From positions 1 through 64,000 of the forward strand of contig NZ_CANMUU010000001.1 in NCBI RefSeq assembly GCF_947501165.1: DNA of 64,000 nt, read 5' to 3'. This document shows positions 1 through 64,000 of this stretch, piece by piece; position 1 is the stretch's first letter; each line of letters opens with the position of its first letter. The notes below the pieces were generated by a model. That model ran no database searches and was not told where the DNA came from. It saw only the letters and a program-made list of their open reading frames with translations. The DNA comes from an uncultured Allomuricauda sp. (GTDB lineage: Bacteria; Bacteroidota; Bacteroidia; Flavobacteriales; Flavobacteriaceae). Made by a program: the position numbers and the translations under genes.

Positions 1-428
1 GCATCGAGGCTGACCGTGTACTGGCCCGTAGTGGGGCCCGCCTCGGTCGCAATATTGTCAGTCGCAGCTATGGTAGCCACCGGCAAGGGGGCCACATCGT
101 CGCTCGTAATGGTGACCGTCGCCGAGTTGTCCGGAGCGACACCCACAGTGTAGCCCGTGCCCGCGTCAAGGGTCACGACCACAGTTTCGTTGCCCTCAAT
201 GTCGCCATCGTCTATTGGGGTAAGGGTTATCGTGGCGGTCTGCTGCCCGTTGACAATGTCAACACTGCCAGACAGCGCAACAAAGTCGCTGCCAGAGGTC
301 GCCGTACCGCTTACCGTATAGTCCACCGTAATCGTAGCGCCAGCGTTCACCGCATCGAGGCTGACCGTGTACTGGCCCGTAGTGGGGCCCGCCTCGGTCG
401 CAATATTGTCAGTCGCAGCTATGGTAGC
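1..428 (-). repeat. 351-bp (117-codon) tandem repeat inside the Calx-beta gene
   Basis: Bases 1-77 and 352-428 are identical, so the period is 351 bp, an exact multiple of three. One full unit plus the start of the next is visible. Identity ends where the first unit joins the signal-peptide region (429 onward). Perfect identity at the DNA level points to recent duplication or gene conversion between units. Confidence 0.9.
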
Positions 429-533
429 TATTTGACCATAACTGCTTGTCCACCCGATAAGTATAAAAGCAGTGCTTAGCAGTAGCCTTTTTATGAAGCA
501 AAAAGAATTTTGATTAGAGGTTTTATTTAGCAT
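1..533 (-). CDS. Secreted Calx-beta repeat protein, N-terminal part (runs off the left edge)
   Basis: The frame is open from an ATG at 531-533 to the window edge. The first 34 or so residues are a signal peptide: basic start, hydrophobic core (LLLSTAFILIGW), then an SSYGQ-like cleavage site. The mature part begins directly with a repeat of 117 residues that reads as a Calx-beta domain: a SGTATSGSDF stretch, then a TITLTPIDDGDIEGNETVVVTL-type acidic loop expected to bind calcium (shortened here). The next repeat starts at the edge with the same residues. Such proteins are typically large surface or adhesion proteins, often exported by the T9SS, whose C-terminal sorting domain would lie outside this window. 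The repeat body is far richer in G+C than the signal-peptide part (38 of the first 60 bases against 16 of 60 at 481-540). Function beyond surface/adhesion is not inferable. Confidence 0.85.
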   Translation of the reverse strand, partial: MLNKTSNQNSFCFIKRLLLSTAFILIGWTSSYGQIATIAATDNIATEAGPTTGQYTVSLDAVNAGATITVDYTVSGTATSGSDFVALSGSVDIVNGQQTATITLTPIDDGDIEGNETVVVTLDAGTGYTVGVAPDNSATVTITSDDVAPLPVATIAATDNIATEAGPTTGQYTVSLD

Positions 534-695
534 AAATGAGACCTAGTCCTTATATTTTTAACAGGGCCAGCATAAGTAATTATTAAAAATTTGAGAGGGA
601 ACCAATATTACTAAAAAAAGGAAGATTGACCCAACTTTGTAGTTTAAATCTACGTTTCTTGGTTCAACTACATATAGTAAAAAAACTATTGAATT

Positions 696-1577
696 TTATA
701 TGATTGCCGATGCCGTTTCCATTCCAGAATCAATTTTCCTCACCAATCCTTGCAAAACCTTACCTGGTCCTACCTCAACAAAAGATGTAGCACCATCTTT
801 TACCATGTTTTGTACGCTTTGGGTCCATTTTACCGGAGCTGTCAATTGTGCTATGAGGTTGGCCTTGATTTCCTCTGGGTCATTCACTGCCGATGTAGTC
901 ACATTCTGATAGATTGGACATTTAGGAACATTGAATGCTGTGGCTTCAATAGCAGCCGCTAGTTCCTCCCGAGCTGGTTCCATAAGCGGAGAATGAAAAG
1001 CTCCCCCAACGGGTAACAATAAGGCCCTACGTGCCCCTGCTTCCTTTAAACTTTCGCAGGCTGTATTTACTGCGTTCACCTCCCCTGAAATAACCAATTG
1101 TCCAGGGCAGTTATAATTTGCAGCCACAACGATTCCGGTCGTTTCCTTGCATATTTTTTCCACAACATCATCATCCAATCCCAATACGGCCGCCATGGTA
1201 CTTGGTTGCAACTCACATGCTTTTTGCATGGCCATTGCTCTTTGAGAAACCAATTTCAGGGCATCTTCAAAATTTAAGGTATTGTTGGCCACCAGTGCAG
1301 AAAATTCACCCAAAGAATGTCCTGCAACCATATCTGGCGTAAAGGCATCTCCTAAAACTTTGCTCAATATTACGGAGTGAAGAAATATGGCGGGTTGTGT
1401 TACTTTGGTCTGCTTAAGCTCTTCAACCGTGCCTTCAAACATGATATCTGTAATCGAAAACCCTAAAATATCATTTGCTTGCTCAAAAAATTCTTGTGCC
1501 AAAGGATGGTTTTCGTATAAATCCAAGCCCATTCCTACAAATTGAGCCCCTTGTCCGGGAAAAACATATGCCTTCAT
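696..1577 (-). CDS. fabD: Malonyl-CoA:ACP transacylase
   Basis: 293 residues, the usual FabD length. It transfers malonyl from CoA to acyl carrier protein in type II fatty acid synthesis in the cytoplasm. The GQGAQ oxyanion loop is at 8-12, the nucleophile elbow GHSLG places the catalytic serine at 88, the conserved QRAMAMQ stretch gives the arginine at about 113, and the catalytic histidine is H195 in GAFHSPLM. The gene lies 46 bp downstream of the carbonic-anhydrase-like gene, with a possible promoter of its own in that gap. The other fab genes are not nearby. Confidence 0.97.
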   Translation of the reverse strand: MKAYVFPGQGAQFVGMGLDLYENHPLAQEFFEQANDILGFSITDIMFEGTVEELKQTKVTQPAIFLHSVILSKVLGDAFTPDMVAGHSLGEFSALVANNTLNFEDALKLVSQRAMAMQKACELQPSTMAAVLGLDDDVVEKICKETTGIVVAANYNCPGQLVISGEVNAVNTACESLKEAGARRALLLPVGGAFHSPLMEPAREELAAAIEATAFNVPKCPIYQNVTTSAVNDPEEIKANLIAQLTAPVKWTQSVQNMVKDGATSFVEVGPGKVLQGLVRKIDSGMETASAII

Positions 1578-1598
1578 TCGTATTTATTTAGTTGGTTG

Positions 1599-1606
1599 CA
1601 AAAGTA
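1599..1606 (-). promoter_or_regulatory. Possible -7 element of a fabD promoter
   Basis: Read on the minus strand this is TACTTTTG, an exact match to the Bacteroidota -7 consensus TAnnTTTG, 21 bp before the fabD start. No good TTG was found at the expected -33 distance, so this is a weak call. Confidence 0.35.
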
Positions 1607-1623
1607 GGGATATTTTAGCTCGA

Positions 1624-2136
1624 TTATTCTTTAAACCACCCTGCATATTTTACGTAAGCATCAGCAATTCTATCAATCTCACCTGAAATCAGTTCCTGAC
1701 TAACATCCTTTATTTTCTTTGCAGGAATTCCCGCATAAATGCTCCCTGCCTCAACATGTGTCCCCATGGTTACTACTGCTCCTGCTGCGATTATGGAATT
1801 GCTTTCAACTACACAATCATCCATAATAATACTACCCATTCCTATCAAAACATTATCCTTAACCGTACAACCATGCACTATAGCATTGTGGCCAATGGAA
1901 ACATTGTTTCCAATATCAGTGGGCGATTTTTTATAGGTACAATGAATCACAGCTCCATCCTGAACATTCACTTTATTACCCATTTTAATGTAATGTACAT
2001 CACCTCTCAACACGGCGCTGTACCAAATACTGCATTCATCTCCCATGGAAACATCGCCTACAATCACCGCGTTTTCCGCGATGAAACAATCTTCACCCAT
2101 TTTTGGGGTTTTCCCCCGAACCGATTTTATAATCAT
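1624..2136 (-). CDS. Gamma-carbonic anhydrase family protein (left-handed beta-helix)
   Basis: 170 residues, with the hexapeptide-repeat pattern (I/V-G-x4 periodicity) of the YrdA/PaaY branch of gamma-class carbonic anhydrases. The three zinc-ligand histidines are in place: H65 (VIHC), H83 and H88 (GHNAIVHG). These proteins bind a metal at trimer interfaces; many hydrate CO2 weakly or have unknown substrates. The start lies 5 bp after the stop of the response-regulator gene, so it is probably in the same transcript. Carbonic anhydrase activity is plausible but not proved by the sequence. Confidence 0.9.
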   Translation of the reverse strand: MIIKSVRGKTPKMGEDCFIAENAVIVGDVSMGDECSIWYSAVLRGDVHYIKMGNKVNVQDGAVIHCTYKKSPTDIGNNVSIGHNAIVHGCTVKDNVLIGMGSIIMDDCVVESNSIIAAGAVVTMGTHVEAGSIYAGIPAKKIKDVSQELISGEIDRIADAYVKYAGWFKE

Positions 2137-2141
2137 AGTCT

Positions 2142-2876
2142 TTATTGAAAATTAGCCAATAATGTCGATTTTTTTGAAGCTGAAACCGAGAGTTCTTTAC
2201 CATTGGACAAAACCACACTGCCTCCTTTGCCCTTTCTGTATCGTACCACTTCCCCAACATTCACCAAGTACGATTTATGAATACGTGCAAAAAAGTACTC
2301 AGATAACGCATCTTCAAAATATTTTAAGGTTTTGCTCACCAATATTTTTTTGTTCTCCAAGTAAATCTCCGTGTAATTATCATCGGCTTTGCAAAAGAAA
2401 ATGTCGGCAACATCGAGCACCTGAAAACCATCTTGCTGAGGCACCGTAATCTTACCTTCGGCTTTGCTGGATTTTGCTTTGAGCACCTGACCTTCCAATG
2501 CATTTTCCTTTTGTTTGATATCCACAACGTAATCAACTGCTTTAACCAACTCATCAATATTTATGGGTTTCATCAAATAATATGCGGCATGATTGTTCAA
2601 GGCATCCATCGCATATTGATTGTAAGCGGTAACGAAAACGGTCTCAAAAGTGCGATTAGGAACCTTATCCAATAAATCAAATGCGTTGCCAAATGGCATT
2701 TCAACGTCTAAAAAAACCAAATCAGGACTGTGCGTCTTAATTAGTTCCAGACCTTCTGTTATATTGGAAGCTTCTCCCAAAACCTGCACTTTTGGACAAT
2801 ATTTCATCAAATAATTCTTAAGGATTTCCCTACTGGTGGCTTCGTCTTCCACTATTATAGTGCGTAGTTCGGTCAT
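2142..2876 (-). CDS. LytTR-family response regulator
   Basis: 244 residues. A receiver domain (about 1-120) carries the acidic pair E10/D11 and the phospho-acceptor D57 in LVFLDVEMP; the switch-region T and K are in the VTAYNQYAMDA and LMKPI stretches. Residues 140-244 form a LytTR DNA-binding domain (DIFFCKADDNYTEIYL, then RIHKSYLVN). Its start overlaps the stop of the sensor-kinase gene by 4 bp (ATGA), so the two are translationally coupled and form a two-component pair. Its targets are not visible here, although the following carbonic-anhydrase gene is on the same transcript. Confidence 0.95.
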   Translation of the reverse strand: MTELRTIIVEDEATSREILKNYLMKYCPKVQVLGEASNITEGLELIKTHSPDLVFLDVEMPFGNAFDLLDKVPNRTFETVFVTAYNQYAMDALNNHAAYYLMKPINIDELVKAVDYVVDIKQKENALEGQVLKAKSSKAEGKITVPQQDGFQVLDVADIFFCKADDNYTEIYLENKKILVSKTLKYFEDALSEYFFARIHKSYLVNVGEVVRYRKGKGGSVVLSNGKELSVSASKKSTLLANFQ

Positions 2877-5077
2877 CTTTTCTTCAATTTTAGGGTAACT
2901 TTTGTGCCTGAACCATCTTGTTTTAAATCACTCACTTCCACCTCAATTTGGTTACCATGCATTCCATTCAATATATCCAAGCGTCTTTTGATGTTACCCA
3001 TTCCTTTGGACTTCTGTTTTTTCTGATGTTGTGTCTTAAGTTTTGCCGACTTTTTCCTTCCTATTCCATCGTCAGAGATTTCAATTTTCAGAGTATCAAT
3101 ATCCACGGAATCCATACGAATATGAAGCATCCCCTTTTCTTCCTTATACCGAAGTCCATGCCATATCGCATTTTCGATATAGGGCTGTAGTAACATTGGG
3201 GGTATTTTAAAAGCTTCTATATCTATGGACGGGTCAATATCAATTTTATAATCAAACTTATCCTCAAATCTGGAATGTTCCAACTTCACATACAGTTCAA
3301 GCAATTCCAGTTCTTTGGACAAGGAAATAAAATCTTCTTCCGAGTTTTCCAGCACGCTGCGCATTAAAACCGAAAACTCACTTAAAAAACGATTTGCACT
3401 TCGCTCATCACTTTTCGCGATAAAATTGTTCACTGAATTCAACGCATTGAAAATAAAATGCGGGTTCATTTGTGTACGAAGTGACTTCAAAGCCAAAAGG
3501 TTATTGGCCAGTTTCTGCTGTTTGTTGCTTCGGTAAAAGAAAAAAGCCGTAGACGCTAATAATAGGATTCCCATAAGAAGCGTGTAAATAATCCATTTTT
3601 GACGCTTACTGTTTTCCTCAAACAACTGTTGTTCTGTTAAAGCAAGATCATATTTGCTTTGGGACAATTGCCGTTCTTGTTCCAGGCTTGATATTCTATT
3701 TTGACTTGTGGCTATCTCTCTATTAAAACGAGCTGCTCTAGATATTTCCTGTTCCTTACGGATATACAGACTATCAACCACAGCTACGTAATCTTGATAG
3801 GATTCCAAAGCCTTGGTAAAATCTCCTTTGTATCGATATACCTCAGATAATTTCCGGGTAGCATCCTTTTTTACGACCAAATCGTTTTCTGTATCGGCTT
3901 CAACAATACTTTTTTGTAAATAGGGTATGGCCTCATCCAACTTATTTTGAGCGATATATGCATTGCCAATCTTATAATTGATGCGCTGAGCAGTAATTGA
4001 ATCTCTTCCTGTATCTGAAATGAGTCCTTTGTTGGCTTCCTTGGGCAACTGTTCCAACTCGTCCAAGCTTTGTTTTCTTAGTTGAATCTCCTCGTCAAAT
4101 CTATTTTTATCGTTATAAAAATCGGCGACCTTCTCATTCTCCTTTACTACCCTTTCTGGCGCCGAGCTTCTAGATAGGTTCAATGAATTGGTATAAAACC
4201 CTTCCGCTTCTAGAACCTTGTCCTGATTCGCAAAACTGTCCCCTATTTTTGAGTTCAGATCAATTATTTTTGATGACAGTTGATTCTTTTCAGCAATCTT
4301 CAGGCCTTCTCGGTAAAAGTCTTCTGCTTTTGCAAAATCGGACAGTCCATTGAACGCATCCCCTAGAGTTTCGTAGAGTTCCACGCGCTGGCTTGCAGTT
4401 AGGTTCTTGGTTTTAATCAAAGGGGTCAATTCAGCTTCAACTTTTCCAAACTCTTTATTGTCCAAATACGCCTTTGCCAATAGTAAAGTAGTTTTTGAAG
4501 TTTTTTTTGCCGAAAGAGCATCTTTAAAGTTAGCAATGGCCAGGTCATATTGCTGGTGATAGGAATAGATTTCCCCCAAAGCAGTAAGTGATTCAGAAAG
4601 TTCATTTTTATTGCCTCTTTTTCCTAAATCCCCTATGGACTTTGCTATGAAATCAATACTTTTTTCTAAGTCTGTTGTCTTATAATGCAACGCGGAATCC
4701 AGATACCTCTTATGATTCAAAGCACCTCTAGAAGCTTTTCTCTTGTAAACCGAACTTTCCCTTGTTTCGGCATACCCCTCAACCAAAACATCAACATCCT
4801 CGCCGGAAGTGATACGGTGTTCAACAGTTTCAAACTCGGGACTTTGGAAAATAATTATATCTCCAATGGCCGCTCTGATTCTAAATTCACCCAAGGCATT
4901 AGTGAGTGTGTATTCCCCTTTATCCGTAGATACTTCAACTCCACTTATTGCAGCATAGTTTTCTCTTCCCTTTACCGAACCCTCTATGACAATGGTAGCC
5001 CTGTTGGAATCAACCTGACCCCATCCCGAAGTACATGCCAACAGTACGATTAATACTATGTAAACTTTCTGTTTCAT
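2873..5077 (-). CDS. LytS-type sensor histidine kinase with CarboxypepD-like and TPR sensor region
   Basis: 734 residues. A signal peptide (about 1-21, ending SGWGQ) is followed by a carboxypeptidase-D-regulatory-like beta domain (about 28-105), then a run of TPR helices (about 115-445), a coiled coil, one membrane helix at about 495-515 and a cytoplasmic His_kinase/HATPase pair. The phospho-acceptor histidine is H540 in NPHFIFNALNSV; the N box is QPYIENAIWHGL and the G boxes are SDDGIGRK and GMGNIKRRL. The layout puts the TPR region in the periplasm. It phosphorylates the LytTR regulator encoded immediately downstream. The signal sensed is unknown. A CarboxypepD-like domain, usually seen on SusC proteins, in front of a TPR kinase is an unusual addition. 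Confidence 0.93.
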   Translation of the reverse strand: MKQKVYIVLIVLLACTSGWGQVDSNRATIVIEGSVKGRENYAAISGVEVSTDKGEYTLTNALGEFRIRAAIGDIIIFQSPEFETVEHRITSGEDVDVLVEGYAETRESSVYKRKASRGALNHKRYLDSALHYKTTDLEKSIDFIAKSIGDLGKRGNKNELSESLTALGEIYSYHQQYDLAIANFKDALSAKKTSKTTLLLAKAYLDNKEFGKVEAELTPLIKTKNLTASQRVELYETLGDAFNGLSDFAKAEDFYREGLKIAEKNQLSSKIIDLNSKIGDSFANQDKVLEAEGFYTNSLNLSRSSAPERVVKENEKVADFYNDKNRFDEEIQLRKQSLDELEQLPKEANKGLISDTGRDSITAQRINYKIGNAYIAQNKLDEAIPYLQKSIVEADTENDLVVKKDATRKLSEVYRYKGDFTKALESYQDYVAVVDSLYIRKEQEISRAARFNREIATSQNRISSLEQERQLSQSKYDLALTEQQLFEENSKRQKWIIYTLLMGILLLASTAFFFYRSNKQQKLANNLLALKSLRTQMNPHFIFNALNSVNNFIAKSDERSANRFLSEFSVLMRSVLENSEEDFISLSKELELLELYVKLEHSRFEDKFDYKIDIDPSIDIEAFKIPPMLLQPYIENAIWHGLRYKEEKGMLHIRMDSVDIDTLKIEISDDGIGRKKSAKLKTQHQKKQKSKGMGNIKRRLDILNGMHGNQIEVEVSDLKQDGSGTKVTLKLKKR

Positions 5078-5283
5078 TCTAAGAGAATACCCTGTAAACT
5101 TAGTTCATATTGCTGGGTTTAAAAAATGGCAAGAGATGTCAAACTCGTGGGTATACACTAAAATTTCAGGCCTTACGAAGCAAGAAAACCCATTCACTCA
5201 CCGAAAGAGCCGATTCCCTCATTACTGATTTTTAGATCAAAAAGATGGAGATACTTTTAGCCCATCATTATTCAATCAAAAGC

Positions 5284-6132
5284 ATGAAAAAAGCAACACA
5301 AAAACGATTTTGGAAGTTTATGACAATTCTAGCAATAGGTTTCTTGAGCGTATTTGTTTTCCGGGTCATTTATAATTACACCAATCCCTCAGAACATATA
5401 CCAATAGGTAACCCAATGATTTTGCTGGAAAAGTCCTTTGCATTGGAAGATAGAAGGAATTACGCTTCAATTAAATACCAAGGACCTGACCAATCTTCCT
5501 CGAACCTCGATCAGAAATATGAGAAGATTGCCAACATTGATGCCATTTCCAATCAGTTTGATAGAGATGAAGCACAGGTTAGGGATGAAATAAAAAAACT
5601 CAAGGGATTGATTCAATTTGAAAACAAGAACGGCAATGAAGGCCATAGACGTTTGGAAGTTGTTATTGGTGTTCCTCCTGAGAGTTTTGATGGTCTGTTC
5701 CAAAATCTAGTTAAGATTGGGAATGTTCAAGCCAAAGAGATTACCAAGAAGGACAAAACAAATGAATACAGGGAGTTAAATGCGAAAAAACTATCCCTTG
5801 AAAAAACCAGGGCGTCTCTTATCGACCTAAAATCAAAAGGTGGAAAAATCAATGAATTCATGCTTTTGGAAAATCGAATCTTGGACATTGAGCAACAATT
5901 ACAGGAATTAGGTGTCAGTTTGGGAAGTTTTGATGCTGAAAATGAATTCTGCACCATAAACTTCACTCTAACCGAGAGAGCGATTATTCAAAAAGGATTC
6001 ATTCAGCATATGGCGAATGCTTTGGAGTGGACTGTAATATTTTATATGAAACTATTAGCCATAGGGGTTTTAATGTCACTATTCGCCTATCTGACCCTAA
6101 GTGTTATCGAAAAAATAAAAACAAATAATTAA
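5284..6132 (+). CDS. DUF4349-type membrane protein
   Basis: About 282 residues from the ATG at 5284 (a longer form could start at 5245, but the 13 extra residues are not hydrophobic and the shorter start gives a normal KKATQKRFWK plus membrane helix). One N-terminal membrane segment (ILAIGFLSVFVFRVIY) is followed by a periplasmic region with a long coiled coil (ELNAKKLSLEKTR onward) and a C-terminal membrane helix (FYMKLLAIGVLMSLFAYL). This is the pattern of DUF4349 proteins, whose role is unknown. It is 14 bp upstream of the vWA lipoprotein gene and is likely co-transcribed. Confidence 0.75.
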   Translation: MKKATQKRFWKFMTILAIGFLSVFVFRVIYNYTNPSEHIPIGNPMILLEKSFALEDRRNYASIKYQGPDQSSSNLDQKYEKIANIDAISNQFDRDEAQVRDEIKKLKGLIQFENKNGNEGHRRLEVVIGVPPESFDGLFQNLVKIGNVQAKEITKKDKTNEYRELNAKKLSLEKTRASLIDLKSKGGKINEFMLLENRILDIEQQLQELGVSLGSFDAENEFCTINFTLTERAIIQKGFIQHMANALEWTVIFYMKLLAIGVLMSLFAYLTLSVIEKIKTNN

Positions 6133-6146
6133 TAAATAATAATATC

Positions 6147-7316
6147 ATGAAACGAATAAAACATGTATTGGGAATAGGGTTGTTTGCATTCACTTTTGGG
6201 AATGTTTACAGCTGCAATATCAAACCAGAAAACCCAAAAAGAATTGCACTTACCACCAAATATGTGAACGAAAAACCGTCCAAGCAATATGTAAAGCTTG
6301 CCCTGTTGTTGGATACCAGCAATAGTATGGACGGTCTTATTAACCAAGCAAAGTCGCAGCTTTGGGACATTGTAAACGAATTCACCTATGCACGTAGTGG
6401 AAATGAGGTGCGACCTGAACTTAAGATAGCACTTTACGAATACGGAAACGATAATCTCTCCTCGCGCGAAGGATACATTAGACAGGTTTTGGGCTTTAGC
6501 AGCGATTTGGATGAAATCTCGGAAAAACTATTTTCCCTTACCACAAATGGTGGTGAGGAATATTGTGGTGAAGTGATTCATACTTCTTTGAAGCAATTGG
6601 ATTGGGGAAAGAATGCGGACGATTTAAAAATGATTTTTATAGCCGGAAACGAACCATTTACGCAAGGAAAGCTAAATTATAAGGATGCAGCCCTAAATGC
6701 CAAAGAGAAGGACGTTATTGTAAATACCATATTCTGTGGAAATTACGAGCAAGGAATTTCCACAAAGTGGAAAAATGGGGCGACGATTACCGGAGGGGAA
6801 TATATGGCCATTGATCATAATCGGCAAGTGGTTCATATTGATACCCCATACGATGATATAATCATCAAATTGAATACGCAATTGAACAATACCTATATCT
6901 CCTATGGTTCTTTGGGAGCTGCAAAAGTGGCGTCACAGGCTGAGCAAGACTCTGAAGCTTATGGTGTAAACAAGGGTGTTGCCGTAAAACGCTCTGTTAG
7001 CAAAAGCTCTAGACTTTACAAAAACTCAAAATGGGATTTGGTAGATGCCGTTGAAGAGGCCGAGGTCGAATTGGATGAAATCAAAGAAGAAGATTTGCCC
7101 AAGGAGCTACGCGGAAAATCTGAAAAGGAAATGAAGGAATATATTGAAAACAAAAAGGAAGAACGCAAACGCATCCAAAAAGAAATACAGGATTTGAATG
7201 TTAAGCGAGAGGCCTACATTGCCAAAAACCAGAAACAAGAAAAGGGAGAATTGGAAAATGCGTTATTGAAAGCAATCAGGAATCAAGCAGCTAAGAAGGA
7301 TTATACGTGGGATTGA
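6147..7316 (+). CDS. von Willebrand factor A domain lipoprotein
   Basis: 389 residues. The signal peptide ends in VYSC, which fits a lipobox with C23 as the lipidated residue. The vWA domain (about 48-260) has the first metal-site loop DTSNS at 56-60 (a D-x-S-x-S MIDAS) and a TTNGGEE loop for the second; the third loop reads AGNEPF, with N where an acidic residue is common. The C-terminal third is a highly charged coiled coil rich in E and K (about 295-365). It follows the DUF4349 gene by 14 bp. A protein-binding role at the cell envelope is the most that can be inferred. Confidence 0.8.
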   Translation: MKRIKHVLGIGLFAFTFGNVYSCNIKPENPKRIALTTKYVNEKPSKQYVKLALLLDTSNSMDGLINQAKSQLWDIVNEFTYARSGNEVRPELKIALYEYGNDNLSSREGYIRQVLGFSSDLDEISEKLFSLTTNGGEEYCGEVIHTSLKQLDWGKNADDLKMIFIAGNEPFTQGKLNYKDAALNAKEKDVIVNTIFCGNYEQGISTKWKNGATITGGEYMAIDHNRQVVHIDTPYDDIIIKLNTQLNNTYISYGSLGAAKVASQAEQDSEAYGVNKGVAVKRSVSKSSRLYKNSKWDLVDAVEEAEVELDEIKEEDLPKELRGKSEKEMKEYIENKKEERKRIQKEIQDLNVKREAYIAKNQKQEKGELENALLKAIRNQAAKKDYTWD

Positions 7317-7340
7317 TTGAATGGTTTTAGCTGCTGAGAG

Positions 7341-7372
7341 AATGGTCCGTTGGCAACAACGGGCCATTTTAA
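7341..7372. terminator. Terminator between convergent genes
   Basis: A 12-bp stem (7341-7352 with 7357-7368, one G-T pair) with a GCAA tetraloop, followed by TTTTAATT on the plus strand. It closes the vWA gene transcript; it overlaps the stop of the converging PorP gene. Confidence 0.85.
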
Positions 7373-8400
7373 TTATTGGCCGCAGGACAATAGCAATCAT
7401 ATCGTTTTTCCTGGTCGTTCTGACCAAAATCGTAACCCAAAGTAATTTGATGGAAACCTCCGTTGTCAAATCGGATATCCCCAGATTGATAAGAGTAGTT
7501 GTAAGAAACTAGGAAATTCTTGTAGTTCACCCCAACTATTGGTGTAAAAAGCTGCAAACGTTGCTCTCCAAAACTACCATCTTGCTGAAACTGTGCTCCA
7601 TCAAAACTTCTGCGGTAAGAAAGTCCGCCCCAAATGGTACCGAACTGAACATCGCGATAGACCTTTGCATTGAAATCCACAGTGGCTTCCTCAGTAAACT
7701 CGGTCAATTGTAAAAGTACCGAAGGTTCAATCCGAGTTTTTCTTCCAAAAACATAGCCCGCAGAAATCAAGTACCTTCTTAGGTTGTCCACCCTAGGCAC
7801 TACAAGATTGTCCGGGTCGTCTGCCCTACCTATACGATATATTTCCCTAGCCGAAGCCAAAACATTCAATACGGTAAAATGTGAATAAAATTCACGGTAA
7901 TTATAAGAAACACCTAGGTCAAAATTGAAGTAAGAACTTGTAATTTTTGAACCAGCAATAGCGGGGTCAAAAGCAACAGATCTAAACTCTGTCTCATCTA
8001 CACTGCTAAGCAATGCTGTAGCGCTCAATCCAAAAGAAAGTTGGTTTAAGGTTCTGAAATCACCTGCCAACTGTAGATGGTGTGCATAAGTGAATTTGAA
8101 GCCCGTTTGAGAATGAAAACCATTGGCATCGTTGAATACGATACCACCTATACCGCTTTTTTCACCTATCCTGGAATTGATGTTCAACGTTTGAAGATTT
8201 GGCGCATCTTCCACATCAAACCACTGCTTCCTTGCCGTGAGACGAATTTTGGTACCTTCACTAATACCGGCCATGGAAGGATAAACCAAATAGTAGTTAT
8301 CAGCGAGATAATCAAAATAAACGGGAATACCTTCTTGAGCTTTTGATGTAAAGACACAACAGAAGAGGACGAAGGTTGATAGTATTAAACAGCGTCTCAT
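7369..8400 (-). CDS. PorP/SprF-family type IX secretion system membrane protein
   Basis: 343 residues from the ATG at 8398-8400, which begins a clean signal peptide (RRCLILSTFVLFCCVFTSKAQ). The longer frame to 8436 would put 12 polar residues before it. The mature protein matches PorP/SprF: YLADNYYLVYPSMAG near the start, RKQW, GIGGIVFND, FKFTYAHHL, and a beta-barrel alternation to a final F-containing strand (ITLGYDFGQ). SprF-like proteins pair with a neighbouring secreted adhesin and help its T9SS export, but no such partner is adjacent here. It is divergent from the nfu gene. Confidence 0.85.
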   Translation of the reverse strand: MRRCLILSTFVLFCCVFTSKAQEGIPVYFDYLADNYYLVYPSMAGISEGTKIRLTARKQWFDVEDAPNLQTLNINSRIGEKSGIGGIVFNDANGFHSQTGFKFTYAHHLQLAGDFRTLNQLSFGLSATALLSSVDETEFRSVAFDPAIAGSKITSSYFNFDLGVSYNYREFYSHFTVLNVLASAREIYRIGRADDPDNLVVPRVDNLRRYLISAGYVFGRKTRIEPSVLLQLTEFTEEATVDFNAKVYRDVQFGTIWGGLSYRRSFDGAQFQQDGSFGEQRLQLFTPIVGVNYKNFLVSYNYSYQSGDIRFDNGGFHQITLGYDFGQNDQEKRYDCYCPAANN

Positions 8401-8481
8401 GAACGGATTGGGGCTATGGTTGATGTATATAGGCAATCAAACATTTCTATAACGGTATTATGTGATACATTATTATGCAGC

Positions 8482-8512
8482 TTGCCCTTCATCTTTTACT
8501 TTGGTATTTTTG
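8482..8512 (+). promoter_or_regulatory. Promoter of the Nfu gene (TTG-N20-TATTTTTG)
   Basis: TTG at 8482-8484 and TATTTTTG at 8505-8512 with a 20-bp spacer match the Bacteroidota housekeeping promoter. Transcription should begin about 8519, just before the ATG at 8528. Its position inside the longer open frame beginning at 8462 argues for the later start. Confidence 0.7.
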
Positions 8513-8527
8513 TATAAATTCTCAGCT

Positions 8528-9424
8528 ATGAAAGAATACAATATAACAGTTATACAAACCAACAACCCCAAAATACTAAAGTTTGAGGCAAATCACTTCC
8601 TGGTAAAGGGCAATTATGAGTTCAAAAACATAGATGATACCCAAGAATCACCCTTGGCTCAGCAATTATTCTACCTTCCATTTATAAAAACCGTTTATGT
8701 TTCAGGGAATTTTGTTGCCTTGGAGCGTTTTGACATTGTGGAATGGGAAGACGTTAAGGATGAAGTGGCCCAACAACTGGTTGAATACTTAAATGCAGGT
8801 CAAGTTGTGGTCAATGAAGAAACCAGCAGTAAAAAAGAAGCCATTACCGTATATGCAGAAGTCACTCCCAATCCAGCTGTAATGAAGTTTGTGGCCAACA
8901 AAAAAATTGTTCCTACCATCTACGAATTCAAGAATATCGATGAGGCCAAAGACTCTAAATTGGCTAAAGAGTTATTCCACTTTCCTTTTGTAAAAGAGGT
9001 GTTTTTTGACCAAAACTATGTTTCAGTTTCCAAATATGATATGGCAGAATGGGAAGATGTAACCTTGGAATTACGTGAGTTTATAAGAAACTTCCTTGCA
9101 GATGGAAAAGAAGTGGTATCCGAACAAGCTATGGAGGTCACCAAAAATGCATCCAATACTGCATCATTGGACACGGATTACGATGACACCTCTCTTCAAA
9201 TAATTGATATTTTGGAAGAATATGTAAAACCGGCCGTAGCGAGCGATGGAGGCAATATTCTTTTTCAATCCTATGAAGAGGACAGTAAAACTGTCAATGT
9301 AATACTGCAAGGTGCCTGTAGTGGTTGCCCGTCTTCTACCTTTACGCTAAAAAATGGTATTGAGACCATGTTAAAAAATATGATGGGCGACAAGGTGAAT
9401 GAGGTAGTGGCCATAAATGGGTAA
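8528..9424 (+). CDS. NifU-family iron-sulfur scaffold with two Nfu N-terminal domains
   Basis: 298 residues. Two copies of the Nfu N-terminal domain (about 1-95 and 105-205) share the pattern N-P-K/A-x-(L/M)-KF-x-A/V-N, YEFKNID, SxLAxxLF, FPF-(I/V)-K and a closing W-E-D-V. A NifU C-terminal domain follows (about 220-298) with the cluster-binding C264 and C267 in GACSGCPS. The protein should assemble or carry a 4Fe-4S cluster to target enzymes in the cytoplasm. The duplicated N-terminal domain is unlike single-headed Nfu proteins of mitochondria. The start at 8528 is supported by the promoter just upstream. Confidence 0.92.
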   Translation: MKEYNITVIQTNNPKILKFEANHFLVKGNYEFKNIDDTQESPLAQQLFYLPFIKTVYVSGNFVALERFDIVEWEDVKDEVAQQLVEYLNAGQVVVNEETSSKKEAITVYAEVTPNPAVMKFVANKKIVPTIYEFKNIDEAKDSKLAKELFHFPFVKEVFFDQNYVSVSKYDMAEWEDVTLELREFIRNFLADGKEVVSEQAMEVTKNASNTASLDTDYDDTSLQIIDILEEYVKPAVASDGGNILFQSYEEDSKTVNVILQGACSGCPSSTFTLKNGIETMLKNMMGDKVNEVVAING

Positions 9425-9494
9425 TTACTCGTGTTTTGGGTGAGCTCAACTGCTCAATTTTTGCTAACTTCAATAAATTTTAAAAACATTGACC

Positions 9495-9695
9495 ATGGCA
9501 GTTTTAAAAGTAATTGAAGTATTGGCAAATTCAGATGAAAGCTGGGAACAAGCAGCTAAAAATGCACTGGAACAAGCCTCAAAATCCGTAAACAATATAC
9601 GCTCAGTGTATATTAATGAACAAAGTGCCTCCGTAAAGGATGGAAAAATTGATGATTATCGGGTAAACGTCAAGATTACCTTTGAAGTAAAATAG
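9495..9695 (+). CDS. Dodecin family flavin-binding protein
   Basis: 66 residues from the ATG at 9495. The family signature is clear: VLKVIEVLANSDESWEQAA with the flavin-stacking tryptophan, then VYINEQSASVKDGKIDDYRV and NVKITFEV. Dodecins form hollow 12-mers that store or buffer flavins. It lies 70 bp after the nfu gene and in the same direction; a MITE-like element follows it immediately. Confidence 0.95.
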   Translation: MAVLKVIEVLANSDESWEQAAKNALEQASKSVNNIRSVYINEQSASVKDGKIDDYRVNVKITFEVK

Positions 9696-9717
9696 TTTCA
9701 AGGGAATTACAATACAC

Positions 9718-9847
9718 GAGGCTGTTTAAAAAGTATGGTTTCGTCAACCTGAACTTGTTTCAGGTTCTCTTCAATAGTTATATTTTTTGCTATTGAGATT
9801 CTGAAATGAATTCAGAATGACGATTTTGATTCTTTTTAGACAGCCTC
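9718..9847. mobile_element. MITE-like element, 130 bp, with 16-bp terminal inverted repeats
   Basis: The ends at 9718-9733 and 9832-9847 are inverted repeats that differ at one position. Inside are two short hairpins: one at about 9748-9764 (CCTGAA / TTCAGG) and one at about 9798-9817 (TTCTGAA / TTCAGAA). There is no coding capacity. No target-site duplication could be seen. The element sits between dodecin and the YyaL gene, ending 24 bp before the latter's ATG. Confidence 0.65.
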
Positions 9848-9871
9848 TTTACTCTTAATAAGGAAATATTG

Positions 9872-11977
9872 ATGAATTCAAGATTCATATTTGCTCAATT
9901 TCTGTTTTTTATTCTACTTGGCTGCACCCAAAAACCAAAAGAAGTGACCCACAAATACACGAACGACCTTATTCACGAAACAAGTCCCTATTTATTGCAA
10001 CATGCTCATAATCCTGTGAATTGGGAAGCATGGAAACCTGAAGTTTTAGAGCGTGCCCAAAAAGAGGACAAATTATTGATTATTAGTATTGGGTATGCCG
10101 CATGTCACTGGTGCCATGTAATGGAACATGAATGTTTTGAAAATGAAGAAGTGGCCCAAATCATGAATGACAAATTCATCAACATAAAGATTGACCGTGA
10201 AGAAAGACCCGATGTTGACCAAATCTATATGGACGCCATCCAATTAATGTCCGGGCAAGGGGGATGGCCCCTGAACATTGTGGCGCTTCCCAATGGCAAG
10301 CCTTTCTGGGGTGCCACCTATGTTCCCAAAGAGAACTGGATAAAATCATTACAACAACTTTCAGACCTATTTAAGAATGAGCGTCCTAGAGTAGAGGAAT
10401 ATGCAAATAGCCTCTCTCAAGGAATAACTGCCATCAACTTGGTTGAAACTCAAGAAAATACATCACTTTACAGTTTAGAGCAATTGGATACTTCGGTCAA
10501 AAAATGGTCCCAATCTTTTGACACCTATTTAGGTGGCTACAAAAGAGCTCCAAAATTCATGATGCCCAATAATTGGGAGTTTTTGTTGCATTATGCGAGC
10601 TCCATAGAGCCTGAATTGATGGAATATGTGGACACTACCCTAACCCGAATGGCGTATGGGGGAATCTTTGACCATGTTGGGGGAGGATTTTCAAGATACG
10701 CTGTGGACACTAAATGGCATGTTCCCCACTTTGAAAAAATGCTCTATGACAATGGGCAATTGGTTAGTCTGTATTCGAAAGCCTATGCCAGTACTCAAAA
10801 TAACTTGTACAAGGAAGTGGTGGAGAAAACCATCGATTTTGTGACGGAAGAACTTAAAGATGAAAACGGAGGGTTTTATTCTTCTTTGGATGCTGATAGC
10901 TTGGACGAAAATGGACATTTGGAAGAAGGAGCTTATTACGTTTGGAATGAAGAAGAACTTAAAAGCATCTTGGGCGATGACTTTTCGTTATTCAAGGAAT
11001 ATTACAATATCAATTCATACGGTCATTGGGAAGAAGGAAACTATGTGTTGATTCGTGACAAATCAGATACTGAAATAGCTGAGGCGAAAGACATTAGTGT
11101 TGCCGAACTTAATGATAAGATGGATCATGCGCTTTCTCTTCTAAAAGAAGAGCGCTCCAAACGTGAAAAACCAAGGTTGGATGACAAAATCCTTACTTCC
11201 TGGAATGGATTGATGTTAAATGGACTAGTAGATGCCTACCGATATCTTGGAAATGAGCAGTATTTAAATTTGGCCTTGGAAAATGCCAAGTTCATTGAAG
11301 AAAATATGATGAAGCAGGATTATTCCTTGTTCCGGAATCATAAAAACGGAAAAAGTAATATCAACGCTTTTTTGGAAGATTATGCTACCGTAATTGAGGC
11401 CTTTCTAAATCTATACCAAGTAACTTTTGAAGATAAGTGGTTGGACCATGCCAAAAATCTCCTTGATTATTCTCAAAAGCATTTTTTGGATGAAAGTTCC
11501 AAAATGTTCTATTTCACTTCGGATGAAGATCAATCCCTTATCCGGAGAAGTATAGAGACCAATGACAATGTTATTTCAGCCTCAAATTCAATAATGGCCA
11601 ATAATCTTTTGAAATTTCACAAACTTTTTCCAAATGAAGGATATGCTGATTTAGCAAAGGAAATGTTGCAAAATGTTCAATCTGATTTTGAAAGGAGTGC
11701 ACAGGGATATGCCAATTGGCTTCATTTGGTACTTTACGAACAGCAAAATTTTCATGAGATAGCAATTGTGGGCGAAGACTACAAAAAAATAGGTCGAAAA
11801 ATAGCTAAAAAGTACCTTCCGAACAGCATTTTGGTAGGATCTAAAAAGGAAGGGAAATTGGATTTATTGCAAAACCGCTACAACGAAGACCAAACTCTTA
11901 TCTATGTTTGCATTGAAGGAGCATGTAAGCTTCCCGTAAATTCGTCAGAAGCCGTGTTTGAACAGCTTAAGAATTAA
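9872..11977 (+). CDS. Lipoprotein with thioredoxin-like DUF255 domain (YyaL/SSP411 family)
   Basis: 701 residues from the ATG at 9872. The signal peptide ends LLGC, so C18 is probably lipidated, placing the protein in the periplasm or outer membrane. Residues about 28-190 are a thioredoxin-like domain with the family's CHWCHVM motif (C78, C81) after NPVNWEAW, and the GQGGWPLNI loop. The rest is an alpha/alpha toroid typical of YyaL (APKFMMP, GGGFSRYAVDTKWHVPHFEKMLYDN, the last shown in part as conserved blocks; KPRLDDKILTSWN-type block near 430). The biochemical role of this family in bacteria is unsettled. Most homologues are cytoplasmic; the lipobox is a lineage feature. Confidence 0.9.
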   Translation: MNSRFIFAQFLFFILLGCTQKPKEVTHKYTNDLIHETSPYLLQHAHNPVNWEAWKPEVLERAQKEDKLLIISIGYAACHWCHVMEHECFENEEVAQIMNDKFINIKIDREERPDVDQIYMDAIQLMSGQGGWPLNIVALPNGKPFWGATYVPKENWIKSLQQLSDLFKNERPRVEEYANSLSQGITAINLVETQENTSLYSLEQLDTSVKKWSQSFDTYLGGYKRAPKFMMPNNWEFLLHYASSIEPELMEYVDTTLTRMAYGGIFDHVGGGFSRYAVDTKWHVPHFEKMLYDNGQLVSLYSKAYASTQNNLYKEVVEKTIDFVTEELKDENGGFYSSLDADSLDENGHLEEGAYYVWNEEELKSILGDDFSLFKEYYNINSYGHWEEGNYVLIRDKSDTEIAEAKDISVAELNDKMDHALSLLKEERSKREKPRLDDKILTSWNGLMLNGLVDAYRYLGNEQYLNLALENAKFIEENMMKQDYSLFRNHKNGKSNINAFLEDYATVIEAFLNLYQVTFEDKWLDHAKNLLDYSQKHFLDESSKMFYFTSDEDQSLIRRSIETNDNVISASNSIMANNLLKFHKLFPNEGYADLAKEMLQNVQSDFERSAQGYANWLHLVLYEQQNFHEIAIVGEDYKKIGRKIAKKYLPNSILVGSKKEGKLDLLQNRYNEDQTLIYVCIEGACKLPVNSSEAVFEQLKN

Positions 11978-12017
11978 TAAAAGTTTAAACCCCTTTCCGT
12001 TGTTCGGACCAAGAAGT

Positions 12018-12025
12018 TAATTTTG
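12018..12025 (+). promoter_or_regulatory. Probable -7 element of the mscS promoter
   Basis: TAATTTTG matches TAnnTTTG and lies 22 bp before the mscS ATG. A TTG at 12000-12002 is only 15 bp upstream, shorter than usual, so the -33 element is uncertain. Confidence 0.45.
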
Positions 12026-12047
12026 CTTTGCAATAAACAATGAAGTC

Positions 12048-12875
12048 ATGGAAGAGTTAAAGAATTTTGAGAAACACTTGGAGAATGCCATTGAATGGTT
12101 TTGGGATATTATTCCCAATCTCATCCTGGCCATTATTATTTTAGTTGTTGGTTGGTGGATGGTTAGGTTCATTAACAAGATGGTTGGTAAATTTTTTGAT
12201 AAAAAAGACTACGAACCTACATTGGAAAGCTTTATCCAGAGTTTTATAAACGTTTCCCTAAAGGTTCTTTTGTTTGTAGTTGTAGTTACCCAATTGGGAG
12301 TAAAATCCTCATCCTTGGTAGCTATGATTGGTGCTGCCGGGCTCGCCATTGGATTAGCCCTGCAAGGGTCGTTGGCAAATTTTGCTGGAGGTGTGCTTAT
12401 ATTGATATTTAAACCCTTTAAGGTTGGAGATTGGATATCGGCTCAGGGATTGGATGGCAGTGTCAAACAAATTACCATTTTCAGTACCAAACTCAATACT
12501 TTTGGAAATCAGATTGCCATTATTCCAAATGGTCAACTTTCCAATGGAAGTATTGTCAATTACAATGGAGAATCCGACAGGAGGGAAAACTATAAGGTTG
12601 GCATCGGGTATGGTTCCAACATAAAAGTTGCCAAAGATATTCTATTGGCCATTTGTGAGGAAGATGACCGTATTCTTAAGGATCCTGCTCCTGAGGTCTA
12701 CGTGGATAGTCTAGGGGACAGCTCAGTAAACCTTACCTTACGGTTTTGGGCTCCCAATGATGTCTTTTGGCCCGCCCGTTTTAATGTAATAGAGCAATCC
12801 AAGTTAAGATTTGATGCAGCAGGAATTGAAATTCCATTCCCACAACGTGTGGTTCACGAAGCTGCTACGGATTAG
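12048..12875 (+). CDS. MscS-family small-conductance mechanosensitive channel
   Basis: 275 residues, a size like E. coli MscS. Three membrane segments lie at about 16-40, 68-90 and 95-125; the third is the pore helix with the glycine/alanine pattern GAAGLAIGLALQGSLANFAGG. The beta domain begins FKVGDWI, and the alpha/beta cytoplasmic cage follows, ending with FNVIEQSKLRFDAAGIEIPFPQR-type family block (residues about 245-268). It should open on membrane tension and release solutes under hypo-osmotic shock. Its stop overlaps that of the converging tsaB gene by 4 bp. Confidence 0.95.
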   Translation: MEELKNFEKHLENAIEWFWDIIPNLILAIIILVVGWWMVRFINKMVGKFFDKKDYEPTLESFIQSFINVSLKVLLFVVVVTQLGVKSSSLVAMIGAAGLAIGLALQGSLANFAGGVLILIFKPFKVGDWISAQGLDGSVKQITIFSTKLNTFGNQIAIIPNGQLSNGSIVNYNGESDRRENYKVGIGYGSNIKVAKDILLAICEEDDRILKDPAPEVYVDSLGDSSVNLTLRFWAPNDVFWPARFNVIEQSKLRFDAAGIEIPFPQRVVHEAATD

Positions 12876-13546
12876 GTTTTCTTGCCCTGCAAGACAAAGT
12901 TTTTAAGATAATAGGGCTCGAAATAAGCTACATCTTCAAATAGCTTTTGTTCAAATTTTTGATGTGCAATAACGGCCATTTCATTAGCTGAAGGCATAAG
13001 GGAATCATCAAACACAAAATTGGAGTAGTTAAAAGTTTCGCTGCACTTGGTCGCACCACTTCCAACTACATAGATTTTTTGATGTTCTGAGAACTCTTCA
13101 AAAGAAGATGCATCAATGATTTCTGCCTTTGTTTTGCGAATTTCTTTGTTGGCTTCATCATAAACCGCAGAATACACTTCCATACGGCGGGCATCCAGAA
13201 CCGGAATCACAACCTCATTCTTTTCCAATTTGACCTGCCGTGCCATGCTTTGTAATGTGGAAACTGAAATCAATGGTATATCTAAAGAAAAGCATAGTCC
13301 CTTAGCTGCAGAAACCCCAATTCGTAAACCAGTATAGGACCCTGGACCTTTGCTAACGGATACAGCATCCAAGTCTGAAAAAGAAAGGGAAGCTTCTTCC
13401 AAAACTTCCTTAATAAAAACATGCAGTTGTTCCGAGTGGGAATATTCAACTGCATTGTTTTCTTTTAATAAAGTGGTATTACCGTCTTCCGATATACTAA
13501 CCGAACAATTGGTAGTAGCGGTTTCTAAATTCAATATTCTGGCCAT
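12872..13546 (-). CDS. tsaB: tRNA threonylcarbamoyladenosine biosynthesis protein TsaB
   Basis: 224 residues. An ASKHA-fold protein: ILNLETATTNCSVSI at the start (phosphate-1-like loop), SHSEQL, and the hallmark SKGPGSYTGLRIG at about 66-78. It binds TsaD and TsaE to make the t6A37 modification of ANN-decoding tRNAs. It is 15 bp after tolC on the same strand, yet a possible own promoter overlaps that gap. Its stop codon overlaps the mscS stop on the other strand. Confidence 0.95.
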   Translation of the reverse strand: MARILNLETATTNCSVSISEDGNTTLLKENNAVEYSHSEQLHVFIKEVLEEASLSFSDLDAVSVSKGPGSYTGLRIGVSAAKGLCFSLDIPLISVSTLQSMARQVKLEKNEVVIPVLDARRMEVYSAVYDEANKEIRKTKAEIIDASSFEEFSEHQKIYVVGSGATKCSETFNYSNFVFDDSLMPSANEMAVIAHQKFEQKLFEDVAYFEPYYLKNFVLQGKKT

Positions 13547-13553
13547 AGGGCCA

Positions 13554-13561
13554 CAAAGATA
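13554..13561 (-). promoter_or_regulatory. Possible tsaB -7 element implying a leaderless transcript
   Basis: TATCTTTG on the minus strand, ending 7 bp before the tsaB ATG. With initiation 5-8 bp past this motif, the message would begin at or near the start codon. No -33 TTG was found at normal spacing. Confidence 0.35.
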
Positions 13562-14902
13562 CTAGTTTAGGCTAATGGGAATGCCATAGAAGAATTCTAA
13601 AATCTTTAACCTAAAGATGTGGTTATATTTAGTGCGTATAACTTCTGCCTCTGCATTATCCAACCTTGCTTGTGCTTGACTAAATTCAAATGAATTCATA
13701 AGCCCTACTTCAAAACGATCTTTTGAGTATTGGTAAGCTGTTCTTCTAGCCTCTAGGGTTTTCTCGGCCGCCTCATAGGATTTTAGTGTTGTATTAACAT
13801 CAACATAAGCCTGGTTTATGGAAGTTTCCAACTCCAGTTTGGTTTGTTCCATCGAAAGTCTGGCTCGCTCCAAATCTATCTTTGCTCTCTTTACAGAATT
13901 TCTGGTGTTCCACCCATTAAAAAAAGGCACATCCAATCGGAAACCATAGCGAAGGCCGTCAAAAAGATATAGCTGGTCTATAAAAGGTATTACACTTGGA
14001 TCCTCGACAGATACTAAGTTCTGGTCCGAAAATCGCGAATTGTAGTTAATGAAAGTACTTAAGGTAGGGTAATAAGCGCCTTTAGATATCTTCACATCCT
14101 CCTCTGCCAGTTCTATATTAGTTTCTGCTAATTTTATATCGTTTCTAAATTCAAGAGCCTTTGCAAAAATACTTTTTGCGGAGTTACTCAAGATATCAGA
14201 CGGTGGTATTTCGTAGGTATCATCTGCAATATCAAAGTTTTCATAATCCGTGATTTGCAACAATTGTGCGAGTGTGATCTTGGAAATAGTAACCAACGCC
14301 TCGTTATTGACTATTTGCTGTTCTTGGGTTGCAGCTGTGGCCTCAATTTCCAAAAGATCCCCCCGTGGAACCACCCCTGACTCCACCAACTCTTTAGTAC
14401 GTTTCATATCCTGCTCTGTAACTGCATACTGAGCTTGTGAAACTTTTAACTGTTCCTTGTTGGAAAGGACATCTAAGTAGGACTGTGCAACATTGACCCG
14501 TATATCGTCTTTAAGGTCTTCCAGCCGATATTGGTTGGATATGGCGTTTAATTTTGCCCGGTTTATTCTTCTATAGTTACGGAGACCGTTGAAAAGGGTA
14601 GCCGAAGAATTAACGTTTCCAGTAAAGGTGAGCTGCGAGTTTATGGGTTCTTGGGTTGTTGGATTAAAAGAAAGTCCCAAATCTTCACTAATGGTGGCAT
14701 CCCCAGTTAAATTTGGCAATAGGGCTCCAAGCGCATCTGACTTGTCAATTTTTGCATTCTCAAAATCGAGTTCGAACTGTGCTACGCTTAGGTTATTTTC
14801 AACTGCATATTCCACGCATTCCTGTAAGGTCCATTTTTTTAGTTGCGCCTGGGATATGGATATGCTAAATAGCGCTATTATGATGATTAGCTTACTTTTC
14901 AT
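13562..14902 (-). CDS. TolC-family outer membrane efflux protein
   Basis: 446 residues from the ATG at 14900-14902, which begins the signal peptide (KSKLIIIIALFSISISQAQ). The frame extends 23 codons further up, but those residues are polar and would push the signal peptide inward. The mature part starts WTLQECVEYAVENN, the standard outer-membrane efflux protein start, followed by two repeated helical-barrel halves (about 25-215 and 240-440). It is the last efflux gene of the cluster, 40 bp after an adaptor gene, and should provide the outer-membrane exit for the MacB-like pumps. Confidence 0.93.
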   Translation of the reverse strand: MKSKLIIIIALFSISISQAQLKKWTLQECVEYAVENNLSVAQFELDFENAKIDKSDALGALLPNLTGDATISEDLGLSFNPTTQEPINSQLTFTGNVNSSATLFNGLRNYRRINRAKLNAISNQYRLEDLKDDIRVNVAQSYLDVLSNKEQLKVSQAQYAVTEQDMKRTKELVESGVVPRGDLLEIEATAATQEQQIVNNEALVTISKITLAQLLQITDYENFDIADDTYEIPPSDILSNSAKSIFAKALEFRNDIKLAETNIELAEEDVKISKGAYYPTLSTFINYNSRFSDQNLVSVEDPSVIPFIDQLYLFDGLRYGFRLDVPFFNGWNTRNSVKRAKIDLERARLSMEQTKLELETSINQAYVDVNTTLKSYEAAEKTLEARRTAYQYSKDRFEVGLMNSFEFSQAQARLDNAEAEVIRTKYNHIFRLKILEFFYGIPISLN

Positions 14903-14942
14903 TCGTATTTTGATTTTTTGATTGATATTGTTGGTTGATGTA

Positions 14943-16055
14943 TTAGTCTTCACTTTCATCTTTCTTTTCAAGCTTGTTCCACACCTTTATTTTGGCATCT
15001 TCTTCAAGACCTGAAACTACTTCAACATCTATTCCATCACTTACACCCAATTCCAAATCTCTACGCTCAAATTCGTTTTCAGCTACCTCAATCTCCACAA
15101 AAGGTTTTTCAGTATCCTTATCAAATTGTAACAAAGCTTCTTTTAACGTAAGTACATCTTTTTTCTCTTCAAGAACAATAGACGCATTTGCACTGTAACC
15201 AGCTCTTACATATGTACTGTCGTTTACTACCAAATCGCCTTCTATTTTAAATTGCACGGCTCCTTCAGTTTCAGTTCCTTTGGGTGCAATAAACTTCAGT
15301 TTGGCATCAAATTTATTTTTTTCCAATGCTCCCAAACTGATTGATAATGGCATGCCTACATTCAATTTACCCACCTCAGCCTCGTCAACTTCACCTTCAA
15401 AAATCATTTTGGTCATATCGGCGATGGTAGCGATAGTGGTTCCATCATTGAAATTATTACTTTGAATTACTTGATCACCCTCTTTGACGGGAATCTCCAG
15501 AATAGTACCTGACACTGTTGCACGGATATCTGTATTGGCTGCAGTGGAACCCCCGATAGATCCTTTACGGATAATTTGATAATCTGCCCTTGCATTTTTT
15601 AATTCTTGCTCGGCTTGTTCAAACGTCAGCTTTTGATTTATAAAATCTTGGTTGGAGACTACTCCTTTATCGTATAAAGTTTTGTTCCTATCGTATTCGA
15701 TTTTGGCATTGTTCAGAGCCAACTCAGCATTGCTTACGCGACCTTTTGCCTGATACAAGGCTTGCTCATTGGGCACAACTTTAATGACCGCGATTAAATC
15801 CCCTGCATTGACCTTGGCTCCTTCATCCATAAGGATTCTATCTATGATACCTGTGATTTGGGGCTTTATATTGATTTCATCCTCGGGGATAACCTTACCT
15901 GTCACAATTACCTTGTTCACTATATCCTTTTTTTCCAAAGACTCTGTTTTATACAGTTCAGTGGGGGTACTGTTCTTTTTGAGAAAATGTACCATTGCGT
16001 ATAATATCCCCAGGGTAAGAATTCCTATTATCCCGTATTTCACATACTTGTTCAT
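14943..16055 (-). CDS. MacA/HlyD-type periplasmic adaptor (second copy in the cluster)
   Basis: 370 residues from the ATG at 16053-16055 (a GTG lies one codon earlier). One N-terminal membrane helix (YGIIGILTLGILYAMVHF), a lipoyl-like domain split by a coiled-coil hairpin (about 105-160), a beta barrel (GTILEIPVKEGDQV; IFEGEVDEAEVGKL) and a membrane-proximal domain. It bridges inner-membrane permeases to TolC. It is closely similar along its whole length to the adaptor at 19365-20477, sharing blocks such as EVGK, APKGTE/APKGKEE-type turns and ELGVSDGI. It is 28 bp after a permease gene. Confidence 0.93.
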   Translation of the reverse strand: MNKYVKYGIIGILTLGILYAMVHFLKKNSTPTELYKTESLEKKDIVNKVIVTGKVIPEDEINIKPQITGIIDRILMDEGAKVNAGDLIAVIKVVPNEQALYQAKGRVSNAELALNNAKIEYDRNKTLYDKGVVSNQDFINQKLTFEQAEQELKNARADYQIIRKGSIGGSTAANTDIRATVSGTILEIPVKEGDQVIQSNNFNDGTTIATIADMTKMIFEGEVDEAEVGKLNVGMPLSISLGALEKNKFDAKLKFIAPKGTETEGAVQFKIEGDLVVNDSTYVRAGYSANASIVLEEKKDVLTLKEALLQFDKDTEKPFVEIEVAENEFERRDLELGVSDGIDVEVVSGLEEDAKIKVWNKLEKKDESED

Positions 16056-16083
16056 CACTGTCTATTTGATTGTTATTTAATTT

Positions 16084-17340
16084 TTATTCTTCACGTAAGG
16101 CTTCTATTGGCCTTACCTTAACTGCTTTGTTTGCGGGTATCAATCCTATTAGAACACTAAGGCTTACCATTAGTAGGAAAGAGATACCAAATTGAGGGAT
16201 ACTGATCATAGGATTCACAAATGGAAAATCCTCTCCACTTCCCCATTGGGCATTTAACATAGCCAGTATGCCCACGGATATTGCAAAGCCAATAAGCCCA
16301 GCAAAAGCTGTAAGCACTATGGCCTCAACTATAATTTGTCTTCTCACCACTTTGGGTGTTGCACCCAATGCTCTACGCACACCGATTTCTTTTGTTCGTT
16401 CCTTAACGGTAATCAAAAGAATATTGCTAATTGCAATTACACCGGCCAAAAGGGTGAAAATTCCAACGAAAAATGAAAATCCCTTTAAAACATTGGTAAA
16501 CGAGCTAATGTTATTGAAGATTTCTGACATGTCGAAGCTACCAATCGCCCTTTTGTCATCAGGATGGATATCATATTTTGTCTTAAGAATCTCCTTGATT
16601 TGCTTTTCAACAACCGGTACTTTGGTATTGGGTTCCACTGCTATAGCCATCCAACCCATGCGGTCTCCTGTATTAAATGACTTTTGAAAGGTGGTAAATG
16701 GGATAAATACCGCGTTTTCTCCATCAATATTTATATTGTTATTGGGTTTGTAAATACCAACTACGGTAAAAAATACACCATTGATTCGAATATCTTGACC
16801 TATGGCGTTTTCCCCTTTATCAAATAGAAGCTTATATGTTTCTTCCCCTATGACACATATCTTCTTCGATTCATCTATATCGGTTTTGTTTAAAAACCGC
16901 CCCTCAACCAATTTCTTTTTTGTGATATTATCTATTTCTGGGTAATCCCCATAAACCGAAGAACCACTTGTTCTTCCTTCGCGATAGACCGAGACTGTCT
17001 CCCTGTGACTTCCTAACTCAATTCTTGGTGCCAAGATTTCAATTTCAGGGATTTGTCTTTTTAGGATATCCGCATCTTCTATTTTATAGCGAATTCGCCT
17101 ACCTCTTTCAAAGCCTTTGTAAGGTTCAGAAGTAGATTGTCCCCAGACGAACAAGCTGTTTGATGCCGTGCCTGCAAAAACCTTATCAAAACCGTTGCTC
17201 ATCCCATTGGCGGAACCCAAGAGTAAAATCAAAATAATCATGGCAAAAATTACCCCAAGCATGGTCAAAAATGTGCGAAACAAGTTTTTTCCCAATGTGT
17301 GGAAAACCTCTGACCATAAATCTTTATCAAATAACCACAT
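16084..17340 (-). CDS. MacB-type ABC transporter permease (fourth in the cluster)
   Basis: 418 residues. One membrane helix at about 20-42, a large periplasmic MacB core domain (about 45-275) and three C-terminal helices in the FtsX fold. The ISNILLITVKERTKEIGVRRALGATP block before the third helix is the diagnostic FtsX/MacB coupling helix region. It has no ATPase domain, so it must use a separate ATPase, the one at 18565. It is 2 bp after the preceding permease gene. The presumed substrate is unknown (MacB family: macrolides, peptides, lipoproteins). Confidence 0.93.
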   Translation of the reverse strand: MWLFDKDLWSEVFHTLGKNLFRTFLTMLGVIFAMIILILLLGSANGMSNGFDKVFAGTASNSLFVWGQSTSEPYKGFERGRRIRYKIEDADILKRQIPEIEILAPRIELGSHRETVSVYREGRTSGSSVYGDYPEIDNITKKKLVEGRFLNKTDIDESKKICVIGEETYKLLFDKGENAIGQDIRINGVFFTVVGIYKPNNNINIDGENAVFIPFTTFQKSFNTGDRMGWMAIAVEPNTKVPVVEKQIKEILKTKYDIHPDDKRAIGSFDMSEIFNNISSFTNVLKGFSFFVGIFTLLAGVIAISNILLITVKERTKEIGVRRALGATPKVVRRQIIVEAIVLTAFAGLIGFAISVGILAMLNAQWGSGEDFPFVNPMISIPQFGISFLLMVSLSVLIGLIPANKAVKVRPIEALREE

Positions 17341-17342
17341 AT

Positions 17343-18572
17343 CTATTTATCACTTAATGCTACAATAGGTTTAACATTTGCTGCCTTTATGGCTGGAATC
17401 AATCCTGCCAATACTCCAGCGACAATCAATATAATTGTAGCCGTAACCACAGTAGACAAATTAACTGAGGGATTACTAAATGCTGGAGCGTCTATATTGG
17501 GACCTATCAGCGACAAAATAATCCATGCGAAAATTAAACCTATAAACCCAGATAGAGCCGTAATAAAAGTAGACTCCAAAAGCACGAGGTTTATAATTTG
17601 TTTGGGCATAGCTCCCAAAGCTTTTCTAATTCCAATTTCCTTGGTTCTTTCCTTGATTGTAAAAACCATGATATTCCCAATACCTACTATACCCGCAATC
17701 AATATTAAAAATCCAACCCCGATACTAATTGCGCTCAACACGGTTGAAAAGCTACTGATATCATCAAACGCTTCTGCATAGTTCCATACGTTTATTCCAG
17801 CTTGATCATCTGGAGAGATTTTATGCCTTCTTTTCATAATATCTTCCAGGCGTTGCGAAAACTCCAATGCTTCGGTCAGGTCATAAGAGGTATTGTAGGT
17901 CAATGCTATTTGACTGATGTTATTGGTATTTCCATAATTACGCTGTAGCGTGGTGATGGGAGCATAAATTCGGCGTTCGGCATTATCATCTCCTTCATCA
18001 ATGAATATTCCTATAATCCGGAAGGGAAGCCCATTGAACTCTACAAACTTTCCAATGGCATCTTCCTTATCAAAAAGGTCTTCTTTTACCTTCCTTCCTA
18101 TAATGGCCACTTTTGACTTGTTCAGTACATCAACGCTGTTGAAATATCTACCTTTTGTAATAATCGTCTTTTCGATAACTTGAAAGTCAGAATGCACCCC
18201 TTGTAGTGGATAGGCCCCTGTCTCGCTTTTGTATCTGGCGGTAGTGTTTGCGAAATATCTCGCGCTTATTTGTTCAATATCCTTTGGAAAGCTTTGCTTT
18301 ATATATTCGTAGTCATCATTTTCAAATTGAATGCGACGATCTTTCTCGAAACCAGCATAGGCTTTGGAAGTAGTACCTGGTCTTACAAAAATGGTGTTCG
18401 TTGCATCGTCATTAAACTGGTTGGTAAACCCATTTTGCATCCCATTGACGGAAGCCAATAGCATTACAAGAATAAAGATGGCCCATCCAACAGAAAATCC
18501 TGTCAAGAAGGTTCTTAGCTTATTATTTTTAAGCGTGTGAAATATTTCCTGCCAGATATCGCGATCAAACAT
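17343..18572 (-). CDS. MacB-type ABC transporter permease (third in the cluster)
   Basis: 409 residues with the same four-helix FtsX/MacB plan: N-terminal helix at about 18-42, periplasmic domain, and the coupling block GNIMVFTIKERTKEIGIRKALGA before the last helices. Its start overlaps the ATPase gene's stop by 8 bp, so the ATPase and this permease are translationally coupled. With the next gene it probably forms a heterodimeric membrane domain. Confidence 0.93.
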   Translation of the reverse strand: MFDRDIWQEIFHTLKNNKLRTFLTGFSVGWAIFILVMLLASVNGMQNGFTNQFNDDATNTIFVRPGTTSKAYAGFEKDRRIQFENDDYEYIKQSFPKDIEQISARYFANTTARYKSETGAYPLQGVHSDFQVIEKTIITKGRYFNSVDVLNKSKVAIIGRKVKEDLFDKEDAIGKFVEFNGLPFRIIGIFIDEGDDNAERRIYAPITTLQRNYGNTNNISQIALTYNTSYDLTEALEFSQRLEDIMKRRHKISPDDQAGINVWNYAEAFDDISSFSTVLSAISIGVGFLILIAGIVGIGNIMVFTIKERTKEIGIRKALGAMPKQIINLVLLESTFITALSGFIGLIFAWIILSLIGPNIDAPAFSNPSVNLSTVVTATIILIVAGVLAGLIPAIKAANVKPIVALSDK

Positions 18573-19266
18573 ACTGTTCAGCTCTAACTTGGTTTACTTT
18601 TTTATCTTCCACAATTACACCATCCTTCAAATGCACAATACGTTTGCACATATGGGCAATATCTTCCTCATGCGTCACCACTAGAATGGTATTTCCTTCA
18701 TCATTAATCTTTTGAATCAAATCCATTACTTCATATGAAGTTTTACTATCCAAAGCACCTGTTGGCTCATCTGCCAAAAGTACTTTGGGCTCTGCCGCCA
18801 TAGCTCTAGCAATGGCAACACGCTGTTTTTGACCTCCCGAAAGTTCGCTTGGCAAGTGAGTGGCCCACTCTTTTAAGCCAACTCTTTCCAGATAATTCAA
18901 TGCCTTCTCTTGTCGTTCTTTTCTACCCACCTTTTGATAGTACAGCGGCAACGCCACATTTTCTAGAGCAGACTTGTAGTTGATAAGGTTGAAAGACTGG
19001 AAAATAAATCCTAAAAACTTGTTGCGGTATTGTGCCGCTTTGGTCTCTGTTAAATCTTTGATTGGAACACCGTCCAAAACATACTCCCCACTATCAGCAC
19101 CATCCAACATACCTAAAATATTGAGGAGTGTGGATTTACCAGAACCTGACGAACCCATAATGGCAACTAGTTCCCCTGCTTTCGCAGAAAAGTTGATACC
19201 CTTAAGAACATGGAGTGAGTTACTTCCCATTCTATAGGATTTATGAAGGTCTTTGATTTCTATCAT
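18565..19266 (-). CDS. MacB/LolD-type ABC transporter ATP-binding protein
   Basis: 233 residues, a full nucleotide-binding domain. Walker A GSSGSGKST at 38-46, the Q loop in FIFQSFNLI, signature LSGGQKQRVAIARA at about 141, Walker B VLLADEPTGALDS, and the H loop VVTHEEDI. It is the only ATPase in an eight-gene efflux cluster, so it may energise both permease pairs. A 98-bp gap separates it from the upstream adaptor, the widest gap in the cluster, where a secondary promoter could lie. Confidence 0.95.
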   Translation of the reverse strand: MIEIKDLHKSYRMGSNSLHVLKGINFSAKAGELVAIMGSSGSGKSTLLNILGMLDGADSGEYVLDGVPIKDLTETKAAQYRNKFLGFIFQSFNLINYKSALENVALPLYYQKVGRKERQEKALNYLERVGLKEWATHLPSELSGGQKQRVAIARAMAAEPKVLLADEPTGALDSKTSYEVMDLIQKINDEGNTILVVTHEEDIAHMCKRIVHLKDGVIVEDKKVNQVRAEQYV

Positions 19267-19364
19267 GATTGATGTTATTAGCTATCAGGATTACAACTCC
19301 CGTTATAGGACTTATAATTTGATATTTTGTTACAAGAATAGGTTACTTTTTTTCGCGGAGTGGT

Positions 19365-20477
19365 CTAGTTCGTATTTTCTTCTTCTTCCACACTATTCCA
19401 GACCTTTATTTTATCAGCCTCTTCAAGGCCAGATTTCACTTCAACAAATATACCATCACTTACACCTAGCTCGATGTCCCTGCGCTCAAATTTTTGGTTT
19501 GAAGTTTCAATTTCCACAAAGGGTTCTTTGGTTTCGTCATCAAACTGAACCAAAGCTTCTTTCAACGCCAAAACGCTATCGGCCCTAGCCAATATAATGG
19601 AAGCATTAGCACTTAATCCAGCCCTAATAAATGTTGTGTCTTCCTTGGTCAAAGTCCCTTTAATTTCAAATTGAATGGCCCCATTTTCTTCTTTTCCCTT
19701 TGGAGCGATATAATCTAAAACAGCATCAAAAATTCGATTTTCTATAGCGCCTACTGTAATCTCCAAAGGCAAGTCTTCCTTAATTTTTCCAACCTCTGAT
19801 TCATCAACTTTACCCTCGAATATCATCTTTTCCACATCTGCAATGGCTGCAATAGTGGTTCCTTCGTTGAAGTTATTGCTTTCAATTACCTGATTTCCTA
19901 CCTCCACAGGTACTTCCAGCACCATACCACTTACCGTGGCACGTATCAAGGTATTGGCAGCACTGCTTAAACCTCGGGTCGTACCGGTTTTTACGATATC
20001 GAACCTTTCGTTTGCTGCCCTGAAAGATTGTTTGGCTTGATCATAGGCAACCTGGGCTCTTTCCAAATCGGCCTGCGGGATGACCCCTTTGTTAAAAATG
20101 GTCAATTGCCGATCATAATTTCTTTTTTGATCCTCTAGATTGATTTTGGCTTCGTTGATGGCATTTCTCGCATCGTTTAGAGCCGTCAGATTGGGAACCA
20201 CCTTAATTTTGGCCAATAAATCGCCGGATTTCACGTAGTCGCCACCTTCCACATAAATCTCGTCAATGACTCCCGAAATGTTCGGTTTTATCAATACTTC
20301 TTCCAAAGGAAGAATACTACCCGTTGCAACAGCCTTTTTCACAATACTCTGTTTGGATAGTTGTTCCGTCTTATAGACTACTGGATCTTCTGCATTTTTT
20401 TGGTACAGATAATACATTGACCCTCCAAATATTACTAGAATTAAGACCAGAATGACAATGGTTACTGATTTTTTCAT
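19365..20477 (-). CDS. MacA/HlyD-type periplasmic adaptor (first copy in the cluster)
   Basis: 370 residues with an N-terminal membrane helix (IVILVLILVIFGGSMYYL), lipoyl halves around a coiled-coil hairpin (about 110-160), a beta barrel and a membrane-proximal domain. It is a paralogue of the adaptor at 14943-16055, with the same length and order of blocks. It lies 30 bp after the permease at 20508. Together with TolC it should make the periplasmic conduit. Confidence 0.93.
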   Translation of the reverse strand: MKKSVTIVILVLILVIFGGSMYYLYQKNAEDPVVYKTEQLSKQSIVKKAVATGSILPLEEVLIKPNISGVIDEIYVEGGDYVKSGDLLAKIKVVPNLTALNDARNAINEAKINLEDQKRNYDRQLTIFNKGVIPQADLERAQVAYDQAKQSFRAANERFDIVKTGTTRGLSSAANTLIRATVSGMVLEVPVEVGNQVIESNNFNEGTTIAAIADVEKMIFEGKVDESEVGKIKEDLPLEITVGAIENRIFDAVLDYIAPKGKEENGAIQFEIKGTLTKEDTTFIRAGLSANASIILARADSVLALKEALVQFDDETKEPFVEIETSNQKFERRDIELGVSDGIFVEVKSGLEEADKIKVWNSVEEEENTN

Positions 20478-20507
20478 GTTCTTTTATAGTTTGATTTGAT
20501 TGATTTT

Positions 20508-21770
20508 TTATTCAGTTCTTAAAGCTTCAATAGGTCGCACCCGTATGGCACTGTTTGCAGGAATAAATCCTGCCAATAGTCCTGATATCATTAAAATCAT
20601 TAAAGCTCCACTAACTACTCCTACACTTACACTGGGATTTAAAAACATATCCACCGGACCCACGCTATCCAACAAAGAATTGATCCCATAAATGACCAAG
20701 GAACCCAAAATGATTCCTGCCATACCGGAGATTATTGTCAAGAAAATGGATTCCATCAAGATTTGCAGTTTGATGGACCAAGGGGACTCACCCAACGCCC
20801 TTCGTATTCCAATTTCTTTAGTACGTTCCTTGACTACAATCAGCATAATATTGCTTACCCCAATTATTCCAGATAGCAATACCATAATACCCACAATGTA
20901 GGCTACTGCCTTTAAGGCTCCGAACAAACTCTCTACACGGTTATATTGCTCATAAAGGTCAAAATAGCCAATGGCCCGCTTATCTTCCGGGTGCACCTTG
21001 TGCCTTTTTTTCATCTCGTTGACAATGTCTTCCTTCAAAACCGAAATTGAATGGCCATCATGAGCGGTAATCGCCATCCAACCTACTTCTTCACCTCTAT
21101 TGAATGCCTGGGAAAAGGATGTAAAGGGAACAAATATTTCTTTTTGGGCTTCCTCACCATCTCCATCGTTGCTGTTCTTTTTGTAGGTGCCTATCACCAT
21201 AAAATTCACTCCTTGAACTTTGATATATGTACCAAGAACTTCTTCACCTTTTTCGTAGAGGTCGCTTTTTACACCTCTCCCAATCACCGCAACTTTCCTT
21301 TTTTCGTTAATATCATTGTAGTTAATAAACCTCCCAGAGGTAACGGTCATGGGGTCTTGATTGATGATTTCAGGATAATCACCATATATATTGTAGGAAC
21401 CGGTGCGTATACCGCGAACCACATTGTTTCCTCCACTCCTAAAACCACTCAACTGATTACGAGGGGAAATAAAGCGAAGATTAGGAACATTATCCTGAAT
21501 AGCCTGTACATCGCTTGTTCTAAATTCAAAACTTCGACCCTTTGGAAGGCCCTCATAGGCTTTGGTGGTACTTCGGGTCCACATGAACATGGTATTTGTG
21601 GCTATATCTCCAAAATCCTTTTTGATTCCATTTTCCAAGCCTTTGCCCGCAGCTAATAACACAATAAGTATAAAGATTCCCCAACACACCCCAAAGGCCG
21701 TAAATACAGTGCGCCAAACATTGCTTGTCAATACCTCAAGTATTTCCTTCCATCGGTCTTTGTTGAACAT
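20508..21770 (-). CDS. MacB-type ABC transporter permease (second in the cluster)
   Basis: 420 residues. An N-terminal helix (VFTAFGVCWGIFILIVLLAAG), a periplasmic MacB core domain containing a TTKAYEGLPKGR stretch like that of the other three permeases, and a C-terminal helix trio with the VSNIMLIVVKERTKEIGIRRALG block. It is 22 bp after the first permease gene. Of the other permeases it most resembles the one at 16084-17340 (for example in the NIYGDYPEI block), which suggests duplication of an ordered pair. Confidence 0.93.
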   Translation of the reverse strand: MFNKDRWKEILEVLTSNVWRTVFTAFGVCWGIFILIVLLAAGKGLENGIKKDFGDIATNTMFMWTRSTTKAYEGLPKGRSFEFRTSDVQAIQDNVPNLRFISPRNQLSGFRSGGNNVVRGIRTGSYNIYGDYPEIINQDPMTVTSGRFINYNDINEKRKVAVIGRGVKSDLYEKGEEVLGTYIKVQGVNFMVIGTYKKNSNDGDGEEAQKEIFVPFTSFSQAFNRGEEVGWMAITAHDGHSISVLKEDIVNEMKKRHKVHPEDKRAIGYFDLYEQYNRVESLFGALKAVAYIVGIMVLLSGIIGVSNIMLIVVKERTKEIGIRRALGESPWSIKLQILMESIFLTIISGMAGIILGSLVIYGINSLLDSVGPVDMFLNPSVSVGVVSGALMILMISGLLAGFIPANSAIRVRPIEALRTE

Positions 21771-21792
21771 TTTTTGCTTTGTCTTTATTCTT

Positions 21793-23037
21793 TTATTCTT
21801 CTCGCAGTGATTCTATAACCTGTACTTTTGCCGCTCTCCATGCTGGGACGAATCCGGCTAGGGTCCCTGCCAATATGAGTACCAGGACTGTTGTAAAGGC
21901 CACATTGAAATTCACGGAGGGGTTAACCACATAATCCACTTCCACATGGGGTCCCACTATTTCGAGCAAGGCCATACTGAAAATAAGTCCTGCGAAACCA
22001 GAAATGGCTGTTACAAAAATGGATTCGTGCAAGATCATTCCCACAATGGACCAAGGTTTTGCTCCCAACGCCTTTCGAATCCCGATTTCTCGAGTTCTTT
22101 CCCGAACCACAATCAGCATAATATTACTCACTCCCACTACTCCGGCAACTATGGTACAAACCCCCACAAACCAGAAAAAAATCTTAATGTTATTGGTGAG
22201 TCCATAATACCGCTTTGCTTCTTCCATGGCACTCCATACTTCCATGGCACCATTATCGTCCGGTGCTACGGTATGCGCTTGTTGCAAATAGCTTTGCAAG
22301 TTCTCCTTAAACTCCACAGCTTGGGCAACCGCTTGATCAAAATTCTCAACTGGAGGAAGAGTGTATGATAAATTATTTACTCTATTGCCCCCGTTGAAAA
22401 CGCGTTGTGCTGTGGTTATTGGAATATAAATTCGCTCTTCTTCACGTTCATTAAGCTCTTTGAAAACACCAATGATTTTAAAAGGAATTCCGGAAATATC
22501 AATGTATTCACCAAGTGGAGAATCTATTTTATTAAAAACATCATCTCTTATCTTTTTTCCAATAATGGCTACTTTTCCCATCGCCATTTCATCTTGGTAA
22601 TTGACAAAACGCCCTTCAATCATTCCGGTGTTCTCTATAAATTGAAAGTCAGAGGCTACGCCTTGCACGCTATACACTAGTGCTTCCTTTCCATAATTCA
22701 CTGTGATATCCCTAACAAAAATACGTGCAGATTCATATTCTATGTCGTCCTGGTACATAGAACTCACGGTTTCGAAATTGTCGTTGATGAATTGAATTCT
22801 TCTTCCCGGATTTAGTCCTTTGAACTCTTTGGAAGTAACTCCCGGCCAAGCCCAAACACTCGTTGATGCATCTTGCTTGAACTCCCGTTCAATGCCGTTC
22901 TGCATGCCTTGACCAAATCCTAATAAAATAACCAATATGAAAATACCCGAAGCTACGGATAGCCCGGTAAGGAAAGTACGTAATTTGTTCTTTCGGATGG
23001 TGTCAAATATTTCTTGCCACCTTTCTAAATCGAACAT
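21793..23037 (-). CDS. MacB-type ABC transporter permease (first in the cluster)
   Basis: 414 residues with the four-helix FtsX/MacB plan and the coupling block VSNIMLIVVRERTREIGIRKALGA. It opens the operon; the 117 bp upstream contain two palindromes and no recognisable Bacteroidota promoter. It most resembles the permease at 17343-18572 (both have the QNGFTNQF/QNGIEREF-type and VQGVHSDFQ/VQGVASDFQ blocks), consistent with an ancestral two-permease unit that was duplicated. Confidence 0.93.
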   Translation of the reverse strand: MFDLERWQEIFDTIRKNKLRTFLTGLSVASGIFILVILLGFGQGMQNGIEREFKQDASTSVWAWPGVTSKEFKGLNPGRRIQFINDNFETVSSMYQDDIEYESARIFVRDITVNYGKEALVYSVQGVASDFQFIENTGMIEGRFVNYQDEMAMGKVAIIGKKIRDDVFNKIDSPLGEYIDISGIPFKIIGVFKELNEREEERIYIPITTAQRVFNGGNRVNNLSYTLPPVENFDQAVAQAVEFKENLQSYLQQAHTVAPDDNGAMEVWSAMEEAKRYYGLTNNIKIFFWFVGVCTIVAGVVGVSNIMLIVVRERTREIGIRKALGAKPWSIVGMILHESIFVTAISGFAGLIFSMALLEIVGPHVEVDYVVNPSVNFNVAFTTVLVLILAGTLAGFVPAWRAAKVQVIESLREE

Positions 23038-23063
23038 GTGGTTGGTGTTTGGTGATTGATGAA

Positions 23064-23077
23064 ATACGCAAGCGTAT
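23064..23077. promoter_or_regulatory. Candidate operator in the leader of the efflux operon
   Basis: ATACGC-AA-GCGTAT, a perfect 6+6 palindrome whose near end is 26 bp before the first permease ATG. A third related half, TATACG, lies a few bases further on (about 23081-23086). The size and position fit a dimeric repressor site; no regulator gene is adjacent. Confidence 0.4.
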
Positions 23078-23115
23078 ACTTATACGACGACAAGTAAACC
23101 TTAATGTTACACTAA

Positions 23116-23146
23116 TAGCGTAAAAAAAATGTTAATTTTTACGCTA
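23116..23146. terminator. Hairpin between the oxidase-assembly genes and the efflux operon
   Basis: An 11-bp perfect inverted repeat (23116-23126 with 23136-23146) with a 9-nt loop, beginning 9 bp past the stop of the 70-aa gene. It lacks a clear U tract on the minus strand, so termination is likely but not certain; it could also be an operator. Confidence 0.5.
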
Positions 23147-23154
23147 ACCCTTTA

Positions 23155-23367
23155 TCAGCGCATCTTTCGGTAGATAAAAAAGAAGAGTCCCGCTACCAAA
23201 ATGTACGGAATGGCCATCAAATACACGATACCATCATTGAGTGCTTCTGCAGATTCTGGGTCACCTTCGCTTTCCACTACCGCACGGCACATAGCGCATT
23301 GGGCCTCTAACAATTGAGGAGATAGAAATATTAGAAAAAGAAGCAGTATAGACAGTTTGATTTTCAT
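23155..23367 (-). CDS. Small cysteine-bearing membrane protein of the oxidase-assembly operon
   Basis: 70 residues from the ATG at 23365-23367; the reading frame is open upstream to 23460, but that part overlaps DUF420 and is not protein-like. A signal peptide (KLSILLLFLIFLSPQLLEAQ) is followed by CAMCRAVVESEGD and one C-terminal membrane helix (LMAIPYILVAGLFFFIY). The C-x2-C just after the predicted cleavage site would face the periplasm. I do not recognise a named family. It is 2 bp after the DUF420 gene and downstream of sco, which suggests a part in copper handling or oxidase assembly. Confidence 0.75.
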   Translation of the reverse strand: MKIKLSILLLFLIFLSPQLLEAQCAMCRAVVESEGDPESAEALNDGIVYLMAIPYILVAGLFFFIYRKMR

Positions 23368-23369
23368 AA

Positions 23370-23906
23370 TCAGAGAACGTAATATGGTGAAATCATCAGA
23401 TATACAATAACACCGGTTACCGCAACATACAACCAAATAGGAAAAGTATATTTCGCCCATTTGCGATGGGCCTTAAAATCCTTTAAATAGGCTTTGGAAT
23501 ACGTGATCAAAACCAATGGTATAATAATTATGGATAATACAATATGGGTAATCAAGATAAAGAAATAGGCATATCGTAAAAATCCTTCCCCTCCATATTT
23601 TGTACTTTCCGAAGTCATATGATAGGCAACATACATCACCAAAAACAAGGCAGAAAGGACTATGCAAGTAGTCATTAAGTTTTGGTGTTGTTTTCTTTTG
23701 CCATTTTTAATAGCGATAACCGCCATTACCAAAAGTACTGCTGTAATACCATTGGTTGTGGCATAAATTGGAGGTAAAAATGATAGGGGTTCCGCATTCG
23801 GAATCTTATAACCGAACAATAGGGCCACCACTACGGGAATCACAATAGAAACAATTGTAATCCAACGGTTGTATCTTTTCTGTTTTAGTGAAATTTCTTG
23901 CATCAT
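23370..23906 (-). CDS. DUF420 membrane protein (CtaM-like oxidase assembly factor)
   Basis: 178 residues with five membrane segments. The family features are NAEPLSFLPPIYATTNGITAVLL, a HQNLMTTCIVLS stretch, YHMTSES, FILITHIVLS and AHRKWAKYTFPIWLYVAVTGVIVYLM (each listed as short landmarks). Histidines in the membrane helices resemble those of heme-copper oxidase-linked proteins. In Firmicutes the related CtaM is needed for cytochrome aa3 maturation. Its start overlaps the sco stop by 4 bp, supporting a shared role. Confidence 0.88.
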   Translation of the reverse strand: MMQEISLKQKRYNRWITIVSIVIPVVVALLFGYKIPNAEPLSFLPPIYATTNGITAVLLVMAVIAIKNGKRKQHQNLMTTCIVLSALFLVMYVAYHMTSESTKYGGEGFLRYAYFFILITHIVLSIIIIPLVLITYSKAYLKDFKAHRKWAKYTFPIWLYVAVTGVIVYLMISPYYVL

Positions 23907-24649
23907 TCCTCAAGTAATAATTTTTTAATGTCTTCTTTTAACATGGTTATTTGTTGAGGCTCTCCTTCGTCGTTGACACCTTGTTCTTCGGTGACGGTTC
24001 CACGATAATATATAATGGGATTTCCAAAATTGTCTTCCCTACTTCTAATATTTCCTTTCTTGTCAATCAAGGCCAACATGCCAGAGTGTTCAAACCCACC
24101 GGGGGCGCTGGAATCTTCTGTTGCGGAAAGGTAAAAGCCTTCTTGCGCCAAACTATAGATGGAATCCCTATCTCCTGTTAGCAAGTGCCAATCTTTATCC
24201 GTTATACCGTACTTTTTCGTATAAGCCTTTAGAACAGAAGGTGTATCATATCTAGGGTTGATGGTAAATGAAGCTACTCCAAAATCTTCATACTCCTTAA
24301 AAGTATCTTGTAGTTCCACCAAATTCTTGGTCATTATAGGGCAGATGGTCGGGCAGGTAGAAAAAAAGAATTCAACCACATACACCTTTCCCAAATAATC
24401 TTTATGGGACACCAGAACACTATCTTGGTTTCTGAAATAAAATGGAGGCACCTTCCGCTTTTTACCTTCATTCACTACAAAACCCACTTCCTTTCCAAGG
24501 TTGGGAATACTCATCCTATCATTTTCAACTACGGTCCCTTCCTTTAGTCTTTTGGAAATTTCATAGACGGCAAAAGTCCCAAAAATCAGAATGATTGCGG
24601 AAACCCAAACGTAAGTGTACTTTTTTTTGCTATTTGCTCCTGTTGGCAT
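23903..24649 (-). CDS. Sco family copper chaperone for cytochrome oxidase
   Basis: 248 residues. An N-terminal membrane anchor (VWVSAIILIFGTFAVYEI) and a thioredoxin-fold domain with the copper ligands C99 and C103 (STCPTICP) and H188 (FEHSGML). It delivers copper to, or reduces, the CuA centre of oxidase subunit II in the periplasm. Its start overlaps the preceding gene by 20 bp and its end overlaps DUF420, so the operon is tightly coupled. The oxidase it serves is probably the aa3 enzyme at 50588-53537. Confidence 0.95.
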   Translation of the reverse strand: MPTGANSKKKYTYVWVSAIILIFGTFAVYEISKRLKEGTVVENDRMSIPNLGKEVGFVVNEGKKRKVPPFYFRNQDSVLVSHKDYLGKVYVVEFFFSTCPTICPIMTKNLVELQDTFKEYEDFGVASFTINPRYDTPSVLKAYTKKYGITDKDWHLLTGDRDSIYSLAQEGFYLSATEDSSAPGGFEHSGMLALIDKKGNIRSREDNFGNPIIYYRGTVTEEQGVNDEGEPQQITMLKEDIKKLLLEE

Positions 24650-25262
24650 TATTCTTTTTTAAAGCTAATCTGTATTCTGCCAAAATGATTTTTACATCAT
24701 CCTCCATCTTGTTGTTGAGCTCGGCCACAGAAGTAGTATTAAAACCAAACTTCACCCCTTCATCCTCATCATCATTTCTGCCCCTTAAATTTCTGTCTTT
24801 ATCGATAATAAAGACATAGGGAGTACTATAATCCTGTCCCAATTCCAAATCGGTATCCAAACGTTGAAAGAAGTTTTCAATATCACTTTCTTCCCCAAAG
24901 GCAAAATTCCATTTTTCTACTTCGGACAGCGCACCCAACTCATCTTTCAAAGCGGTCACTTCATTCTCATGTCCCTTTGGAACTATCATCAACATTTGAA
25001 AATCATTGAACTCGCTGAAGCGTTTATAAATTTTTTGATTGAGATTAAAAGCGTTGCCTTTCTTTTTGCCAATATTGTTCCCTAAAAAACCAAGAATGGT
25101 GATTTTATCCGCTAACTGGTTATCCCCTGAAAACTTAGTGGGCTCTGGGATATTTTCGGTTAAAACAGGCAGCTTTCCAAAGTTGTTGACTCCCGAGGCA
25201 AAGAAGAGATAGGCCACTAGAGGAAAAATGAAAAGAACAACTAAAACAAAAGTTTTTTTCAT
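24630..25262 (-). CDS. Membrane-anchored, cysteine-free thioredoxin-like protein
   Basis: 210 residues. One N-terminal membrane helix (VLVVLFIFPLVAYLFFASG) and a periplasmic domain with thioredoxin/Sco-like blocks: ADKITILGFLGNN where the Cx3C active site would normally follow, a central beta strand FQMLMIVPKG, and TPYVFIIDKDRNLRGR near the cis-proline region. There is no cysteine anywhere in the protein. It looks like a Sco/peroxiredoxin-fold paralogue without redox or copper ligands, encoded just before and overlapping true sco by 20 bp. It may be a structural partner in assembly. Confidence 0.7.
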   Translation of the reverse strand: MKKTFVLVVLFIFPLVAYLFFASGVNNFGKLPVLTENIPEPTKFSGDNQLADKITILGFLGNNIGKKKGNAFNLNQKIYKRFSEFNDFQMLMIVPKGHENEVTALKDELGALSEVEKWNFAFGEESDIENFFQRLDTDLELGQDYSTPYVFIIDKDRNLRGRNDDEDEGVKFGFNTTSVAELNNKMEDDVKIILAEYRLALKKNNANRSK

Positions 25263-25285
25263 GAAATCAATACTCTTACAAAAAT

Positions 25286-25313
25286 AAAAAAGACGGTCAT
25301 GAAACCGTCTTTT
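25286..25313 (-). terminator. Rho-independent terminator after coxIV
   Basis: A stem of 10 bp (25288-25297 with 25304-25313, containing GACGGT/ACCGTC) followed on the minus strand by a T-rich tract. It separates the cyoE-cox transcript from the Sco-DUF420 transcript. Confidence 0.85.
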
Positions 25314-25331
25314 GCATATGTTAATACTTTC

Positions 25332-25715
25332 TTAGAAGTTCCAAGAGAGGAAGCCATCTTTGAACACGTTATAGATGTAATCCGCTTCAAACAGCAAAAT
25401 GAAAATCAGATAACTGACCAAGAAAATGGGCGTCCAAACTATAGCTCTGCGTAAAGCGCTTTTTTCATCCCTTAGGTGCATGAAATCCCAAGCAATATAA
25501 TAGGCTTTCACCAAAGTAAGGATAATGAAAATCCAATTTAGGAGCTTCATACCCAAAAAATAATTTTTGGTAAACAGTTCCGGTTTTGCAATACCCAAAC
25601 CTACCTCGATCGCTGTCACAAGAGTAAGAAATGCCAATACACCCCATATTTTTTGGGTATTGGACTTGAATTTCAAGAGTCCTCTAAAAATTTCCAACTT
25701 ATGTTCGTGTGCCAT
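25332..25715 (-). CDS. Cytochrome c oxidase subunit IV-like protein
   Basis: 127 residues with three membrane helices (about 25-42, 55-75 and 88-110), the size and pattern of prokaryotic COX4 (KIWGVLAFLTLVTAIEVGLG; LVKAYYIAWDFMHLRDE). A small helical subunit that stabilises the oxidase. It is 41 bp after the large subunit III gene and is the last gene before a terminator. Confidence 0.88.
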   Translation of the reverse strand: MAHEHKLEIFRGLLKFKSNTQKIWGVLAFLTLVTAIEVGLGIAKPELFTKNYFLGMKLLNWIFIILTLVKAYYIAWDFMHLRDEKSALRRAIVWTPIFLVSYLIFILLFEADYIYNVFKDGFLSWNF

Positions 25716-25756
25716 ATAAAATACTATTGTTTATATCCGATATTTCGGAAAACAGA

Positions 25757-26731
25757 TTATACCAAATAAAAGAATGTGAATACAAAAACCCAAACCAAAT
25801 CTACAAAGTGCCAGTACAGTCCAACTTTCTCTACCATTTCGTAATGGCCTCTTCGCTCATAGGTTCCAAGAATTACGTTGAAAAAGATAATCACATTGAT
25901 AACCACACCAGAGAATACGTGGAAACCATGGAATCCCGTAATGAAAAAGAAGAAGTCCGCAAACAAGCGACTACCATATTCATTTCGTATCAGGTTGGCC
26001 CCTTCTACCACCAATTTGGCATCTTTTAGTTTTGCCAAAGATTCTTGGCGGGTCAGTAGTGTTTTCTCACCCTCTTCGTTAATGGTTTCGGTACGAATCA
26101 GGATATTAGGACTTGCCTTAAAACCTTCAACTACCTCATTTAAAGAATATGATGTTTTGTATCCTTCTTTTTGATACCAAATCCCGTTGGAGCCTTCATG
26201 CTTTACACGCTCTTCGGGTAATGTTTTGGAGAAATCTGCCAAGGCAGCACGCTCTCCGGTCTCTGCATTTACGAATTGAAGAATTCTACCTCCTTTGGTC
26301 TCCAAAGCTCCAAAGTCTCCCTTAATAAAAGTAGCCCATTCCCAAGCTTGTGAGCCCACGAAAATTGCCCCTCCTATAATGGTAAGGAACATATACCAGA
26401 TTACTCTGTTCTTCATCATACGGTGTCCGGCATCCACAGCCAGCACCATAGTCACGGAAGACATGATAAGTATAAAGGTCATAAAGGCCACATAGTACAT
26501 TGGATAATTACCATGGAAGAAAGGAACGTGGGTAAACACCTCATCAGCAATAGGCCAAGTTTCTATAAACTTGAACCTTGAAAAGCCATAGGATACCAAG
26601 AAACCTGAAAAGGTCAAAGCATCCGAGACGATAAAGAACCACATCATCAATTTTCCGTAGCTGGCGCCTAGTGGACGGTTGCCGCCCCCCCAAACGTTAT
26701 CTTCAGCACCGGTTGTAACCGTAGAATCCAT
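25757..26731 (-). CDS. Cytochrome c oxidase subunit III with a large hydrophilic insert
   Basis: 324 residues. Five or more membrane helices of the CoxIII family: LGASYGKLMMWFFIVSDALTFSGFLVSYG (in part), GNYPMYYVAFMTFILIMSSVTMVLA, then SQAWEWATF, and near the end FFFFITGFHGFHVFSGVVINVI with the conserved HGFHV and the WHFVDLVW motif. Between the WEWATF and HGFHV parts sits a hydrophilic insert of about 100 residues (roughly 148-252). Subunit III supports proton uptake and stability. The gene lies 92 bp after the shorter CoxIII gene. Confidence 0.93.
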   Translation of the reverse strand: MDSTVTTGAEDNVWGGGNRPLGASYGKLMMWFFIVSDALTFSGFLVSYGFSRFKFIETWPIADEVFTHVPFFHGNYPMYYVAFMTFILIMSSVTMVLAVDAGHRMMKNRVIWYMFLTIIGGAIFVGSQAWEWATFIKGDFGALETKGGRILQFVNAETGERAALADFSKTLPEERVKHEGSNGIWYQKEGYKTSYSLNEVVEGFKASPNILIRTETINEEGEKTLLTRQESLAKLKDAKLVVEGANLIRNEYGSRLFADFFFFITGFHGFHVFSGVVINVIIFFNVILGTYERRGHYEMVEKVGLYWHFVDLVWVFVFTFFYLV

Positions 26732-26823
26732 AAATATGTTCGTTTTAATAAAACTTTAGCAAAAATACACCTTTTACTGTATTCCAAAAGGCAAAGTGGA
26801 ATGAAAACTCCCCTTCAAAAAAA

Positions 26824-27405
26824 TTATTTTACGAAATACATAAAAAGTATCAAATACACCCACAAAATATCTAAAAAATGCCAAAACGTGGCACCTAATT
26901 CCAGACCTAACATATTCTCGGGAGTATATTTTGAACGTAGCTGTTGTACAAGCACTACCAACAAGGAAACAAGCCCCGCCACCACGTGTACAATATGCAC
27001 AGCGGCAATCAAAAACACATAGGACATTTTTATGTTACTTGTGGGGCCAGTGAAATAATAACCGTTTTCCAACATTTGGGAAAAACCGACAAACTGAAGC
27101 CCTATAAATATTCCTCCGAGTGCCAATGTTGCCAAGAGAAAAAGAGTTCCTAACCTTTGGTTATTTTTTCTTACCGAATTTTTAGCCAAAATATAGGTAA
27201 GGCTGCTCAAAACGATGGTGGCCGTACTCCACAGAAAGGCCTGCGGCAAATCTAAATCACTTATCCAATCCGTTCGTTTGCTACTTACAATATAGGCACT
27301 GGTCCAACCTGCGAATCCCATTATCAAACTCACAATGCCAAACCAAAGCATCATCTTTTTGGCCCGACTATTTTTCTGTCTCTCGCTTCCTTGGGTTAAA
27401 TCCAT
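26824..27405 (-). CDS. Second, short cytochrome c oxidase subunit III
   Basis: 193 residues with five membrane helices and no insert. Family blocks are KKMMLWFGIVSLIMGFAGWTSAYI (in part), GGIFIGLQFVGF, HIVHVVAGLV and ATFWHFLDILWVYL. It starts 4 bp after cyoE. Flavobacteria often carry two CoxIII-like genes in this arrangement; both would join the single CoxI/CoxII pair encoded elsewhere in the window. Confidence 0.92.
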   Translation of the reverse strand: MDLTQGSERQKNSRAKKMMLWFGIVSLIMGFAGWTSAYIVSSKRTDWISDLDLPQAFLWSTATIVLSSLTYILAKNSVRKNNQRLGTLFLLATLALGGIFIGLQFVGFSQMLENGYYFTGPTSNIKMSYVFLIAAVHIVHVVAGLVSLLVVLVQQLRSKYTPENMLGLELGATFWHFLDILWVYLILFMYFVK

Positions 27406-27409
27406 ACTA

Positions 27410-28312
27410 TCAACTAATCAATTTATCTGCAACAAATATTATTTGAATCAATGAGATGTAGGTCACACTGGCCAACATCAATTTTCTAGCGGACGGGTTA
27501 TCCTTTTTAATGTAAAGGTTAAAGGCAAAAATCAACATGACCAATCCGCAGAGCAATACCAAAATAGCTGCTGGAATACTTAAATGCAACCTGCCCGTAA
27601 ATCCAAAAGCGGGCATCACCGAGATGACAATCATCCAAAATGTGTAGAGAATAATCTGCAAAGCCGTGCTTCTATCTTTTTTTCCGGTGGGCAACATTTT
27701 GAAACCTCCTCGTTTGTAGTCATCATCCAACATCCATCCCAATGCCCAAAAATGAGGGAACTGCCAAAAAAACTGAATCATAAACAGGGTTCCCGGCTCA
27801 ATACCAAAATCATTGGTAGCAGCCACCCAACCCAACATAAAAGGGATGGCCCCAGGAAATGCTCCCACAAAAACAGCGAGAGGTGTCTTGGTCTTTAGCG
27901 GTGTGTAAACACTAGTATATAAAAAAATGGAAATGGCTCCGAAAAGAGCGGTTTTAGGACTCAATGCGTACAACGCCAACACGCCCAGCAGGGTTAATGT
28001 AATGGCAATGGTCATTGCCATGTTTACCGTCATTCGCCCCGAAGGAATGGGACGGTTACGTGTGCGCTTCATCAAAGCATCCAAATCTCGTTCTATCACC
28101 TGATTGTATGCATTGGAAGCCCCAACCATACAATAGCCACCAAAGGCCAATAGCAAAATAGACCAAAGGTCTATCTGGTAAGCTCCCAAAAAATAACCAG
28201 CAATGGATGAGAAAACAACGCTGACCGCCAACCTAGCTTTCGTGATTTCCTTAAAATCAGAATAGAACAGAGCAAGTGATGTACTTTTTAAGGAACCTAC
28301 GGCCGACTTCAT
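27410..28312 (-). CDS. cyoE: Protoheme IX farnesyltransferase (heme O synthase)
   Basis: 300 residues, a UbiA-type prenyltransferase with about eight or nine membrane helices. The first aspartate-rich site reads NAYNQVIERDLDALMKRT, followed by NRPIPSGRM; the second is in the LDDDYKRGGF loop. It farnesylates heme b to heme O for the heme a of the oxidase. It heads the cyoE-coxIII-coxIII-coxIV transcript and has a good promoter 20 bp upstream. Confidence 0.96.
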   Translation of the reverse strand: MKSAVGSLKSTSLALFYSDFKEITKARLAVSVVFSSIAGYFLGAYQIDLWSILLLAFGGYCMVGASNAYNQVIERDLDALMKRTRNRPIPSGRMTVNMAMTIAITLTLLGVLALYALSPKTALFGAISIFLYTSVYTPLKTKTPLAVFVGAFPGAIPFMLGWVAATNDFGIEPGTLFMIQFFWQFPHFWALGWMLDDDYKRGGFKMLPTGKKDRSTALQIILYTFWMIVISVMPAFGFTGRLHLSIPAAILVLLCGLVMLIFAFNLYIKKDNPSARKLMLASVTYISLIQIIFVADKLIS

Positions 28313-28332
28313 CTACAACTTGTATTGGCCTG

Positions 28333-28363
28333 CAAAGATAACGGTGGAAAGCTTCTTTTCCAA
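28333..28363 (-). promoter_or_regulatory. Promoter of the cyoE-cox operon (TTG-N20-TATCTTTG)
   Basis: On the minus strand TTG is at 28363-28361 and TATCTTTG at 28340-28333, with a 20-bp spacer. Transcription should begin near 28326, leaving a leader of about 14 bases before the cyoE ATG at 28312. Confidence 0.7.
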
Positions 28364-28499
28364 CCGCTTAGGTGGGTTTGTTTACTTTTTGGTTTTTTTT
28401 GTTGAACTGTTTTCTTTCCAAATGACCAAATCCAAAGAGAAGGGAAATCTATATCAGTACTCGGGAAACATTAGCAAAGAAAAAGGCCTGAGATGGGAT

Positions 28500-28507
28500 T
28501 ACTTTTG
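28500..28507 (+). promoter_or_regulatory. Probable -7 element for the SnoaL-like gene
   Basis: TACTTTTG matches TAnnTTTG, 32 bp before the ATG at 28540. No TTG at standard spacing was found. Confidence 0.4.
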
Positions 28508-28539
28508 TTCCTATAAACAAATAGTAAAACAAACTAGAT

Positions 28540-28911
28540 ATGGAAACTACAGTACAAGAACAGGAATTATTGACCAAAGCAAACGAAGTTGTTGAATTAT
28601 TAGCCGAAGGAAAATTCATTGAGGCCATGGAAAACTATTTGGCAGACGACGTTCAACTTTTTGAAGGAAACAACCCTGCCAAAATTGGTAAGGCCTTTAC
28701 CATAGCTGAAGAGCAAAAGTTATTGGATACCGTAACTGCCTTTCATGGTTATACCGTAACCAGCGGACCTGCTGTTAAAGGCGATACTACTTTTTACGAA
28801 GCCGTAATGGAATTCGATACCAATGATGGCACGCAGCATAGATTTGAGCAAGTAGTGCGTACCCAATGGAAAGATGGGAAAATTGTGAATGAGCGGTACT
28901 ATCACGCTTAA
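28540..28911 (+). CDS. SnoaL-like / NTF2-fold protein
   Basis: 123 residues. The alpha-plus-beta cone fold is suggested by the opening helix pair (LLTKANEVVELLAEGKFIEAMENYLADDV, in part), then KAFTIAEEQKLLDTV, and the strands TTFYEAVMEFDTNDGTQHRFEQVVRTQWKDGKI (in part) ending VNERYY. This is typical of nuclear transport factor 2-like proteins, which include isomerases, hydrolases and binding proteins. No catalytic set can be assigned. It is a single-gene unit closed by a strong terminator. Confidence 0.85.
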   Translation: METTVQEQELLTKANEVVELLAEGKFIEAMENYLADDVQLFEGNNPAKIGKAFTIAEEQKLLDTVTAFHGYTVTSGPAVKGDTTFYEAVMEFDTNDGTQHRFEQVVRTQWKDGKIVNERYYHA

Positions 28912-28934
28912 TCGCTGGTTGACACAGATATAGC

Positions 28935-28965
28935 AAAGCTCTGATTTTGGTCAGGGCTTTTTTAT
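28935..28965 (+). terminator. Rho-independent terminator after the SnoaL-like gene
   Basis: A 10-bp stem (28935-28944 with 28951-28960, one G-T pair), loop TTTTGG, then a T run (28958-28963). It lies 24 bp after the stop. Confidence 0.9.
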
Positions 28966-28982
28966 TTGTAAGGGAAACGGAA

Positions 28983-29075
28983 TGTCATTTCGAGTTGGAA
29001 CGTATTAAAAAGGAGAAATCTCTTTTTTGGTTTAGATTTCTCAATCGAAGCAGAACTTCTCATTTCGAAATGACA
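28983..29075. repeat. Palindromic repeat, full copy 1
   Basis: 93 bp. Outer arms TGTCATTTCGA / TCGAAATGACA and inner arms GAGAAATCT / AGATTTCTC, so the unit folds into one long hairpin with an unpaired middle. The outer arms are exact inverses. This and the next five entries fill the 390-bp stretch after the SnoaL-like gene, which otherwise holds no gene. Confidence 0.85.
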
Positions 29076-29088
29076 GAAAAGGAACGAA

Positions 29089-29119
29089 TGTCATTCCGAA
29101 CGTATGTGAGGAATCTCTC
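29089..29119. repeat. Palindromic repeat, isolated left half (copy 2, variant)
   Basis: TGTCATTCCGA followed by ACGTATGTGAGGAATCTC. Only the left arm is present; the right arm is missing. The core (CGTATGTGAG) differs from copies 1, 3 and 5 but resembles the half-repeat at 29621-29647, so at least two sub-families exist here. Confidence 0.75.
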
Positions 29120-29159
29120 TACTCCCCAAATAAAACAAATGATACAAAGAGAACCCAGT

Positions 29160-29247
29160 TGTCATTTCGACTTGGAACGAAGTGGAAGGGAGAAATCTCA
29201 TGTTGGTCATAGATTTCTCAGTCGCTGCGCGCTTCTTCGAAATGACA
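29160..29247. repeat. Palindromic repeat, full copy 3
   Basis: 88 bp with the same outer (TGTCATTTCGA / TCGAAATGACA) and inner (GAGAAATCT / AGATTTCTC) arms as copy 1. The central spacer differs. Confidence 0.85.
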
Positions 29248-29261
29248 AAAAAGAAAACGAA

Positions 29262-29300
29262 TGTCATTTCGAGCGGGAACGCAGTGAAGCGAGAAATCTC
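29262..29300. repeat. Palindromic repeat, left half abutting the 3' end of the GIY-YIG gene
   Basis: The left arm runs from TGTCATTTCGAG to GAGAAATCTC and stops 3 bp before the stop codon of the GIY-YIG gene (29304-29306). The matching right arm is found on the far side of the gene at 29621-29647. Confidence 0.85.
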
Positions 29301-29303
29301 AAT

Positions 29304-29603
29304 CTAAAAAACACTATCATTCAAAAAATCCCAATCAGGATTCACTTCTTGAATCAGTTTCTCTTTTTTGGCTCTACGCCATCTTTTCAATTCCTTTTCC
29401 CTTCGGATGGCATCCGAAACGTTTTCAAAAGATTCATAATACACTAAAAAATAGCAGTTGTATTTCCCGGCAAAAGACAACTTAGCATTTTGACCATCTG
29501 TATAGTGTTGGGACAGTCTTCTTTGAAGATTGTTGGTCATACCAATGTATAATACGGTTTTATCGGCATTGGTGACCATGTAGACATAGTAGGTTTGGGA
29601 CAT
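29304..29603 (-). CDS. Small GIY-YIG nuclease nested in a palindromic repeat
   Basis: 99 residues, a stand-alone GIY-YIG domain of the UvrC N-terminal / YhbQ type. The two signature strands are YYVYMV at 5-10 and LYIGMTNN at 18-25; R28 and H33 follow at the usual spacing, and the acidic residue of the active site is E69 or E71 in RREKELKRW. The C-terminal tail (IQEVNPDWDFLND) is typical of the group. The gene lies exactly between the left and right arms of one repeat, the right arm ending 18-44 bp before its ATG. It is not part of an operon. It may cut DNA structures; specificity for the surrounding hairpins is inference only. Confidence 0.93.
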   Translation of the reverse strand: MSQTYYVYMVTNADKTVLYIGMTNNLQRRLSQHYTDGQNAKLSFAGKYNCYFLVYYESFENVSDAIRREKELKRWRRAKKEKLIQEVNPDWDFLNDSVF

Positions 29604-29620
29604 GGTTAAATATATGGATT

Positions 29621-29647
29621 AGATTTCTCACATGCGTTCGAAATGAC
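29621..29647. repeat. Palindromic repeat, right half upstream of the GIY-YIG gene
   Basis: AGATTTCTC, a short middle, then TTCGAAATGAC: the inverse of the left arm at 29262-29300. Together they make one repeat opened by about 320 bp holding the GIY-YIG gene. It also occupies the leader/promoter position for that gene. Confidence 0.85.
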
Positions 29648-29660
29648 TGGAAGAAACGTA

Positions 29661-29742
29661 TGTCATTTCGAGCTGGAACGCAGTGGAAGCGAGAAATCTC
29701 TTCTTCTTTCAGATTTCTCAGTCGTGCCTCCTTCGAAATGAC
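29661..29742. repeat. Palindromic repeat, full copy 5
   Basis: 82 bp, outer arms TGTCATTTCGA / TTCGAAATGAC and inner arms GAGAAATCT / AGATTTCTC. It lies 13 bp beyond the split copy. A degenerate left end (GTCACTTCGA) follows at about 29759. Confidence 0.85.
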
Positions 29743-29803
29743 CAACGGAGCAAAATAGTCACTTCGAACTCTTTGGTTTGCGGAGCGGGTAGAGTAGGTT
29801 GAA

Positions 29804-29835
29804 TAAAAGAACCACGACAAAGATGTCATGGTTCT
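29804..29835 (-). terminator. Terminator downstream of the immunity-like gene
   Basis: A 12-bp stem (29808-29819 with 29824-29835, one mismatch) and a 4-nt loop, followed by TTTT on the minus strand. It lies about 60 bp after the stop of the immunity-like gene. Confidence 0.75.
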
Positions 29836-29895
29836 ATATTTAATTACCCATACTCCAAACAACTACTTATAAAGTGAAGGGAGCAGAAACAAAAA

Positions 29896-30297
29896 TCAAT
29901 TACTCCATGATTCATTTAACTTTTCTGACAAACTTATCTCTAATTTTGATTTTGTACCTTCTTTGAGTTTTGTTTCATCAATCAAATAATAATTCTTTGA
30001 GATATGGGACAAAAAATCCTCATCAATTAAATAGTTTGGATGCTTTTTTAAATAATAAGGAAAATAAGCTGGCCATACGTAGACACCATCGGTATAGTAA
30101 CTGTCTGGGCAAATCGGACTATTATCTTCTAAATCCATAAAGTATCCCATCCAAGCCAACAAAAGAATCCCGCTATTTAGGTAATCAATAATTATTTGTA
30201 TTGCATTTTCATTACTCGAACCACCTGCTATAACTGAAGAATATTTTTGCGCTTCAACTACATTGTTATGCTCCCTTATAAAACCTATTAACTTCAT
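29896..30297 (-). CDS. Probable immunity protein of an orphan toxin module
   Basis: 133 residues from the ATG at 30295-30297, which lies 2 bp after the stop of the toxin-like frame (a start six codons earlier, inside that frame, is also possible). The protein is acidic and cytoplasmic, with no signal peptide. Landmarks are AGGSSNENAIQIIIDYL, GYFMDLEDNSPICPDSYYTDGVYVWP (in part) and YYLKKHPNYLID. The YTDGVYVWP...YYLKKxPxYLID arrangement is what I associate with small immunity proteins paired with polymorphic toxins; I cannot give the Pfam number. Gene order, spacing and size support immunity against the domain at 30300-30596. Confidence 0.6.
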   Translation of the reverse strand: MKLIGFIREHNNVVEAQKYSSVIAGGSSNENAIQIIIDYLNSGILLLAWMGYFMDLEDNSPICPDSYYTDGVYVWPAYFPYYLKKHPNYLIDEDFLSHISKNYYLIDETKLKEGTKSKLEISLSEKLNESWSN

Positions 30298-30299
30298 AA

Positions 30300-30596
30300 T
30301 CAAAACTGTTTCCAAACACCATTATCAAAGATTTCATATGGCCCTCCCAGCAAAATCCTTACCTTATCTGTGGGTGCTAAAACTGGTGACCTTAAATATC
30401 TGCCTAACTGATATCCTGCTCCATCACGTAAAGCACCTGTATGGCATGAAATACATCTTACTGGCGTACCGCGTTTAAATCCAGATTGCAACATTTTTCT
30501 TGCTACAGATTTAGGAGAAGTTATTGCCCCATTAACTATAAAGTTGTCAAAGTGGCCATGTACTAATAATTGATGTATTCCTTTTTCCGGCACCAT
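30300..30596 (-). CDS. Orphan toxin tip, caspase-like (HG/SC) domain remnant
   Basis: 98 residues from the ATG at 30594-30596; an in-frame stop lies six codons upstream (30615-30617), so the frame is not joined to a larger toxin. Landmarks are LLVHGHFDNF (H13, G14), RKMLQSGFKRGTPVRCISCHTG (C48, C51), GYQLGRYL, SPVLAPTDKV and the ending NGVWKQF. The His-Gly and Ser-Cys pair, then a (A/G)xQLxxxL helix, an APT strand and a terminal WxxF are features of C-terminal toxin domains with a clan CD (caspase/MARTX-CPD-like) fold. It has no signal peptide, Rhs shell or T9SS tail. I take it as the detached tip of a polymorphic toxin with its immunity gene. Confidence 0.55.
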   Translation of the reverse strand: MVPEKGIHQLLVHGHFDNFIVNGAITSPKSVARKMLQSGFKRGTPVRCISCHTGALRDGAGYQLGRYLRSPVLAPTDKVRILLGGPYEIFDNGVWKQF

Positions 30597-30616
30597 ACGA
30601 CTTGCGTTCCCCCGCT

Positions 30617-30639
30617 ACCGCCAGTTTGCAACTGGTGGT
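30617..30639. repeat. Hairpin upstream of the toxin tip
   Basis: A 10-bp stem (30617-30626 with 30630-30639, one G-T pair) and TGC loop, without a U tract on either strand. It overlaps the in-frame stop before the toxin frame and may mark the recombination point at which the tip was inserted. Confidence 0.45.
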
Positions 30640-30649
30640 CTCATCTATT

Positions 30650-30686
30650 AAAAATAAAAAAAGCCCCAACAAAACTGCTAGGGCTT
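30650..30686 (-). terminator. Rho-independent terminator after tonB
   Basis: AAGCCC (30661-30666) pairs with GGGCTT (30681-30686); on the minus strand the stem is followed by a run of seven T. It lies 24 bp after the tonB stop. Confidence 0.85.
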
Positions 30687-30709
30687 CAATATATTTTATT
30701 TGAAACTTT

Positions 30710-31414
30710 CTACTGTAACTTAAAGGTAATTGGAATACTAAATGGAACTTTTACCGCTCTACCTCTTTGCTTACCTGGTGTCATTTTTGGTAACTTGTTG
30801 ATAATTCTCAAGGCTTCTTTCTCCAAGTTTTTATCCGGTCCACGCATTCTTATGTTTCCGATACTTCCATCCTTTTGGATTACGAAAATTACGTTTACCC
30901 TTCCTTGAACTCCCATTTCTTGAGCGATTTCTGGATAACGGAAATTCTTACGGATGTGCTTTTGCATCATCTCTTGGAAGCACTGCTTTTTATTACTTGC
31001 CTTTTCACAACCTGGGAAAACCGGTACGTCTTCAATTACAGCAAATGGAACTGAAATATCCTCTTCCACTTCTTCAACCTCTACTTCTTCAACTTCCATG
31101 ACTTCTTCTTCTTGACTGGTTTCCGTTGATTCAATAACAGTTTCCTCAACTTCTTCCTCATCTTCAACAACTTCAATTACTTCTGGAGCTGCAGGAGGTG
31201 GTGGAGGTGGTGGAGTTTTGATTTGCTCGGTCATCGGCACCTCTTCATCCAACTGATCTTCAACATTCAAAGAAATGTCATAATCATTCGCTTTATCATA
31301 CTTTTTCCATTCCATGGCCCCATAGACCAATCCTAAAACAGCAGCTAACCCTATTACAAAATAGAGGGTACTGTTTTTTCCCACATCAGCTTTCGGATTC
31401 TTTTTTAATTCCAT
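30710..31414 (-). CDS. TonB-family energy transducer
   Basis: 234 residues. A membrane anchor at about 15-35 (STLYFVIGLAAVLGLVYGAM), a proline run (seven P) at about 68-75, a long Glu/Val-rich periplasmic linker (about 80-130) and a C-terminal TonB domain (about 140-234) with FRYPEIAQEMGVQGRVNVIFVI (in part), KDGSI and the final VKVPFSIPITFKL. It would link proton motive force to outer-membrane receptors; ExbB/ExbD are not nearby. The linker is acidic where many TonBs have Pro/Lys repeats. Confidence 0.93.
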   Translation of the reverse strand: MELKKNPKADVGKNSTLYFVIGLAAVLGLVYGAMEWKKYDKANDYDISLNVEDQLDEEVPMTEQIKTPPPPPPPAAPEVIEVVEDEEEVEETVIESTETSQEEEVMEVEEVEVEEVEEDISVPFAVIEDVPVFPGCEKASNKKQCFQEMMQKHIRKNFRYPEIAQEMGVQGRVNVIFVIQKDGSIGNIRMRGPDKNLEKEALRIINKLPKMTPGKQRGRAVKVPFSIPITFKLQ

Positions 31415-31466
31415 TTTTTTGAGTTTAGTATTCGCTAATTTAAAATTTTTTTTGTTTAACTGGCAA

Positions 31467-31871
31467 TTAAAATCTCCATTTTAACGGCTCTTTCTTAGTA
31501 AAATACCACCAAATGGCAAGTCCTCCTATGAATGCTCCCAAAGTGTTGGCCAATACATCGCCCCATTCTGCCATGCGATTTTCCGTTAAACTATATTGTA
31601 ATGCCTCAATTCCCATGCCATAAAATGTAGCGGTAAAAACCATAATTATGAGTGTTTTTTTTAAGGTCGTTCTTTCTCGTTTCCTTTCCCATATACTAAG
31701 ACAACCTAACACTACAAAACCTGAATAAAAGCCAAAATGGGTTATTTTATCTGCATATGGTATGGATACCGAGCCTGTATCCAAACCTGAAAAAGAAAAT
31801 AGGCTGAGTGATGTAATTACAATCAACCAGCCTATAAACAATATGGTAAACGCGCATTTTCTAAGCACCAA
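31467..31871 (-). CDS. VanZ-like membrane protein
   Basis: 134 residues, four membrane helices. Family features: the start of helix 2 with [16 protein letters not shown], then [30 protein letters not shown] (in part) with the ExxQ and DxxANxxGA motifs. Function in most bacteria is unknown; distant relatives give low-level teicoplanin resistance. Its start overlaps gcvH by 11 bp. Confidence 0.9.
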
Positions 31872-32241
31872 TTAAGGCCTTGTATTCCGTATCACTCATT
31901 AATCCATCCGCCTCTGATGGATTAGTCATTTTAATCTTGATCATCCAGCCATCTCCATAGGGGTCAGAATTCACCTTTTCAGGCTCATCCTCCAAAGATT
32001 CATTGAATTCAATTATCTCACCGCTTAAAGGCAAAAACAAATCGGAAACAGTCTTTACAGCTTCCACTGTTCCAAAAACCTCCTCTTGGTCCAAAGTCTC
32101 ATCCAAAGTTTCTACTTCAACATAGACAATATCCCCTAACTCGCTTTGGGCAAAATCGGTAATTCCAACTGTGGCTACATCGCCATCTATTTTAACCCAC
32201 TCATGGTCTTTGGTGTACTTTAATTCTGCTGGTATGTTCAT
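31861..32241 (-). CDS. gcvH: Glycine cleavage system H protein
   Basis: 126 residues from the ATG at 32239-32241. The lipoyl-bearing lysine is K63 in VEAVKTVSD. The start KYTKDHEW and [16 protein letters not shown] (in part) are standard. The lipoyl arm carries methylamine between P, T and L proteins; those genes are not in the window. It has its own promoter in the gap after sprA and overlaps the vanZ-like gene downstream. Confidence 0.97.
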
Positions 32242-32268
32242 TTGATTCAAAAAGTTTTAGTCCTGTCA

Positions 32269-32299
32269 CAAATGTAACGGATTGGATATAGCTTTTCAA
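32269..32299 (-). promoter_or_regulatory. Promoter of gcvH-vanZ(-tonB) (TTG-N20-TACATTTG)
   Basis: On the minus strand TTG is at 32299-32297 and TACATTTG at 32276-32269, spacer 20 bp. Transcription should begin about 32262, about 20 bases before the gcvH ATG. It lies in the 101-bp gap between sprA and gcvH. Confidence 0.7.
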
Positions 32300-32342
32300 G
32301 ATTTTTCTTAAACAAAATCAACATGAAAAAATGGAAAGAGAA

Positions 32343-35300
32343 TCAGTTGCCAAAATTGTATCGCAATGTAAATCCAGCGTTGACCGTAGTCTGTGGAAAA
32401 GCTGTGGAAACGGCAAATTGAGAAAAGTTATGATCGTAGAAAAACAAAGCATTGAAATTTCTGCTCAATGCGTAGTCGGCTGTGAATTTGAACGAAATAA
32501 GCTGCTGCCCGGAAGTGATTTGGTTATTGTCTATATCCAAATTACGGATAATGGTAATGTTGTCGCGCAATGAAAAGTCCGCCTTCAAATTCAAGTCTCC
32601 TTTAAGTCTTGTACGCTCGCCACCAATATTGGTCACAAACTTTACATCTTTAAAACGATATCCCAATCCGACGGTGTATTCCTGTCCGTTAATTTCCGTC
32701 AATAGGCTATTGTCAAAACTTAGGGACAACGTTCTATCCCTTCGCACCTCTGCCAAAAAGCTAAAGGAATTCTTCATCTCAAAATCAACCCGAGCCAATG
32801 GATTGAACTGATCGGTCAATACAACACTATTAATAATGTTTTCTGGAAGCAAGTCACCATTCTCTGGGTTAACATCTGAATTTTGACGTTCCAAGTTAGT
32901 TTGAAACGAGTTAACACTGTAAGCTGCGCGGTAGCCATGACTCAAGGAAAAACGCTTGAACTTCTTTTTAAACCAACGGTTTTTCATTAAACCGGTATAC
33001 TTGATATTCCAATTGGGGATAGGAATCTGACGAAAGGCATCCAAATTCACCCGCTCTGCATCCTGACCCGTATATGCCGCAAAAAATGCCGGCAATAACA
33101 CATCCTGTTGGGTTTTTCCGTACCGTTCTGGGAATCCATCTTCATCCAAAGCTCCTGGGGTTTCTCCCCTGTCCGAAACCAATCGGTTGGCAATTATCAA
33201 TCTATTGTTCCTAAATTCATCAAAAGTTGCTGAATCGAATTCGTCACTTTTGGAGAAAACCGTTGATATCATCAACGTAGATATGGTAAAGTTGCCAAAC
33301 GTGTTTGGGGCCAATGGCACATATTCACTATTCTCTATCCTAAAGTTTTCCTGAAAGTTCTCTGAAAACTGTCTGTCAGCTATCAAGTCTATCGTCAAAT
33401 CTTGCGTAGGTTGAGCCGTAGCCGTGATATTTAATTGCTTGTTAGTGACTTTTGAAAACTGGGAGTTGAACCCAGAAAAATCCGTTAGCCATCCGTTTCT
33501 TGCTGCCTCAAATCGAATATCTGACTGACTTCCAAACACAAAGCCCAATGTGGGCCGGGTAGTTCCCAAGAATCCTATGGATTGGGTATATCCTGGTAAT
33601 ACCGTACCGTTATTTTCACTGTAGTTTACATTGACACGCTTCACCATGGTGAAAAAATCCACTAGAGTGTTGAAAGTCTTACTCGTTTTTTTGACCGGTT
33701 TTTCATCAACAGGATTGCCGTCTTTATCCGTTCTGGGTTGTTGGTTGGCTGTTACTTTTCCGTCTCGTTTTTTCAGGCCGAGAAAATCATAGAACCTTTG
33801 CATGGTTAGATTGGCCGTAATATTATGGGTATTCGCGTTTTGAACGGTATTGATTTGCTCTCCTGGGTTTTCTTCTTGAACAACCTCGTTCAATGCATCT
33901 CCTCCACGTTGCCAATCAAAATTACTGGTATAGGTATATTGAGCGTTAATAAAATTCAAGAAAGGGAACTTGTTAAAGGGTAGCTCATAATTTAACTGCA
34001 TTTGCTGTGAATGCCTATTAGGCTCACCCACATCAAAGAAGCCATCCCATAGATCCAAAGTTTCATTGATTCCTGAATCCCGATTGCCTTCCTCATTGAA
34101 GAAATTACGGACTATGTTGTTATTTGAAGAGGTTAAATTGACCCGAAGCGATTTTGTAATACTGTAATTTAGGGCATATTGCCAGTTAAAAAGATAGTTT
34201 CGCTGTTGCAACAAAGGCAAATCCAATGCTTCCACCCCTGGCTCCAATACATCTCTAAACCGTTGCTGATTAAATGTTCTGTTGTAATTGGCGTTCAACG
34301 ATAGACTGGTTGGAAGAAGGTTTATGTTCATGTCTTTCAACCATTGCCAATATTTTCCCGTGAACAATGAGTCTTTCTTCGCGAAAGGAGCCACCGAAGC
34401 AGGCTTGAAATTGTGATTGTACACAAATCCCGTATTCACATTTTGATCCCTGAGCTCAGCTACCTGAAAGTCCCTATGGTCTGTCTCATTATAAGAATAG
34501 TTAAAGGTAAAGTTTTCAATATCGAAGAAATTCTCTTTGGCTTCCTCTCCTCTATTCTTACGAACACCTATTAGATTGATGCTGGTTCTTTTCGTATAGT
34601 CTTCGGCTTGTTCCCTAATGGTTTCTGCATCCTCTGGGGTTTCTGCTGCATCAATACGATCCTCCAGTTTAAGGTCGTCAAAAACAGGGTCAAATTCTGG
34701 AGTAATAAGCGTTTCAGAAATTCCATAATTGAAAGGTATCTGAAGTCCCCATTTCTTTGGAAACAGTTGCCCTACATTCACATTGGTCACCACATCATAC
34801 GAAATGGCATCTTCCCGAGAACGTTCATTGGGTTTTTGATCTATAGAACCAAAACCTGAGGTGCTTCGGCTTCCAGTTGCCGTAACATTTGCAAAATCGG
34901 CCATATTCGCATCTAGAGCAGCCACTGCGGCCCAACCTCCGTTGTTGTCCAAACCGGCCAAACGAAGTTCGTTAAACCAAACCTCTCCCCTAGCAGGAAG
35001 ATCATCAATATTTTTAATACCCACCATCATGGAACGTATGCTTCCTAATGAAGGATTACCTCGTATCCCAATTCTCAATCTCCCCAAAGTTCTTGGTGCA
35101 AATTCATCTACTTGAATTACTTCGCCATCTACGACTTCATAAAAAACTACTTGATTTAAAGTCTGACTTGCAATACCTGCTGACTTGACCCTATTCAAAT
35201 CGGAAAGAGCAATATCAATTTCATTCACATCTGGCCAAATATCTTCCGGAGTAGCCGAACTAAAAGGGGTAAATTGAAGTGGAAGTTCAATTTGGTAGAA

Positions 35301-38300
35301 GTTTTCCGAGAAGTCTGTACCAATCCTTAGAAATCCTACCAAAGGGGTATCGTCATCCGAATAATCCCCATTCAATATTTTCTCTGCGTGCATGAACATT
35401 TTTATGCGTTCGTATTGTCGCATATCTATATTCACATTTTTGAAAACTCCCCTAGAATCTTCTGATTCTAAATTCTCCACCACAAAAGATAGGGACTGTT
35501 CGTTCTGACGTATAATCGTATTGTTATTGTTCAATTGCTCCCGAATCACCCCTGGAGGTAATACATAAGGTATGGGTTGACGGGCAAAGTTTTCTTCAAT
35601 ATTCACAGCGTTTACGTCAGTTACTGTCCCGTCATCCGAAGGGTCATTGTCCACCTCTGGTTGCAAGGAATTGGTAAAAGTCCGCCAATCGCCCCGTACC
35701 AAATCCAAAGTAGCAAAACGAAGTACGATGTCATCCGAGAACCCGGTCATATACATCCGCATAAAACTAATCGAACGGAAATCGGTAATCCCTCCTACCG
35801 CTTCAGTAAAATCACTTAAAGGAATTTTATACTGGATCCATCGCCTGTTTAAAGTGGTTCCATTAGGTAATTGAGGGGTTTCACCTTCTCGAATATCTGT
35901 CACGTATTGATCATCTATTGTGGTATTCGGCCGTATTTGAATTCGATACTCATAGTAACTATCCACGGTATTCATGGTCAAATCCCGGTCTATATCCTCA
36001 ACATCGGGCAAAGTTGTAGATCCTCGATTGGTATTGGTCACCTCAACCGGAGAGTTTCCTTCAGGGTTATTGAAATCAAAATATCTTTCCAAGATGCTCC
36101 CTTCCCTGTTCAAATAGTAAACAAAGTTGTCCAAAGCAGGGTCTTCGGCAGGTCCATTATAAATAGCTTGTTCTTCTGTATCATTCAATCCATCAAAACC
36201 TACATCTTGTTGGGTTCTATTGGTTTCATCCGCATCAAATGCATACACTAAAGACTGTGTAGATGGCACTTGCCCCCAAATGGTTGGTCTGGGAATTTCA
36301 TTATTGGTACTTGCAGGAAGTCCATTCTCGTACTGTTTTCTTCCGTCCTTTAAAATATCTTCGGAAATGTTACCTAAGTTTAATACCAATTCCCCAACAT
36401 TGCCACCATTCGTTTCTCCGTCAACATAAGGGTCCAATACCCAAAATTGAACAAATTCCACATTGGACTGTTCAAAATTGGTGCTGCTCAAAGGTCTCAT
36501 TATCCCTGCCCATTTCTCATTGGAGGTTTCGGTTTCAAAAGTGGGATTGGCATTATAGGGGCCTTTATCGTTTGGATAGTACACCACATCCAAGGTGCCT
36601 TGTACCTGTGTCTGACCTTGGGCTATATCTGTTTCGGTAAATACCTCATCAATAAAAACCCTTCGCGTAGAGTTTAATGAAATGTCGTTATCACTTAATC
36701 CAGTAGGTCTTTGATTGGTATAGAAAATAGGGTCGATGGTATACCAAGACATCTTTGCACGCTCAAAACCAACGTCAATATCTGTACGGTCTTGAATAAA
36801 TTCTACCGGAGGACTCGCCAAAGTCCAACCAAGTGAAGAGCGAATATCAATCAGTGCCTGCGCCCCTTCAAAATCATCCAAATAGGTTGTCGTATCTCCT
36901 TGAAAATCAGCATTTTTTGGTGAGTTGGGTTGCAAAAATGCCACTTCTCCACGAACCGAAAGATTAGAAGGCACATCTGTATCTATATTTGGTAGTTTAT
37001 TGGCCAAACGGGTCAAAAATGGGACCTCAGTACTAAAGTTTCCGTTTAAACCAAAGATGGTATTGTTTACAGGTTCTACCCCAAAATTGGATTTTTGAGT
37101 GAGCGGTCTTTCATTCAAATTCAAAAGTGTACCACCCAATAAGAAATTCTCATTGAATTGATGTTCAACGTTGATTCCTGTAAATCTCCTAGTCTGCTGT
37201 CCGAATACCGCATTATTTTCTACGGAAATGTTGATAGGTGTGTTAGAAGCTTGAAGGCTAGGATCCAAAATTTGAACGGTTCCAGCTTGATAGTTTACCG
37301 TGAAATCTATTCCTTCCTGCAGTTGTCTACCCCCTGCCGTAACCCTTACTGAGCCTTGAGGCACGTTGAATGCACCAATCGGAATTCCATTATTCCCCTG
37401 AGACTTGTATCGCCCTTTCAATTGAAAACGATTCTTCTCAGCATCTTGGAGTGACGCTGCCTTGGTCAGCGCATACATGTTTCGGAACACGTAGCGTTCT
37501 TGATTAGGGTTATAGCCTACGTCATTTTCCACATCATAAATCTCTGTGGCACTGCTCCGTAATTCTTCAAAAAGGAACTCCCCGAATGGTTCAACCTTAG
37601 TAAAGATGATGTTACCAGCTTGGGTGTCTATGGTTATTCCCGGGACATAATCGAAAAATCCATCCCCTCCCGACTGAACATCGTTATATACATTCAATCG
37701 GTCTAAATTGAACACTTCCAATAAGATTCGTTCTTCCAATGGTTTTTGTCCAGCTTCGGGCGCTGGAAAATCAACTACTGGGGTAATATAGTTTCTGGGT
37801 GTGGGGTCAGAATAAAGAATGTTTAATCTAAAATCTTCTTGAGTCAATTGAAAAGCTCCCGTGGCGTAGATATTCTTCATCATCAAATCCCAAATAGGAT
37901 CCTCCACATTGGTAATGTTGCTCTTTAGCAGCTTAAGAATCAATGTATTGTTTTCAACAATGGGATTAACTCCACCTGAGACGGTTGTAGCATCTATTCC
38001 ACCATTGGCAAACTCCCCTACTTGAAACACTTCACCTGTCAATGTATTGGTGTACTGATAGGCAACACCCAAAACCTCATCGTTACTTAAGCGTTGATTC
38101 AAGGAAATATATCCCAATTGGGTATTTAGTTGGTAATCCCTGCCTTCCTCGAGCTTTCTGGCATTTTCTAAAATAGCATAATCAAACCCTTGATTTGCGG
38201 AATACCCTGTTGAAAAGTTGAAGCCTGAATCCACAGTAGCTATGTCGCGGACAGCCTCGGTAAGAACACCACCATTCCCAATAAGAGCGGGGTCATAGTC

Positions 38301-39491
38301 ATTTACATTATTCTGCGGAAAAACATTGGTTCCCGTTATGTTGAAGAATCCAGCTGGGTCTCCTCCTGCAATTCCAACTCGAGTTTTTTCGTCACCGTTT
38401 CTTCCCAACTCGGCTTCACCTAAATCTTGAATCGCAACCACATTTCTTACGTTTAAGGTTTGCTGGTTTCTATTGGTCACCCAAACCTCCAGACGGGTAA
38501 TCTGGATTTGACTTCGTATGAAAGGATAGTTTTGTAGGGCTTCGTCATAGCTGTCCCTAAAAAACTGGGATAAGAAAAAGTGTCGGTCTTCATCATAATC
38601 CAATGCAGTCAATGCAAATTCATTAACCGTTCCTCCGCCTTGCGCAACGACGGTATTGTTTTGAGAACGTTGTTCCGAGAAAACCGCAGTAACTGTGGTT
38701 CTACCAAATTGCAGTTGCGTTTTTACCCCAAATAAACTCTGTGCCCCGGTAATCAGTGAACTGTTCAAGGGCATATTTACGTTACCTATCTCAATTTTTT
38801 GAAGAATATCATCTTCGGTTGGCGTATAATCCAACTTCACCAGATTCTGAAAGTCAAAAGTGGCTTCTGTATCATAGTTTGCGGTAACTTGAAGTCTTTC
38901 GCCCACCTTGCCTAAGAGACTCAAGCTGATACGCTGGTCAAAATCAAAGGAAAGATTGGTTCTGTTTCTAGGTGAAAGTGCCGGATTGTCGTTCTTTTGC
39001 CAAAGAACTCCCAAATCCATGGCAACCGAGCCTTGGGGGATTACCTCAATGGTATTTCCTCCAAAAATGGATTCAAAAAAGCTACTGTTCACATAAAAAT
39101 TGGGTAAAAGATTTTTACGCGCCTCCTCGCTTCCTTCCTTTTTACCTGTAAATGCATCTATTTTATCCTTAAAATAAGATTTCATCCCTTCCCTACGTAC
39201 TAGTTCGAAAAACTGTTCCGGAGTTAGGATGATAGGATATGAAATATCGAATTCCCCAATAGTTTCAGAGTAGATATATCGGTCTAGGGTAGGGTCGTAA
39301 GTGTATTTAGAAACAATGCTTTGTGGGTTCTCCAATTTGAGTCGGCCAAGGGACACTCCGGTTTTGGTAGAGTCTTGAGCCTGTTCGTCGGTTTCCTGGG
39401 AAGATGCCATGGAAACGAACAAAAAACAAATACAAAAGAAAATGTACTTAAATCCCGTTGGTTTAAGTATTGGTTTTGCCCCTCTTTTCAA
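32343..39491 (-). CDS. sprA: T9SS outer-membrane translocon SprA
   Basis: 2382 residues, the expected size for SprA (Sov in Porphyromonas). It forms the giant single-chain beta-barrel through which T9SS cargo leaves the cell, and it is needed for gliding. A signal peptide (about 1-31, core FKYIFFCICFLFVSMASSQ) is followed by repeated blocks of the family: LDLGVLW and NRTNLSFDFDQRISLSLLGKVGERL (in part), KTQLQFGRTTVTAVFSEQ, and the C-terminal strand DHNFSQFAVSTAFPQTTVNAGFTLRYNFGN (in part) with a final aromatic-polar ending suited to BAM. It is 5 bp after ruvA, so shares its transcript. No frameshift is seen over 7.1 kb. Confidence 0.97.
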   Translation of the reverse strand: MKRGAKPILKPTGFKYIFFCICFLFVSMASSQETDEQAQDSTKTGVSLGRLKLENPQSIVSKYTYDPTLDRYIYSETIGEFDISYPIILTPEQFFELVRREGMKSYFKDKIDAFTGKKEGSEEARKNLLPNFYVNSSFFESIFGGNTIEVIPQGSVAMDLGVLWQKNDNPALSPRNRTNLSFDFDQRISLSLLGKVGERLQVTANYDTEATFDFQNLVKLDYTPTEDDILQKIEIGNVNMPLNSSLITGAQSLFGVKTQLQFGRTTVTAVFSEQRSQNNTVVAQGGGTVNEFALTALDYDEDRHFFLSQFFRDSYDEALQNYPFIRSQIQITRLEVWVTNRNQQTLNVRNVVAIQDLGEAELGRNGDEKTRVGIAGGDPAGFFNITGTNVFPQNNVNDYDPALIGNGGVLTEAVRDIATVDSGFNFSTGYSANQGFDYAILENARKLEEGRDYQLNTQLGYISLNQRLSNDEVLGVAYQYTNTLTGEVFQVGEFANGGIDATTVSGGVNPIVENNTLILKLLKSNITNVEDPIWDLMMKNIYATGAFQLTQEDFRLNILYSDPTPRNYITPVVDFPAPEAGQKPLEERILLEVFNLDRLNVYNDVQSGGDGFFDYVPGITIDTQAGNIIFTKVEPFGEFLFEELRSSATEIYDVENDVGYNPNQERYVFRNMYALTKAASLQDAEKNRFQLKGRYKSQGNNGIPIGAFNVPQGSVRVTAGGRQLQEGIDFTVNYQAGTVQILDPSLQASNTPINISVENNAVFGQQTRRFTGINVEHQFNENFLLGGTLLNLNERPLTQKSNFGVEPVNNTIFGLNGNFSTEVPFLTRLANKLPNIDTDVPSNLSVRGEVAFLQPNSPKNADFQGDTTTYLDDFEGAQALIDIRSSLGWTLASPPVEFIQDRTDIDVGFERAKMSWYTIDPIFYTNQRPTGLSDNDISLNSTRRVFIDEVFTETDIAQGQTQVQGTLDVVYYPNDKGPYNANPTFETETSNEKWAGIMRPLSSTNFEQSNVEFVQFWVLDPYVDGETNGGNVGELVLNLGNISEDILKDGRKQYENGLPASTNNEIPRPTIWGQVPSTQSLVYAFDADETNRTQQDVGFDGLNDTEEQAIYNGPAEDPALDNFVYYLNREGSILERYFDFNNPEGNSPVEVTNTNRGSTTLPDVEDIDRDLTMNTVDSYYEYRIQIRPNTTIDDQYVTDIREGETPQLPNGTTLNRRWIQYKIPLSDFTEAVGGITDFRSISFMRMYMTGFSDDIVLRFATLDLVRGDWRTFTNSLQPEVDNDPSDDGTVTDVNAVNIEENFARQPIPYVLPPGVIREQLNNNNTIIRQNEQSLSFVVENLESEDSRGVFKNVNIDMRQYERIKMFMHAEKILNGDYSDDDTPLVGFLRIGTDFSENFYQIELPLQFTPFSSATPEDIWPDVNEIDIALSDLNRVKSAGIASQTLNQVVFYEVVDGEVIQVDEFAPRTLGRLRIGIRGNPSLGSIRSMMVGIKNIDDLPARGEVWFNELRLAGLDNNGGWAAVAALDANMADFANVTATGSRSTSGFGSIDQKPNERSREDAISYDVVTNVNVGQLFPKKWGLQIPFNYGISETLITPEFDPVFDDLKLEDRIDAAETPEDAETIREQAEDYTKRTSINLIGVRKNRGEEAKENFFDIENFTFNYSYNETDHRDFQVAELRDQNVNTGFVYNHNFKPASVAPFAKKDSLFTGKYWQWLKDMNINLLPTSLSLNANYNRTFNQQRFRDVLEPGVEALDLPLLQQRNYLFNWQYALNYSITKSLRVNLTSSNNNIVRNFFNEEGNRDSGINETLDLWDGFFDVGEPNRHSQQMQLNYELPFNKFPFLNFINAQYTYTSNFDWQRGGDALNEVVQEENPGEQINTVQNANTHNITANLTMQRFYDFLGLKKRDGKVTANQQPRTDKDGNPVDEKPVKKTSKTFNTLVDFFTMVKRVNVNYSENNGTVLPGYTQSIGFLGTTRPTLGFVFGSQSDIRFEAARNGWLTDFSGFNSQFSKVTNKQLNITATAQPTQDLTIDLIADRQFSENFQENFRIENSEYVPLAPNTFGNFTISTLMISTVFSKSDEFDSATFDEFRNNRLIIANRLVSDRGETPGALDEDGFPERYGKTQQDVLLPAFFAAYTGQDAERVNLDAFRQIPIPNWNIKYTGLMKNRWFKKKFKRFSLSHGYRAAYSVNSFQTNLERQNSDVNPENGDLLPENIINSVVLTDQFNPLARVDFEMKNSFSFLAEVRRDRTLSLSFDNSLLTEINGQEYTVGLGYRFKDVKFVTNIGGERTRLKGDLNLKADFSLRDNITIIRNLDIDNNQITSGQQLISFKFTADYALSRNFNALFFYDHNFSQFAVSTAFPQTTVNAGFTLRYNFGN

Positions 39492-39496
39492 ACTAG

Positions 39497-40078
39497 TTAC
39501 AAATTTTTAAGCGCCTGTTTAATAATGTCCTCTACGCTTAGCGATGCATTCTCAGCTACAATCTTATCAACTACCTTTTCAGATTGTCTCCTGGTGAAAC
39601 CGAGAACCTCTAAAGCAGATAACGCTTCTTCTTTGCCAGTATTGTTTGAAATATGGGAAACTTCATCCATTTCGTACACTTTCAAAATCTTATCCTTAAG
39701 ATCCAAAATAACACGCTGCGCCGTTTTGCTTCCTATCCCCTTGATTGCCTGTATGGAAGGGACGTCTCCATTGGCAATAGCTTCCTTTACTTGTTGGGGT
39801 GAAAGTGAGGACAGCATGGTTCGAGCGGTACTGGAACCAATTCCTGATACCGAAATCAAGAGTCTAAAAATTTCCCTCTCAGATTTTTCTGTAAATCCAA
39901 AAAGCGTGTGCGAATCTTCCTTTACTTGAAGATGTGTAAAAAGATGAATGCTTTCTTCGTCTTTAATCAACGAAAATGTGTGTAATGAAATGTTCAAGAA
40001 GTAACCTACTCCATTGCATTCAACAACTACATAGGTAGGATTTTTTTCTACTAATTTTCCTTTTAAATGGTTTATCAT
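39497..40078 (-). CDS. ruvA: Holliday junction branch migration protein RuvA
   Basis: 193 residues. An N-terminal OB fold (MINHLKGKLVEKNPTYVVVECNGVGY, in part), two helix-hairpin-helix motifs (SGIGSSTA and KGIGSKTA) and a C-terminal three-helix domain that contacts RuvB (EALSALEVLGF). It binds four-way junctions as a tetramer and recruits RuvB, encoded at 46197-47222 and not adjacent. It lies between maeB and sprA, a neighbourhood I know from flavobacteria. Confidence 0.97.
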   Translation of the reverse strand: MINHLKGKLVEKNPTYVVVECNGVGYFLNISLHTFSLIKDEESIHLFTHLQVKEDSHTLFGFTEKSEREIFRLLISVSGIGSSTARTMLSSLSPQQVKEAIANGDVPSIQAIKGIGSKTAQRVILDLKDKILKVYEMDEVSHISNNTGKEEALSALEVLGFTRRQSEKVVDKIVAENASLSVEDIIKQALKNL

Positions 40079-40101
40079 TGGTTCAATTGGGGTTTTGGTT
40101 G

Positions 40102-42399
40102 TTATTCTTCTCCCATTTTGGCTTTTTTACGTTTTTCACGCTCTTGCGCATCGATAACGGCAACCGCTGCCATATTTACCATTTCATCAACACTTGCGCC
40201 CAGTTGCAAAATGTGGGCAGAGCGTCTTAAACCAACCATTATCGGACCGATGGAATCGGCTTTGTTCAAACCTTTTAAAAGCTTGTAGGTAATATTGGCC
40301 GATTCTAAATTAGGGAATATGAAAGTGTTCACTTTTTTACCCGCCAATTTGGAAAACGGAAAGTTATTGTGACAAAGTTCCTGACTCAAAGCAAAATCTG
40401 TTTGAATCTCTCCGTCCACAACCAAATCCGGATTTCTTTCATGTAAAATTCGAACAGCTTCTCTCACCTTCTGGGCATTCGGATGACTGGATGATCCAAA
40501 ATTGGCATAGGACAAAAGAGCCATAACGGGGTTAAAACCGAATGTAGAGGCCACTTTGGCTGTCATTAAAGCAATCTCTGCCAGTTCCTCAGCGCTAGGG
40601 TCAACATTAATCGAAGTATCGGCCAAAAACAAGGGTCCCCTTTCGGTTATCATAATGTTTACCGTAGAGGCATTCTTCACCCCTTTTGACCTGCCGATTA
40701 CCTCAAAAACAGGTCTTAACACCTTCGGATATGCTCTGGAATACCCTGAAATCATACCATCGGCATCACCCTCCAAAAGCATCATAGCTCCAAAATAGTT
40801 CCGCTTACCCATATTGATTCGGGCACTATATTCGGTCTCTCCTTTTCGTTTTCTTGACTCCCACAACTTATGAGCATACTTGGTTCGAATCGCTTTGGAT
40901 TCGTCGGCACGAGGATCTACGATAGGCACATCGGCATCAAATTCCAGTTCTTCCTTAAGCTTCTCTATGGTTTCCCTATTCCCCAATAGAATAGGTTGGG
41001 CTATGCCCTCATCATGTACAATCTGTGCAGCCTTCAGAACATCCAATAGCTCCGCTTCGGCAAATACAATACGCTTTGGGTTAACCTTGGCACGATTATG
41101 CAATAAGCGAACCACCTTGTTATCATTACCCGACCTTAAGTACAGCTCTTCCTCATACTTTTTCCAATCTTTTATAGGTGCTTTGGCTACGCCAGATTCC
41201 ATAGCGGCTTTGGCTACAGCTGGTGGAATCTTTGTTATCAGTCGTGGATCAAAGGGTTTGGGTATGATATATTTTCTTCCGAATGTCAACCTAGTGGTAT
41301 CGTAAGCAATGTTCACTTGTTCGGGTACGGGCTCCCTAGTTAAATCAGCTAATGCAAGAACTGCGGCCATTTTCATTTCTTCATTGATCTTAGTTGCCCG
41401 AACGTCAAGTGCCCCCCTAAATATAAAGGGAAAGCCCAAGACATTGTTCACTTGATTAGGATGATCAGAACGTCCAGTAGCCATAATGATATCTTCTCGA
41501 GTCTCACAGGCTAGATTATATTCAATCTCAGGGTCAGGATTGGCCATTGCAAAAACTATGGGGTCTTTCGCCATGGATTTCAACATTTCGGGGGTCAATA
41601 GGTCTGCTTTAGACAAACCAATGAACACATCCGAATCTGTCATGGCTTCCTCTAGGGTATCGATTTTTCGATCTGTGGCAAACTCCAGCTTCTCGGTGGT
41701 CAAATTTTCTCTATCCTTTCGGATTACCCCCTTACTATCCAGCATCACAATATTTTCTGCTTTAGCACCAAAAGCTTTGTACAAGCGTGTACAAGAAACA
41801 GCTGCTGCTCCCGCTCCACTGACCACAATTTTTACTTCCTCCATTTTCTTGCCCGTCAACTCAAGTGCATTCAGCAAAGCTGCGGCAGAAATGATTGCTG
41901 TGCCATGTTGATCGTCATGCATAACTGGAATATCGAGCTCTTCCTTCAATCTTCGTTCAATTTCAAAAGCCTCGGGCGCTTTAATATCTTCTAGATTGAT
42001 TCCTCCAAAAGTGGGAGCAATGGTCTTTACGGTTTCTATGAACTTTTCCACATCCGTAGTATCCAATTCAATGTCCATTCCATCGATGTCCGCAAAAATC
42101 TTAAACAAGAGGCTTTTCCCTTCCATAACAGGTTTAGAAGCTTCTGGTCCGATATTGCCAAGACCCAAAACCGCTGTTCCGTTGGAAATCACCGCTACAA
42201 TGTTTCCTTTGGCGGTATACTTATAAACATCGTCCTTGTTTTTTTCTATCTCCAAACAAGGCTCCGCAACACCAGGAGAATAGGCTAAAGCCAAGTCTCT
42301 TTGAGTAGCGTATGGTTTAGTGGGAACCACTTTTATTTTTCCAGGTTGTGGTTTGGCATGATACAACAAGGCCTCCCTACGTTGTTTTTCTTTGCTCAT
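40102..42399 (-). CDS. maeB: NADP-dependent malic enzyme with phosphotransacetylase domain
   Basis: 765 residues, the full-length two-domain form. The malic domain (about 1-160) has the tyrosine/lysine region TQRDLALAYSPGVAEP and VMHDDQHGTAI; the NAD(P)-binding domain (about 165-400) has VVSGAGAAAVS (GxGxxA). Residues about 430-760 are a PTA-like domain, probably regulatory and binding acetyl-CoA. It converts malate to pyruvate and CO2, giving NADPH. It lies 23 bp upstream of ruvA. Confidence 0.97.
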   Translation of the reverse strand: MSKEKQRREALLYHAKPQPGKIKVVPTKPYATQRDLALAYSPGVAEPCLEIEKNKDDVYKYTAKGNIVAVISNGTAVLGLGNIGPEASKPVMEGKSLLFKIFADIDGMDIELDTTDVEKFIETVKTIAPTFGGINLEDIKAPEAFEIERRLKEELDIPVMHDDQHGTAIISAAALLNALELTGKKMEEVKIVVSGAGAAAVSCTRLYKAFGAKAENIVMLDSKGVIRKDRENLTTEKLEFATDRKIDTLEEAMTDSDVFIGLSKADLLTPEMLKSMAKDPIVFAMANPDPEIEYNLACETREDIIMATGRSDHPNQVNNVLGFPFIFRGALDVRATKINEEMKMAAVLALADLTREPVPEQVNIAYDTTRLTFGRKYIIPKPFDPRLITKIPPAVAKAAMESGVAKAPIKDWKKYEEELYLRSGNDNKVVRLLHNRAKVNPKRIVFAEAELLDVLKAAQIVHDEGIAQPILLGNRETIEKLKEELEFDADVPIVDPRADESKAIRTKYAHKLWESRKRKGETEYSARINMGKRNYFGAMMLLEGDADGMISGYSRAYPKVLRPVFEVIGRSKGVKNASTVNIMITERGPLFLADTSINVDPSAEELAEIALMTAKVASTFGFNPVMALLSYANFGSSSHPNAQKVREAVRILHERNPDLVVDGEIQTDFALSQELCHNNFPFSKLAGKKVNTFIFPNLESANITYKLLKGLNKADSIGPIMVGLRRSAHILQLGASVDEMVNMAAVAVIDAQEREKRKKAKMGEE

Positions 42400-42429
42400 A
42401 TAGATAGTTCTGAAATAATGGATAAAGGT

Positions 42430-42459
42430 AAGGGTATTCCCGAATTAGTGAATACCCTT
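42430..42459. terminator. Hairpin between the transporter and maeB
   Basis: A perfect 10-bp stem, AAGGGTATTC / GAATACCCTT (42430-42439 with 42450-42459), 10-nt loop, no U tract on the minus strand. It is either a terminator for the transporter gene or a leader structure for maeB, whose ATG is 30 bp away. Confidence 0.5.
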
Positions 42460-42497
42460 CATATTTGTTTCCAGTTAAAATTTAGGATAGGATTACT

Positions 42498-43811
42498 TTA
42501 CGATTCAACAGGACTCTCTTTGCTCACATTTAACCGCATCGCCAAAATGGATGCTAAGACAAAACACGCACCTGCAAAAAGCATGGCATTAGCTGCATTT
42601 GCCCCCAACAGGTTTTTAAAGATTGGACCGAATGAAAGAGTTTGGATTCCCATTGGAATCACAATCATCATATTCAAGATTCCCATATATACTCCCCTTC
42701 TTTCTTGAGGAACAATTTTAGAAACCATACTGTACGGAATACCCATCATTGCAGCCCATCCAATACCAAACAACACCATTGGGAACAAGACATAAACAGG
42801 GTCTGAAATGTTTGGAATAGCAAACAAGGCCAAAGCAGTACCAAAAAGACTTAATGCGTAGATTTTTTTTCCTCCAAACCGTATGGTCAATGGAACTAAA
42901 ATTAGCGCTACCACAGCAGTAACAATATTGTATGTTGTGCTCATCTTAGCTGCTTGAGCTGCGGCTTGTGAAGTATCGTATCCCATTGTGGTCCTGAACA
43001 ATGGCGTTATAAATTGCCAATACACAAAAAGCGCATACCACTGAAAAAGATATACTGCAGAGAGTTTCCACATGAATTTGGGCATATCCTTAACTGCATG
43101 TTTTATTTCAATAAAAGGGAGCTTAAAACGCTCAATAAAGGGAAGAGTCTTATGTCTGTTGATTTCTGCCAGTTCTTCATCGCTCGGTGGTATTTCAGGT
43201 GTTTTAAAAACCGACCATAAAATGGTGGCTATGGATAAGAACGAGCCAATAAAAAATGAGTAGTACAACCATTTGGGGATTTGCCCCGCTACTTCTTCTC
43301 CTCCACCAAACCAATCTTGAAAAAGAAAAATGGACGCATTAGCCAAAAGAATACCAGCTCCGACAAAAAGACTTTGCATTTGATAACCAATACTTAACTG
43401 GCTGTCCGGAAGTTTATCTCCAACAAAAGCTCGATACGGCTCCATGGCCATATTATTACCTACGTCCAAAACCCAAAGTAAGCCAACGGCAAACCACAAG
43501 GCCGGACTGAGCGGAAACGCAAAAAGACATAAACTACCTAAAACAGCTCCAATCAAGAAAAAAGGTTTCCTTCTACCCCATTTTGGTGACCAGGTTTTAT
43601 CAGAAACTGCACCAATAATCGGCTGTACTATGAGTCCGGTAATAGGACCTGCAATGTTAAGAATTGGCAAAATCTCTTCTGCAGCACCTAAAAAAAGAAA
43701 AATTGGGTTAATGGCACTTTGCTGCAATCCAAAGCTATACTGTATTCCTAGAAATCCAACATTCATGTTCCAGATTTGCCAGAAACTTAATTTAGGCTTC
43801 TTGATTTTCAT
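42498..43811 (-). CDS. SLC45-type MFS sugar transporter
   Basis: 437 residues with twelve membrane helices. Family features: FWQIWNMNVGFLGIQYSFGLQQS (in part), GLIVQPIIGAVSDKTWSPKWGRRKPFFLIG (in part, the loop 2-3 signature with DxxxSxxxGRRRP), VGNNMAMEPYRAFVGDKLP (in part), and GIPYSMVSKIVPQERRGVYMG near the ninth helix. Bacteroidota homologues import maltose or sucrose-type sugars with protons. A LacI-type palindrome lies 116 bp upstream, but no glycoside hydrolase is adjacent. Confidence 0.9.
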   Translation of the reverse strand: MKIKKPKLSFWQIWNMNVGFLGIQYSFGLQQSAINPIFLFLGAAEEILPILNIAGPITGLIVQPIIGAVSDKTWSPKWGRRKPFFLIGAVLGSLCLFAFPLSPALWFAVGLLWVLDVGNNMAMEPYRAFVGDKLPDSQLSIGYQMQSLFVGAGILLANASIFLFQDWFGGGEEVAGQIPKWLYYSFFIGSFLSIATILWSVFKTPEIPPSDEELAEINRHKTLPFIERFKLPFIEIKHAVKDMPKFMWKLSAVYLFQWYALFVYWQFITPLFRTTMGYDTSQAAAQAAKMSTTYNIVTAVVALILVPLTIRFGGKKIYALSLFGTALALFAIPNISDPVYVLFPMVLFGIGWAAMMGIPYSMVSKIVPQERRGVYMGILNMMIVIPMGIQTLSFGPIFKNLLGANAANAMLFAGACFVLASILAMRLNVSKESPVES

Positions 43812-43926
43812 TCTTCTTGAGTTAGTTTAGTGGTATTTGGCCTTTCAAAATTGGCCCTTCATCGTTTCAATATAGTATTTTCTTAAGTGTTCTTTAAAAA
43901 GTACCGCATAAAAATTAAATTATTCT

Positions 43927-43940
43927 AAACGAAAACGTTT
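43927..43940. promoter_or_regulatory. LacI-type operator upstream of the sugar transporter
   Basis: AAACG-AAAA-CGTTT is a perfect inverted repeat of 5 bp around an A4 spacer and matches the general LacI/GalR half-site A-A-A-C-G. It lies between queG (stop 43957) and the transporter (start 43811), so the transporter is the probable target. No LacI regulator is in the window. Confidence 0.5.
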
Positions 43941-43956
43941 GAATTTTATGAAAATC

Positions 43957-44874
43957 CTATTTAATGAAATCGATGTTTCTTTTCAATCCTGAGAATTTTG
44001 TTCTTTTTACGGGTGACTTCTTGAAGATTTTTTTGAAAACGTCCTCGGTAATTTCATCCCAATCTTTTTTTGAAAAAGAGAGCAATTCTGGATTGGGATT
44101 GAACAAGGGTTCATTATGGGGTTTAGAAAATCGATTCCAAGGACATACGTCTTGGCAAACATCACATCCAAACATCCAATCATCAAAGGTATTTTGAAAC
44201 TCGGTCGGGATTTCATTTTTCAGTTCAATCGTAAAATAAGAGATGCACTTACTGCCATCCACCACATAAGGTTCCACAATGGCTTCCGTAGGGCAAGCAT
44301 CAATACAAGCCGTACAAGTTCCACAATGATCTGTTACGGGATTGTCGTATTCCAAATCTAAATCAACAATTAATTCAGCTATAAAATAAAATGACCCTAC
44401 TTGCTGAGTTAGCAAATTACTGTGCTTCCCTATCCATCCCAGACCACTTATGGCGGCCCATGCCTTGTCCATAACTGGGGCAGAATCCACAAAAGCTCTT
44501 CCATTCACTTCTCCAATCTCTTCTTGAATGAAATGAAGCAACTGTTTTAGCTTGTCCTTTATCACAAAGTGATAATCGGTTCCGTAGGCATATTTTGAGA
44601 TTTTGTAGGAGTCGGGATTTTGTTCCTCTGATGGGAAGTAATTCAACAACAAAGAGATAACCGATTTGGAGCCTTCAACCAATTTGGTAGGGTTTAGGCG
44701 CTTGTCAAAGTGATTCTCCATATAGGCCATTTCACCATGCATGTTAGCATTGAGCCACTTTTCAAGTCGTGGAGCTTCCTCCTCCAAAAATTCAGCTTTG
44801 GAAATCCCGCAAGATAAAAAACCGAGACGCTTTGCTTCATCCTTAATGAGTTTTGTATAATGGGATTTTGACAT
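43957..44874 (-). CDS. queG: Epoxyqueuosine reductase
   Basis: 305 residues. It reduces epoxyqueuosine to queuosine in tRNA with a cobalamin and two 4Fe-4S clusters. The cluster motifs are [12 protein letters not shown] (about 193) and [12 protein letters not shown] (about 240), with further cysteines at the usual ferredoxin spacing. Family residues [15 protein letters not shown] and [12 protein letters not shown]-type (reads [11 protein letters not shown]) surround the active site. It starts at the base directly after the P450 stop codon, so it is translationally linked to the P450 gene. Confidence 0.96.
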
Positions 44875-46200
44875 CTATCTTGGTGTAAAATTCAAGACTA
44901 CCTCTTTGGGTTTAAGCGAAATCATGGGATTGATTTCCACAGTATCCATCCTTGTATTGATATGGTATTTCTTCACAATTTCAATCAATACCATCAGCAT
45001 TTCGTAGTCGGCAAAAGCATTTCCAATGCACATTCTTGGGCCCGCACCAAATGGATAATAATAATCCGAAGCTTGTTTCATATCCAAATCCACAAAACGG
45101 TCAGCAACGAAGTGCTCGGCATTCTTCCAAAAAGATTTGTGCCGATGAAGCTCATAAATGGAAAGCAATACCAAAGTTCCTTTTTTCAAATGGAACGAAC
45201 CTATTTCGGTTTCCTCAGTCGCTACCCGATCTATAAAGTAGGCAGGAGGGTAAATTCGCATAGTTTCCTTAATACAAGATTGTGCCAAAGGAAACTTGGG
45301 CATGTCCTCAAAAGAGAATGTATCCGATGTATGGGAAGTAACTTCTTCATGCAAGGACTCCTGAAGGTTTTTGTCCTTTGCCAAAAAATACAACAAGAAC
45401 GAAAGCGCGTTAGCCGTAGTCTCATGTCCTGCAGTAAAGAGTATCAGCACTTCGTCTATCAATTGTTTTCTGGACATTTTTGTTCCATCCTCATAGGTTG
45501 CTTCCAACAACATGTCCAATAAATCAAAACCTTCGCGCTCTTCTTCCCTTAGCCTTTCTTCAATCAAATCATTGAGCAAATCCCTACCGCGCTTTGCCTC
45601 ATCCAAATGCTTCTTTATTTCACCTGACCATCCGAACCAAGTCTTAAGATAAGGCCTTCGCATTTCCTTTATCAACATCCTTTGGTTCTCCTCCGTAATG
45701 GATTTGAGCTCTGACATGGATTCACGGATATCATTACTGCTAAAAAGGGATTTTGCCACTACTTGAAAAGCCAAATCACCCATTTTGTCGAAAACATCTT
45801 CATCCGTATTTGGCACAATGCGTTCCAACTCATCAACAATGGCTTTGTGCATAATGCTCAGTAGGCCTTTCAACTTTTGACGATGAAAAGCAGGTTGAAT
45901 CATTCTGCGGTGTGTGCGCCAATGTTCCCCTTCGGAAGTTAAGAGACCATAACCAATATATTTTGCCAAATCTTTGGTTTGAAGCTTGGATTTGGAATAT
46001 GATCGGTGCTTTTTCTGAAGCACTTGTTTTACCCATTCCGGGTCCCTAGAAAAAATGACCTTCCCTTCTCCCGGAATAGAAATCCGGAAGGTATCACCCA
46101 ATTTTTCAAAATTCTCATAATGAAAGGGAAGTGGATTCTTAAGAATTTGTCTACTGTTCTTTAGTACTTTCAGCGCAGAAACATGAGGTAGTTTTTTCAT
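44875..46200 (-). CDS. Cytochrome P450
   Basis: 441 residues. The I-helix oxygen-activation motif AGHETT is at 257-262, the K-helix ExxR is ETMR at 312-315, and the heme-thiolate loop [10 protein letters not shown] at 384-393 gives C391 as the iron ligand. There is no membrane anchor or fused reductase, so it needs separate redox partners. The substrate is unknown; similar bacterial P450s of this length act on fatty acids or terpenoid-type compounds. It sits between ruvB (ATGA overlap) and queG (no gap), a housekeeping operon unusual for a P450. Confidence 0.96.
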
Positions 46201-47222
46201 CCAAACAGTCCTTCTTGCGTCCCTCCTTTTATTCGACCCAGATGTTTATAAGCCGATTCCGTTACCTCCCTACCACGAGGGGTCCGCATAATAAAGCCTT
46301 GTTGAATTAAAAAGGGTTCATATACCTCTTCAATGGTCTCTGCACTCTCGGATACCGCCGTGGCCAATGTGGTGATTCCAACCGGTCCGCCTTTAAACTT
46401 ATCAATAATGGTGCTTAAAATCTTGTTGTCCATCTCATCCAATCCATGGGCATCTACGTTCAGTGCTTTCAAACCAAATTTGGAAATATCTAAATCAATA
46501 TTTCCGTCTCCCTTAATCTGTGCAAAATCCCGAACGCGACGAAGTAACGCATTACAGATACGGGGTGTTCCCCGACTTCTTCCTGCAATTTCTATGGCTG
46601 CCTCATTGGTTATGGGTACCTTCAAAATATCTGCACTACGTTCCACTATGGTTGATAACAGCTCTGTGTGGTAGTATTGTAACCGACTCTGAATCCCGAA
46701 ACGCGCACGCATGGGTGCAGTTAGCAAACCAGAACGTGTGGTAGCACCTACGAGGGTAAAAGGACTCAAATTGATTTGAACGGTACGGGCATTAGGGCCA
46801 GTCTCAATCATGATATCAATTTTATAATCCTCCATTGCAGAATAGAGATACTCTTCAACAATGGGACTCAATCTGTGGATTTCATCAATAAAAAGGACAT
46901 CCCTTTCTTCCAAATTGGTAAGCAGTCCTGCCAAATCACCGGGCTTATCCAGCACAGGGCCCGAAGTAATCTTGATTCCAACCCCCAACTCATTGGCTAA
47001 AATATGGGCCAAGGTAGTTTTTCCCAGTCCTGGTGGACCGTGGAACAAGGTATGGTCCAAAGCCTCTCCTCTAAGGTTGGCTGCCTGTACAAAAACCTTC
47101 AAATTCTCCAAAACCTGCTCTTGTCCCGTAAAATCATCAAAAGTGATGGGGCGCAGTGCTCTTTCAATATCAAGTTCTTCTTGGGAAAAGCTTTCGGATG
47201 TCGGGTCTAAATTCTCATTCAT
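46197..47222 (-). CDS. ruvB: Holliday junction helicase RuvB
   Basis: 341 residues from the ATG at 47220-47222 (a TTG two codons upstream is possible). Walker A GPPGLGKT at 62-69, Walker [10 protein letters not shown], sensor 1 in [20 protein letters not shown] (in part) and a C-terminal winged helix ([16 protein letters not shown]). It forms the hexameric motor with RuvA for branch migration. A -7 match lies 8 bp before the ATG, implying a very short or absent leader. Its stop overlaps the P450 start by 4 bp. Confidence 0.97.
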
Positions 47223-47229
47223 CTTCAAA

Positions 47230-47237
47230 CAAATATA
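47230..47237 (-). promoter_or_regulatory. Probable -7 element of the ruvB-P450-queG operon
   Basis: TATATTTG on the minus strand, an exact TAnnTTTG match, ending 7 bp before the ruvB ATG. The -33 region has a weak TTTTAG at about 47262-47257. If used, the message would be nearly leaderless. Confidence 0.4.
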
Positions 47238-47310
47238 GTTGAAAACGAAGTGCGCCTAAAACTGTTTTAAGCAAATCTAAGAACACATCAACAATTGATT
47301 CCTTTTTCAA

Positions 47311-47332
47311 AATCTAAGACTTAACTTAGATT
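47311..47332. promoter_or_regulatory. Candidate operator before the acyl-CoA oxidase-like gene
   Basis: AATCTAAG-N6-CTTAGATT, a perfect 8+8 inverted repeat ending 39 bp before the ATG at 47372. The same half-site AATCTAAG occurs again in direct orientation at 47274-47281. This fits a dimeric regulator (TetR type is common for fatty-acid genes), which is not encoded here. Confidence 0.45.
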
Positions 47333-47371
47333 CATTAAAAGTCTGATACTTTCAGCTTCATTCTAAACTTT

Positions 47372-49636
47372 ATGATAGTAGTAGATTACTCTCCAGGAAT
47401 TTTACAGTATATCCCATTTTTTTATGTCATTTGGTCGGACGATTTACTTTCTGCCTCCGAAATCTCGGTAATTCAAAAAACAATTCACGATGACACACAC
47501 CTTTCGAAAAACGAGAAGGAACAGTTGTTAGAATGGTTAGACCGCAATAATCCGCCTCCTGAAGATGAATTCAAAAACTGGAAGCAAACCATTTCCAATT
47601 CCGGCATAAAACTTATTGAAAGTGATACCTATCCGCTTACTTCTTTGAGTCAAAGGCTGGGAAGTACGTATTGTGGTGAATGTGAATTCAATGATTATTT
47701 AAAAAACATTGAACTCAACCTTGGTATTCAACCCAATCATTATAATCATTTGTTTGATGTAGAAGTCGTACATGAGAAAACTTCGAAACAATATGATGCC
47801 CGTGTTTTGGATGCCATACTCAAAGCTGAGCACGCTTCTTCGATTGATGGTTTTAGAGAGTTCCTAGATCAGAAAATCTTTGATAGGCAAGTGCTACGAA
47901 ATAAAGAAGACTATCGTGCAAGAATACTCGAACAAGCAAAGCTATTGGGCAAAAATGGTTATGGTGCCTATGCCTACCCTCCAGAATATGGAGGTAAGGG
48001 CAACATGCCTGCCTATGGTGCCATTTTTGAGCATTTGATGTTTGTAGATGGAAGTCTCGCGGTAAAGTTTGGGGTGCAATTTGGACTTTTCGGTGGTAGC
48101 ATTCAAAAGCTGGGGACCAAACGCCATCACGACCTTTATTTAGAGGATGCCGGGACTGCCAAATTGTTGGGTTGTTTTGCCATGACGGAAACCGGTCATG
48201 GTTCCAATGTACGCGGTATACGAACCACCGCTACCTATGATAGTGAAACGGATGAGATCGTAATTCATACGCCTGGAAAAAATGACAACAAAGAATATAT
48301 TGGAAATGCTCTCCATTCTAAGATAGCTACCGTTTTTGCACAACTGATTGTTGATGGAAAAAATGAAGGAGTACATGCCATTCTTGTTCCACTTCGGAAT
48401 GAAAAGCATGAAGTTTTCAGTGGAATCACTATTGAAGACAATGGATACAAAATAGGACTCAATGGTGTTGATAATGGAAAAATATGGTTCAACCAAGTGC
48501 GAGTGCCGCGAGCTAACCTTTTGGATAAGTATGGTAGCATAACCAATAAAGGCGCATACACCTCCCCCATTAAAAATCCGAACAAACGTTTTTTCACCAT
48601 GTTGGGCACTTTGGTCGGAGGTAGAATCTGTGTGGCGCGTGGTGCGCTGGGAGGGGCCAAAATGGCTTTGGCCATTGCTGTAAAACATGCACTGAATCGA
48701 CGACAATTCAATGATAATGTCAAAATTCAAGAGGACTTGATCATGGATTATCCAACACATCAGGTACGCTTGACCCCTGCCATTGCAAGCGCCTATGTAT
48801 ATCATGTCACCCTGGAAGAGATGATGCAATCCTATAGTGACGAATCAAAAACGGATAAGCGGGAAATCGAGACTCAGGTGGCAGGTTTAAAATCAATTAT
48901 CACTTGGTTCGGTAATTCCACCATTCAAGAATGCAGGGAAGCTTGTGGCGGAAAGGGGTATTTGTTAGAAAACCTAATTGGTGATGCCAAAGGCGATGTG
49001 GACATCTTTACCACTTTTGAGGGCGACAACACAGTATTGTTGCAGCTAGCGGCAAAAGGGGTTCTATCCGATTTTAAGGCAGAATTCAACAGTGCTGGTT
49101 TTGCTTCGGTTCTTAAACTGCTTCGCACCCAACTATCAGACCGATGGAATACTTTGAATCCAGTATATGCCAATAAGGTGGATGCAGACCACTTATACAA
49201 TCCCAAATTCCATAAGCATGCTTTTCAGTACAGAACTCGAAGATTGACCTATACTCTGGCTATGCGAATACGTAATTACATTAAAAAAGGAATTCCGGCG
49301 TATCAAGCTTTTCTAAAGGTGCAAACACATTTGATTGCACTTGGAAAGGCTTACAGTGTGGAATTGGCATATAACACATATTCCAATTTTTGTGAGTCGA
49401 TTCAGGACGAGGAATATAAATCTCTTCTTGAAAAACTGGGAACATTATATGCTCTTGACGAAATTAATAGAGAAGCGCGATGGTATTTGGAGCAGGGTTA
49501 TATTGGAGGTACAAAGTCCAGAGCAATCAGACAGCGAGTTGAACGTCTTTGTACTGAACTAAGGCCTCATATTGAAGTGTTGGTGGATGGTTTTGGAATA
49601 CCTAAACATTGCATGAGCGCTCCCATAGCCCAGTAA
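47372..49636 (+). CDS. Acyl-CoA oxidase-like / large acyl-CoA dehydrogenase
   Basis: 754 residues, much longer than ordinary acyl-CoA dehydrogenases (about 380) and close to peroxisomal acyl-CoA oxidases. The FAD-binding block is [23 protein letters not shown] (in part), resembling the oxidase form TEMGHGTHLRGLETTATYD-like. Later come CGGKGY and [11 protein letters not shown], also oxidase-like. A C-terminal helical domain of about 180 residues ends the protein. It should oxidise acyl-CoA to enoyl-CoA in the cytoplasm; whether oxygen or an electron-transfer flavoprotein is the acceptor cannot be told. It is monocistronic, 4 bp from a converging gene. Confidence 0.9.
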
Positions 49637-49640
49637 ATGT

Positions 49641-50465
49641 TCATTCCGTTTTCTTAATCAATTGAGAGGTATCCAAAAACTCAAGAATTGTGATTTTTGG
49701 ATTTCCATAAAGCTGTGTTTTGGCGTTTCCTTTTGAGGATAATTCCAAATCCCGATAGGAATTGACTCTAACATTGGCAGCACCTTCCAAGTTGGCCTTT
49801 ACCGAACCTGTCTCCATTCGCTCCCCTTTATACTTGGCGTTCCCAATAACTTCCAGTTGCATTCTGTCCGCAGTTCCTTCAAAAGTAAAAGAGGCATTTT
49901 CTTCCAAGTTCACCGTGCTTGCATCAGTAACCGCGTAGATATACGTTTCAGCCCTTTTGTTCATAGTCACATTTAGGGAATCCACGTCCAAGTTAAATTC
50001 AGACTTACTAGTATCCTCTAAGTTAATGTCCATTACTGATGCGCTAGCTTGTAGAGTAAGCTTTGTATTGGCAAAACCATCCACAAAAAGCTCATCACTG
50101 TTTATCATTTCTTTGGAAACTATACTACCTTCTTTAGCGGTAATTGCTTTGAGGTCTGTGTAGTTTACCGTAATATCGAATTGTTTTTTGGAAGAGACTG
50201 TATAAAAGGAAGTGATGACCAACGTACTATCTTCAACCTTGAATTTTAAAATATCAATCAGGTTATCATCTGCAACAATTTCATATCCGGGTCCAAAAGA
50301 TTTTTTTAGAACAATATCTAAATTATCATTGAGCTGTATCGCATTGAAAGGGGGCAGTTCTTCATTCACTTCGGTAACAATCCTACTTCCCTTGATTTTT
50401 GGTTTACGTTGTGATAAAGCCAATATTGGAATTAAAATCAGGCTACAAAAAACTAGTTTTTTCAT
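49641..50465 (-). CDS. GIN-domain (DUF2807) envelope protein
   Basis: 274 residues. A signal peptide (KKLVFCSLILIPILALSQ) then a head-GIN domain of stacked beta turns, with FNAIQLNDNLDIVLKKS, YTDLKAITAKEGS and the GxAxxxVNSYRDLELSSKGNAKTQLYGNPKI-type end (reads AANVRVNSY ... SKGNAKTQLYG). DUF2807 proteins are secreted or outer-membrane right-handed beta-helix proteins of unknown role. It converges on the acyl-CoA oxidase gene with a 4-bp gap and has no obvious terminator between. Confidence 0.88.
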   Translation of the reverse strand: MKKLVFCSLILIPILALSQRKPKIKGSRIVTEVNEELPPFNAIQLNDNLDIVLKKSFGPGYEIVADDNLIDILKFKVEDSTLVITSFYTVSSKKQFDITVNYTDLKAITAKEGSIVSKEMINSDELFVDGFANTKLTLQASASVMDINLEDTSKSEFNLDVDSLNVTMNKRAETYIYAVTDASTVNLEENASFTFEGTADRMQLEVIGNAKYKGERMETGSVKANLEGAANVRVNSYRDLELSSKGNAKTQLYGNPKITILEFLDTSQLIKKTE

Positions 50466-50540
50466 AGATGTTCTTTTAGATAGGCACTTAAAGGTATTAT
50501 AATTTGATGCAACAATAGCTATACCAAAGTGCTAAAACAA

Positions 50541-50566
50541 AAAACCCATCCTTAAGGATGGGCTTT
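50541..50566 (-). terminator. Rho-independent terminator of the act-cox operon
   Basis: CCCATCC-TTAA-GGATGGG (50545-50551 with 50556-50562), followed on the minus strand by six T. It lies 25 bp after the coxA stop and closes the 11.8-kb operon. Confidence 0.9.
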
Positions 50567-50587
50567 GTAAACTATTATAGATTGAAC

Positions 50588-52420
50588 TTAATGGTTCAAT
50601 TCTTCTTCATTTTCCTGAAGAGGCGTATCCTGAGGCACAAAATCCTGTCCCGGAATTATGTACTCTCCGTTTTCATAGGTCTTGCTATAATCGTAAGCCC
50701 AACGGTGTACATGTGGAATTTTCCCTGGCCAGTTTCCGTGAATGTGCTTTTGAGGCGCAGTCCACTCCAATGTATTGGACCCCCAAGGGTTTTGAGGACC
50801 TCTTTTTCCGTAGAATATGCTTCTTACAAAGTTGTATACAAAAACCAATTGGGCCAAACCTGCTATGATAGCGAATACGGTCATTAGCACTTGCACGTTG
50901 GTCAATTCATCAAACATTGGGAAAGCCGTGTTTTGATAATATCTACGTGGCACCCCAGCCATTCCTACAAAGTGCATCGGGAAGAATACCCCATAGGCAC
51001 AGATTGCGGTTATCCAGAAATGTACATACCCTAAGTTCTTGTTCATCATGCGTCCTTGGAACATCTTTGGGAACCAATGGTAGACTCCAGCAAATAATCC
51101 ATAAAGGGCAGATATCCCCATTACCAAGTGGAAGTGAGCCACTACAAAATAAGTATCGTGAACATTTATATCCAAAGTACTATCCCCCAGAATTATTCCG
51201 GTTAGACCTCCTGTTATGAATGTGGAAACCAAACCAATTGAGAACAGCATAGCTGGATTCAATTGCAGATTTCCTTTCCATAGGGTGGTTATATAGTTAA
51301 ATGCTTTTACGGCCGATGGAATTGCAATCAACAAGGTAGTAAAGGTAAATACCGAACCAAGGAATGGATTCATCCCTGAGATAAACATATGGTGCCCCCA
51401 CACAATAGTAGAAAGGAATGCAATCGCCAAAATGGATGCTACCATAGCACGGTATCCGAAAATAGGTTTTCTTGCATTTGTTGACATGACTTCAGAAGTG
51501 ATTCCTAGCGCAGGCAATAGTACGATGTATACTTCAGGGTGGCCTAAGAACCAGAACAAATGCTCATATAATACGGGCGAACCTCCTTGATAGTGCAATA
51601 CTTCTCCTTGAATGAAAATATCTGATAAAAAGAACGATGTACCAAAGCTTCTATCCATGATAAGCAACAAGGCTGCAGATAACAATACTGGGAAAGAAAT
51701 AACACCGATAATGGCAGTTACGAAAAAAGCCCAAATTGTCAACGGTAAACGCGTCATAGACATTCCCTTTGTTCTTAAATTAAGAACCGTCACGATATAG
51801 TTCAATGACCCCAACAAAGAGGATGCTATAAAGATGGCCATGGAAACTAACCAAAGGGTCATCCCTGCTCCAGAACCAGGCTGTGCCATAGGTAATGCGC
51901 TCAAAGGTGGATAAATGGTCCATCCCGCAGCTGCTGGTCCAGCTTCCACAAATAAGGAAATGACCATAATCACTGAAGAAAGGAAGAACATCCAATAGGA
52001 CAACATGTTCAAAAAGCCTGAGGCCATATCCCTCGCTCCAATCTGCAATGGAATTAGAAGGTTACTAAAGGTTCCACTCAAACCAGCCGTTAAAACAAAG
52101 AATACCATAATGGTGCCGTGAATGGTAACCAAGGCCAAATAAATGTCCGCATCCATTACTCCATCAGGTGCCCATTTGCCCAATAAAGTTTCAAAGATTG
52201 GAAAAGACTCTCCTGGCCAAGCCAACTGCATTCTAAACAATAGAGACATGGCAATTCCAATGAAACCCATGATTAGACCGGTGATAAGATATTGCTTGGC
52301 AATCATCTTATGGTCTTGACTAAATATATATTTAGTTACAAAGGTTTCTTTATGGTGATGGCCATGGTCATCATGAGCATGATCATCTACGTGGGCTGGT
52401 GCATGTGCTGTTACGGACAT
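50588..52420 (-). CDS. coxA: Cytochrome c oxidase subunit I (aa3 type)
   Basis: 610 residues, twelve membrane helices. The CuB/heme a3 site has the His-Tyr pair in GHPEVYIVLLPALG, HH in WGHHMFISG, and the heme-binding HFHLVMG. It reduces oxygen to water and pumps protons. The first 23 residues are histidine-rich (eight H), a possible metal-binding tail on the cytoplasmic side. It is the last gene of the act-cox operon, 52 bp after coxB, and would sit next to ACIII in the membrane. Confidence 0.97.
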   Translation of the reverse strand: MSVTAHAPAHVDDHAHDDHGHHHKETFVTKYIFSQDHKMIAKQYLITGLIMGFIGIAMSLLFRMQLAWPGESFPIFETLLGKWAPDGVMDADIYLALVTIHGTIMVFFVLTAGLSGTFSNLLIPLQIGARDMASGFLNMLSYWMFFLSSVIMVISLFVEAGPAAAGWTIYPPLSALPMAQPGSGAGMTLWLVSMAIFIASSLLGSLNYIVTVLNLRTKGMSMTRLPLTIWAFFVTAIIGVISFPVLLSAALLLIMDRSFGTSFFLSDIFIQGEVLHYQGGSPVLYEHLFWFLGHPEVYIVLLPALGITSEVMSTNARKPIFGYRAMVASILAIAFLSTIVWGHHMFISGMNPFLGSVFTFTTLLIAIPSAVKAFNYITTLWKGNLQLNPAMLFSIGLVSTFITGGLTGIILGDSTLDINVHDTYFVVAHFHLVMGISALYGLFAGVYHWFPKMFQGRMMNKNLGYVHFWITAICAYGVFFPMHFVGMAGVPRRYYQNTAFPMFDELTNVQVLMTVFAIIAGLAQLVFVYNFVRSIFYGKRGPQNPWGSNTLEWTAPQKHIHGNWPGKIPHVHRWAYDYSKTYENGEYIIPGQDFVPQDTPLQENEEELNH

Positions 52421-52472
52421 AACCTAATTTTTTAATTTATTATTTTCTTTTTCTAGCTTTCTATTAAAGATA

Positions 52473-53537
52473 TTAAGGATTTACGGAAACTGTTTCCTTA
52501 AATGTGGATTGTTCGGACAACCATTTATTAAATTCCTCTTCTGTCTCAACTATAATCTTCATTTGCATGTTGTAATGAGATTTTCCGCAAATCTTATTGC
52601 ACAACAATACGTAATCAAACTCCCAAGGGTCTGAATCCGGTCTTCCTTCCGCAGCCCATTTTGCTCTAAGAGCATTGGTTCGTTTTACCTTATCCACTAC
52701 ATCTGGGTTTAATCGAATTTCCGCAGTGGTCACCGTTGGGGTAAAGGAAAACTGGGTAATCATGCCTGGCACACAGTTCATTTGAGCTCTAAAATGTGGC
52801 ATATATGCAGAATGTAGAACGTCTTGTGAGCGCATCATGAAGTTTACTTTTCGCCCTACCGGAAGATGCAATTCCTTCACAATGACATCATCCGAAGCAT
52901 TAGGGTCGGATTCATCCAATCCCAAAACATTGGCCCTATCAATATCAATCAGTCGTACACTTGCATCTCCTAAAACATTATCCTCTCCACCATATCGTGC
53001 AGTCCAGTTAAATTGCTGGGCATATAGTTCCACAATTAATGGATCGTCCTCATCATTCACATCCATGATATTGGTCCAAGTGTAAAGCCCCCAAAGGATT
53101 AATCCTGCTAAAACAATTACTGGGATTATCGTCCAAATAAATTCCAAACGGTCATTATCCGCAAAGAAAAGAGCCTTCTTTCCTTTTTCTCCTCTATACT
53201 TATACCCAAAATAGTGCAGCAAGGCTTGCGTAATGGTCTGTACGAAAAAGATAATGGCAAAAGACACCCACATTAATTGATCGTACTCCCCACCATGAGC
53301 TGAAGATGCCTCTGGAAGAAGTACTTTGGTGTACTTGGCAAAACTAAAAATTGTGATTCCGTATATGAAGATTAGGAAACCAAACAATAAATAACCATTG
53401 TATTTATTATCAGAATCTGTAGCAATTTCCGCCGTAGCCTGTTCTGTTTTGAGTTGGGACAATTCAAAAATCTTGGTCATCTGCCAAATGGCAATGGCTA
53501 CCAGGACTAAAACGGTCAATGTTAATAATGCAGTCAT
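52473..53537 (-). CDS. coxB: Cytochrome c oxidase subunit II
   Basis: 354 residues, longer than usual because of an N-terminal extra helix (LLTLTVLVLVAIAIWQM) before the two normal helices. The CuA site is C313-x3-C317-x3-H321 (CNKICGKSH), with the other histidine in LHSAYMPHF and the acidic D/E residues nearby. There is no fused cytochrome c, so this is an aa3 rather than caa3 enzyme; ActE can deliver electrons directly. It is 27 bp after actF. Confidence 0.96.
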   Translation of the reverse strand: MTALLTLTVLVLVAIAIWQMTKIFELSQLKTEQATAEIATDSDNKYNGYLLFGFLIFIYGITIFSFAKYTKVLLPEASSAHGGEYDQLMWVSFAIIFFVQTITQALLHYFGYKYRGEKGKKALFFADNDRLEFIWTIIPVIVLAGLILWGLYTWTNIMDVNDEDDPLIVELYAQQFNWTARYGGEDNVLGDASVRLIDIDRANVLGLDESDPNASDDVIVKELHLPVGRKVNFMMRSQDVLHSAYMPHFRAQMNCVPGMITQFSFTPTVTTAEIRLNPDVVDKVKRTNALRAKWAAEGRPDSDPWEFDYVLLCNKICGKSHYNMQMKIIVETEEEFNKWLSEQSTFKETVSVNP

Positions 53538-53564
53538 TGTTATCTATCTAGAAACTTAATCGTA

Positions 53565-54932
53565 TTAATAATGAAATTGTCTACTTTCCTCAACAAATGG
53601 ATTGCGTTTTGGTTGCAACGGTACCTTGGTCAGGGTATTGAATACCCAAAAGGTGAACAAACCTCCAAAAAATAGGATTCCTCCGATTTCTGGCAGCCCA
53701 ATATACCATTGGTCTCCAACTGTTGCCGGCATCACCATGACAAAAACATCCAAATAGTGGCCAAATAGCACCACGATTCCTGTCATAATGACGAACCAAT
53801 TTACTCGTTTGTAATCGCTGTTCATCAATACCAATAATGGGAAAACAAAGTTCAATGCGACCATGCCAAGGAAAGGTAGCTGATAATCCTGAAAACGTGC
53901 TACAAAATAGGTTACTTCTTCAGGAATGTTCGCGTACCAAATCAGCATAAATTGGGCAAACCATAAATATGTCCAGAAAATACTTATCCCGAACATGAAT
54001 TTTGCTAAATCGTGAATGTGGCTATCATTTACTTGCTCCAAATAGCCTTTGGATTTTAAGTAAATCGTGATAATTGCAATAGTTGTAATTCCAGACACGA
54101 ACATGCTTGCAAACACATACCATCCAAATAAGGTACTGAACCAGTGCGGGTCCAAGCTCATAATCCAATCCCATGACATCATGGATTCTGTAACCAAATA
54201 AAATACTAAGAAGGCCGCAGACCATCTAAAATTCTTAACAAAATTGGAGTTGTCGTCAGATTCATCCTGTGCCAAGGATAACTTTCTGGAGTACTCTCTG
54301 TAAAAAATCCATCCTCCCAAGAAAATAGCAGCTCTAATCAAAAAGAATGTAGGATTCAAGTATCCTGCTTTCCCTTGCAATAATTTATCGTGTGCCACAG
54401 TATCGGCATCCATCCACACGAACATATGGTTCATATGAAGAACGGACAACACCAAAATGACAAATACAATAATTCCTCCAGGCACCAAGTAAGCTGTAAT
54501 ACCTTCCATTACCCGGAAAAGCAAGGGCGACCAACCCGCTTGAGCGGCTCGCTGAATGGCATAAAAAGCCAAAACGCCCAAAGCAATCATAAAGAAAAAG
54601 AAAGCTGCAACATATAATGCTGCCCAAGGTCTATTTTGCAATTGATGCAATAGATGTTCATCATGATGGGAAGCATCATGAGCATGAGCATCACCATGAC
54701 CTTCGGTTCCATGTCCGGATTTATCCATGTATTCTTTCTCACCTTCTGTACCATGATGACCGGCTTCTGCCCCGTGACCTCCACCATGTCCATCACCATG
54801 AGCCGAAGCAACCATCGCTTTTGCCTCTTCCACGTTGCTAGGCGCTGTAAAAAATCCTGTTGCAAGACAAATCAACCCGACTGCCATAGCAATGTAAGAA
54901 CCTAGTTTTAATCTATTTGAAAACGTGTACAT
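53565..54932 (-). CDS. actF: Alternative complex III subunit ActF (NrfD-like, quinol side)
   Basis: 455 residues with about ten membrane helices, a NrfD/PsrC relative that pairs with ActC. Helices begin RLKLGSYIAMAVGLICLATGFF (in part). The ESMMSWDWIMSLDPHWFSTLFGWYVFASMF block (in part) is diagnostic of ActF. Residues 45-96 form a Gly/His-rich loop with 13 histidines. ActF should help shape the quinol-binding/proton path. It is 14 bp after actE and 27 bp before coxB. Confidence 0.92.
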   Translation of the reverse strand: MYTFSNRLKLGSYIAMAVGLICLATGFFTAPSNVEEAKAMVASAHGDGHGGGHGAEAGHHGTEGEKEYMDKSGHGTEGHGDAHAHDASHHDEHLLHQLQNRPWAALYVAAFFFFMIALGVLAFYAIQRAAQAGWSPLLFRVMEGITAYLVPGGIIVFVILVLSVLHMNHMFVWMDADTVAHDKLLQGKAGYLNPTFFLIRAAIFLGGWIFYREYSRKLSLAQDESDDNSNFVKNFRWSAAFLVFYLVTESMMSWDWIMSLDPHWFSTLFGWYVFASMFVSGITTIAIITIYLKSKGYLEQVNDSHIHDLAKFMFGISIFWTYLWFAQFMLIWYANIPEEVTYFVARFQDYQLPFLGMVALNFVFPLLVLMNSDYKRVNWFVIMTGIVVLFGHYLDVFVMVMPATVGDQWYIGLPEIGGILFFGGLFTFWVFNTLTKVPLQPKRNPFVEESRQFHY

Positions 54933-54946
54933 AGTCTGCTATCCAA

Positions 54947-55522
54947 TTATTTTGTTAGGTCTTCCTTTAATTTCATCACGTATTCGGCTACTTGCCATAA
55001 TTCCGTTTCATTTTCCATCTGCGAAGCATAGGAACCCATGGAATTCAGTCCGTAATACATAGTGTGGTACGTGCTACCTACAGTTATGTTACGCGCAACA
55101 TCGTCATAACTAGGTACACCCAATATTTTTTCACGCTTTACCAATGTACCTTGACCGGCACCTTTATTTCCGTGACAAATGGCACAATAAACATCATAGA
55201 GCTCTTTACCCTTAGTAAGGTTTGCTTCCTTTTGAAGAGAATCCAAAGGACTAGGTTGTAATCTTGCCAATTCTTTTCCTTCAATACTGTTATCGAATTC
55301 GTAAGGTAGCGTTTCACGAGAAATGGTATTCTCAGGTGGAAGCATAGCCTCGGTTCCTTGTGGAAAGAGACCGTTATCTACTCCCTCATAAGTTTCATAC
55401 CCAACAGATTCGTACATGTTTGGCATATATTGGTAATTTGGACTGTTCTTATTGAAACATGAGCTCAATACAAGAACAAAAGCCAGAACAAAAAGTACTT
55501 TACCAAAAGTTTTAATCATCAT
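54947..55522 (-). CDS. actE: Alternative complex III subunit ActE, monoheme cytochrome c lipoprotein
   Basis: About 191 residues from the ATG at 55520-55522 (one codon later, 55519, is equally possible); the reading frame is open further up but overlaps actD. The signal peptide ends VLSSC, so a lipidated cysteine anchors it. One heme site, CAICH, lies in LYDVYCAICHGNKGAGQG (in part); the axial methionine is probably in the YGLNSMGSYASQM region. It carries electrons from ActA to the CuA of coxB. It starts 1 bp after the actD stop. Confidence 0.93.
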   Translation of the reverse strand: MMIKTFGKVLFVLAFVLVLSSCFNKNSPNYQYMPNMYESVGYETYEGVDNGLFPQGTEAMLPPENTISRETLPYEFDNSIEGKELARLQPSPLDSLQKEANLTKGKELYDVYCAICHGNKGAGQGTLVKREKILGVPSYDDVARNITVGSTYHTMYYGLNSMGSYASQMENETELWQVAEYVMKLKEDLTK

Positions 55523-55523
55523 A

Positions 55524-56048
55524 TTATTTTTTTTTGGGAACATGAACCTCAACAGCTCCAGTTTCCAACAATAAACTTTTTAATGCTTCCTCATCATCAC
55601 CTACTTCAACCTCAACCAAAAAGTGGTCATCCGTAGTTCTTACATCAGGATTCTCCGCTTTTTTGAATGGCCACATTCTACTTCTCAAGTAAAAAGTAAT
55701 CACCATAAGGTGTGCCGCGAAAAATACAGTCATCTCAAACATGATAGGAACAAATGCAGGCATATTCTCCAAATAGGTGAAACTTGGCTTACCTCCAATA
55801 TCCTGAGGCCAATCTGCAATCATGATATAGTTCATCATGACTATGGCCACCGCCAATCCCAAACATCCATACATAAAAGAAGTAATGGCAATCCGCGTAT
55901 CTGCCAATCCCATTGCCTTATCCAAGCCGTGAACCGGAAAAGGAGTATACACCTCTTCAATATGATACTTTTCGGAACGAATCTTCTTGACAGCGTTCAT
56001 TAACACGTCATCGTCGTTGTATATCGCTTTGAATGTTGTTGCCGCCAT
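55524..56048 (-). CDS. actD: Alternative complex III subunit ActD (DUF3341)
   Basis: 174 residues. A cytoplasmic N-terminal domain (FKAIYNDDDVLMNAVKKI, EEVYTPFPVHGLDKAMGL) is followed by two membrane helices (ITSFMYGCLGLAVAIVMM; FVPIMFEMTVFFAAHLMVI) and a short cytoplasmic end. DUF3341 proteins are always linked to ACIII and stabilise ActC/ActF. The start is 2 bp after the actC stop. The last three codons are AAA in an A9 run on the coding strand. Confidence 0.94.
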   Translation of the reverse strand: MAATTFKAIYNDDDVLMNAVKKIRSEKYHIEEVYTPFPVHGLDKAMGLADTRIAITSFMYGCLGLAVAIVMMNYIMIADWPQDIGGKPSFTYLENMPAFVPIMFEMTVFFAAHLMVITFYLRSRMWPFKKAENPDVRTTDDHFLVEVEVGDDEEALKSLLLETGAVEVHVPKKK

Positions 56049-56050
56049 GA

Positions 56051-57793
56051 TTACTTATCTAAATTGATTAATCCTTTTGCTTGTCCTGCCCAATCATCAC
56101 GCTGTGCTCTTCCAGGGAATGATCCTGTTATGGAATCCAATAGATTATATTCGCTTTCAGTCATCTTACTTACCTGAAGAAAAGAAAAAATTCCAATTTG
56201 GTTCAAGGTTTTTTCCATTAAGGGACCAATACCTTTTACTTTTTTCAAATCGTCAGGACTTTGGGTACTCGCGTCAAAACTTCCTATGGAGCTCAACAAT
56301 TGCATTACAGGCGCTCCTGAAAAGCCTCCTGCAGCTTCCGTTTCTTCTTGAGTTTCTTCTACATCAACCTCAATGATTACTCCATTGGTAGGTTTCGTGT
56401 ACAATGGTTTTCCTTCTTCGCGAAGCTTCTTAAAGCGTTCTCCGGAAGCTTTCATAATAGACTTTACTTCGGCTTGCGCTATTACAGGGAATGTTCTGGA
56501 ATATAGCAGGAATAGTACAAAAAAGAATCCAATGGTTCCAATGAAAATTCCAATATCTACAAAGGTTGGCGAGAACATTGTCCATGATGATGGCAAATAA
56601 TCTCTATGCAATGAGGTAACGATAATCACAAAGCGCTCAAACCACATTCCAATATTCACTACAATGGAAATAAAGAATGAGAACATGATACTCGTCCGCA
56701 ATTTCTTGGACCACATGAACTGAGGAGAGAAGACATTACATGTCATCATACACCAATACGCCCAAGCATAAGGTCCTGTTGCCCTGTTCAAGAAGGCGTA
56801 CTGCTCATACTCCACTCCAGAGTACCATGCAATGAACAACTCAGTGATATAGGCGCACCCTACAATGGAACCTGTAATCATGATTACAATGTTCATCAAC
56901 TCAATATGCTGTACAGTTATGTATGCTTCAAGGCTACACACTTTTCTCATAATTATGAGCAGCGTATTCACCATGGCAAACCCAGAGAAAATCGCCCCTG
57001 CAACAAAGTAAGGCGGGAAGATGGTGGTGTGCCATCCAGGAATTACCGATGTAGCAAAGTCAAAGGATACAATAGTATGCACAGAAAGTACAAGTGGTGT
57101 AGCCAAACCGGCCAAAACCAAGGATACTTCCTCAAAACGTTGCCAATCTTTAGCTCTACCTGTCCACCCAAAACTTAGCAGGCTATAAATCTTCTTTTGA
57201 AACGGTTTTACCGCTCTATCACGAATCATGGCAAAGTCAGGCAATAATCCTGTCCACCAAAACACCAAAGAAACCGATAGATATGTGGAAATCGCAAATA
57301 CATCCCAAAGCAAGGGAGAATTAAAATTCACCCAAAGAGAACCAAATTGGTTTGGAATAGGCAATACCCAATACGCCAACCAGGGACGACCCATGTGGAT
57401 GATAGGGAACAATCCAGCTTGAATCACTGAGAAAATTGTCATTGCCTCTGCAGAACGGTTAATCGCCATTCTCCATTTTTGTCTAAATAAAAGAAGTACA
57501 GCGGAAATTAAGGTACCTGCGTGACCAATACCTACCCACCATACGAAGTTGGTAATATCCCAAGCCCAGTTTACTGTTTTGTTGAGACCCCAAACCCCGA
57601 TTCCGGTTGAAACCGTGTAAATGATACAACCTAGACCCCATAAAAAGGCTACTAAGGCAATACTGAATACAATCCACCAGTGTTTGTTGGCCTTTCCTTC
57701 AACAGGACGGGCAATGTCCACGGTTACATCATGGTATCCCTTATCTCCCAGTACTAGGGGCTTTCGAATAGGTGCTTCGTAATGCGACGCCAT
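56051..57793 (-). CDS. actC: Alternative complex III subunit ActC (NrfD-like) with a C-terminal helix-hairpin-helix tail
   Basis: 580 residues. About nine or ten membrane helices of the NrfD family (HWWIVFSIALVAFLWGLGC; WWVGIGHAGTLISAVLLLFRQ; HTIVSFDFATSVIPGWHTTIFPPYFVAGA, in part) form the menaquinol site with ActB. After the last helix come an acidic linker and residues 514-580 with DDLKKVKGIGPLMEKTL, LNQIGIFSFLQVSKM, FPGRAQRDDWAGQA: a helix-hairpin-helix of the KGIGP type. The tail should be cytoplasmic. It starts 33 bp after the actB stop. Confidence 0.94.
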   Translation of the reverse strand: MASHYEAPIRKPLVLGDKGYHDVTVDIARPVEGKANKHWWIVFSIALVAFLWGLGCIIYTVSTGIGVWGLNKTVNWAWDITNFVWWVGIGHAGTLISAVLLLFRQKWRMAINRSAEAMTIFSVIQAGLFPIIHMGRPWLAYWVLPIPNQFGSLWVNFNSPLLWDVFAISTYLSVSLVFWWTGLLPDFAMIRDRAVKPFQKKIYSLLSFGWTGRAKDWQRFEEVSLVLAGLATPLVLSVHTIVSFDFATSVIPGWHTTIFPPYFVAGAIFSGFAMVNTLLIIMRKVCSLEAYITVQHIELMNIVIMITGSIVGCAYITELFIAWYSGVEYEQYAFLNRATGPYAWAYWCMMTCNVFSPQFMWSKKLRTSIMFSFFISIVVNIGMWFERFVIIVTSLHRDYLPSSWTMFSPTFVDIGIFIGTIGFFFVLFLLYSRTFPVIAQAEVKSIMKASGERFKKLREEGKPLYTKPTNGVIIEVDVEETQEETEAAGGFSGAPVMQLLSSIGSFDASTQSPDDLKKVKGIGPLMEKTLNQIGIFSFLQVSKMTESEYNLLDSITGSFPGRAQRDDWAGQAKGLINLDK

Positions 57794-57826
57794 AATTTAT
57801 TTTCTAGTTACTTTCTTATTTATTGA

Positions 57827-60800
57827 TTATGCCTCGTTTGTATTCCTCACTTTCACGTGATAAAATACGTTTGGTTTGGTTCCTACGTGTTCCAACAAGT
57901 GGTACACTCTATCATCTTCCTTTAATTCTGCCACCTTGCTTTCCTCATCGTTCACATCTCCAAAGATGATGGCACCTGAACTACATGCAGAGGAGCATGC
58001 TGTTTGGAACTCTCCATCCTTAATCACTCGACCTTCACGCTTGGCATCCAAAATTGTTTTTTGTGTCATTTGAATACACAATGAGCATTTTTCCATAACT
58101 CCTCTGGAACGCACGTTGACATCTGGGTTAATTACCATTTTGCCCAAATCGTTGTTCATGTTGAAGTCAAACTCATCATTATCACTATATAGGAACCAAT
58201 TGAAACGACGTACTTTGTACGGGCAGTTATTGGCACAATATCTTGTTCCCACACAACGGTTATACGCCATATGGTTTTGACCTTGTCTACTATGGGCTGT
58301 TGCCGCAACCGGACAAACCGTTTCACAAGGTGCATGGTTACAGTGCTGACACATTACAGGCTGAAAAGCCACTTGAGGATTGGTTGATGGATTTTCCATT
58401 TCACCAAAACCACCTAGAGCACCATTATCGCCCCAGAGTCCTTCCAATCCATCTTTCTTTTCATTATCCTGCTCAAAAGTTTCCTCTGAGGAATAGTATC
58501 TATCTATTCGCAACCAGTGCATATCTCTTGAACGACGAACCTCTTCCTTACCTACAACAGGAACATTGTTTTCAGCATGACATGCGATTACACATGCACC
58601 ACAACCTGTACAGGCATTCAAATCAATGGACATATTAAAGTGATGCCCAATGGTACGGTCAAATTCTTGCCATAAATCTGCATCCGGAGAAGTCACCGGG
58701 ATTTCCTGATGGTTCAAAGTCACTTGAGGCATATGGTTCCACTCGTGCTTATCTTTTGTGTTGAAGATTTCAAGGGTGGTTTCCTTAATAATGTCCCCGC
58801 GACCCATCATGGTCTTGTGCAACTGAACACATGCAAACTCATGCATTCCTGAAGACTTTTCAATACTTACAGATTGTGTTTCAGTAAAGTTTTTGTACAA
58901 TGAAAATGCGTTGACACCTGTGGCCATTTCAGTTTTCATTCCAGCTTTTCTACCATATCCAAAAGCAAGACCAACTGTACCTTGTGCCTGACCCGGCTGA
59001 ATAATTACAGGAACGTTTTCAAGAACAGTACCATCAACAGTTAGCTTCACATAGCTACCATCCAAACCTCCATTGGCCACATTTTCGTTGATAAGGTCCC
59101 AATTATTGGCATCAGCTTTGGAAACCGTAATATAATTATCCCAAGAAACTCTTGAAATTGGGTCTGGAAACTCTTGTAACCATGGATTGGAAGCCTGTCT
59201 TCCATCACCCATTCCAACCTTGGAATATAATATAAGTTCTATATCGTCACTGGTAGCATTCACTAGAGAACGTACTGCGGCAGCAATAGGTGCCACAGTT
59301 GACTCTACTTCTTCTGTTTCTTCAGTTGATGGAGATGGAGTAACCTCATCTTCTACTAAAGCAGGAATTGATGTGGCTGAAAAAACACCATCTTGAAGTG
59401 CGTTGTTCCAGCTTCCTCCTTGCAGAATCTCTGTATCCCAAGTCTCACGAATATAATCGTAGTATGTTTTTTCGCTGCCCATCCAAGTTAATAGGGCAGT
59501 CTGAAATTGTCTTGTATCAAAAAGCTCTCGAATGGCAGGTTGGATAAGACTGTAATGTCCTTTTTTTGGTTGAACATCCCCCCAAGATTCCAAATAATGA
59601 GAAGCCGCAGCTACATATTTTGAAGCTTGCGCGGTTTCATCATTGTTAAATGAGAAACTCACGGAAACGTCCACTTTATCCAATCCAGCGACAAATTCTT
59701 CTGCATTTGGAAGCGTGTATGCAGGATTAACGCCATCCATAATCAAAGCACCAACACGGCCAGCGTTCATATCGGCCACCAACTTGGCTACTTTGGCTGT
59801 ATCCCCCTGACGAATATATTTTGGACTTTCAACATCAGAAACCTCGCTTGCAAGCATTTTATTGATTGCCAGCACAACGGTTTGGGCATTGATATCGTTT
59901 AAACCAGTTACTACAACCGCTTTACTTCCCGCCTTACGAATTTGAGCAACTATACTGTCAACTGCACCATCAACATCTGAAGTGCCACCGCCAACATTGC
60001 TTCCATTTAGTTTGCCATACAACTTGGCCAGAGCAATCTTTTGCTTGGCAGAAGTCATTGGATACCTTTTATCAGCATTTGCGCCAGTCAGGGACATATT
60101 GCCCTCCAACTGAATATGCTTGGACATTTTTCCATTCTTGGGAACCCTGCCTTTTGCATAACCGCTATCATAGCCTCCTCCTTGCCAATCTCCCAAAAAG
60201 TCGGCACCAAAAGAGACAATAAGCTCAGCCTTCTCAAAATCATAGTCTGCCAAAGCCCTCTCACCATACATGGCATTGAATGCGCTCAAAGCGGCATCTT
60301 CCGAAATGGCATCATAAACTACATGATTGGTATTTGGATATTTTTCTTTGAATTCAGCAATCAATCGAGCTGTAGAAGGACTGGCATAAGTCTGAGTCAG
60401 CAAAGCAATTTGCTTGTTGGAATTGGCCAAACTTCCCAGTTTAGCACGCACAGTAGCATCCAAGACCTTCCATTCCACCGGCTCACCGTTTGCTGTTGGA
60501 CCCTGCACCCTAGTGCTGTCATATAATGTCAGTACAGATGCCTGAACTCTGGCATTAGCACCTCCATTGACCTTGGCATCCACATTATTTTCAACTTTAA
60601 TGGGCCTACCTTCTCTAGTCTTTATGAGTATACTCGCAAAATCGTATCCATCCGCGATAGTAGTAGCATAGTAATTAGCTACTCCAGGAACTATATTATT
60701 GGGTTGAAAAACATAAGGGATTGATTTATGCACAGGTCCTTCACAAGCAGCAACTGCTGCTGCAGCCGTGCTAAAACCAACATATTTTAAAAAGTCCCTA

Positions 60801-60955
60801 CGGTTTGTTGTTGAAGTGGACAAATTTTCTTTGTCTCCCAAAAACTCATCAACCGGTATATGTTCCGTGAATTCGTTTTGTCTTAGCGTCTCAACAATGG
60901 AATCGTTCGGATTTAGTTCCGCTTCGCTCTTCCAATATTTCTTGTTTGATGCCAT
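57827..60955 (-). CDS. actB: Alternative complex III subunit ActB (molybdopterin-like fold plus iron-sulfur domain)
   Basis: 1042 residues. An RR at 52-53 (RRDFLKYVGF) then an alanine-rich stretch ending in C71: a twin-arginine signal with a lipobox, so export folded and lipid anchoring are likely. The large middle part resembles molybdopterin oxidoreductases but is expected to lack the cofactor in ACIII. The C-terminal part has four cysteine groups: CTGCGACVIAC, CQHCNHAPCETVC, CVGTRYCANNC and CSLC with a distant CSSAC. These bind three 4Fe-4S and one 3Fe-4S or fourth cluster. It passes electrons from ActC to ActA. It starts 31 bp after actA. Confidence 0.95.
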   Translation of the reverse strand: MASNKKYWKSEAELNPNDSIVETLRQNEFTEHIPVDEFLGDKENLSTSTTNRRDFLKYVGFSTAAAAVAACEGPVHKSIPYVFQPNNIVPGVANYYATTIADGYDFASILIKTREGRPIKVENNVDAKVNGGANARVQASVLTLYDSTRVQGPTANGEPVEWKVLDATVRAKLGSLANSNKQIALLTQTYASPSTARLIAEFKEKYPNTNHVVYDAISEDAALSAFNAMYGERALADYDFEKAELIVSFGADFLGDWQGGGYDSGYAKGRVPKNGKMSKHIQLEGNMSLTGANADKRYPMTSAKQKIALAKLYGKLNGSNVGGGTSDVDGAVDSIVAQIRKAGSKAVVVTGLNDINAQTVVLAINKMLASEVSDVESPKYIRQGDTAKVAKLVADMNAGRVGALIMDGVNPAYTLPNAEEFVAGLDKVDVSVSFSFNNDETAQASKYVAAASHYLESWGDVQPKKGHYSLIQPAIRELFDTRQFQTALLTWMGSEKTYYDYIRETWDTEILQGGSWNNALQDGVFSATSIPALVEDEVTPSPSTEETEEVESTVAPIAAAVRSLVNATSDDIELILYSKVGMGDGRQASNPWLQEFPDPISRVSWDNYITVSKADANNWDLINENVANGGLDGSYVKLTVDGTVLENVPVIIQPGQAQGTVGLAFGYGRKAGMKTEMATGVNAFSLYKNFTETQSVSIEKSSGMHEFACVQLHKTMMGRGDIIKETTLEIFNTKDKHEWNHMPQVTLNHQEIPVTSPDADLWQEFDRTIGHHFNMSIDLNACTGCGACVIACHAENNVPVVGKEEVRRSRDMHWLRIDRYYSSEETFEQDNEKKDGLEGLWGDNGALGGFGEMENPSTNPQVAFQPVMCQHCNHAPCETVCPVAATAHSRQGQNHMAYNRCVGTRYCANNCPYKVRRFNWFLYSDNDEFDFNMNNDLGKMVINPDVNVRSRGVMEKCSLCIQMTQKTILDAKREGRVIKDGEFQTACSSACSSGAIIFGDVNDEESKVAELKEDDRVYHLLEHVGTKPNVFYHVKVRNTNEA

Positions 60956-60986
60956 ACGATATCTCTGAGATTTATCTTCTTAATTT

Positions 60987-62348
60987 TTAATAGTGACACT
61001 TTCCACATTCCAGACCACCCATCATAGCAGCGGTCAATTCCTCAACTCCATACTTCTTGGAAAGCTCGGCGTGGATAGCCTCGTAATATTCGTTACCCTC
61101 TACCTTTACATTAGTTTCTCTGTGACAGTTGATACACCATCCCATGGTAAGTGGTGAGTACTGATACATAATTTCCATTTCCTCTACAGGACCGTGGCAT
61201 GTCTGACATTCAATTCCAGCAACAGATACGTGCTGAGAGTGATTGAAATATGCAAAATCTGGTAGATTATGAATTCTTACCCATTCCACTGGTTGGGACT
61301 CGCCAGTATATCTCTGGTTTTCTTCATCCCACCCAACAGCTTTGTATAATTTTTTGATTTCTCCTGTGTAAAACTCGTTGGTATATCCGTTGGCCAAATC
61401 TTCAGCACTTGGTCCTTCTGGATTGCCAGTGTATTCATAAATGGATTTATGACAGTTCATACACACATTTAAAGATGGTATACCTGAATGCTTGGATACT
61501 CTAGCTGATGAGTGACAATATTTACATTCAATCTTGTTATCGCCAGCGTGTATTTTGTGAGAATAATGGATAGGTTGAATAGGTGCATATCCTTGGTCTA
61601 CACCTACTTGCATCATCCAACCATACGCAAAGTAAGCACTGCCCAAAAGTAAGAAGATGACACTTACCAAAACCAAAAATTGATTTTGCGCAAAAGCCTT
61701 CCAAAGCGGCAAGCTTTTTTCTGCTTTAGCTTTTTCTAAAACTACGCCATTGGCCTCTGCGATTCTTCTCAATGTATTGTTGACTAATATCAACATAATG
61801 ACCAAGAGGCCAAATACTAAGGATAGAGCGCCAAGAATTATCTCATTGGATATCCCTCCTGAACTCTCAGTACTGCCACCTTCCGTTGCTGCAACAGCAG
61901 TTGCTGCGGGCGCAGGGGGTGGTGCAGCAGTATAGGCCAGAATATCATCGATATCTTGGTTGCTAAGCGTAGGAAACGCCGTCATCGCCGCTTGATTGTA
62001 CTCGGCATATATCTTGTTGGCATAAGCATCGCCAGAAGCAATCATTCCAGCACTGTTCTTAATCCAAGCATACAACCATTCCTTGTCCAATCCTTCTTCT
62101 TCGTACAATCTTGTCTCTACATTGGCCAACGCAGGACCTGTCATTTTTCTATTCAAAGCGTGACAAGCTGCACAATTCTGATTGAACAGCTGTTTCCCTT
62201 TGGCGGCATCACCTCCAGCGGCACTGGATTCTTCCACAGCAGTTTCTTCTGCCGCAGCTTCCTCTTGTGCATAAAATGAAGTTGAAAAAAGTAGGAAAGA
62301 AAGACCTAAAGCTTTTACTAATAGTTGGCGGTATAAAACCTTTTTCAT
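60987..62348 (-). CDS. actA: Alternative complex III subunit ActA: monoheme domain fused to the pentaheme cytochrome
   Basis: 453 residues, larger than a simple pentaheme ActA. A signal peptide (about 1-27) leads to a cytochrome c domain with CAACH at 59-63 (NQNCAACHALN) and an Ala/Pro/Glu linker. Two membrane helices follow (about 168-190 and 215-240). Then five more CxxCH sites: CKYCH, CMNCH, CQTCH, CINCH and CGKCH, the last near the C-terminus. So six heme sites in one chain. With an N-terminal domain in the periplasm, two helices return the pentaheme part to the periplasm. It opens the act-cox operon. Confidence 0.93.
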   Translation of the reverse strand: MKKVLYRQLLVKALGLSFLLFSTSFYAQEEAAAEETAVEESSAAGGDAAKGKQLFNQNCAACHALNRKMTGPALANVETRLYEEEGLDKEWLYAWIKNSAGMIASGDAYANKIYAEYNQAAMTAFPTLSNQDIDDILAYTAAPPPAPAATAVAATEGGSTESSGGISNEIILGALSLVFGLLVIMLILVNNTLRRIAEANGVVLEKAKAEKSLPLWKAFAQNQFLVLVSVIFLLLGSAYFAYGWMMQVGVDQGYAPIQPIHYSHKIHAGDNKIECKYCHSSARVSKHSGIPSLNVCMNCHKSIYEYTGNPEGPSAEDLANGYTNEFYTGEIKKLYKAVGWDEENQRYTGESQPVEWVRIHNLPDFAYFNHSQHVSVAGIECQTCHGPVEEMEIMYQYSPLTMGWCINCHRETNVKVEGNEYYEAIHAELSKKYGVEELTAAMMGGLECGKCHY

Positions 62349-62437
62349 ACTTACGTAATTTCTGTCGAAATTTTTGGTACGGTTTTTTCTACTTTACGGC
62401 AATAAAGAGAGAGTTTCTCCGTATTAAAAATTGGACA

Positions 62438-62445
62438 CAAAAGTA
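62438..62445 (-). promoter_or_regulatory. Possible -7 element of the act-cox operon
   Basis: TACTTTTG on the minus strand, an exact TAnnTTTG match, 89 bp before the actA ATG. No clear TTG at the -33 distance. The 237-bp gap between actA and the SPOR gene holds this site and the SPOR promoter; nothing else was recognised. Confidence 0.4.
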
Positions 62446-62524
62446 AGACATAGCGCGATTTTTTGAAATGTTAAGGGATTTATAAACACTAATTTATAAT
62501 TATTCTAAATAATATGGTCGCTAC

Positions 62525-62552
62525 TTGTTTAAGTATTAAAAATTTACATTTG
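62525..62552 (+). promoter_or_regulatory. Promoter of the SPOR gene (TTG-N17-TACATTTG)
   Basis: TTG at 62525-62527, TACATTTG at 62545-62552, spacer 17 bp. Transcription should begin about 62558 with a leader of about 28 bases before the ATG at 62586. Confidence 0.65.
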
Positions 62553-62585
62553 TAAGCGTTCTAAATTTTAACAAAAATTCATTTT

Positions 62586-62960
62586 ATGAAAAGTCTAGTG
62601 TTTTTAGGGTTTGCAATGGTTTTCAGTGCTACTGTCTGCGCCCAAAATGGTAGTATCACTATTGAACAAGACCCAAAAATAGATCAGTTGTTAAAAGCGT
62701 ATGCCACTGTCAATTCGAAAGCCGAATTCTATCAAATTCAGGTTGGATTTGGAAGCTATCAGAAGGCTCAAAACCTAAAGACACAAGTTGAACAGGATTT
62801 CCCGGATTGGTACTCGAAAATTGAGTTTGAATCCCCTACTTATAGGGTGCGTTTGGGCAAATTCAGAACCCAACTGGAAGCGGAAAGAAAATACTTAGAA
62901 GTCCGAAAAAAGTATCCGGACGCCATGCTTTTAAAACCAGAAAAAAAGGAACGAAAATAA
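62586..62960 (+). CDS. SPOR-domain periplasmic protein
   Basis: 124 residues. A signal peptide (KSLVFLGFAMVFSATVCAQ) then one SPOR domain (about 48-118): FYQIQVGFGSYQKAQNLKTQVEQDFPD (in part), a RVRLGKFRTQLEAERKY strand-helix. SPOR domains bind peptidoglycan with denuded glycan strands, as at division sites. It is monocistronic, with its own promoter and a terminator 1 bp after the stop. No enzyme domain. Confidence 0.9.
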   Translation: MKSLVFLGFAMVFSATVCAQNGSITIEQDPKIDQLLKAYATVNSKAEFYQIQVGFGSYQKAQNLKTQVEQDFPDWYSKIEFESPTYRVRLGKFRTQLEAERKYLEVRKKYPDAMLLKPEKKERK

Positions 62961-62961
62961 A

Positions 62962-62983
62962 AAAACCCGCAGTTGCGGGTTTT
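62962..62983. terminator. Bidirectional terminator between the SPOR gene and infB
   Basis: AAAACCCGCA-GT-TGCGGGTTTT (62962-62971 with 62974-62983), a perfect stem with A and T runs on both sides, serving the plus-strand SPOR gene and the minus-strand infB. Confidence 0.92.
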
Positions 62984-62987
62984 CTTT

Positions 62988-64000
62988 TTACAATGTTTTC
63001 TTTACTGCTACCTCTTGGAAGGCTTCAACAATATCTCCTTCTCTTATATCATTATAGTTTTTGATCTGGAGTCCACAATCATATCCTTTGGAAACTTCCT
63101 TCACATCATCTTTGAATCGTTTCAGAGAAGCCAATTCTCCTGTTAGAATGACAACTCCATCTCGAATCAATCGAATTTGGGAATTTCTGAAAATCTTCCC
63201 ACTGGTTACCATACATCCTGCAATGGTTCCAATCTTTGAAATCTTGAAAGTTTCACGAATTTCTGCATTACCTGTAATCTCTTCTTTGATTTCAGGAGAC
63301 AACATTCCTTCCATGGCATCTTTCAAATCATTGATTGCATCATAGATGATGGAGTACATTCGGATGTCTATTTCCTCACGGTCAGCAACGGCTCTTGCAT
63401 TGCCCATAGGCCTCACATTAAATCCTATGATAATTGCATCCGAAGCACTTGCCAACAGTACATCTGATTCAGTAATTGCCCCAACTGCCTTATGGATAAT
63501 ATTTACTTGTATCTCGTCCGTAGACAATTTTTGGAATGAATCTGTCAACGCCTCTACAGAACCGTCCACATCTCCTTTAAGGATTATATTCAATTCTTTA
63601 AAGTCGCCCAGCGCAATTCTACGTCCAATCTCATCCAAGGTAATATGACGTTGCGTACGAACGGATTGTTCTCTTTGTAATTGAGAACGCTTAGCCGCTA
63701 TTTGCTTCGCTTCCCGCTCATCATCAAGCACATTGAACCTATCGCCGGCTTGAGGCGCACCGTCCAGACCCAGAATGGATACCGGAGTAGCGGGACCTAC
63801 TTTTTTAATGTCCTTACCACGTTCATCCTGCATGGCTTTTACTTTTCCACTACAGGTACCTGCCAAAACGTAATCTCCTATTTCAATGGTTCCTGCTTGC
63901 ACCAATACCGTAGATACATAGCCTCTACCCTTGTCCAAGAAGGCTTCAACAACCGTACCCGAAGCTAACTTATCAGGATTGGCTTTAAGTTCTAACAATT
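62988..64000 (-). CDS. infB: Translation initiation factor IF-2, C-terminal part (runs off the right edge)
   Basis: The frame is open to the window edge, giving the last 337 or so codons. Visible are the end of the G domain/domain II ([25 protein letters not shown], in part, and [15 protein letters not shown]), domain III ([16 protein letters not shown]) and the fMet-tRNA-binding domain IV ([30 protein letters not shown], in part; [18 protein letters not shown], in part). The GTPase motifs lie outside. IF-2 brings initiator tRNA to the ribosome. Confidence 0.96.

Follow-up and report, generated by a model that had tools for sequence, protein, structure and literature searches.

A small GIY-YIG endonuclease gene nested between the two halves of a palindromic repeat in an uncultured Allomuricauda sp. 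is probably the enzyme of a REP-type repeat system, which is the best explanation of the sequence data as a whole. The gene lies in the window, i.e., the whole stretch of 64,000 nucleotides that was analysed, where the locus comprises the following features.

28540–28911, plus strand: SnoaL-like neighbour gene, which delimits the G003 (genome) empty site on one side
28983–29075, no strand: full palindrome made of two half units, geneless, 93 bp
29089–29118, plus strand: lone half unit, stem altered on both sides (compensated), ATTCC/GGAAT
29160–29247, no strand: full palindrome, geneless, 88 bp
29262–29300, plus strand: REP-like half unit at the 3' side of the gene, TGTC tag facing outward
29304–29603, minus strand: GIY-YIG nuclease gene, 99 aa, single-domain (PF01541 profile match)
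29621–29648, minus strand: REP-like half unit at the 5' side of the gene, tag facing outward
29661–29743, no strand: full palindrome, geneless, 83 bp
30710–31414, minus strand: TonB-like neighbour gene, which marks the other side of the G003 empty site

The layout proposed in the initial annotation, a gene nested between repeat arms with three full palindromes and a lone half around it, was confirmed on the sequence, as were the 3 nt separating the left arm from the GIY-YIG stop codon, but the right arm lies 17 nt from the start codon and not 18 bp. Clustering of the repeat at this locus is far beyond chance. With at most one mismatch, TGTCATTTCGA occurs 11 times in the window against 1.58 expected, 10 of these copies falling inside a 0.76-kb cluster, and GAGAAATCTC occurs four times against 0.17 expected. 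The 3.73-Mb genome harbours 18 copies of the half-unit pattern, seven of them at the GIY-YIG locus, and none of the reversed pattern used as a control. The full palindromes fold better than shuffled sequences (z of -3.2, -4.8, and -3.6), and the two split arms, taken singly, fold no better than shuffles (z of -0.1 and 0.2). A 139-aa ORF without Pfam match is located beside the repeat array (29896–30315).

Each solo palindrome consists of two half units with their tags outward, and the half unit itself, a TGTC tag followed by a stem starting with AT, is a hairpin maintained by compensatory change. Units of the form GTCAT-xxx-GA...GA-yyy-ATC were gathered irrespective of pairing, giving 1120 units in 161 loci, of which 980 are complementary (shuffle mean 467, maximum 502). 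When a single unit per locus and type was retained, 218 out of 276 were complementary, whereas 1000 shuffles averaged 65 and never exceeded 80; the paired units fall into 13 stem types. The remaining 58 are non-complementary, the largest such class being TCA/AGA (57 of the 1120 raw units). The two halves differ from each other in 123 of 286 dimers; 91 of the 123 retain internal pairing in both halves, at the expense of pairing between one half and the other. Since the stems covary and most dimers with unlike halves keep their inner stems, selection acts on the half unit as a hairpin, the form of a REP. Nearest-neighbour DNA energies gave a z of -4.7 for a CGTC REP of the Shinella type, and the hairpin type of clade B, described below, was no better than shuffles by this measure (z about 0). 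A pyrimidine-GNA-purine core is present in 470 of 998 paired units, a count made without control; GNA loops are unusually stable in DNA.

Di Nocera et al. (2013; PMC3733652) divided REPs into the GTAG and CGTC super-families. According to the accessible part of this survey, the CGTC tag is often TGTC or CCTC, stems begin with AT, head-to-head dimers dominate, and the elements are scattered in intergenic regions of five phyla, including Bacteroidetes and alpha-proteobacteria, with G. forsetii, A. lipoferum, and the Neisseria dRS3 repeat among the named cases. In the same part, CGTC REPs "apparently lack a dedicated transposase", no transposase gene being flanked by them. The window units share the tag set, the AT-starting stem, the head-to-head dimers, and the intergenic scatter: TGTC-AT is present in the left arm, the lone half, and the full palindromes, while the outer base of the right arm is A, giving AGTC. 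They differ in having a 5-bp basal stem, GA/GA, and a variable upper part, with TC or CTC tails instead of CCA, and thus depart from the form with an 8–9-bp stem, a 4–5-nt loop, and a CCA tail. The accessible text of PMC12306157 and PMC6006769 does not name GIY-YIG, and in a literature search covering titles and the beginnings of abstracts, with preprints and most subscription papers outside its coverage, GIY-YIG was never linked to REP or CGTC repeats.

With regard to the enzyme, the window protein matches PF01541 with an E-value of 6.7e-18 and 65.2 bits (cut-off 22.6), and thus carries a GIY-YIG catalytic domain. Y8, Y19, G21, R29, E69, and N88 are unchanged in all 12 aligned sequences, and the Tyr, Tyr, Arg, Glu, and Asn are what we take to be the catalytic residues of the family. 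Profile comparison matched the protein to 1ywl and 1zg2 (E about 2e-4), and an AlphaFold2 model built from 12 sequences (pLDDT 74.5) had as its top Foldseek match the UPF0213 protein 1zg2 at E=1.2e-3, followed by Slx1 nucleases, with no match below 0.001. UPF0213-type single-domain GIY-YIG proteins thus resemble the window enzyme in size and predicted fold; some of them reside in housekeeping neighbourhoods without REPs, such as the Radiobacillus protein (L343) encoded between a tRNA methyltransferase gene and rsmI. A phage origin of the gene was discarded, with one weak match among 50,697 phage records.

The partnership between enzyme and repeat is well supported by the surroundings of homologous genes. 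In 71 genomes of the genus, 13 close homologues were found at E <= 2.7e-39, one per genome, one of which (L035) carries an internal stop. The initial annotation had suggested checking whether GIY-YIG homologues sit between the same arms, and all 13 carry the exact motif on both sides. Three further matches are fragments, one with arms on both sides (L039) and two with arms on one side (L046, at a contig end, and L048). In 80 named Bacteroidota loci, a degenerate motif occurs within 300 bp on both sides of 73 genes, on one side of four, and on neither side of three, and the motif density is 8.8 per kb within 300 bp vs 0.33 per kb beyond 1.2 kb. For 195 genes, duplicates included, positioned by HMM and binned by HMM score, arms on both sides, one side, or neither side were counted in 94, 3, and 0 cases at 140 bits or more; 28, 3, and 3 at 120–140 bits; 23, 5, and 7 at 100–120 bits; 5, 2, and 11 at 85–100 bits; 3, 3, and 4 at 60–85 bits; and 0, 0, and 1 below 60 bits. 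These locus counts are not independent, because the loci share ancestry and some of them are duplicates (the sets overlap, the window gene being L001, L025, and L079). A gapped alignment of left against right flanks was rejected as a de novo inverted-repeat statistic, as flanks of different loci score highly against one another because the repeat is common to all. At the family level, the exact pattern is present in 67 of 397 genomes and a homologue at E <= 1e-20 in 175, figures that mix the clades and do not test association.

Beyond the close homologues, the exact-motif test was applied to 14 GIY-YIG loci of lower similarity in the genus, none of which proved to be flanked. Their use as unflanked controls was dropped, since a looser motif revealed that eight of the 14, hereafter clade B, are accompanied by a hairpin type of their own, so that clade B became a test of specificity. 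Clade B proteins bear the signature LYTGVTN, LYTGMTN, or LYTGITN, and their genes L314–L317 have ATTCT, ATGCT, or ATACT arms. Arms of the clade A (window-type) genes L035, L029, L032, and L026 are mostly ATTTC, with a few ATTCC, ATTTT, ATTCA, and ATTGC variants. Genes of both clades occur together in four genomes, and in all four the hairpins of the two clades are different, neither set lying within 400 bp of the other gene. In clade D, units of the TGTCATTCCTGCGAAAGCAGGAATCCA or TGTCATTCCGCACTTGATGCGGAATCCA type are found on both sides of five out of six genes (two in L319, and those of L320, L323, and L325) and on one side of the sixth (L318); these arms are canonical CGTC-type REPs. No GTC-type REPs were found beside the clade C and E genes examined. 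Enzyme clades thus go with their own hairpin types, even within one genome. In a tree of 179 distinct proteins from 201 genes (proteins below 80 aa and matches below 50 bits having been dropped from the source sets), the hairpin class agrees in 137 of 178 neighbouring leaves, compared with a shuffle mean of 63 and a maximum of 81; host relatedness confounds this statistic, unlike the within-genome comparison of clades A and B, which is free of it. The best reading of these specificity data is that each enzyme recognises its cognate hairpin. Within the genus, the genes of other GIY-YIG clades that lack GTC-type REPs are those of L321, L322, L319 (first gene), L325 (second gene), and L049–L054. 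In another genome, four GIY-YIG genes, three of them equal in score, are packed in 5 kb (L238, G324:C1:834307-839043), and no GTC motif was present within 330 bp of the single gene examined there.

Homologues were also found in a plasmid collection, in which tblastn returned 34 records, of which 20 were read; several of the records are close kin. GTC/CTC-tag REPs flank 11 of the 20 genes on both sides (L204, L205, L206, L208, L209, L211, L213, L214, L338, L339, L342) and four on one side (L207, L210, L216, L341), and occur on neither side of five (L212, L215, L340, L343, L344); mononucleotide shuffles gave 0.003 hairpins per kb. The loci from Spirosoma, itself a member of Bacteroidota (L204), and from a cyanobacterium (L205) were scored with the degenerate motif, and the downstream unit of the S. 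meliloti gene (L207) was missed by the detector owing to one extra base. Many proteobacterial homologues carry textbook CGTC-type REPs, and the form with an 8–9-bp stem, a 4–5-nt loop, and a CCA tail is found at clade D, Rhizobiaceae, Azospirillum, and Neisseria loci. On S. meliloti pSymB, a truncated direct repeat of the GIY-YIG gene is located 0.5 kb away (89% over 273 bp), with REPs between (L207).

At matching sites, relatives differ in whether a solo unit or a gene-plus-repeat block is present, and the empty sites that the initial annotation proposed to look for do exist. In A. lipoferum 4B, sufB and sufC are separated by 617 bp consisting of a REP dimer, the GIY-YIG gene, and a second REP dimer, and the spacer is REP-free in A. 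ramasamyi, A. oryzae, and Azospirillum B510 (91, 87, and 129 bp, respectively); in 11 other Azospirillum records among the matches listed, the flanks match at 71–73% coverage in two pieces. On a Shinella PSBB067 plasmid (1538260–1540250, L339), a GIY-YIG gene and CGTC REPs also lie between sufB and sufC, as judged from match positions only. Near position 632700 of contig C1, the window genome has a solo insert of about 210 bp, made of one degenerate and one full palindrome, with its right edge within a few bases of the tag. Eleven relatives were compared there, one being unreadable; in nine of the ten readable ones the flanks abut or are at most 37 bp apart, and in the tenth 772 bp of different DNA lie between them. 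At the window site, the ctaB–tonB gap could be measured in 23 of 29 relatives' loci and spans 121–182 bp in 13; the exact motif is missing from 22 of the 23 gaps. In G003, the SnoaL gene lies 110 bp from tonB and the motif is absent. No target-site duplication was found at the compared sites.

The ctaB–tonB interval also varies in other ways within the genus, as would be expected of a common insertion hot spot that had brought gene and repeats together, or of mere chance; the recurrence of the pairing at many sites and its clade specificity refute this explanation, whose probability we regard as negligible. Another alternative is a homing-type passenger, whose product would cut existing REPs and whose gene would be copied in by repair while the repeats spread by other means. 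It would account for repeats found without the gene: a palindrome is present at ctaB–tonB in G013, the one exception among the 23 measured gaps and a genome with no GIY-YIG match at E <= 0.001; the gltA–lpxB interval of Sinorhizobium K101, which in S. meliloti Ak57 contains the gene together with a truncated repeat of it, has REP-like units and no gene; and many gene-less genomes contain repeats. However, the A. lipoferum site occupied by both gene and REPs has no REPs in any of the three relatives whose spacers were measured, and clade-specific hairpins require joint evolution of enzyme and repeat, so that we consider homing unlikely.

The initial annotation also anticipated that solo repeats would favour gene-bearing genomes. 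Away from the gene (copies at the gene excluded), the median number of pattern copies is 11 in the 16 genomes in which either a clade A gene or any of the three fragments occurs vs 2 in the other 55 (p=0.0006, uncorrected for relatedness), in agreement with this expectation, but genomes counted as gene-less hold up to 26, 25, and 20 copies (G006, G060, which is 71% complete, and G033), indicating that repeats persist without the gene. In three of 12 fetched solo-repeat stretches, the ORFs were inspected and none besides the GIY-YIG gene lay inside a single unit; the other nine were scanned for the motif only. Another mover, a RAYT or other transposase beside which the GIY-YIG gene would be a bystander, might be considered on the grounds that RAYT-family (PF01797) matches occur in 13 of the 71 genus genomes, with one of the 19 loci (L189) having a single degenerate motif copy 110 bp downstream. 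Yet the RAYT family, which is the class tested, has no match in the window genome, which thus lacks a Y1 HUH transposase of this family, and none of the 19 loci has the motif on both sides. This makes a RAYT disfavoured as mover of the repeats, and the transposase explanation very improbable.

A further alternative relates to Ssn, reportedly defined in a 2025 Nat Commun paper as a family of GIY-YIG site-specific nucleases that cleave single-stranded DNA only, with a repeated cognate sequence in Neisseria; a small GIY-YIG enzyme and a repeated cognate-like sequence are likewise found in the window genome. The paper, which is said to describe effects on transformation in Neisseria, probably covers part of the enzyme–repeat link; mobility, nesting between REP halves, and a link to CGTC REPs are seemingly not its subject. 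By analogy, enzyme and scattered sites could modulate DNA uptake or genome dynamics as a host function, the repeats being no longer moved by the enzyme. The Neisseria gonorrhoeae homologue, which is located within CGTC REP arrays, fits such a role, but the patchy distribution of the gene (present in 13 of the 71 genomes of the genus), its fragments, and its recent gains are reminiscent of a mobile element. As the sole explanation, an Ssn-like function seems improbable, and it is compatible with a GIY-YIG-based REP system.

Under the preferred reading, a REP-type system with a GIY-YIG enzyme, the arrangement parallels REP/RAYT elements (REPtrons, REPINs), in which the enzyme gene lies between hairpins that are also found solo and as inverted dimers, the dispersed solo copies differing in presence from one relative to the next, as is the case here. 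It differs in the tag (TGTC vs GTAG) and in the enzyme, a GIY-YIG protein in place of an HUH RAYT, in a genome without RAYT-family match. The suggestion of a REP/RAYT-like unit in which GIY-YIG replaces the RAYT is thus supported by the flanking of all 13 close homologues, the higher copy numbers in gene-bearing genomes, and the insert-free sites. As for the idea of an autonomous element with its offspring, the gene between arms and the solo copies are observed, but the relation between them is inferred, because much the same picture would arise if the gene had homed into repeats that were already there. Likewise, that the enzyme drives the spread of the repeat is inferred. We propose that the enzyme would recognise its cognate hairpin in single-stranded DNA, on the lagging strand or in incoming transforming DNA, and cut close to the GTC foot, after which the cut strand, on being repaired or copied, may give rise to dimers at new places, at times accompanied by the gene. 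Autonomy would reside in the gene with its arms, on which the solo palindromes would depend, an arrangement like that of REP/RAYT but with hydrolytic GIY-YIG chemistry replacing the HUH tyrosine transposase.

On a broader scale, we see an even chance that the dedicated enzymes so far missing for the CGTC REP super-family are small GIY-YIG nucleases, and that these hence form a second REP-mobilising class beside the RAYTs, chemically unrelated to them, with several mutually orthogonal enzyme–hairpin pairs within one genome and a distribution that takes in Bacteroidota, the alpha-, beta-, and gamma-proteobacteria, and probably the cyanobacteria. CGTC REPs, left enzyme-less in the accessible text of the 2013 survey (PMC3733652), would thereby gain a candidate enzyme. 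With clade-matched hairpins, each GIY-YIG enzyme has a substrate that can be tested directly, and the matched pairs would serve as naturally occurring sets of orthogonal hairpin-specific nucleases. If the enzyme does drive the spread, hydrolytic GIY-YIG chemistry performs the repeat-spreading job that the REP field attributes to HUH transposases.

Two other places in the window genome may be mentioned. On contig C4 (90196–93399, L002), a small GIY-YIG gene (about 1501–1704 of this stretch) is located beside a tRNA-Arg(tcg) gene (1392–1466), and a copy of the tRNA-Arg end recurs on the other side of the GIY-YIG gene, as if the latter had been inserted at the tRNA end. On contig C1 (365200–366350, L326), a palindrome is accommodated in frame within an ORF (116–850) with ATP-dependent DNA ligase domains, with motif copies at 214 and 278.
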